32,498 nt of DNA from Candidatus Microgenomates bacterium. GTDB lineage: Bacteria > Patescibacteriota > Microgenomatia > Levybacterales > UBA12049. The DNA lies in contig JANWKV010000060.1 of the NCBI GenBank assembly GCA_025451195.1, positions 1 to 32,498 on the forward strand. The letters run 5' to 3'. Made by a program: the position numbers and the translations under genes. Below the pieces are notes generated by a model. It worked only from the letters and a program-made list of their open reading frames with translations, searched no databases and was not told where the DNA came from. Shown here one piece after another: positions 1 to 32,498 of the stretch (within the stretch, counting starts at the first letter, position 1; each line of letters begins with the position of its first letter).

Positions 1-705
1 CACAGTGGGCAAGGCGGAACAGAAGCAATGGACTGGGCAGAAATGCTTTTTAGAATGTATTCAAGATATGTAGAAAAAAAAGGCTGGAGTTATGAAATTA
101 TTGATCAGACGCCGGGTGAGGAAGCCGGATTTAAATCAATTACCCTTCAGATAGACGGCCAGTATGCATATGGCTTTTTAAAACACGAAGCAGGCACTCA
201 CCGTTTAGTTAGGCAGTCGCCGTTTAACGCAGATAAATTGCGGCAAACATCATTTGCACTTGTTGAAGTTCTGCCCCAAATAGAAAACGATTCGGAAATT
301 TTTATTAAAGATGAAGATTTGGAATGGGAATTTTACAGAGCCGGTGGTCATGGCGGGCAAAACGTAAACAAGGTTTCAACAGCCGTTAGGCTTAAACACA
401 AACCAACAGGAATTATTGTTACTTCCCAAACGGAAAGATTTCAGGGGGCAAACCGCGAAAGCGCGCTAAGGCTTTTGAAAGGGAAATTGTGGTTTATTCA
501 GGAAGAGGAAAAAAGAAAACAGGAGGAAGCACTTAAAGGTGGCTACAAAACACCCGGGTGGGGTAACCAAATAAGGTCTTATGTTTTGCATCCGTACCAC
601 ATGGTAAAGGATTTACGGACAGACTATGAAACAGGTAACACAGGAGCAGTTTTGGATGGGGACTTAGATAAATTTATAGAAGAAGAACTCAGAAAGTTAT
701 CGTAA
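1..705 (+). CDS. prfB: Peptide chain release factor 2 (5' truncated by window edge)
   Basis: Frame 1 is open from base 1 ([20 protein letters not shown]...). Contains the SPF stop-recognition tripeptide ([11 protein letters not shown]) and the GGQ motif ([17 protein letters not shown]). Confidence 0.95.
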
Positions 706-712
706 TAATTTT

Positions 713-976
713 ATGAATTTAGAAGAACTGGAGAAAAGAATTGAAAAAATTGAATTAAGAAACAATAGGGTAGAAACGGATAAAGCATGGGAAATTAGCT
801 GGACAAGAAGAATCCTGATTGCAATATTTACATATCTTGCTATTGTTATTTATCTGAAATTTATTGTTCATATTAACCCATGGATTAACGCAATTGTGCC
901 AACAACCGGATTTTTGTTATCAACTTTAACGCTACCTTTCTTTAAAAAACTTTGGATTAAATATGTAAAAAAATGA
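713..976 (+). CDS. Small membrane protein, N-terminal coiled coil plus two hydrophobic segments, function unknown
   Basis: Complete ORF 8 nt after prfB; MNLEELEKRIEKIELRNN... then hydrophobic stretches. Confidence 0.65.
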   Translation: MNLEELEKRIEKIELRNNRVETDKAWEISWTRRILIAIFTYLAIVIYLKFIVHINPWINAIVPTTGFLLSTLTLPFFKKLWIKYVKK

Positions 977-980
977 AACT

Positions 981-1877
981 CTATTCTTTACCTGAGGTTG
1001 TTGTTAAATAAACTCCAACGAGCGCAAATATTGCACCAATAACAAAACCCGTTGTTAATCTTTCGCTCAAAAGAAAAAATGCTACAAGAAAGGCGACAAC
1101 AGGAGAAAGATAATTTGAAGTAGATGCAATTACTGCGCTTCCATGTTTTATTGCATATTGGTAAAAAAGAAAAAAGAAAATACCAAAACTTCCCGCGTAA
1201 ATCAGCCCAAGCCAACCGGAAACACTTATAGAGGTTAGAAATGCGGGTTTTTGTATTATCTCCGGTATTGCCAGAAAAAAATTAACAATTGCTGTGCTGT
1301 ATATAAAAAGTGCTGTTAAATAAATTGGAGAAAATGTATCCTGAAGTTTTTTTGTTAAGACAGAATACAAGGCTAAAGAAACAACAGAAACGCAAATGAA
1401 AAGATTCCCAAGGAAGTTACCGCTAAAGGCTGAATGAGATTCTATAACCGGAAGCAAAATAATTATAATAGCTCCAATAAATCCAAGAAATATACCAATT
1501 GTTTTACGCAAGGTGAATGTTTGTTTATATATTAAGAATGCAAAAAGAGCGGTAGCGATAGGTGTTGCGGAAAAAAGAGTTTGACCTATAGTTACACTTG
1601 TTAAGTGAATACCGAATGTATAAATTGAAGGATTAATAACCATAAGAAAGGAAATTAAAATTACAAAAAAAGTCGGTTTTATTATCTTTCCTTCTTTTAA
1701 AAGTAATGGAGTAATGACAATTGATCCAATAAAAAATCTTAAAAATGTAAATGTAACAGGGGAAATATCGTGTAATGCAAATTTACTTGCAATTCCGGTA
1801 CCACCCGAACAAAGTGAGGCAATAATTATAGAAATAATTGCTTTTTTCTTTTCCGACACTAATTTATTGTATACCAC
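981..1877 (-). CDS. DMT-superfamily permease, EamA family (start may be the downstream GTG at 1859)
   Basis: Multi-TM protein with EamA-like repeats (SGGTGIASKFALHDISPVTFTFLRF; ASTSNYLSPVVAFLVAFFLLSERLT). Confidence 0.88.
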   Translation of the reverse strand: MVYNKLVSEKKKAIISIIIASLCSGGTGIASKFALHDISPVTFTFLRFFIGSIVITPLLLKEGKIIKPTFFVILISFLMVINPSIYTFGIHLTSVTIGQTLFSATPIATALFAFLIYKQTFTLRKTIGIFLGFIGAIIIILLPVIESHSAFSGNFLGNLFICVSVVSLALYSVLTKKLQDTFSPIYLTALFIYSTAIVNFFLAIPEIIQKPAFLTSISVSGWLGLIYAGSFGIFFFLFYQYAIKHGSAVIASTSNYLSPVVAFLVAFFLLSERLTTGFVIGAIFALVGVYLTTTSGKE

Positions 1878-2087
1878 TCATAACTCAAATGTTTGGTAAT
1901 ATGTCCTGCAAAGTATATTAACTTCTTCTAAACTGATCCGTCTTGGACGAAAACAGTAAGAAAAGTATAGCAAAATATGGATCAATTCATTGCGTAAATT
2001 CCTGAAATATGTTTTACTAGAATAGAGATAATCCGTTTTAAACTTGCAACGTTTGCGTTGCCTGAATGATATGGAGGTGATGTTTTT

Positions 2088-2576
2088 ATGGAAGAGAATA
2101 AATCACATGAAAAAACCTCGGAAAAACCGGAAAATACAAAAGTATTCCATGAATTTAAAAAACCTCAAAAATTTATGAATAAAAAATCCGGCTTAATTTT
2201 TGTCGCGGTTATTGTTGCGGGTGTCATTACAGGTTATTTGCTGTCTTTAGGAGGAAATTCTATTTCCAGCTCTTTGACTTCGTCAAAATCAGAAAATGGC
2301 TCCGGACAAGTAACCAAAGGAACAATTGTGGGTTCCAGCGATACAACTACATTTAAAGACACGGCAACAGGTGTTATGACAAAAGGAGGAATTGACGGGG
2401 AGGGACAATATCATCTGGTGCGCCCGGGTGGGGACAGCCAGAATGTTTATCTTACATCGTCAATTGTAGACCTTTCTCAATTTATCGGAAAAAAAGTTAA
2501 GGTGAATGGTCAAACACAGGCTGCACAAAAAGCCGGATGGCTTATGGATGTTGGGCGGGTGGAGGTGCTTGAATAA
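2088..2576 (+). CDS. Single-TM protein with extracytoplasmic small beta-like domain, first gene of the ftsEX operon
   Basis: Strong SD-like GGAGGTGATG upstream; hydrophobic segment LIFVAVIVAGVITGYLLSLGG; C-terminal ...VYLTSSIVDLSQFIGKKVKVNGQTQ... resembles an OB-fold strand pattern. Stop overlaps the ftsE start (TAATG). Confidence 0.7.
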   Translation: MEENKSHEKTSEKPENTKVFHEFKKPQKFMNKKSGLIFVAVIVAGVITGYLLSLGGNSISSSLTSSKSENGSGQVTKGTIVGSSDTTTFKDTATGVMTKGGIDGEGQYHLVRPGGDSQNVYLTSSIVDLSQFIGKKVKVNGQTQAAQKAGWLMDVGRVEVLE

Positions 2577-3379
2577 TGATTATCCTGACAGATATTTCCA
2601 AATCTTTCCCAACCGGAACGGTAGCATTATCCGATTTATCCTTAACAATAGAAAAAGGTGAATTTGTTTTTTTGGTTGGGCAAACAGGATCGGGCAAAAC
2701 AACACTCCTAAAGCTACTTATACGCGAAATGCTTCCGACAAAAGGAGCTATTTCCGTTGCGGATTTTGATTTGGTAAAGCTCCCAAAAAGTAAAATACCC
2801 CATTTTAGGAAAAAAATAGGGATTGTTTTCCAGGACTTGCGGCTTTTAATGGACAGGACAATTCTTGAAAATGTAATACTCCCTTTGGAAATAACAGGAC
2901 GAAAAATTAAGGAATCTGTAATCCGGGCTGAAGAGCTTCTGACACAGGTTGGTATGATTGAACACAGAGATAAGTTTCCAATTCAATTGTCAGGCGGAGA
3001 ATTACAAAGAGTGGCAATAGCAAGAGCCCTGGCACTATATCCGGCGATAATCCTTGCAGACGAGCCAACAGGAAATCTAGATAGTAAGACGGCATTTGAT
3101 ATAGTGGAACTATTATCAAACATTAACCAGCTTGGTACAACAGTTATCATGGCAACGCATAATCTGGATATTTTAAAAAAATATCCGAAAAACCGGATAA
3201 TAGAGCTTGATAAGGGTAAACTGGTTCATGATAAAAAACAGGAAAAGACAAATCTAACGGTTATGTCTGGAATTTTTAAAGAAGTACAGCATGAAACACA
3301 TCATAAAAGCGATAAGGAATCAAAAGATTCAAAAAAAACAGATTCTCATCATGAAAAAGAGAAAGGAGGAGATAAATAA
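2576..3379 (+). CDS. ftsE: Cell-division ABC transporter ATPase FtsE
   Basis: Walker A GQTGSGKTT, signature LSGGELQRVAIARA, Walker B IILADEPTGNLD; followed by ftsX. Long charged His/Lys C-terminal tail. Confidence 0.92.
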   Translation: MIILTDISKSFPTGTVALSDLSLTIEKGEFVFLVGQTGSGKTTLLKLLIREMLPTKGAISVADFDLVKLPKSKIPHFRKKIGIVFQDLRLLMDRTILENVILPLEITGRKIKESVIRAEELLTQVGMIEHRDKFPIQLSGGELQRVAIARALALYPAIILADEPTGNLDSKTAFDIVELLSNINQLGTTVIMATHNLDILKKYPKNRIIELDKGKLVHDKKQEKTNLTVMSGIFKEVQHETHHKSDKESKDSKKTDSHHEKEKGGDK

Positions 3380-3380
3380 T

Positions 3381-3449
3381 CCAATAATCAAATAATCCAA
3401 TAATCAAAATTCATTGGGTTATTCGTTTATTTGTATATTTGTTTATTTT
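3381..3449. repeat. 8-nt-period degenerate repeats (CCAATAAT/CAAATAAT, then TTTATTTG/TATATTTG) between ftsE and ftsX
   Basis: CCAATAAT CAAATAAT CCAATAAT CAAA at 3381-3408; TTTATTTG TATATTTG TTTATTTT at 3426-3449; the two halves are partly complementary. Confidence 0.7.
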
Positions 3450-3454
3450 CAGTT

Positions 3455-4324
3455 ATGGCATCGTACACAAAAACAATGTGGCATCACGTAAGGCGTTCTC
3501 CTTATCAGGCACTGGCTGCCGTACTCATTATGATGGTTACATTTCTCACAATATCGGTTTTTACGCTTCTTATTGTCGGGTCGGATAAAATAATAAATTT
3601 TTTTGAATCAAAACCCCAAGTGACCGCATTTTTTAAAGATGAAGCAAAAAGTTCGGATATTGACGCAATAAAAAATCAATTGTCCAAAAGCGTCAAAGTT
3701 TCAAGCGTAAAATATGTTTCAAAAGACCAGGCTCTGCAAATTTATAGAGAACAGAACAAAAATGACCCTTTGCTTTTAGAACTTGTGACAGCGGATATTC
3801 TACCGGCTTCCCTTGAAATTTCTACCCGTCAAATTGAAGATTTGGGTCCGATTGCAGACGATTTAAAAAATAATCCGGCAGTACAGGAAGTTGTTTACCA
3901 GAAAGACGTAATCGCTACGCTTACTTCCTGGACAAACGCCCTAAGAAAAATCGGTATCGCGATAATTGCAATACTTGCATTTGTTTCAATTTTAATAATG
4001 GTAACAATCATAAGCATTAAAGTGTCGCAAAAACGGGAAGAAATAGAAATCATGAGACTGATTGGCGCAACAAACTGGTATATTTCTTTACCTTTTGTTT
4101 ATGAGGCGGTTTTTTATTCGGCTGTTGGAGCTGTTATTGGCTGGGGTATTTCAAGCTTGGGGATTTGGTATCTTTCGCCTTATCTTGCTTCTTTTTTGAA
4201 GGGTATTCCTATGCCGGTAAATATTATTTTTCTTTTAGAACTTTTAGGCGCGGAGCTTTTGATTGCCGCGTTTCTTGGAATTTTCTCGAGTCTTATTGCG
4301 GTTAACAGGTTTCTCAACAGGTAA
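3455..4324 (+). CDS. ftsX: Cell-division ABC permease FtsX
   Basis: MASYTKTMWHHVRRSPYQALAAVLIMMVTFL..., extracytoplasmic domain, then KREEIEIMRLIGATNWYISLPFVYEA typical of FtsX. ATG at 3455 preferred over the TTG at 3431, which lies in the repeat. Confidence 0.93.
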   Translation: MASYTKTMWHHVRRSPYQALAAVLIMMVTFLTISVFTLLIVGSDKIINFFESKPQVTAFFKDEAKSSDIDAIKNQLSKSVKVSSVKYVSKDQALQIYREQNKNDPLLLELVTADILPASLEISTRQIEDLGPIADDLKNNPAVQEVVYQKDVIATLTSWTNALRKIGIAIIAILAFVSILIMVTIISIKVSQKREEIEIMRLIGATNWYISLPFVYEAVFYSAVGAVIGWGISSLGIWYLSPYLASFLKGIPMPVNIIFLLELLGAELLIAAFLGIFSSLIAVNRFLNR

Positions 4325-4335
4325 CACTATGTCTT

Positions 4336-5577
4336 ATGGTTTCGCTAAGAAAATTATTCCTAATATGCACTATTGCCATTTTTCTTTTGTGGAGCCCTTT
4401 TTTTTCCGCATTAGTAAAAGCTCAAACCCCAACCGAAACTCCAACGCCCGCCCCGGATAATTCCCAGGCAGTAAGTGATTTGCAGAAGCAGATTCAGGAT
4501 TTGCAAAACAAAATTGATGACTTACAAGGACAGGAGCAAACCCTCTCATCCCAGATTGCGGTTATGGACAGTCAGATAAAAATAACAGAGTATAGAATCA
4601 GTCTCACAAAAGAGCAAATATTATCTCTGGAAGAAAATATTGATACTGCTCAAAAAAAAATTTCAACACTTGAAGGTTCTCTTTCAACACTTACAAAAAT
4701 ATTGGTTAGTAGAATGATTGCGGGTTACGAGGTTGGCATGCAAAATCAATTTAATGTACTTTTAACCTCAAACAGCATTTCCGATTTTTTTAAAAGGGAA
4801 AATTATCTAAAAATTGTTGAGCATCACGATAAATTGCTAATATACGATACTGTTCAGGCAAAAGATGATTATGCAAACCAAAAACAAATATTCGAAGATG
4901 AAAGATCGAAAGTTATTGCTCTCCAACAGCAATTACAAAGTTATACAAACGATCTTAACACTCAGAAAACGCAAAAACAGGCCCTGCTGACAGATACTCA
5001 GGGAAGTGAAGCAAATTACCAAAAACTGCTTGCCTCCGCCCAGGCTCAGCTTGCGGGATTTTCCAGTTTTGCAGTAAGTCAGGGAGGAGCAAGTATTCTT
5101 AGCAATCAAACTGTTTGTGACAGCTGGGGATGTTATTATAACCAAAGGGATTCCCAGTGGGGAAATATGGCGCTTAACCACACGCAATATTCAATTGCAA
5201 GTGATGGATGTTTATTAACATCTGTGGCAATGGTTTATACCCATTATGGGCACAAAGACGTTACGCCGATTTCTATAAACAGTAATCCTTCAAACTTTGC
5301 TTCTTATTATCCTGCTTATTTAAAATACAATGTCGTTGCAAACGGTGTATCTTCACAAAGAGTCGGTTCTTATATAGATCAAAATTTACAAAATGGAGAT
5401 CCTGTAATTGTGGGTATAGAATATTCATCGGGTGACACGCATTTCGTAGTTTTAACCAGCGGGTCAAACGGTAATTATATGATGAATGATCCTTTTACTC
5501 CAAACGGCCATAATATTCCCTTTACTTCAAAATATTCTCTTTCAAGTATTTTTGAAATAGATAAAGTGACATTTTAA
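4336..5577 (+). CDS. Secreted coiled-coil protein with C-terminal C39-like (papain-fold) peptidase domain; candidate FtsEX-controlled murein hydrolase
   Basis: Signal peptide, Thr/Pro linker, long Gln-rich coiled coil (PcsB/EnvC-like), then CYYNQRDSQWGN...SDGCLLTSVAMVYTHYGHKDVTP...GDPVIVGIEYSSGDTHFVVLTS...MMNDPF (Cys/His/Asp arrangement of C39_2-like peptidases). Confidence 0.85.
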   Translation: MVSLRKLFLICTIAIFLLWSPFFSALVKAQTPTETPTPAPDNSQAVSDLQKQIQDLQNKIDDLQGQEQTLSSQIAVMDSQIKITEYRISLTKEQILSLEENIDTAQKKISTLEGSLSTLTKILVSRMIAGYEVGMQNQFNVLLTSNSISDFFKRENYLKIVEHHDKLLIYDTVQAKDDYANQKQIFEDERSKVIALQQQLQSYTNDLNTQKTQKQALLTDTQGSEANYQKLLASAQAQLAGFSSFAVSQGGASILSNQTVCDSWGCYYNQRDSQWGNMALNHTQYSIASDGCLLTSVAMVYTHYGHKDVTPISINSNPSNFASYYPAYLKYNVVANGVSSQRVGSYIDQNLQNGDPVIVGIEYSSGDTHFVVLTSGSNGNYMMNDPFTPNGHNIPFTSKYSLSSIFEIDKVTF

Positions 5578-5592
5578 GGCAGTTTTTACAAT

Positions 5593-6447
5593 ATGGTTTG
5601 TATTCAGAGATTAGTAACTCTGACACTCGTACTGTCTTTATTGTTTTTTTGGGGAAAAGCGTGTTTTGCATCCGCGCCTTCAATTCTTATCTATCCTCAG
5701 AATCCTGTCAGTTTTGAAAGCCAGTTTGAAGTTTCTGCAACAATGAGTGGCATGTCAGCGCAGAGCATTTATAGATTGCGGCTCGTTTTTTCAAAACCCG
5801 GTACAACCAGTTATTTTGGGTCAACTTTTAACGGAGAAAATTGGTATGACGGATTGCCCTCGCCAATAAACTATTCAAATTTTCTGACAATAACAACAGA
5901 CAATAATGGAGTATGGTTTGGACAAATACAGGGAAAAATTGAATCTTCAGACAAAAATTTTTCCGGAGAAAGCGGAAACTACGATTTAAAAATCGGAAGA
6001 TATACGCAAAATGGAAGCAGCGCAACATGGTCCAGTCCTGTTAGTGTTTTAGTTAACGCACCAAGTTTAACCCCGACAAATTCCCCTACCCCAAAAGTTC
6101 CAACTCCAACCCATGCGGCAAGTTCGGTAGATGTAAAAATTCCAACGCCGACAGAAATTATTCAAGAAGATAACATAAACGAAACGGATTCAAACGAAAA
6201 TAACAATGAGATTGCCAATAATCAGTCAAATTTAGATGAAATCGCTTCTGATTCACCAGAAGTTCTTGGCACTTCTTCGTCGGCGGTTTCTTCTATTTTT
6301 TCATTGCCAAAAGAAAAAGAAATGGTAAAAGATGAATCGGAGAAGAGAATGCCCTTATTATTTTTTCTTGGTGGTATAATGCTTTTTGCAGGCGGAGGGT
6401 CTTTTTTCTTTTTTAAGAAATTGAAAAAAAACCCAGAAAGTCAATAA
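5593..6447 (+). CDS. Secreted/surface protein with signal peptide, beta-rich domain, Thr-Pro stalk and C-terminal TM
   Basis: N-terminal hydrophobic signal, PTNSPTPKVPTPTH stalk, C-terminal LLFFLGGIMLFAGGGSFFFFKKLKK. Confidence 0.7.
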   Translation: MVCIQRLVTLTLVLSLLFFWGKACFASAPSILIYPQNPVSFESQFEVSATMSGMSAQSIYRLRLVFSKPGTTSYFGSTFNGENWYDGLPSPINYSNFLTITTDNNGVWFGQIQGKIESSDKNFSGESGNYDLKIGRYTQNGSSATWSSPVSVLVNAPSLTPTNSPTPKVPTPTHAASSVDVKIPTPTEIIQEDNINETDSNENNNEIANNQSNLDEIASDSPEVLGTSSSAVSSIFSLPKEKEMVKDESEKRMPLLFFLGGIMLFAGGGSFFFFKKLKKNPESQ

Positions 6448-6449
6448 AT

Positions 6450-6920
6450 ATGGATGCTATTTTTACAACCAGCAACGAAGAAACAAAAGAGTTTGCCGGA
6501 AGTTTTGCGAAAAAACTTAAAGCAGGTGACATTTTATGTCTATATGGAAATTTGGGAGCAGGTAAAACAACTTTTGTTCAGGGTTTGGTAAAAGGGTTGG
6601 GAGTTACAAAAAGAATAATTTCCCCGACATTCGTGATAGTTAGGTCGTACAAATTGAATCTCAAATCTCAAATCTCAAATCTCAAATCTCAAAATGCTGC
6701 AATCAATATGTTCTATCATGTAGACTTATACCGACTTCAAAGCGAAAAGGATATGGCATCAACAGGGTTATCAGATATAATGCAAGACAAGAATGCAATT
6801 ATCGCAATCGAATGGCCGGAAAAAATGGGCTTATTAATTCCGAAAAAAAGATGGGAAATAAAATTTGAAAATATGGGAGAAGATAAAAGAAAGATATCAT
6901 TTGAAAATTATGGACAGTAA
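6450..6920 (+). CDS. tsaE: tRNA N6-threonylcarbamoyladenosine ATPase TsaE
   Basis: LYGNLGAGKTTFVQGLVKGLG (Walker A), SPTFVIVRSY, YHVDLYRL, IEWPEK; interrupted by NLKSQISNLKSQN repeat peptide. Confidence 0.92.
   Translation: MDAIFTTSNEETKEFAGSFAKKLKAGDILCLYGNLGAGKTTFVQGLVKGLGVTKRIISPTFVIVRSYKLNLKSQISNLKSQNAAINMFYHVDLYRLQSEKDMASTGLSDIMQDKNAIIAIEWPEKMGLLIPKKRWEIKFENMGEDKRKISFENYGQ
6657..6691. repeat. Five perfect tandem copies of heptamer AATCTCA inside tsaE
   Basis: Direct reading of 6657-6691. Confidence 0.97.
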
Positions 6921-7491
6921 TATTCAAAAAGCGGTAGAAGTATTTAAACAGGGCGGGGTTGTAATTTTTCCAACTGATACTGTTTGGGGAATCGGTTGTG
7001 TGCTAAATAACAAGGAATCAGTTAAAAAATTATATGAAATCAGAAAAAGACCAAGGGAAAAAGCGCTAATTGTTTTGGTAAACAGTATTGAAATGGCTCA
7101 GGAGTATTTACAGCCAATAAATGGTGGTGTTAAAAAAAATATTCTTGAAAAATATTGGCCCCAAAGCTTAACCGTAATTCTTCCCTGCAGAAAAGAAAAA
7201 GTGCCGGAAATTGTTAGAAGTGGTGGGAAAACTTTAGCGGTAAGAATTACAAATCATCCAATTCTTTCAGAGATTATTACAAAGCTTAATATGCCCATTC
7301 TTGCACCTTCCGCAAATTTCGCCGGCGAAAAAACTCCCGCTAAGTTTTCTGATATTGATAAAAACCTTCTTGGTCTAGTAGACTATGTTTTGAAGGGGGA
7401 AAGTTTGGGAAGAAAACCGTCGACTATAATTGATTGTTCTCAAAAACCCTGGAAGATTATTAGGCAGGGGGAAGTAGTAGTTGAGCTATGA
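6910..7491 (+). CDS. tsaC: L-threonylcarbamoyladenylate synthase (Sua5/YciO/YrdC)
   Basis: VVIFPTDTVWGIGCV, KRPREKALIVLV, WPQSLTVILP, LAVRITNHPI, APSANFAGEKTP; ATG at 6910 overlaps the tsaE end by 11 nt. Confidence 0.92.
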   Translation: MDSNIQKAVEVFKQGGVVIFPTDTVWGIGCVLNNKESVKKLYEIRKRPREKALIVLVNSIEMAQEYLQPINGGVKKNILEKYWPQSLTVILPCRKEKVPEIVRSGGKTLAVRITNHPILSEIITKLNMPILAPSANFAGEKTPAKFSDIDKNLLGLVDYVLKGESLGRKPSTIIDCSQKPWKIIRQGEVVVEL

Positions 7492-7808
7492 CAAAACTTT
7501 TTATAGACAGCTCAAAAAGGGAAAGTACTTTAGTTGAATTAAGAATTAATGGCAAGTCTTTTAAAAAAGAACATTCTTCCATGTTTCGTACTTCCCAAAT
7601 TCTACTTCCTTTAATTATTGATTTACTTAAAGAAAACAATCTTTCGGTTAAGGATATAAACGAAATAGAAGTTTACCCGGGTCCGGGGTCTTTTACAGGA
7701 CTTCGTGTCGGCGTATCGATTGCAAGCGCTTTATCTTTTGCTCTTAATATTCCGGTAAACGGAAAAGTATTTGAAAAGGGACCTCTGGTTACACCCAAAT
7801 ACTTCTGA
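7488..7808 (+). CDS. tsaB: TsaB, short form (N-terminal half)
   Basis: IDSS..., EVYPGPGSFTGLRVGVSIASALSFALNIPV is diagnostic of TsaB; only 106 aa; ATGA overlap with tsaC. Confidence 0.85.
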   Translation: MTKLFIDSSKRESTLVELRINGKSFKKEHSSMFRTSQILLPLIIDLLKENNLSVKDINEIEVYPGPGSFTGLRVGVSIASALSFALNIPVNGKVFEKGPLVTPKYF

Positions 7809-7927
7809 TATACTTTTTTTATGACCTTCAATTTTACCAAGATTTTCGGCTTAGGACGCGTTCACTAATAAACTAAAATGTGAATGCGGCACAAAGGCTC
7901 GAGAAGTTACATTGAAGTAATTAAAAT

Positions 7928-8803
7928 ATGAACAGAATTTTCCGGCATCTTTTTCTTCCTCACAGGAGTAACAATCAAAGAGCTAAACTTCTTCACCATT
8001 CAAGTATTTTTTTCATTGCGATTTTTCTTTTTGCCGCAAATATTTTTCTTCTCCAGTTTAGACATTCTTACCCGAATATTTTGGGTAGCGCCATAAACAT
8101 TTCGGTTCAGGACCTGTTAACGCTGACAAACCAGGAAAGGGCAAAGCAAGGTCTTGCGCCGTTAACTTATAATGATCAACTCGCTGCAGCCGCGAAAGCC
8201 AAAGCGGATGATATGTTTGCGGATGATTACTGGGCTCACATTTCTCCGAAAACTGGCAGAACGCCGTGGGTTTTTATTCAAAACGCAGGATACAATTACA
8301 CGTACGCGGGAGAAAATTTGGCCAGAGGATTTACATCTGCCCAGGATACGATAAATGCTTGGATGGCAAGTGCTACGCATAGGGCAAATGTTCTTTCCGT
8401 AAATTACCAGGACGTTGGGTTTGCGGTAGAAGATGGCAACCTGACAGGCGAAAATGATACAACCCTTATTGTTGAAGAATTTGGCGGAAAGGGCAGCAGT
8501 CCTCTTCCGGAAAAAGCAGAGGCAGCGCCTCAACTACCTCAAGCATCTGTTTCCGCCCAAGGGGAAAATACACAGGTTCAATACCAGTCGATTACAAAAA
8601 CTCCGGTTATTGACAGATATGCCTTCGCAAAAGATATAACACAGTTTTTAATTGTTTTATTTATTGTTATATTTATATTAGACTTTATTCTTATTGAGAG
8701 GCGGCAAATCGCGCGGCTTGTCGGGCATAACCTTGACCATATTTTATTTTTAACGGCAATCCTTATAATAATCGGACTTTTGAGCGCGGGAACATTGCTA
8801 TAA
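7928..8803 (+). CDS. CAP-domain (SCP/PR-1, YkwD-like) membrane protein
   Basis: LTNQERAKQGLAPLTYNDQLAAAAKAKADDM...YWAHISPKTGRTPW...AGENLARGF...AWMASATHRANVL...VGFAVE; flanking TM segments. Confidence 0.9.
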   Translation: MNRIFRHLFLPHRSNNQRAKLLHHSSIFFIAIFLFAANIFLLQFRHSYPNILGSAINISVQDLLTLTNQERAKQGLAPLTYNDQLAAAAKAKADDMFADDYWAHISPKTGRTPWVFIQNAGYNYTYAGENLARGFTSAQDTINAWMASATHRANVLSVNYQDVGFAVEDGNLTGENDTTLIVEEFGGKGSSPLPEKAEAAPQLPQASVSAQGENTQVQYQSITKTPVIDRYAFAKDITQFLIVLFIVIFILDFILIERRQIARLVGHNLDHILFLTAILIIIGLLSAGTLL

Positions 8804-8805
8804 TT

Positions 8806-9057
8806 ATGAAACACCTTTTATATTATCTTTCTCTTGCAATAATACTTTCGGCTGGAGTATTGGCTGTTGCTAATTTACATAATCAAAAATCACTGCAAAT
8901 AGCTATTGTTGTTTTAATAGGCCTGTTTTATGTTTTATGGGGTGTAGTTCATCATGCTGTTGAACATAGTTTCTCCATAAAAATTATGTTAGAATATATT
9001 TCGATTGCACTACTTAGTATTTCTCTTGTTTTGTTTGTTTTAAATATTGCTTTGTAG
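8806..9057 (+). CDS. Small hydrophobic protein, about three TM segments, unknown function
   Basis: MKHLLYYLSLAIILSAGVLAVANL...; starts 3 nt after the CAP gene. Confidence 0.6.
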   Translation: MKHLLYYLSLAIILSAGVLAVANLHNQKSLQIAIVVLIGLFYVLWGVVHHAVEHSFSIKIMLEYISIALLSISLVLFVLNIAL

Positions 9058-9079
9058 CTGTCGCAAATTTGTAAATTTT

Positions 9080-9808
9080 ATGAAAGGAATTGTTTTAGCA
9101 GGAGGACTGGGAACAAGACTTTATCCCCTAACACATGTTACAAATAAACATCTTTTGCCGGTTTATAACAAACCGATGATTTTTTACCCTATACAAACAC
9201 TTGTCAATGCAGGGGTTAAACATATTTTAGTTATTACGAGCGGGCCCCACGTAGGAGATTATCTGGGAGTTTTAAAAAACGGAAAAGAATTGGGAGTTGA
9301 CCATTTGGAATACGCATATCAGGAGAAACCAGATGGTGGCATTGCGGACGCGTTATCTTTAGCAGAAGATTTCGCGGATAATGATTCGATGACTGTAATT
9401 TTAGGCGATAACACAACAGATGCCGATATATCCGAAGAAATTTCTTCTTTTAAAGAAGGCGCAAAAATATTCTTAAAAAAAGTTAACGATCCAAGCAGGT
9501 ACGGCGTACCTATTTTTGACAGTAAAGACGATAAGAAAATAATAGGAATCGAGGAAAAACCAAATAGTCCAAAAAGCAATTTTGCTGTTACAGGCGTGTA
9601 TGTTTACGATCACAAAGTATTTTCTTACATTAAAAACATAAAACCATCAGCCAGAGGACAACTTGAAATAACAGATGTTAACAACGAATATATTAAAAAA
9701 GGTAAGCTCACGTGGGCTGAGCTCCATGGATATTGGGGTGATGCCGGTACTTTTAAAAGCCTTTTTAACGCGAATAGCTTCTGGGCAAATAAAGATCAGC
9801 AAGCTTAA
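9080..9808 (+). CDS. rmlA: Glucose-1-phosphate thymidylyltransferase (RmlA-like nucleotidyltransferase)
   Basis: MKGIVLAGGLGTRLYPLTHVTNKHLLPVYNKPMI, QEKPDGGIADAL, VILGDN, ITDVNNEYI, WGDAGT. ATG at 9080 fits the family N-terminus better than the upstream start at 9047. Confidence 0.9.
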   Translation: MKGIVLAGGLGTRLYPLTHVTNKHLLPVYNKPMIFYPIQTLVNAGVKHILVITSGPHVGDYLGVLKNGKELGVDHLEYAYQEKPDGGIADALSLAEDFADNDSMTVILGDNTTDADISEEISSFKEGAKIFLKKVNDPSRYGVPIFDSKDDKKIIGIEEKPNSPKSNFAVTGVYVYDHKVFSYIKNIKPSARGQLEITDVNNEYIKKGKLTWAELHGYWGDAGTFKSLFNANSFWANKDQQA

Positions 9809-9817
9809 GTAATTTTC

Positions 9818-10366
9818 ATGGATGACCCTTATTTTTCTTCAATCTCTTTTAAAAACATTCTTAAAGCAAAACTCTTTGATGTTGAGGAAGTTACTTTTGT
9901 AAAACAGAATGGGGAAAAATATGTTCATCATATTGCAAGAAGGATGCCGACCGTAACCGTAATTCCCCTGACGCCGGAAAATGAAATAATTTTTATTTCC
10001 CAATACAGATACCTTTTTAAAAAAAACAACCTCGAACTTGTAGCAGGATTTATAGACAAAAACGAAACTCCGTTAAAAGCGGCAAAACGGGAATTAAAAG
10101 AAGAGACGGGCATTACGGCAAGTCAATGGGAGCAGCTTTTGGTCGCAGACATGAATGCAAGTGTTATGGTATCTCAAAATACAATTTTTCTGGCTAAAGG
10201 ACTCGAAACCGGAGAGCCAAAACCCGACAAAGACGAGATTATAACTACTTGTAGATTAAAAATAGATGACGCCCTGCAAAAAGTGTTTACTGGACAAATC
10301 ACCACGACAGAAAGTATCATAGGTGTACTACTTGTTGAAACATTATTAAAAAACAGGATAGTTTAA
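9818..10366 (+). CDS. NUDIX hydrolase (ADP-ribose/nucleotide-sugar pyrophosphatase-like)
   Basis: Nudix box GFIDKNETPLKAAKRELKEETGI. Confidence 0.9.
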   Translation: MDDPYFSSISFKNILKAKLFDVEEVTFVKQNGEKYVHHIARRMPTVTVIPLTPENEIIFISQYRYLFKKNNLELVAGFIDKNETPLKAAKRELKEETGITASQWEQLLVADMNASVMVSQNTIFLAKGLETGEPKPDKDEIITTCRLKIDDALQKVFTGQITTTESIIGVLLVETLLKNRIV

Positions 10367-10379
10367 AAGATCAGTAATT

Positions 10380-11393
10380 ATGAAATTACTTGTAACTGGC
10401 GGTGCAGGATTTATAGGTTCTAATTTTATTTTGTATTGGGTTAAAACTCATCCTAATGATTTTATAGTCAATCTTGACAAATTAACTTATGCAGGGAATT
10501 TGGAAAACCTGAAAGAAATTCAAGGTAACAGTAATTATTTATTCGTAAAAGGGGATATTTGTAATAGGGAAACAGTAAAAAAAGCAATGGACGGAGTTGA
10601 TGTGGTTGTCCATTTTGCAGCGGAGAGTCATGTTGACAGGTCTATTATGAACCCGGAAGATTTTGTAACAACAAATGTTGTGGGTACACAAGTTTTGTTA
10701 GATATTGCAGTCGAAAAAAAAGTTAAACGTTTTCATCATGTTTCTACAGATGAAGTCTTTGGTGCTTTAGAGCTTGGATCTTCAAGCAAATTTACAGAAA
10801 ATGCGCCTTACGATCCTCACAGTCCGTATTCGGCAAGTAAAGCAGGATCAGACCACCTGGTCCGCGCGTATGCAGATACATACGGACTCCCCATAACCAT
10901 TACAAATTGTTCAAATAATTTTGGCCCGTATCAATTTCCGGAAAAAATGATTCCTTTGGCTATAACAAATGTAATGGAAGGGAAAAAAATTCCAATTTAC
11001 GGAGACGGATTATATGTTAGAGACTGGCTATACGTAGAAGATCACTGTAAAGCAATAGATCTGGTTTTAGCAAAAGGGATTGTTGGCCAAACATATTGCG
11101 TTGGCGGATTAACCCAGGATATCTCTAATTTAGAGGTGGCAAAAAAAATTTTAAAAATTCTGGGTAAAGACGAAAGTTACATAGAATTTGTTAAAGACAG
11201 ACCGGGCCATGACAGACGTTATGCAATTGATTGGTCAAAGATAAAAACAGAGCTTTCGTGGGAGCCTCTTCACGATTTTGATTCTTGGCTTGAGAAAACA
11301 GTCAGTTGGTATAAAGAAAATGAGTGGTGGTGGAAAGATATAAAAAACAGGAGTTATAAAGAATATTACGATAAACAATATGGACAAAGATAA
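10380..11393 (+). CDS. rmlB: dTDP-glucose 4,6-dehydratase
   Basis: TGGAGFIGSNFI, VNLDKLTYAGNLENL, HFAAESHVDRSI, STDEVFGAL, YSASKAGSDHLVRAY, NNFGPYQFPEKMIPL, GDGLYVRDWLYVEDHCKAI, VKDRPGHDRRYAID. Confidence 0.96.
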   Translation: MKLLVTGGAGFIGSNFILYWVKTHPNDFIVNLDKLTYAGNLENLKEIQGNSNYLFVKGDICNRETVKKAMDGVDVVVHFAAESHVDRSIMNPEDFVTTNVVGTQVLLDIAVEKKVKRFHHVSTDEVFGALELGSSSKFTENAPYDPHSPYSASKAGSDHLVRAYADTYGLPITITNCSNNFGPYQFPEKMIPLAITNVMEGKKIPIYGDGLYVRDWLYVEDHCKAIDLVLAKGIVGQTYCVGGLTQDISNLEVAKKILKILGKDESYIEFVKDRPGHDRRYAIDWSKIKTELSWEPLHDFDSWLEKTVSWYKENEWWWKDIKNRSYKEYYDKQYGQR

Positions 11394-12276
11394 CATTGTT
11401 GGGACAGGACTTTCCGGTCTTGTAGGTTCCAGGATTGTCGAGCTTCTCTCACAAAAATACAATTTCCATGACTTAAGCCGAAAAACAGGCACAGACATTA
11501 CAGATAGGAGTTCCGCAACGGACAAAATTTCAAATTCCGATTCAAATATTGTTTTACACATGGCGGCAAAAACAGATGTAGACGGATGCGAAAAAGATAA
11601 GGACTTAAAGGAAAACGGGGAAGCCTGGAAAATAAACGTTTTGGGCACAGAAAACATAATTGAAGCGTGTAAAAGTTCGGAGAAAAAATTAATTTATATT
11701 TCAACGGACATGGTTTTTAAAGGAGATAAATCTTTGGGTCAGACATATTCGGAAGAAGAAACACCAGATCCCTGCAATTGGTATGCACAAACAAAATATG
11801 AAGCTGAAAAGCGGATAATTTCAGCCGGAATTCCGTTTATCATTTTAAGGATTGCATATCCATATAGAGCGGTTTTTGAAAAAAAAGAATACGTAAGAAT
11901 TTTTTACTCACTTTTAAAAGACGAAAAAGAATTTAGCGCAATAACAGACAATTATTTTACACCGACTTTTATAGACGATATCGCGGTAGTGTTACAAAAT
12001 CTAATAGAAAAAAATCAGTCAGGAATATTTCACGCAGGAGGATTACAAACAGTGAGCCCTTTTGAATGCGCAAATATAATTGCGCAGACTTTTAATTTAG
12101 ACAAAAGTTTAATCAAAAGTACAACAAGAGAAGTATATTTTAAAGACAGGGCTTATAGACCCTTTAACACCAGTCTTAAAAATGCTAGAATAGAATCCTT
12201 AGGAATTCAAACGAGATCATTTAATGAAGGAATTCAGGAGATTAGAAACCAAATATTAAAAATTAAAAATACATGA
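11380..12276 (+). CDS. SDR-family sugar-nucleotide reductase, RmlD-like
   Basis: TGLSGLVGSRIVELLS, HMAAKTDVDGCEKD, YISTDMVFKGD, WYAQTKYEAE; 14-nt overlap with rmlB. Confidence 0.82.
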   Translation: MDKDNIVGTGLSGLVGSRIVELLSQKYNFHDLSRKTGTDITDRSSATDKISNSDSNIVLHMAAKTDVDGCEKDKDLKENGEAWKINVLGTENIIEACKSSEKKLIYISTDMVFKGDKSLGQTYSEEETPDPCNWYAQTKYEAEKRIISAGIPFIILRIAYPYRAVFEKKEYVRIFYSLLKDEKEFSAITDNYFTPTFIDDIAVVLQNLIEKNQSGIFHAGGLQTVSPFECANIIAQTFNLDKSLIKSTTREVYFKDRAYRPFNTSLKNARIESLGIQTRSFNEGIQEIRNQILKIKNT

Positions 12277-13562
12277 CAATTACATTTATTGGACACGGAT
12301 ATGTAGGACTTGTTACAGCTGCAATTTTTGCGGATTTGGGGAATACGGTTTGGGTTATCGGGCATACAAAAGAAAAAGTAGAAAATTTAAAAAAAGGAAT
12401 TCTCCCGATTTACGAGCCGGGGCTTGAAGAAATTGTCAAAAGGAATGTTTTGGCAAAACGTCTTTTGTTTACTTTGGATTACGAGAAAGCAATTCCTACA
12501 TCCCAAGTAGTATTTATTGCAGTTGGTACGCCTCCAAAACCAACCGGAGAGGCAGATTTATCCGTTGTATTTGAAGTTGCAAAAAAACTCTCAAGTCACC
12601 TAGACGGTTATACGGTTGTGATTACAAAAAGCACAGTACCTGTTGGGACAAATAGAAAAGTTGAAGAAATTGTAAAAAAAGGAAAGCCTGTAAAGGCAAT
12701 CGTTGATGTAGCGTCTGTACCGGAATTTTTAAGGGAAGGGCAGGCTATTGGAGATACGCAACACCCCGACAGAATAGTCATAGGGTCTGATTCGGAAAAG
12801 GCAAAGCAAACCCTTAAGGAGTTGCACGCGCCAATTGACGGCAAGCTTATTTTGACAACCTTAGAAACTGCAGAAATGATTAAATATGCCGCAAATTCTT
12901 TCTTGGCAACAAAAATTTCTTTTGCAAACGCAATTTCAAAATTATCCGAGGTAACAGGCGCAAACGGGCCAGATGTTTTGCAGGCAATAGGTCTAGACAG
13001 CAGAATCGGGCCAAAATTCTTAAATGCCGGGGCAGGGTATGGAGGAAGTTGCTTTCCAAAAGATGTAAAAGCACTCATTGCCATAGCCAAAGGCTATGGT
13101 TACGACTTTACGCTCTTGAGAGATGTTGAAGAGATTAATAAACAGGCAATGGAAGATATTGTTTCTAAAGTAAAAAAACAAACAGGCAACGTAAAGGGAA
13201 AAACAATTGGAGTTTTGGGATTATCTTTTAAACCCGATACAGACGATATGCGTGATGCACCATCAATTACGGTTATTAAGAAACTTACCGGACTTGGGGC
13301 AAAAGTGCAAGCATTTGATCCTATTGCAATGGATAATGCAAAAAAAATCATTAAAGGAATTACGCTTACCAAAAATGCAATAGATGCGGCCAAAGATGCC
13401 GATTGTTTGGTAGTTATGACAGAATGGAATGAGTTTAGACAATTGGATTTGAAAAAAATCAAAGACGTTATGAAATCCCCTGTTATAATAGACGGGCGAA
13501 ACGTTTATGATCCCAAAAACGCCAGAGAATTAGGATTCTCCTACGTTGGAGTTGGTCAATGA
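12273..13562 (+). CDS. ugd: UDP-glucose/GDP-mannose dehydrogenase family, likely UDP-glucose 6-dehydrogenase
   Basis: GHGYVGLVTAAIFADLG, STVPVGTN, VPEFLREGQAI, GAGYGGSCFPKDVKAL (catalytic Cys), GLSFKPDTDDMRDAPS. Confidence 0.93.
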   Translation: MTITFIGHGYVGLVTAAIFADLGNTVWVIGHTKEKVENLKKGILPIYEPGLEEIVKRNVLAKRLLFTLDYEKAIPTSQVVFIAVGTPPKPTGEADLSVVFEVAKKLSSHLDGYTVVITKSTVPVGTNRKVEEIVKKGKPVKAIVDVASVPEFLREGQAIGDTQHPDRIVIGSDSEKAKQTLKELHAPIDGKLILTTLETAEMIKYAANSFLATKISFANAISKLSEVTGANGPDVLQAIGLDSRIGPKFLNAGAGYGGSCFPKDVKALIAIAKGYGYDFTLLRDVEEINKQAMEDIVSKVKKQTGNVKGKTIGVLGLSFKPDTDDMRDAPSITVIKKLTGLGAKVQAFDPIAMDNAKKIIKGITLTKNAIDAAKDADCLVVMTEWNEFRQLDLKKIKDVMKSPVIIDGRNVYDPKNARELGFSYVGVGQ

Positions 13563-14518
13563 AAACTGCCTTAATTACAGGAATTGCCGGATTTGCCGGA
13601 AGTTTTTTAAGCGAACATTTGCTGAAAAATGGCAACTACAACGTTTCCGGTACAACTTTATCTTTATCCGATTCCCCAAATCTAACCCGTATTAAAGACA
13701 AAATAAGATTAATAGAAGTTGATCTTTTGGATAAGGAAAAAGTTCATAAGATAGTATCCGACACAAAACCAGACGCAATATTCCACTTGGCTGCACTTGC
13801 TTCACCAACAAAAAGCTTTGAAGTCCCAATTGAAGTATTTACAAACAATGTTGCGGCAGAGTTAAATATTCTGGAGTCTGTTAGAAAAAACAATTTGCTG
13901 GACACAAAAATTCTTGTTGTCTCATCTGCGGAAGTTTATGGAAATGTAACGGACAAAGATTTACCTATGAATGAAAAAACAAGCCTTAATCCAACAAGTC
14001 CTTATGCTGTTTCTAAAATTGCTCAGGATTTTTTAGCATTGCAATATTTTCTCTCTTCAAAAATAAAAACAATAAGAGTCAGGCCGTTTAATCATATAGG
14101 GCCCCGGCAATCGCCTCAATTTGTTGCTTCAAGGTTTGCAAGCCAGATTGCGGAAATTGAAAAAGGAAAAAAAGAACCTGTTATGTATGTTGGAAGTTTG
14201 GATGCAAAAAGAGATTTTACAGATGTCAGGGATATGGTAAGAGCATACGATTTACTAATGGATAAAGGAAAAGTTGGAGATGTGTACAATGCCGGATCCG
14301 GCGTTTCTCATAAAATTTCCGATTTACTGTCTTTAATGCTTTCTTTAAGTAAGGTTAAAATACGCGTAGAGAAAGATCCAAATCTTGTGCGTCCTGCTGA
14401 TAATCCACATCTTTTGTGTGACGTGACAAAAATTCAGGAGACAACAGGCTGGAAAGCAGAAATTCCTTTTGAACAAACACTTGAAGATACGCTAGACTAT
14501 TGGAGAGATATCGTTTAG
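13559..14518 (+). CDS. NAD(P)-dependent epimerase, GDP-6-deoxy-D-mannose reductase-like
   Basis: ITGIAGFAGSFLSEHLL, HLAALASPTKSF, SSAEVYGNV, YAVSKIAQDFLALQY, RPFNHIGPRQSPQFVASRFASQIAEIEKG; adjacent to gmd. Confidence 0.85.
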   Translation: MKTALITGIAGFAGSFLSEHLLKNGNYNVSGTTLSLSDSPNLTRIKDKIRLIEVDLLDKEKVHKIVSDTKPDAIFHLAALASPTKSFEVPIEVFTNNVAAELNILESVRKNNLLDTKILVVSSAEVYGNVTDKDLPMNEKTSLNPTSPYAVSKIAQDFLALQYFLSSKIKTIRVRPFNHIGPRQSPQFVASRFASQIAEIEKGKKEPVMYVGSLDAKRDFTDVRDMVRAYDLLMDKGKVGDVYNAGSGVSHKISDLLSLMLSLSKVKIRVEKDPNLVRPADNPHLLCDVTKIQETTGWKAEIPFEQTLEDTLDYWRDIV

Positions 14519-14527
14519 AATAAGTCA

Positions 14528-15496
14528 ATGAAGCGTGCTTTAATAACAGGAATAACAGGTCAAGACGGCTCTTATTTGGCGGAATTCTTACTTGAAAAAG
14601 GATACAAAGTATTTGGTCTAACAAGGCGCACGAGCACAGTAAATTTTGAAAGAATCAAACACATTGAAGACCGAATTGAGTTGATTCAGGGTGATTTACT
14701 GGATCAGGGATCTTTAAATAGCGCTTTAGACGAAGTCCAACCCGAAGAATTATATAATTTAGCAGCCCAGTCTTTTGTAAAAACATCCTGGAATCAGCCC
14801 GTTCTAACAGGTGAGGTTACGGCAATCGGAGTCACCCGCATGCTTGAGGCAATCCGCACGGTAAACAAAAAAATTAAATTCTATCAGGCTTCAAGTTCGG
14901 AAATGTTTGGAAAAGTCACGGAAACCCCTCAAAAGGAAACAACAAGATTTTACCCAAGAAGCCCATACGGAGTTGCGAAAGTTTACGGGCATTATGCAAC
15001 TGTAAATTACAGGGAAAGTTATGATTTGTTTGCCAGCTCGGGGATTCTTTTTAACCACGAATCTCCAAGACGGGGATTGGAATTTGTCACCAGAAAAATA
15101 AGCCATGCAGTGGCCAGAATATCACTCGGAAAGCAAAAATTTGTGGAACTGGGTAATTTGGATTCAAAGCGTGATTGGGGCTTCGCAAAAGATTATGTTG
15201 AAGCAATGTGGTTAATGCTTCAGGAAAAAACACCGGATGATTTTGTCATTGCAACAGGAGAAACACATAGCGTAAACGATTTTCTTGATGTTGCTTTTGG
15301 GTTTGTTGGTGTAAACGACTGGAAAAAATATGTTAAGTCAAATGTAAACAAATATATGAGGCCCGCAGAGGTTGATTATCTAATTGGTGATTACGGTAAA
15401 GCGAAAAAAACATTTGGATGGTCTCCAAAAACAAGCTTTAAGGAGTTGGTTGAGATCATGGTAAAGGCAGATCTGGAGGCGGAAAAAAATAAATAG
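14528..15496 (+). CDS. gmd: GDP-mannose 4,6-dehydratase
   Basis: [97 protein letters not shown]. Confidence 0.96.
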
Positions 15497-15499
15497 CCT

Positions 15500-16465
15500 A
15501 TGCAGACTGTGTGGATAACCGGAGGAGCAGGATTTATCGGCTCTAATCTAAGTAGTTCTCTTCTTTCTAAAAATTACAAAGTTATTTGTATAGATAATTT
15601 ATTATCCGGAAGCGAAAAGAACATTGAAGATTTTTATTCAAATAAAAATTTTACTTATCTTCATCAGGATGTTATAGATTTTCCTCTGAGCCTTGCAAAA
15701 AAAATTTCTAAGCCTGATTATTTATTTCATTTAGCATCTCCCGCTTCCCCAAATAAAAACAACAAAATAAGTTATATGTGTAATCCTATAGAAACTCTTT
15801 TGGTTAATTCAAAAGGTACGCTAAACATGCTGGAAATTGCCAAAAATGCCAACGCAAAATTTTTACTTGCTTCAACTTCGGAAATCTACGGTGACCCTTC
15901 CGTTTCTCCTCAGCCGGAAACATACAATGGTAACGTAAATACACTGAGTGTAAGGTCTGTTTATGACGAATCAAAACGTTTCGCTGAAACAGCAAGCATG
16001 GCATATCTAAGAAAATTTGATTTAGATGCAAGAATAGTCAGAATATTTAACACTTACGGCCCAAATCTTAAAGCAGATGATGGGAGAGTAGTTTCTAATT
16101 TTATTTCCTCTGCTTTAAAAGGAGAACCTTTGACAGTATACGGGGATGGAACCCAGACCCGAAGCTTATGCTATATATCCGATTTAATAAGTGGTTTGGA
16201 GAAAATGATGTTTATGGAAAATATTAAGGGAGAGGTTGTTAATTTGGGTAATCCGGACGAGAAAAAAATCATAGAATTTGCTAACCTAATAATAGAGTTA
16301 ACTAAGTCAAAGTCAAAAATTAAGTTCGAAAAGCTTCCTGAAGATGATCCAAAAAAAAGAAAACCGGATATAACCAAGGCGAAAAAGCTCTTGGGTTGGG
16401 AGCCAAAGGTCGGACTTAAAGAGGGTCTTATAAAAACAATAGAGTATTACAAGAGTTTAATTTAA
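15500..16465 (+). CDS. NAD-dependent epimerase/dehydratase, UDP-glucuronate decarboxylase (UXS)-like
   Basis: TGGAGFIGSNL, FHLASPASP, NPIETLLVNSKGTLNMLEIAK, STSEIYGDP, YDESKRFAETASMAY, RIFNTYGPNLKADDGRVVSNFI. Confidence 0.87.
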   Translation: MQTVWITGGAGFIGSNLSSSLLSKNYKVICIDNLLSGSEKNIEDFYSNKNFTYLHQDVIDFPLSLAKKISKPDYLFHLASPASPNKNNKISYMCNPIETLLVNSKGTLNMLEIAKNANAKFLLASTSEIYGDPSVSPQPETYNGNVNTLSVRSVYDESKRFAETASMAYLRKFDLDARIVRIFNTYGPNLKADDGRVVSNFISSALKGEPLTVYGDGTQTRSLCYISDLISGLEKMMFMENIKGEVVNLGNPDEKKIIEFANLIIELTKSKSKIKFEKLPEDDPKKRKPDITKAKKLLGWEPKVGLKEGLIKTIEYYKSLI

Positions 16466-16560
16466 TGGTTGAGTGGTTAATAAATATGGCAGTTTAACAA
16501 TGAGAAAGTGCCAATAAACCAATAAACATTAAAATCCATTTTAATTCAAATTCTAAAACT

Positions 16561-17688
16561 ATGAAAATTGTTATTGTCCCGGCAACATACAACGAAAAAG
16601 ATAATATAGAAAAATTTATTACAGTTTTGGAAAAAGAAGTATTCCCCAAAATTAAAAACCACAATATGCATATCCTGGTTGCGGATGACAATTCTCCCGA
16701 CGGAACGGGCGAAATTGTTAAATCCCTTATGAAAAAATATAAAAATTTGGGGATTAATCAGGGGGAGAAAAAAGGATTGGGAGCAGCATATATTAGAACA
16801 ATGGGAGAGGCAATAGGCAAAATGAATGCAGACGCGGTAATAAGCGTGGATGCGGATTTCCAGCACGATTTACATAAAATTCCGGATTTTATTAAAAAAC
16901 TTGATGAGGGCTACGATATGGTAATCGGCACGCGTTATAGCGGAGGCGGTTCGATACCGGAAAACTGGCCTTTGCAAAGAAAGCTTTTCTCAATTGTTGC
17001 AAATCTTTTTGTCAGAACTGTTTTTACGAAGTTTAGTATTCATGATTGGACAGGTGGATATAGGGCAATTTCTAGAAAAGTTTTTATTAAAGAACGGCCG
17101 GAAATGACAGGTTTTAACGGCTATATTTTTCAGATCGCGTTCTTAAATAAAGCCGTAAGAGACGGATTCACTGTTGCGGAAGTACCATTCCATTTTTCGG
17201 ACCGGACACTCGGAAGTTCAAAAATTGCTCCCCTAAATTATATTATTGATGTTGTAACATTTGTGCTAACAACGAGGTTTAAAGAATTAATTTTTGGTAA
17301 ATTTGGTAAGTTTTTAGTTGTAGGAGGATTCGGGTTTGTTGTAAATGCAGTTATCTTAAAAATACTTGCTGAAAAATACCATTTTGACCCAACGATAGCA
17401 AATCTTGTAGGAGCGGCAATTGCAATTTTTTCAAATTTTAATTTTAATAACCACTGGACATTTAAGAGTGAAAAAGTTACCAGTATTTCTCAATATTTTG
17501 TGAAGCTTTTTCATTTTTATCTAACCTCCGTTTTTGGAGTGATTGTTATTCAAACAGGAACAATTTTACTTGGGGATATACTTTTTGGCAAGAAGGGGTA
17601 TTTCTTATACTTTATTATTGGAACAGGTATTCTTTTGGTGTGGAATTTCTTTATATACAACAGGTTTATTTGGAAAAAGAAAAAGTAA
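16561..17688 (+). CDS. GT2 polyprenol-phosphate glycosyltransferase fused to GtrA-like membrane domain
   Basis: VPATYNEKDNIEKFI, VADDNSPDGTGEI, SVDADFQHDLHKIPDFI, DWTGGYRAISRKVF; C-terminal GtrA-like KFLVVGGFGFVVNAVILKIL...FNNHWTFK. Confidence 0.92.
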   Translation: MKIVIVPATYNEKDNIEKFITVLEKEVFPKIKNHNMHILVADDNSPDGTGEIVKSLMKKYKNLGINQGEKKGLGAAYIRTMGEAIGKMNADAVISVDADFQHDLHKIPDFIKKLDEGYDMVIGTRYSGGGSIPENWPLQRKLFSIVANLFVRTVFTKFSIHDWTGGYRAISRKVFIKERPEMTGFNGYIFQIAFLNKAVRDGFTVAEVPFHFSDRTLGSSKIAPLNYIIDVVTFVLTTRFKELIFGKFGKFLVVGGFGFVVNAVILKILAEKYHFDPTIANLVGAAIAIFSNFNFNNHWTFKSEKVTSISQYFVKLFHFYLTSVFGVIVIQTGTILLGDILFGKKGYFLYFIIGTGILLVWNFFIYNRFIWKKKK

Positions 17689-17703
17689 ACTAAATAAGTG
17701 TTT

Positions 17704-17848
17704 AAGCTCAGGAACAATTTTTTCTTGTTCCGCAGCTCGCAAATGTCAATTTTATTCGAGCATAAATAATTTCCTAAAAGTACTCAAGATAATATCCAAT
17801 TCATGTTAGCTCGAAATGCGAACTGCGAAAAAATTATTCCATTCGCTT
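17704..17848. other. Long imperfect inverted repeat / candidate structured RNA element
   Basis: Arms: AAGC(17704-17707)/GCTT(17845-17848); GGAACAATTTTTTC(17711-17724)/GAAAAAATTATTCC(17827-17840), 13 of 14; GCAGCTCGCA(17732-17741)/TGCGAACTGC(17817-17826), 9 of 10; TTCGAGC(17755-17761)/GCTCGAA(17809-17815), 7 of 7. The ORF-track start at 17803 lies inside it. Confidence 0.75.
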
Positions 17849-17856
17849 TTGATAAC

Positions 17857-19422
17857 ATGAAAAAAAAATTTGATTTTATTATCATTCTAGGAATTATTTG
17901 TCTTGGTGCTTTTCTTAGGCTTTACCGTATTCAGGACTACATGACTTTTTTGGGTGATGAGGGAAGGGACGTGTTGGTTGTTTACAATATTTTGCACGGG
18001 CATTTTACTTTGCTTGGACCAACCGCAAGCGTTGGCGGGTTTTTTCTGGGCCCAATTTATTATTATTTTATGGCGCCGTTTTTGTGGATTTTTAATTACA
18101 ATCCCGTTGGCCCCGCAGTAATGATCGCACTTTTTGGAGTTCTCACGATCTGGTTTGTTTATAAAATTGGGAGCGAATTTTTTAATAAGACAACAGGAAT
18201 AATTGCCGCTCTGTTTTATACAATTTCACCCTTAGTAATTTCATATTCGCACTCTTCATGGAATCCAAATTTAATGCCTATTTTTACTATCTTCACTCTT
18301 TACACATTATATAATGGAGTAAAAAATTCAGACAAAAAACTTTTCGTTCTGTCAGGAATATTTTTGGGAATTCTTTTACAGCTTCATTATCTTGCAACAT
18401 TCGTTGGAGTAACTGTATTTATTTACGTACTTTTTACGGATTTTGTTCTGTCAAAAGTATATAAAACAAAAAAAATACTCGAATATATTTTATCTTCTGT
18501 AAGTAAATTATTTCTTGTATTTGTAGGTTTTATTGTCGGCCTGGCACCTTATTTAGCATTTGAGATACGACATGGATTTCCGAATACAATGAGTATTTTT
18601 TCTTTTATATTTAACTCTCCCGATGTGAAAACCGGGGGTAATATGTGGTATATAATTCAAAATGTATTTTTTAGACTTTTTGGGCGGCTGGTAACATTTT
18701 TTCCTCCCCCCGAACAACTTTCCTCCAGACCACATGAGCTTATTTCTATCTGGTATTTCTTAACTTTATTTTTAGGAATTGCTTCATGCGTATATCTTAT
18801 TTACGTATTTTATAAAAAATTCCGCAGTAAAGAGGATTTCTTAAAAATATCTCTGATTCTTATTTGGTTTTTTATAGGCATTTTCCTTTTTGGATTTTAT
18901 AAAAAATCTATTTATGATTATTACTTTGAATTTTTGTTTCCATTACCATTTTTGCTTGTTGGTTATTTTGTTTCATTTTTGTGGTCAAAAAAAATATATT
19001 GGAAAATTATCGCGGTTTGCACTATTTTTATCATTTCCTTCATTAATTTACAGGGAGTTTATTTCAGGTACCCCGCAAACAAACAATTGGCTCAGGCCGA
19101 AGAAATTTCAAAATTTGTGGTGCAAAAAACACAAAATAAACCGTACAACTTTGCCTTAATTACCAGTGGAAATTCAGATCAGGAATACAGATATTTCTTT
19201 ACCATTTGGGGCAAACCGCCTGTAGTTATTCTAAATTCGCAGGAAGATCCTCAAAGGAAATCCGTAACAGACCAACTGTTGATTGTTTGTGAGGGACCTT
19301 GCGCGCCCTTGGGTAATTCTTTATGGGAAGTTGCAGGATTTGGCAGGGCGGAAATTGAAGACCGGTGGAACGTGTCTGTTGTAAGTGTTTATAAACTGGT
19401 ACACTATAAAGGTCCTAATTAA
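17857..19422 (+). CDS. Multi-TM glycosyltransferase, PMT/ArnT-like (GT-C fold)
   Basis: LGAFLRLYRIQDYMTFLGDEGRDVLV (DE-containing first loop), many TMs. ATG 17857 (MKKKFDFIIILGI) preferred because the upstream 18 codons lie in the inverted repeat. Confidence 0.87.
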   Translation: MKKKFDFIIILGIICLGAFLRLYRIQDYMTFLGDEGRDVLVVYNILHGHFTLLGPTASVGGFFLGPIYYYFMAPFLWIFNYNPVGPAVMIALFGVLTIWFVYKIGSEFFNKTTGIIAALFYTISPLVISYSHSSWNPNLMPIFTIFTLYTLYNGVKNSDKKLFVLSGIFLGILLQLHYLATFVGVTVFIYVLFTDFVLSKVYKTKKILEYILSSVSKLFLVFVGFIVGLAPYLAFEIRHGFPNTMSIFSFIFNSPDVKTGGNMWYIIQNVFFRLFGRLVTFFPPPEQLSSRPHELISIWYFLTLFLGIASCVYLIYVFYKKFRSKEDFLKISLILIWFFIGIFLFGFYKKSIYDYYFEFLFPLPFLLVGYFVSFLWSKKIYWKIIAVCTIFIISFINLQGVYFRYPANKQLAQAEEISKFVVQKTQNKPYNFALITSGNSDQEYRYFFTIWGKPPVVILNSQEDPQRKSVTDQLLIVCEGPCAPLGNSLWEVAGFGRAEIEDRWNVSVVSVYKLVHYKGPN

Positions 19423-19424
19423 TA

Positions 19425-19577
19425 ATGAGAATTACTGCCCGGATTAAACCCCAAATTACTGTGCGTACGCAAAGTTGTCCTGTTTGTGACAGTCCAATGG
19501 GAGATTTGCACCAGGAGGGCGGAAGTCGCGATGCCTATTGCCCGACGTGTGGTTACAAAGACCCTTACTTTAAGTAA
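19425..19577 (+). CDS. 50-aa zinc-ribbon protein (not in the ORF track)
   Basis: MRITARIKPQITVRTQSCPVCDSPMGDLHQEGGSRDAYCPTCGYKDPYFK*; two CPxC knuckles; begins 3 nt after the upstream stop. Confidence 0.75.
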   Translation: MRITARIKPQITVRTQSCPVCDSPMGDLHQEGGSRDAYCPTCGYKDPYFK

Positions 19578-19730
19578 TTAATATATACCCTTATTACTCA
19601 TTTTGCAGTAAGAAGCTCTAGGGAGTTTATTAAATGGAGTTATTCTCATACTTTTGTTTTACCGGTATTAACTCTTATTGTTTTCCTTTGCACATTTTAA
19701 GTTGCAAGCCTGAATATGAGGAGTATAACA

Positions 19731-19764
19731 AAAAACCCCCACACTCAAATGCGCGGGGGTTTTT
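19731..19764. terminator. Bidirectional Rho-independent-type terminator
   Basis: AAAAACCCCC (19731-19740) - acactcaaatgcgc - GGGGGTTTTT (19755-19764), between convergent genes. Confidence 0.88.
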
Positions 19765-19787
19765 ACAAGATTACTTAATAATCCAAT

Positions 19788-19931
19788 CTATGCTTTTCCA
19801 ATCTTGTACATTCCTGTACCACAAACTGGGCATGTTCCTTTCATTGCTGGTTTACCATTTTTCATGGTTACCGGCTTTGCATTTGGATCATCTCTTTTTG
19901 CTCTGCATTTAACGCAGTACATTGTTGCCAT
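19788..19931 (-). CDS. 47-aa DUF5679-like zinc-ribbon protein (not in the ORF track)
   Basis: MATMYCVKCRAKRDDPNAKPVTMKNGKPAMKGTCPVCGTGMYKIGKA*; SD-like GGGGGTG upstream on the minus strand. Confidence 0.88.
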   Translation of the reverse strand: MATMYCVKCRAKRDDPNAKPVTMKNGKPAMKGTCPVCGTGMYKIGKA

Positions 19932-19978
19932 AATCTTGTAGTCACCCCCTTTCAAAATTCTGTATTAAGAATTTATAA

Positions 19979-20245
19979 TTAATAACTAACACCAGGTATC
20001 ATAAAAATATGGTGTTGTAAAATAAAAAATAGAAAAAGTTGGAAAGCAATTACAATCGCACACACAGTAAGTGTTTTTTTAAGGTCATTATATACATAGG
20101 AATAAGAGGTAGTTTTCGGGTGATGAATAACAGGATTTGTTTTTTTGTCTTCTGACAGATTTGTAAAAGAATACGCAAATTGATTCAAGTCTCGTTTTTG
20201 GCTGGCGGCAATTTTTTGTTCCTTTGTTTTCCTGTGTTTAGCCAT
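19979..20245 (-). CDS. Small C-tail membrane protein, unknown function
   Basis: MAKHRKTKEQKIAASQKRDLNQF... basic N-terminus, one C-terminal TM (LTVCAIVIAFQLFLFFILQHHIF). Confidence 0.65.
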   Translation of the reverse strand: MAKHRKTKEQKIAASQKRDLNQFAYSFTNLSEDKKTNPVIHHPKTTSYSYVYNDLKKTLTVCAIVIAFQLFLFFILQHHIFMIPGVSY

Positions 20246-20265
20246 AATGAGCCCACGTTACACTA

Positions 20266-20284
20266 TTGACACCCAGGCTGTCAA
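20266..20284. promoter_or_regulatory. Inverted repeat TTGACA-N7-TGTCAA presenting a -35-like hexamer on both strands between divergent genes
   Basis: TTGACA CCCAGGC TGTCAA; plus strand has TAAGAT 18 nt downstream of TTGACA. Confidence 0.5.
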
Positions 20285-20309
20285 GAGTCTAAGATAAATT
20301 ATACCCTTT

Positions 20310-20771
20310 ATGCAAATTATTTGGATTGTTATAGTAGCGTTTTCGATATGGTTGACTCTTTTAACGTTTTTTTACTGGAAGCTGTCTTCTCATTACAATA
20401 AGCTCACAAAAGGCGCAAATCCAAAAACTCTTCAAGTAGTATTGGAGCAGTTATTAAAAGACGCGGAAATTGCAAAAACGGATATTGATTTTTTACAAAA
20501 ACGGTGTGATACAATAGAAAAAGACGGGCAAACTCATATACAAAAAATTGGCCTTCTCCGGTTTAATCCATTTAAGGATACCGGCGGAGACCAAAGTTTT
20601 ATTTTAGCCCTTCTTGATAAAGACGATAAAGGTGTTGTTATTTCGGGATTGTATTCAAGGGCAGGTACAAGGTGGTATGCTAAAAAGGTAGATGCCGGTC
20701 ACGGTGTCGAATACGAGCTTTCGGATGATGAAAAACAGACTATAAAACAGGCAAAACATTCGCTAAAATAA
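20310..20771 (+). CDS. DUF4446-like membrane-anchored protein
   Basis: N-terminal TM, then IGLLRFNPFKDTGGDQSFILALLDKDDKGVVISGLYSRAGTRWYAKKV. Confidence 0.88.
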   Translation: MQIIWIVIVAFSIWLTLLTFFYWKLSSHYNKLTKGANPKTLQVVLEQLLKDAEIAKTDIDFLQKRCDTIEKDGQTHIQKIGLLRFNPFKDTGGDQSFILALLDKDDKGVVISGLYSRAGTRWYAKKVDAGHGVEYELSDDEKQTIKQAKHSLK

Positions 20772-20783
20772 AAAAATACTTTC

Positions 20784-21950
20784 ATGCAAAATAAAAAATC
20801 TTTTTACGCAATATTAGTCGCAATAATTTTATTTGTTTTATCAACGGGTATTTCTTATGCTGTTTTCTCAAATACAATTAATAAAAAAATTATTGTTTCC
20901 GCGCCACCGGTTACAAAACTCGCAACCGGCAATACAATGTTTGATGAAAGCCTTCCAAAAACAGAGCCGTGCCCTTTAACAGGCGTTAAATATTCGGTTC
21001 AACAAAAAAACTGGTGGCTTTCTCACGAACCTTTAGGAGTTATGGTAGAAAATTCCACAGATGCCAGGCCACAATCCGGCGTATCTTTTGCAGACAATGT
21101 CTATGAAGCGGTTGCAGAGGGCGGAATTACAAGATTTTTGCTTATATTCTATTGTCAGGATGCAATACAGGTTGGTCCTGTCAGATCGGCGCGCATTTAT
21201 TTTTTGGATCAGCTAAGACAATATGGAAAATATCCTCTTTATGCACACGTTGGCGGAGCTAACGCGGACGGCCCGGCAGACGCATTGGGAGAAATAAGCG
21301 ATCTTGGATGGACAGGCTATAACGACCTTGACCAGTTTGCAATCGGGTTTCCGGTTTATTGGAGGGATTACAACAGACTGGGACATTCCGTTGCCACGGA
21401 GCACACAATGTATTCCACAACAACAAAGCTTTGGGATTTCGCAAAAAACAACAGAGATATAACGAGTACCAATAAAGAGGGCCAGTGGGATGCAAATTTT
21501 GTAACATACACTTTTAAAGATGATGCTGCAATTTCCGACAGACCTAAATCCCAAACAATCCACATAGAGTTTTGGGGAGATTCGGGTTACGATGTTGATT
21601 GGAAATATGACCCAAAAAATAATGTTTATTTAAGAAACAACGGAGGACAACCCCATATTGACCGGGATACAAATAAGCAGTTATCAGCGAAAAACTTAAT
21701 TGTTTTATACATGAAACAATCTAACGCGGATGACGGATATTTAAATAACGAACATCTTTTATATCAAGATTCAGGTTCGGGTAAAGCCGTAATATTTATG
21801 GACGGTAAACAAATTACGGGAATCTGGAAAAAATCAGGACCAACTGGAAGACTTCTTATATACGATAATTTTGGAAGCGCAATAAAATTTGACAGAGGAA
21901 ATCTGTGGTTTACAATTCTGCCCCTAAGCGGTGTTCTTAGCGTTAAATAA
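20784..21950 (+). CDS. DUF3048 (YerB-like) extracytoplasmic protein
   Basis: GVMVENSTDARPQSGVSFADNVYEAVAEGGITRFLLIFY, GPVRSARIYFLDQLRQYGKYPLYAHVGGANADGPADALGEI. Confidence 0.9.
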   Translation: MQNKKSFYAILVAIILFVLSTGISYAVFSNTINKKIIVSAPPVTKLATGNTMFDESLPKTEPCPLTGVKYSVQQKNWWLSHEPLGVMVENSTDARPQSGVSFADNVYEAVAEGGITRFLLIFYCQDAIQVGPVRSARIYFLDQLRQYGKYPLYAHVGGANADGPADALGEISDLGWTGYNDLDQFAIGFPVYWRDYNRLGHSVATEHTMYSTTTKLWDFAKNNRDITSTNKEGQWDANFVTYTFKDDAAISDRPKSQTIHIEFWGDSGYDVDWKYDPKNNVYLRNNGGQPHIDRDTNKQLSAKNLIVLYMKQSNADDGYLNNEHLLYQDSGSGKAVIFMDGKQITGIWKKSGPTGRLLIYDNFGSAIKFDRGNLWFTILPLSGVLSVK

Positions 21951-21964
21951 TTTAATCTGCCCTC

Positions 21965-21992
21965 AAAGTTATCGCATTGGGCATAACTTTTT
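21965..21992 (+). terminator. Hairpin with short U tract after the DUF3048 gene
   Basis: AAAGTTAT(c)GC - ATTGG - GCATAACTTT followed by TT, with a single bulged C. Confidence 0.55.
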
Positions 21993-22099
21993 CCGGACTG
22001 ATTTTGTGCAGTTTGGCACAAAATACAGTAAGAAGAGAATAAGCACCCCATATAAATTTAGCTATTGAAATTGGAAAAAAAAGTTATACAATATAGCAT

Positions 22100-22672
22100 A
22101 TGCTAGCCGACTTTATAACATCTAAATCACGCATTCAATTATTAAACGTATTTCTTACATATCCTTATGATATGTTTCATGTCAGAGAACTTGTAAGGCG
22201 TACCGGTGATGAAATAAATGCTGTAAGACGGGAACTGGCTTTTTTGGAAAAGCGGGGAGTGTTATCAAGAGAACCAAGGGCAAACCGCGTATACTATTCT
22301 ATAAATAAGAATTATACATTCTACTATGATCTTTTAAGAATAGGCGCAAAAATGACAGGTCTTGGTTCGGAAGTTATTAAAAACAGAGTAAAACTTGGGA
22401 AAATAAAGTATGCAATGCTGTCGGGAAGATTTATCAGACAGCTTAAAAAAGATCCGGAGGAAGTAGATTTTTTAATTGTTGGTACGGTTGTGCTTCCGGA
22501 AATTGCACTTTTGGTCCGCAATGAAGAAGCCAGGCTTTCGGTTGAAATTAACTACACTGTAATGAGTGAAGAAGAATTTGATTTTAGAAAAAAGCGCAAC
22601 GACCCGTTTATAAAAGGAATATTAGCAGGTTCCCGCGTTATGCTTCTTGGTGATGAGGAGAATATGCTGTAA
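22100..22672 (+). CDS. wHTH transcriptional regulator with degenerate nucleotidyltransferase-like C-terminal domain
   Basis: MLADFITSKSRIQLLNVFLTYPYDMFHVRELVRRTGDEINAVRRELAFLEKRGVLSREPRANRVYYSINKNY (ArsR-like wHTH); C-terminal ...EEVDFLIVG.... Confidence 0.75.
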   Translation: MLADFITSKSRIQLLNVFLTYPYDMFHVRELVRRTGDEINAVRRELAFLEKRGVLSREPRANRVYYSINKNYTFYYDLLRIGAKMTGLGSEVIKNRVKLGKIKYAMLSGRFIRQLKKDPEEVDFLIVGTVVLPEIALLVRNEEARLSVEINYTVMSEEEFDFRKKRNDPFIKGILAGSRVMLLGDEENML

Positions 22673-22674
22673 AC

Positions 22675-24051
22675 ATGAAAAATCATCCCAGACTCCTTTT
22701 TTGGATAATTCTTCTTATTGGTGCATTTGCCGTAATTATTGACTTACCAATAACAAAGCCTGTCCATATAGAAACTCCAAAAATTCCCGGAATTAACAGA
22801 AAAATTTCTTTTAATTTACCCATTTATGGGTCTACTATAGATTTCTATTTTAATAATCAACATATTTTTTGGCAATTTCCCTTTAAAAAAGGACTCGATT
22901 TGGCGGGGGGAACAAGCGTTACTTTAAGGGCAAATATGCAGAAAATTCCAAAAGACCAAAGGCAGGACGCATTAAATGGGGCAAAGTTAGTTTTGGATAA
23001 TAGGGTAAATTTACTCGGAGTTAGTGAGCCGACAATTCAAACTGCTCAAGTTGGAAGTGATTACCGCCTTATTGTTGATTTGCCGGGAATTAATGTTTCC
23101 CAGGCAGTGAGTTTGATTGGGACAACAGCCCAGCTTTCGTTTTGGGAACAAGGCGCAAGCGGGTCGGGAGCACTTAGAAATCCCAATACATTACCAATTG
23201 GAGTTCCACAAATATTAGGTGTTGATGCGAAGGAAACAAACCTTACCGGAAAAGATTTAAAGAGCGCCAGTGTTGTTTTTGATCCAAATACCGGAAAGCC
23301 TCAAATCCAATTAGTTTTTACAAGTAGTGGAACAGATAAATTTGCCGATATTACAAAAAATAACGTTGGCAAACCCGTTGTTATTGTTTTGGATAACCAG
23401 GTAATATCTTACCCAACAGTTAACGAACCAATACTTACAGGTAACGCGGTTATTCAAGGCCAATTCACGACAGATCAGGCAAATACACTTGCTATTGCGC
23501 TGCAGGGAGGATCTCTTCCCGTGCCCCTTACGATTTTGGCACAAGATTCAATCGGTGCAACGCTTGGACAAAGTAGTCTGACAAAAAGTTTATTGGCAGG
23601 AGTTTTGGGTTTTGCAATAATTGTTATTTTTATGATTGTTTTATATGGAATAAGAGGGATTATGGCAAGCGGGGCTCTTTTGATTTACACAATTTTAGTC
23701 TTAGCGATCTTTAAAATAATCCCTGTTACATTAACTCTTGCGGGAATTGCCGGATTTATACTCTCCATAGGTATGGCAGTTGATGCAAATATTTTAATTT
23801 TTGAAAGAATGAAAGAAGAATTGCGCGCCGGAAAGGACTATTCCAGCGCAATAGAACTTGGGTTTTCGAGAGCATGGTCTTCAATTCGCGATTCAAACAT
23901 ATCAACTCTGATAACAAGTTTTATATTATTTAAATTCGGTACTGGTATTGTTAGAGGATTTGCTTTAACCTTAGCAATTGGAGTTATTATTTCCATGTTT
24001 AGCGCAATTACGATAACAAGGACATTTTTAAGAGTGTTCCATAAAAAATAA
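22675..24051 (+). CDS. secD: Protein translocase subunit SecD
   Basis: GLDLAGGTSVTLRA, GNAVIQGQFTTDQANTLAIALQGGSLPVPL, SIGMAVDANILIFERMKEELRAGKD. Confidence 0.96.
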   Translation: MKNHPRLLFWIILLIGAFAVIIDLPITKPVHIETPKIPGINRKISFNLPIYGSTIDFYFNNQHIFWQFPFKKGLDLAGGTSVTLRANMQKIPKDQRQDALNGAKLVLDNRVNLLGVSEPTIQTAQVGSDYRLIVDLPGINVSQAVSLIGTTAQLSFWEQGASGSGALRNPNTLPIGVPQILGVDAKETNLTGKDLKSASVVFDPNTGKPQIQLVFTSSGTDKFADITKNNVGKPVVIVLDNQVISYPTVNEPILTGNAVIQGQFTTDQANTLAIALQGGSLPVPLTILAQDSIGATLGQSSLTKSLLAGVLGFAIIVIFMIVLYGIRGIMASGALLIYTILVLAIFKIIPVTLTLAGIAGFILSIGMAVDANILIFERMKEELRAGKDYSSAIELGFSRAWSSIRDSNISTLITSFILFKFGTGIVRGFALTLAIGVIISMFSAITITRTFLRVFHKK

Positions 24052-24053
24052 TT

Positions 24054-24947
24054 ATGAATATAATTGGTAAAAAAAATTTATACTTTGCAATTTCCCTTTT
24101 GGTAATTGTGCCGGGGCTTATATCTTTACTTTTGTTTGGGCTTAGACTTTCAATTGACTTTACAGGCGGATCAAGAATGACCCTGACTAATATTAACCCT
24201 TTCAGTCTAAACAAAATTAAGGGCGAGCTTGGTAAAGAAAAAGTGGAAATTGCAACAATCCAACAATCGGGCGGCCAAGCAATTATACGTACGGGTCAAT
24301 TGTCTTCGCAGGAACATCAAAAAATAATATCAGACATCTCAAAAATAGATCCAAAAATTAAAGAGGACTCCTTTGAGACAGTAGGTCCAACAGTCGGAGG
24401 GGAAACAACTACAAATGCATTAATCGGCGTTGTTTTGGCATCTGTACTTATTGTTTTATATATTGCATGGGCATTTAGAGAAGTTCCAAAACCCGCAAGC
24501 AGTTGGAGGTTTGGAGTTTGTGCAATTATTGCGCTACTTCACGACGTATTGGTTGTTGTAGGAATATTTTCCATACTTGGTCACTTTGCGGGCGTTGAAG
24601 TTGACAGCCTTTTTGTAACAGCCTTATTAACAGTAATTGGATTTTCCGTGCACGACACAATTGTTGTTTTTGACCGGATAAGAGAAAACTTAAAAAGAAA
24701 ATTAACTCTTTCTTTTGAAGAAGTCGTTAACGAATCAATTCTTCAAACCCTTGGCCGTTCTCTTAACACATCCCTTACTGTTATTCTGGTTTTATTTGCT
24801 CTTTTAATTTTTGGAGGAGAGAGTACAAAATGGTTTATTGTTGCACTTTTAGTTGGTGTTTTGAGCGGAACATATTCTTCCATTTTTAACGCATCCCCTC
24901 TTCTTGTTTTGTGGAATGAAATTTCACAAAACAGAAAAAAATCCTAA
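24054..24947 (+). CDS. secF: Protein translocase subunit SecF
   Basis: LRLSIDFTGGSRMTL, ETVGPTVGGETTTNALIGVVLASVLIVLYIAW, TVIGFSVHDTIVVFDRIRENL. Confidence 0.95.
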   Translation: MNIIGKKNLYFAISLLVIVPGLISLLLFGLRLSIDFTGGSRMTLTNINPFSLNKIKGELGKEKVEIATIQQSGGQAIIRTGQLSSQEHQKIISDISKIDPKIKEDSFETVGPTVGGETTTNALIGVVLASVLIVLYIAWAFREVPKPASSWRFGVCAIIALLHDVLVVVGIFSILGHFAGVEVDSLFVTALLTVIGFSVHDTIVVFDRIRENLKRKLTLSFEEVVNESILQTLGRSLNTSLTVILVLFALLIFGGESTKWFIVALLVGVLSGTYSSIFNASPLLVLWNEISQNRKKS

Positions 24948-25058
24948 TCATTCTTTGATTTTTGAAGTAAAATAAGCCGCAATAAAAAAGGGAAATAGGG
25001 ATTATGGAAAAACAAATTAAAGTAAATGGAGAGTATTACACGATTCTAATGGAAAAGT

Positions 25059-25511
25059 TTATTTAAGAGATTCTTTAACAATTTTACTGACCAATCCTCC
25101 GTCGGCTTTACCTTTTACTTTTGGCATTAAAACACCCATTACTTTACCTATTTCCGCCATGGATTTTGCACCGGTTTGGGAGATTGCATCAGCAACCAAT
25201 TTTTTAATTTCTTCCTCGCCCATTTGTGCGGGTAAATATTTTTCCAAAAGTGAAAGTTCGCTCTTTTCTTTATCTGCCAATTCCTGTCTGTCTGCCTTTT
25301 CAAATTGTTCAATTGAATCTTTCCGCTGTTTAACTTCCTTTTGGATAACTGCCTGAATATCTTCTTCCGTTGCCTCGTAACCTGCGCCACCTTTATTAAT
25401 TTCGTAATATGTAATGCCTGATAAAATAAATCTGATAACAGATGTTTTTAACTGGTCTCTTGCAAGCATCGATTGTTTTAACTCGTCTTTTAACTGCTGT
25501 TTGGTTATCAT
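25059..25511 (-). CDS. yqeY: GatB/YqeY domain protein
   Basis: MITKQQLKDELKQSMLARDQLKTSVIRFILSGI..., LLEKYLPAQMGEEEI, GKVMGVLMPKVKGKADGGLVSKIVKE. ATG at 25511 preferred. Confidence 0.92.
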   Translation of the reverse strand: MITKQQLKDELKQSMLARDQLKTSVIRFILSGITYYEINKGGAGYEATEEDIQAVIQKEVKQRKDSIEQFEKADRQELADKEKSELSLLEKYLPAQMGEEEIKKLVADAISQTGAKSMAEIGKVMGVLMPKVKGKADGGLVSKIVKESLK

Positions 25512-25546
25512 TTTTATAAAAATAGATTCTCTGGATGACAAAAAAT

Positions 25547-26332
25547 TTAGATCAGTCTTCCTAGGCCAAGTTTTATGCTCTTCTTAAACATAAAAACAAA
25601 AAACCATATAGATAATACCAGATAAACTATATTTAGTGCAAAACTTATAACAAGCTTGTCCATAGAGAACTTTCCTGTAAACAAAATTTCCCTTATTCCC
25701 TCAAAAATATATGTTGAAGGGATGCATAGTGCAATTTTTTGAGCCCATAAAGGTAAAATAGAAACAGGATAATAAAGAGCGGAAAAAGGCGCAACAAGGG
25801 AAATTCCAGCCCAGGCAATTGTTTGGATTTTACCGCCATATCTAATAAGAAATGCTCCAACCAGAAACCCTCCTGCCCAGCCTGTCATAAGTAAACTTAC
25901 TATAAAAGGTAATAAGTATAAACCAAAAGAGAAGACATTATATTTATAAAAAAGAAATGCCAGAAGGGCCGAGAACCCTACGCTTACAACGCATTTTATC
26001 AAACCAAATACTATAAATGACATCATCCATTCCCAGACGGTTAGAGGAGTTGAAAAAATATTTACCAAATTTCTATCCCACAATTCCTGCAATATATTAA
26101 TGCTTATTTCATGCTGTGCCCTCCAGATAACAACCCAAAACACAAGACCGCTTAATATAATGAATAAATAATGTGAAGTATTTGTCCCCAGACTTGCCAA
26201 ATAAATTCCTGTTAGTCCCCAAATAAATAAATCCATTGCCGGCCAGTAAAACATATCGGTTAACCTGTCCCAGCTGTGTTTTGTATTTATGCCGTGGCGG
26301 ATTACCATTGCCCAAATTCTATTCCAATTCAT
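25547..26332 (-). CDS. ABC-2 type transporter permease
   Basis: Six-TM protein with FSALYYPVSILPLWAQKIALCIPSTYIFEGIREILF; overlaps its ATPase gene by 14 nt. Confidence 0.85.
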   Translation of the reverse strand: MNWNRIWAMVIRHGINTKHSWDRLTDMFYWPAMDLFIWGLTGIYLASLGTNTSHYLFIILSGLVFWVVIWRAQHEISINILQELWDRNLVNIFSTPLTVWEWMMSFIVFGLIKCVVSVGFSALLAFLFYKYNVFSFGLYLLPFIVSLLMTGWAGGFLVGAFLIRYGGKIQTIAWAGISLVAPFSALYYPVSILPLWAQKIALCIPSTYIFEGIREILFTGKFSMDKLVISFALNIVYLVLSIWFFVFMFKKSIKLGLGRLI

Positions 26333-27272
26333 TTTTATTCCTTTCTTGGTCTTCGGTTTTTACCACTTCCAAAAAATAATCTTCAAGATCGGGTTTGTTA
26401 ATAAGGATTTCTGTATAAGTTATTTTTTCTTTCGCCAAATTCATTAGAAGATTCGAAATATTTTTTTCATCCAGCTCTATAAAAAACCTTAATTTGTTTT
26501 TTTTAAAAGTCAATTTTTCCCTGTCAAACAACATTTTTGCTTTTTCGTCATGCTCCAGAATTAAAAGTTCAACAGTTGCTTTGGAAAACTTTTTAGCCAG
26601 ATTTTCGGGTTTGTCTTCATCGACTATTTTCCCGTTTTTGATTATCATAACCCTGTCGCAAAGCTCTTCAACCTCATTCATATTATGCGATGTGAGAAGC
26701 ATACTTACATTGTATTCTTTTTTTTCTTTCTTAAGGAACTCTCTGATTTTCATGGCAATATCTACATCTAAGCTCGCGGTTGGTTCGTCAAGTAAAATTA
26801 TTTTTGGATAGTTAAGAAAAGCCTTTGCCATAAAAAGACGCGTTTTCTCGCCTGCCGAAAGCATGTAAAATTCTTTTTTCAATAAATGGTCGATTTCAAA
26901 TTCTTCAGCTAATTTTGTAATCCTTTTCTTCCTGTCTTTTACTTCGTAAAGTCTTGCAAAAACATCTAATATTTCCCAGACAGTAAAAAACCAAGGCATG
27001 CTAATATACGTTGAGGAGAAATTTGTATTCTTTAAAATTTCTTCCCTGTTATCATTAAAATTTTTTCCAAAATAAGTAACTGTACCGCTTGTCGGCTGCA
27101 TCATTCCTAAAAGCATTTGGATGGTTGTTGTTTTTCCGGCTCCGTTTTTACCAAGTAAACCAAAAATTTCACCATCGGCAATGTTAAATGAAATATTATC
27201 AACTGCGGTAAAGTCTCCGGGTTTAGATTTAAATTTTTTAGTTAGATTTTTTACTTCTAAAATATTTTGCAT
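26319..27272 (-). CDS. ABC transporter ATP-binding protein (ABC-2 exporter class)
   Basis: LLGKNGAGKTTTIQMLLGMMQPTSG, LSAGEKTRLFMAKAFL, IILLDEPTASLDVD. ATG at 27272 (MQNILEVKNLTKKF); the longer ORF runs into a repeat-like sequence. Confidence 0.92.
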   Translation of the reverse strand: MQNILEVKNLTKKFKSKPGDFTAVDNISFNIADGEIFGLLGKNGAGKTTTIQMLLGMMQPTSGTVTYFGKNFNDNREEILKNTNFSSTYISMPWFFTVWEILDVFARLYEVKDRKKRITKLAEEFEIDHLLKKEFYMLSAGEKTRLFMAKAFLNYPKIILLDEPTASLDVDIAMKIREFLKKEKKEYNVSMLLTSHNMNEVEELCDRVMIIKNGKIVDEDKPENLAKKFSKATVELLILEHDEKAKMLFDREKLTFKKNKLRFFIELDEKNISNLLMNLAKEKITYTEILINKPDLEDYFLEVVKTEDQERNKNELE

Positions 27273-27297
27273 GAATCTATTATAGATGATTAAAAGA

Positions 27298-27360
27298 TTC
27301 TGAAACAAATTCGTTGAACTCAGTGTTCTGAACATATCGAAAGACAAGTTCTGAATGACA
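27298..27360. repeat. Candidate interspersed-repeat fragment upstream of the ABC ATPase
   Basis: ttctgaaacaaattcgttgaactcagtgttctgaacatatcgaaagacaagttctgaatgac: TTCTGAA three times with related GTTGAACTC; noncoding-like composition. Confidence 0.45.
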
Positions 27361-27379
27361 AAATAGGAGAAACTTATGA

Positions 27380-28735
27380 CTATAATTCATTTATTCTTTT
27401 AAGTAAGTACTCTCTCGTGTTTTTTGATAGATCCTCATCAACTTCTTCAAATAATTTTTGCAGAATTTCTCCAATTTTTGGGCCGGGCTTAATATTTAAC
27501 TCTTTCATAATATCGGTTCCATCAACCGCTAAATCGTTTATAGAAAATGGAGCTGGTTTTAATTGTTCCTCAATCCTTTCCTTAAATTTTTTAAGCCTCC
27601 AACTCTCTGCCCTTTCATCCGGAATTCCGCTTCCCAACCTGTCGCCTATTCTTAAATCAATCATGTCTTTTACGCTTTCTACTCCAATTCTTCTTATAAA
27701 GCGCCTGACTCCGGCGTCTGTTACATGTTCGTCAACGCTAAACATATGCCAACGGATAAGGTTAACAATTTTACTCCGGTCTTTTTTGGAAAAATGTAAC
27801 CTGTTACATATTTCGTACGCCAGCTGAGCGCCTTTTATTTCGTGGTTGTAAAAAATCACCAAACCGTTTTCGTCTTTTCCAACAACGCGGGATTTGCCGA
27901 CGTCATGAATAAGAGTTGCAAATCTTACAATCGGGTCTTTAGACGGAGTTGTTTTTAGAGCAAGTAAATTATGGTCCAAAACATCGTGAATATGATGGCG
28001 GCCCGGTCTGGCTTGAGAAAGGCCTTTGCCCTCAAGAAGTTCTGGTAAAACGTACTGCAAAAGGCCGGCATTTTTTAAAAGCATAATGCCCTCATATGGA
28101 AAATCGCTTGCTAAAATTTTTAACAATTCGTCCCTGATTCTTTCTCCTGAAATCTGTGGCAGTAACATTGCGTCAGAAAGCATTGCTTTCCAAGTTTTGT
28201 CATCTATTACAAAAGAAAGTTGGGTTGCAAATCTTATAGCTCTCATGAGGCGAAGCGCGTCTTCTTTAAATCTTTTTGACGGGTCGCCAACTGCCCTAAC
28301 TGTTTTTTTCTCCAGATCTGTTTTTCCGTTAAACGGATCTATAAATTTATTATTGTCCAAATCGTAAGCGATTGCGTTTATTGTAAAATCACGTCTTTGT
28401 AAATCTTCTTCAACTGTTTTTCCCCATGTAACATTTGTCGGATGGCGGAAGTCTTTATATTCTCTCTCGGTGCGATAAGTTGTAATTTCTACAACGTGCT
28501 CTTCGTTATCAATATTTGTTGGTATACCTACTGTTCCAAAATCATTATCATAAAATCCGTTAGGAAAAAGTTTTAAAATATCGGTTGGAACGGCATTGGT
28601 TGTAAAATCCCAATCCTTAACGTGTTTATTTAAAAGAATATTCCGCACAGATCCGCCAACAAGATAGATCTCAAAATCTGCCTTTTTAAATATCTGAAAA
28701 ATTTCTTTAACTTGTGCTGGTAAGTAATCGTTCAT
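27380..28735 (-). CDS. CCA tRNA nucleotidyltransferase/poly(A) polymerase family with HD domain
   Basis: YLVGGSVRNILLNKHVKDWDFTTNAVP, RRDFTINAIAYD, DALRLMRAIRFATQL, LIHDVGKS. Confidence 0.93.
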   Translation of the reverse strand: MNDYLPAQVKEIFQIFKKADFEIYLVGGSVRNILLNKHVKDWDFTTNAVPTDILKLFPNGFYDNDFGTVGIPTNIDNEEHVVEITTYRTEREYKDFRHPTNVTWGKTVEEDLQRRDFTINAIAYDLDNNKFIDPFNGKTDLEKKTVRAVGDPSKRFKEDALRLMRAIRFATQLSFVIDDKTWKAMLSDAMLLPQISGERIRDELLKILASDFPYEGIMLLKNAGLLQYVLPELLEGKGLSQARPGRHHIHDVLDHNLLALKTTPSKDPIVRFATLIHDVGKSRVVGKDENGLVIFYNHEIKGAQLAYEICNRLHFSKKDRSKIVNLIRWHMFSVDEHVTDAGVRRFIRRIGVESVKDMIDLRIGDRLGSGIPDERAESWRLKKFKERIEEQLKPAPFSINDLAVDGTDIMKELNIKPGPKIGEILQKLFEEVDEDLSKNTREYLLKRINEL

Positions 28736-28752
28736 GCTGATAAAATTATAGC

Positions 28753-30447
28753 ATGTTGAAACAGAGAAAATGGAATGTTATTAATAAATTAAAAGTTAAA
28801 AGTGAAAAGTTAAAAGTTCAGGAATTAATCAATATTATTTTAGAAAACAGGGGAATAAAAACAAAAAAAGAAATTGAACAATTTTTAAGCCCTTCTTTGG
28901 AAATGGTAAGTGTTGATTCTGTTGGCATAAATAAAAATCAATTAAAAAAATCTCTTGACCGGATTAAAAAAGCAATCAATAGAAAAGAAAAGATTGTTGT
29001 ATTTGGGGATTATGACGTTGACGGAATAACAGGTACTGCAATTTTGTGGGAAACGCTCTACGCGTTGGGAGCAGATGTAAGTCCGTATATTCCCCACCGC
29101 GTCGAGGAAGGCTATGGACTTTCTGTTAAGGGTGTAGAGAATGTCAAATATCAAATGTCAAATATAAAATTGATAATTACCGTAGACAATGGGATTGTTG
29201 CCAACGATGCCATTGATTTTGCAAACAAAAATAATATCGATGTAATAATTACAGACCACCATACGATTGGAGAAAAACTTCCTGAGGCGTTTTCAATTGT
29301 CCATACAACTTCCCTTTGCGGGGCGGGAGTTGCGTGGATTTTATCGCAAAATCTCAAATCCCAAATATCAAATGTCAAAAAGAAAAAAGACGAGGATGAA
29401 CATCTTGACCTTGTTGCTTTAGCTACGGTTGCAGACCTTGTTCCTTTAACCGGTAACAATAGAATTCTCTTAAAAACCGGTTTGGAGTATTTACAGAAAA
29501 CAACACGCATTGGTTTGAAAGAATTATTTAAAGAAGCACAAATTGACCCGCAAAAAATCGGAGTTTATGAAATTGGACATATTATTGCACCGCGTCTTAA
29601 CGCAATGGGAAGACTGGAAAGCGCAATGGATTCTTTAAGGCTTTTATGTACAAAAGATAAAAACCGCGCAAAAATGCTGGCAGAAAAATTGTCAAAAACA
29701 AACAGGGAACGCCAACTCTTAACTCAGGCAGCAACCTTGCACGCAATGGAAAGTGTTAAGAATCAAAAAAATTTAAAAAATCTTTTATTTATTGTTAATG
29801 AATCTTATGAAGAAGGAATTATTGGTTTGGTTGCGGGGAAACTTGTCGAGCAATTTTACAGACCTTCAATTGTTGTGAGCAGGGGAGAAAAAGTAAGTAA
29901 GGCTTCTGCAAGATCTGTAAGTGGGTTTAATATTATTGAGTTTATAAGAGAAGCCCAGGATTTATTAATTAACGCAGGCGGGCATCCAATGGCAGCAGGG
30001 TTTACAATCGAGACCGAAAAGATTGAAAAATTACAAGAAGCTTTGGAAAAACTTGCAGAGGTAAAAGTTAGCAATGATCACTTAACTCCTATTCTTAAAA
30101 TTGATTGCGAATTGGACTTAGAAAGTATCTCTAAAAATCTCTATGACAGCCTGAAAAAACTTTCCCCTTTTGGAATGGGAAACCCGGAGCCAACATTTGT
30201 AAGTAAAAACGTAAATGTTTCGGATATCCGTTTTATCGGGAGGGAAAAAAATCATATTAAATTCAGGTTTTTAACAGACCAAAAAAAAACAATAGAAGCA
30301 ATAGCATTTAGCATGGCGGATAAGGCAAGAGAAATAAAAATTGAAAGTTTAATAAATATTGTTTATACGATAGACGAAAACGAGTGGAATGGGGAAACAA
30401 ATCTTCAACTTAAGATAAAAGATTTCCTCCCGTTAGCAAGCGGATAG
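28753..30447 (+). CDS. recJ: Single-stranded-DNA-specific exonuclease RecJ
   Basis: VVFGDYDVDGITGTAIL, ITVDNGI, VIITDHHTIGEKLPEA, ATVADLVPL, GHIIAPRLNAMGRLESA, NAGGHPMAAGFTIE, FGMGNPEPTF. Confidence 0.94.
   Translation: MLKQRKWNVINKLKVKSEKLKVQELINIILENRGIKTKKEIEQFLSPSLEMVSVDSVGINKNQLKKSLDRIKKAINRKEKIVVFGDYDVDGITGTAILWETLYALGADVSPYIPHRVEEGYGLSVKGVENVKYQMSNIKLIITVDNGIVANDAIDFANKNNIDVIITDHHTIGEKLPEAFSIVHTTSLCGAGVAWILSQNLKSQISNVKKKKDEDEHLDLVALATVADLVPLTGNNRILLKTGLEYLQKTTRIGLKELFKEAQIDPQKIGVYEIGHIIAPRLNAMGRLESAMDSLRLLCTKDKNRAKMLAEKLSKTNRERQLLTQAATLHAMESVKNQKNLKNLLFIVNESYEEGIIGLVAGKLVEQFYRPSIVVSRGEKVSKASARSVSGFNIIEFIREAQDLLINAGGHPMAAGFTIETEKIEKLQEALEKLAEVKVSNDHLTPILKIDCELDLESISKNLYDSLKKLSPFGMGNPEPTFVSKNVNVSDIRFIGREKNHIKFRFLTDQKKTIEAIAFSMADKAREIKIESLINIVYTIDENEWNGETNLQLKIKDFLPLASG
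28791..28818. repeat. Four tandem heptamers (AAAAGTT/AAAAGTG) at the recJ 5' end
   Basis: AAAAGTT AAAAGTG AAAAGTT AAAAGTT, encoding KLKVKSEKLKV. Confidence 0.92.
29145..29165. repeat. Three degenerate heptamers CAAATAT/CAAATGT in recJ
   Basis: CAAATAT CAAATGT CAAATAT, encoding NVKYQMSNIK. Confidence 0.8.
29349..29376. repeat. Four degenerate heptamers AAATNNC in recJ
   Basis: AAATCTC AAATCCC AAATATC AAATGTC, encoding NLKSQISNVK. Confidence 0.85.
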
Positions 30448-30459
30448 TTAAAAGATTCC

Positions 30460-30489
30460 TTGCAAAATACAGTAAGAAGAGTATACAAT
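30460..30489 (+). promoter_or_regulatory. Candidate aspS promoter containing the ACAGTAAGAAGAGTATA motif
   Basis: TTGCAA (30460-30465), N16, TATACAAT; TACAAT ends 8 nt before the ATG at 30498. Confidence 0.55.
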
Positions 30490-30497
30490 AGACCGTA

Positions 30498-31865
30498 ATG
30501 AAAGCAAAATCGCAAAGAACGCTCATAACCCAAACGCCGCAAAACACGGAAAAAGAAGTAACTGTTAAGGGTTGGATTCAGACAGTCAGAAAACACGGAA
30601 AGATTGCTTTTTTTGATTTGTACGATAGGTCCGGAATTTTGCAAGTTGTTGCAACAGGAGAAGTTGTAAAAATTGCGGAAAAACTGGAACAGCGGGACGC
30701 TATAAAAGTAACAGGTACTATAAAAAAAAGAGGGGAAAAATATATTAACCCGAATATCACGACAGGTGAAGTTGAGTTGGACGCAAAGGAAATAGAGATT
30801 GTTGCAAAATCGGAAGTTTTGCCTTTTGACATGGGAGGAAAAGATCTAAATTTGGAACTTCCTACACTTCTGGATTTTCGTTCCCTTTCTTTAAAACACG
30901 AAAAAGTCCAGATGATCTTTAAAATCCAAGCGGCAATTGCAAAAGAATTTAGAAATGCGGCAGAAAAACTTGACTGCACCGAAATTTTTGTCCCGACAAT
31001 TGTTGCAGGTGCAACAGAAGGCGGAGCGGAAGTTTTTCCTGTTGATTATTATGGCCACAAAGCATTTATGTCCCAAAGCCCGCAACTTTACAAACAAATT
31101 TTGGTCGGGGTATTTGAAAGAGTCTTTACTATTGCAAAAGCGTACCGTGCCGAACCTTCTGTTACAACAAGACATTTGGCAGAAGCAACACAAATGGATG
31201 TAGAAATTGCATTTATAGAAAAATTCGAAGATTTACTGGATGCTTTGGAATTTGTGGGGACAAGCGTAATAGCTGCGGTTTCGGATAGATATCCGGATAT
31301 TCTTAAGTCTTTTGGAGTTGACAGGCCGCTTGTTCCAAGCAGTGTTCCCAGGCTAACTTTAAAAGAAGCGCAGGAAATTATCACAAAACGGACAGGACGG
31401 GATTTAACCCGCGAGATGGATTTAAATCCCGAGGACGAAAAAGAAATTTGCGCATGGGCAAAAGTGGAGAAAAAATCCGACTTTGTTACAATTACGCATT
31501 TTCCAATGAAGAAAAAACCGTTTTACACACACCCGGACTTAAAAGATAAAACTCTTAGTTTGTCTTATGACCTTTTGTTTAGAGGACTTGAAGTCTTAAG
31601 CGGCAGTAGGCGTGTTGATAATTACGATCAGTTGGTTTCTCAAATGAAAGAAAAAGGCGTTAATCCAAATGATTTTGGAATGTATTTAATGGCTTTTAAA
31701 TACGGAATGCCTCCTGAAGGCGGATTTTCTTTTGGACTGGAAAGGCTTACTATGAAATTTTTGGAATTGGAAAATGTGCGTCAGGCAAGTCTTTTTCCAA
31801 GAGACATGGAACGAGTAGATGAAAGGCTTTCAAAAAGTAACCCAAAAAATAAAAAAACCAAATAG
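30498..31865 (+). CDS. aspS: Aspartyl-tRNA synthetase, archaeal/eukaryotic-type (no bacterial GAD insertion)
   Basis: VKGWIQTVRKHGKIAFFDLYDRSGILQVV, ATEGGAEVFPVDYYGHKAFMSQSPQLYKQ, FTIAKAYRAEPSVTTRHLAEATQMDVEIAFI, GFSFGLERLTMKFLELENVRQASLFPRD; 455 aa. Confidence 0.93.
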   Translation: MKAKSQRTLITQTPQNTEKEVTVKGWIQTVRKHGKIAFFDLYDRSGILQVVATGEVVKIAEKLEQRDAIKVTGTIKKRGEKYINPNITTGEVELDAKEIEIVAKSEVLPFDMGGKDLNLELPTLLDFRSLSLKHEKVQMIFKIQAAIAKEFRNAAEKLDCTEIFVPTIVAGATEGGAEVFPVDYYGHKAFMSQSPQLYKQILVGVFERVFTIAKAYRAEPSVTTRHLAEATQMDVEIAFIEKFEDLLDALEFVGTSVIAAVSDRYPDILKSFGVDRPLVPSSVPRLTLKEAQEIITKRTGRDLTREMDLNPEDEKEICAWAKVEKKSDFVTITHFPMKKKPFYTHPDLKDKTLSLSYDLLFRGLEVLSGSRRVDNYDQLVSQMKEKGVNPNDFGMYLMAFKYGMPPEGGFSFGLERLTMKFLELENVRQASLFPRDMERVDERLSKSNPKNKKTK

Positions 31866-32498
31866 TAGTAAAAAACTCCGCTACTTTCTGGAATTTACCG
31901 TTCCGGTTGTTTTTTTGTCTTTATTTATCTTTTCGATTTTTGTTTACGACAGCATAACTGTTTTTATTGAGTCCCAAATTGTTAAGCAGGTACCCTTTAC
32001 TCTCCCCAGTCCAACAGATTATGTAAAATTAAATAATTTTGTAAATCCGGACATTTCCGCCCAGGCGGCAATAGTTATGGATAATTCCTCAAAAACAGTT
32101 GTCTATGCAAAAAATCCGGAGTTGAGATTTTCTCCTGCCAGTACAACAAAAATAATGACAGCACTTGTCGGGTTTGACCATTATAAAATGACAGATGTTT
32201 TAACAATTAAAAAAATTGATCCGGAAGGAGTTCATGTAGGGTTTTATATAGGGGAAAAATTGACGTTCGAAAGCATTCTTTACGCAATGCTTCTGCCGTC
32301 CAGTAACGATGCGGCACTTTCTATTGCACAAAACTTCCCCGGAGGAGAAAACGCGTTTATAGAAAAAATGAATGAAAAAGCAAAACAATTTCATTTGCAT
32401 AACACAAACTTTGCCGATCCGGTAGGCCTTACCGATGACCAAACATATACAACCGCCGCAGACCTTTCAAAACTTGCCTCAATTGCAATCGAAAACCC
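31819..32498 (+). CDS. Serine-type D-Ala-D-Ala carboxypeptidase (peptidase S11), 3' truncated by window end (not in the ORF track)
   Basis: MKGFQKVTQKIKKPNSSKKLRYFLEFTVPVVFLSLF...AAIVMDNSSKTVVYAKNPELRFSPASTTKIMTALVGFDHY (SxxK)...LLPSSNDAALSIAQNF (SxN). Overlaps the aspS 3' end by 47 nt in another frame. Confidence 0.88.
   Translation, partial: MKGFQKVTQKIKKPNSSKKLRYFLEFTVPVVFLSLFIFSIFVYDSITVFIESQIVKQVPFTLPSPTDYVKLNNFVNPDISAQAAIVMDNSSKTVVYAKNPELRFSPASTTKIMTALVGFDHYKMTDVLTIKKIDPEGVHVGFYIGEKLTFESILYAMLLPSSNDAALSIAQNFPGGENAFIEKMNEKAKQFHLHNTNFADPVGLTDDQTYTTAADLSKLASIAIEN

Follow-up and report, generated by a model that had tools for sequence, protein, structure and literature searches.

The window analysed here, a 32,498-nt stretch of DNA from a Candidatus Microgenomates bacterium, carries a long imperfect inverted repeat directly in front of a glycosyltransferase (GT) gene, and raises the question of what such a hairpin does at this place. 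A first-pass annotation had offered two readings, that is, a leader with mutually exclusive folds of the attenuator or riboswitch type, and a small palindromic element preserved as a fossil. The paired blocks, the 47-nt loop, the outer AAGC/GCTT and a local alternative pairing that it described were all confirmed at 17702-17850, far beyond chance, and an inverted-repeat search returned this hairpin as the sole inverted repeat within 500 bp. Hereafter, the plus strand of the window is designated A and the minus strand B. Read on the B strand, the whole element (17702-17850; assigned by covariance-model match and fold as a degenerate intergenic copy of an approximately 150-nt subtype) starts from a foot helix P0, in which AAGC (17845-17848) pairs with GCTT (17704-17707). 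The following helix P1 has GGAATAATTTTTTC (17827-17840), comprising a copy-variable outer part and an A/T-rich core (AAAATTTT in the family), on its 5' side and GAAAAAATTGTTCC (17711-17724) on its 3' side, forming a 14-nt block with one mismatch. The core helix is a 10-nt block, also with one mismatch, between CGCAGTTCGC (17818-17827; CGC-GTTCGCA in the family) and GCGAGCTGCG (17731-17740), the latter followed by the conserved GGAACAAG, as defined by copy comparison and fold. The apical helix pairs TTCGAGC (17809-17815), from which the subtype motif CGAGCTAACATG follows on, with GCTCGAA (17755-17761), and encloses the loop (17762-17808).

The two strands differ in their folding. The A strand of the hairpin gave -29.0 kcal/mol (z = -3.0), compared with -45.9 kcal/mol (z = -5.0) for the B strand as RNA, where 0/200 shuffles were as good, and -23.1 kcal/mol (z -3.6) for the B strand as DNA. 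One reason for the better structure of the B strand is that the C.A mismatch in the 14-nt block of the A strand turns into a G-U pair when B is read. The strongest fold of the hairpin is thus antisense to the GT gene.

The genes flanking the hairpin are both on the plus strand, a family 2 glycosyltransferase fused to GtrA (16561-17688; Pfam PF00535 and PF04138) upstream and a PMT_2 glycosyltransferase (17857-19422; Pfam PF13231, matched with the open reading frame (ORF) starting at 17803) downstream. The most homologue-like start of the latter is the ATG at 17857, and the repeat therefore ends 8 nt before the gene; it had rightly been placed near the start codon, at a distance of about 10 nt that is corrected here. 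A second in-frame ATG at 17803 lies inside the element and, as a putative start, would add MLARNANCEKIIPFAFDN; the 3' part of the element and its flank (17803-17856, plus strand) are open and in frame with the GT gene, in what is the usual coding frame of the element. Orthologues of the PMT_2 glycosyltransferase occur in 69/73 genomes of the Levybacteria family, and the upstream gene adjoins the GT gene in all 11 orthologous junctions compared, with gaps ranging from -55 to +27 nt and most commonly of -4 (ATGA overlap). The gap in the window is 168 nt, 149 nt of which are the element, showing that a near-zero gene junction has grown at this site by the length of the element. As a separate observation, runs of AAATCTC-type units (AAATCTCAAATCTCAAATC) are present in the window at 6649-6708 and 29139-29380, and such runs also surface as MKSQISNLKSQ-like N-terminal extensions in two GT orthologues (L243 and L245); these units are possibly another dispersed coding repeat.

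Copies of the hairpin were sought in the own genome of the window (1.17 Mb, 62 contigs). BLASTN with the window region revealed a second place matching both arms on contig C20 and one arm on C5, and the C5 copy used as a query matched C57, C9 and C20. Common to these copies is a core of AAAATTTTC / GTTCGCA ... TGCGGAACAAG / GAAAATTTT, with outer stems on either side whose sequence changes from copy to copy while their complementarity is kept. A first covariance model (R1), built from five copies including that of the window, yielded more copies at home and in relatives, and matched the window copy with 91.7 bits, a score that reflects a training set containing this copy. A second model (R2) was built from 18 copies with the window copy left out, and still matched it on the minus strand over model positions 1-121 (29.3 bits, E 3e-4); this score is weak, and the membership of the window copy also rests on the direct copy-to-copy matches and the common core. 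With R2, nine copies were found in the own genome, the window copy among them, and 135 matches in 32/73 genomes of the Levybacteria family. Because some of the matches represent the same element on opposite strands, the latter correspond to about 130 elements (1-22 per genome), most of them 88-163 nt long, which are dispersed and patchy among the Levybacteria genomes.

Beyond the family, the element is nearly absent. A sample across the phylum gave R2 matches in 3/287 genomes, two of which are members of the Levybacteria family, and a DNA pattern scan of about 85,000 species returned 32 stretches, 29 of which came from Levybacteria, other Patescibacteria or unnamed bins. On inspection, no element was seen in the remaining three (Bacteroidetes, Selenomonadaceae and Alphaproteobacteria); the Selenomonadaceae stretch scored just 21.2 bits and apparently lies within an ordinary reading frame. 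A phage or virus origin was considered and rejected, as the pattern was not found in viral contigs and gave no match in phage records. In Rfam, no family reached the gathering cut-off; permissive searches gave sub-threshold microRNA and lncRNA matches, the best of which scored 31.9 bits against a cut-off of 139.7 (a plant microRNA precursor family). The repeat family is essentially confined to Levybacteria within the Patescibacteria.

The fold of the family was examined in two alignments. In that of 18 sequences, which was not fitted to the structure, 85.9% of cells were paired in a hand-drawn structure, and the covariation score was 0.315, compared with 0.141 after shuffling (0/500); slid controls did not exceed 0.124. 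In that of 76 model-aligned matches, which was fitted to the structure, 30 of the 37 pairs had changed on both sides (361 cells of this kind vs 122 shuffled), with a covariation score of 0.359 and slid controls of at most 0.095. The outer part of P1 also covaries between copies. These results show a conserved hairpin consisting of a foot (GC-GGGGA / GA-CCTC-A-GC), a variable and complementary P1, a stem of AAAATTTTC/GAAAATTTT and a core of GTTCGCA/TGCGGAACAAG. An internal loop of 1x2 (A/GA) is conserved in the foot, which also has a bulged A and has shrunk in the window copy to GC-GAAT / TGA-GC; in the core of many copies, GA stands opposite GA. Moreover, the cells are strongly polarised between the strands, with 215 G.T vs 61 A.C, and 63 elements vs 4 favour B; B is therefore the strand whose folding mattered, whether as RNA or in the form of single-stranded DNA. 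Covariation and further copies in the genome, whose absence the first-pass annotation had named as refuting, were both decisively found, and its second reading, a relic of a small palindromic element, is right. The mutually exclusive folding that it noticed is not a conserved switch, because the local hairpin GGAACAA/TTGTTCC (17711-17717 with 17725-17731, plus strand) recurs in just 3/74 copies; it is a by-product of the variable P1 sequence, without conservation. Miniature feet lacking the long hairpin, such as GGGGAGCCCCGCCCTGGCGGGGCGACCTCAGC and GGGGAGCTCACAAAATTTTCGTGGGCGACCTCAGC, were also observed (L119:4808-4853, L231, L233, L235-L238); these consist of a foot and a short stem (30-40 nt), recur in several genomes, and are either REP-like units or internal deletions.

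Many copies sit in frame within conserved genes. Among the 74 copies inspected, 27 lie inside ORFs of at least 278 codons (two of these, in G015 C11 and G022 C16, appear to be one insertion), and all 27 are on strand A, in one shared frame and free of stop codons; in the other 47 copies, the usual frame is open in 16 (Fisher p 2.5e-9 vs 27/27). The encoded peptide of about 40 residues, [x]GAEVAxENFxVHNA(about 10)ANAHSENFxSSPR, gave no match in Pfam. The host genes, assigned by Pfam and in part also by reading the flanking sequence, include topA (three genomes), dprA (four), dnaX (two), prs (two), leuS (two), ychF, map, infB, recJ, radA, trpC (in the own genome) and those for a 5'-3' exonuclease, a pseudouridine synthase, a transketolase, a WecG-like protein, a Mur ligase and GT4 enzymes. 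Neither RNA splicing nor translational bypass has to be invoked for the copies inside genes, since frame and freedom from stops are kept in 27/27. The insertion peptide in ychF and its flanks are identical in G015 and G022, which are assigned to different genera (L132, L134); recent transfer, a shared contig or binning overlap may each account for this identity.

The host proteins have homologues without the insert. About 45 other DprA proteins of the Levybacteria family lack it and mostly align as two blocks around it, and the solved structures of YchF, Map and Prs are likewise without insert; in Prs, it adds 39 residues between the adjacent residues 160/161 of 1dkr. In four genera, the element sits in the DprA loop FVLYVKG/IAVVGTR at slightly shifted residue positions; this loop is either a hot spot of insertion or very permissive. 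The same loop holds an insert of different sequence in G079 (DprA loci L201-L230). Among a set of paralogues in G077, two genes have the element near their starts, a third retains a remnant of the 3' foot alone, and the fourth is preceded by a miniature version.

The placement of the intergenic copies is also oriented. Between two genes of the same direction, the A strand agrees with the direction of the genes in 32 copies and disagrees in 4, all of the latter in G077, and behind an A-sense upstream gene the copy starts at a median of 6 nt past the stop codon. On contigs with several inspected copies, placement is on a single strand in 13/13, including G077 C29 and C56 (L119, L124, L299, L300), where the copies stay on one strand although the genes flip, hinting at a bias of the replication strand rather than of transcription. 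Contigs C1 and C3 of G032 are both skewed (GC skew) and gene-dense on the A strand, and replication and transcription bias are inseparable there because both strands coincide. The genes between the copies are ordinary syntenic housekeeping genes (the ribosomal operon and the dnaX-recR region).

Several explanations of the hairpin were weighed against these results. A cis-regulatory leader of the PMT-like GT gene, switching between the long and the local hairpin, would be in keeping with the site just before the gene, the strong fold and the possible alternative pairing; it is nevertheless very improbable, because the antisense strand folds better, the orthologous GT junctions leave no room for a leader, and the copies flank or interrupt unrelated genes, to which the rarity of the alternative pairing and the failure to reach any Rfam cut-off are added. 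Somewhat less remote, and still improbable, is a structured noncoding RNA gene or a hairpin for mRNA processing or decay, either expressed from the B strand or lying within operons, and selected for a cellular function. The strong covariation, the conserved internal loops (A/GA, and GA/GA in many copies), the G-U polarity, the 32 vs 4 intergenic copies in A sense and their closeness to the upstream stop would all suit such an RNA, whereas a number of copies from 0 to 22 and an occurrence in 32/73 genomes are a misfit for an essential one; furthermore, many copies reside in essential ORFs, no gene context is conserved, and the copies of the own genome are partly degenerate.

Among mobile elements, one of the REP/RAYT or IS200/IS605 type, with a Y1 transposase acting on single-stranded DNA, comes closest and may be rated as rather unlikely. 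Such a system would account for a hairpin favoured on one strand, for the mini versions made of a foot and a short stem (e.g. GGGGAGCCCCGCCCTGGCGGGGCGACCTCAGC), and for the single-strand copies on 13/13 multi-copy contigs even with gene flips (G077 C29, C56); a RAYT-like Y1 transposase gene is indeed located between copies in G077 (L119:1751-2398). However, PF01797 (Y1_Tnp) is found in 20/32 positive vs 21/41 negative genomes, that is, with no association, and neither the own genome nor G032, with its 13 copies, contains it; the elements are also 3-5 times the typical REP length, and no GTAG-type tag was seen in them. Same-strand arrays at a spacing of 1-2 kb, the folded-strand bias and a variable sequence with conserved ends also recall the attC site of integrons, with its consensus RYYYAAC...GTTRRRY. 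By eye, no such RYYYAAC/GTTRRRY boxes are present at the element ends, and the GTT-containing core has the order opposite to that of the attC boxes; with housekeeping genes rather than cassettes between the copies, and with ORFs interrupted, an attC-like recombination site has very little probability. Least probable of all is a local perfect palindrome arising by template switching without mobile origin: this process is able to create and restore palindromes (PMC6649704), but the blocks GTTCGCA, GGAACAAG and AAAATTTT are common to copies dispersed over many genera, and mismatches and bulges that correction ought to remove have been conserved.

Collectively, the window hairpin is very probably an intergenic copy, now decaying, of a palindromic repeat of about 85-160 bp that is non-autonomous and dispersed. 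As we envisage it, the element moves, or has moved, in trans with the aid of some enzyme, whose substrate is probably the folded B strand, either as single-stranded DNA or as RNA. It would persist at harmless sites, either in the space from a stop codon to the following ribosome-binding region or in protein surface loops, because one of its six frames is stop-free. After insertion between genes, frame and foot would presumably be lost and the copy would decay, as in the window. Among the copies examined, no transposition event was found and no exact target duplication was defined, and no mobilising enzyme was found; the loci compared included no clean empty site, and one deletion remnant (O036). 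Part of the compensatory change could have been produced by template switching between the arms instead of selection (PMC6649704), and the intergenic copies could have acquired an effect on mRNA.

The closest known parallels are the Rickettsia palindromic elements (RPE; Ogata et al. 2000, 2002), long stem-loops of 105-146 bp (PMC2229807; also PMC10969869) that occupy 19 Rickettsia genes in frame, one host enzyme having remained active (PMC2229807), and the similar elements of Wolbachia (WPE; PMC4224334). Like these, the Levybacteria repeat is a dispersed long stem-loop palindrome, intergenic as well as in frame in conserved genes, which adds a conserved peptide and has no mobilising enzyme assigned to it; three features of RPE/WPE-type elements, namely a palindrome of about 100-150 bp, dispersal between and within genes, and homologues without the insert, are found in it. 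Whereas RPE and WPE belong to Alphaproteobacteria, the present repeat belongs to Patescibacteria; it has conserved foot and core motifs and a distinct peptide, and it further differs in its very strong pairwise covariation, its copy-variable P1 and the same orientation and frame of 27/27 coding copies. By analogy, the Levybacteria repeat appears to work like RPE, although it occurs in a different phylum and its conserved fold appears unrelated to theirs. ERIC/RU-1, RUP and Correia/NEMIS are likewise imperfect, dispersed, non-autonomous palindromes of about 100-200 bp, and some of these MITE-like palindromes carry ORFs (PMC2229807). In contrast to them, neither a conserved TA-ended terminal inverted repeat nor a target duplication was defined for the Levybacteria repeat; as regards a classical MITE, its foot is conserved, but its outer, terminal stem varies while staying complementary. 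With REP/RAYT, it shares the short palindromes (mini versions of 30-40 nt in Levybacteria) and a conserved foot, but it exceeds them in length, often codes for peptide and shows no association with Y1_Tnp. The coding palindromes of Nematomorpha mitochondria also form hairpins within protein genes; those are perfect local inverted repeats, in contrast to the dispersed Levybacteria family with its common sequence (PMC6649704).

The open-licence literature gave no description of such a repeat in Levybacteria, Microgenomates or Patescibacteria. In the literature searched, in-frame palindromic elements in housekeeping proteins are known from Rickettsia and Wolbachia, and have been called a unique feature of Rickettsia. 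The Levybacteria family is a new, lineage-restricted palindromic repeat that is capable of coding. A bolder version, that it is a coding palindromic transposable element outside Rickettsiales, in the streamlined Patescibacteria, whose mover recognises the folded B strand, is possible but doubtful; if it is true, the uniform strand on each contig despite gene flips would mean that insertion is coupled to replication, not to transcription. For annotators who encounter such leaders, the hairpin family can now be recognised as not regulatory, and odd insertions of 40 residues in Levybacteria proteins are explained by the repeat. About 130 copies with a defined fold and frame, together with congeneric genomes, provide material for identifying the mobilising machinery. 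The same phenomenon as in the Rickettsiales is now seen in an unrelated genome-reduced phylum, in core genes such as topA, dprA, dnaX, infB and leuS, which points to a repeated origin of such elements in reduced genomes, where they add peptides to proteins.
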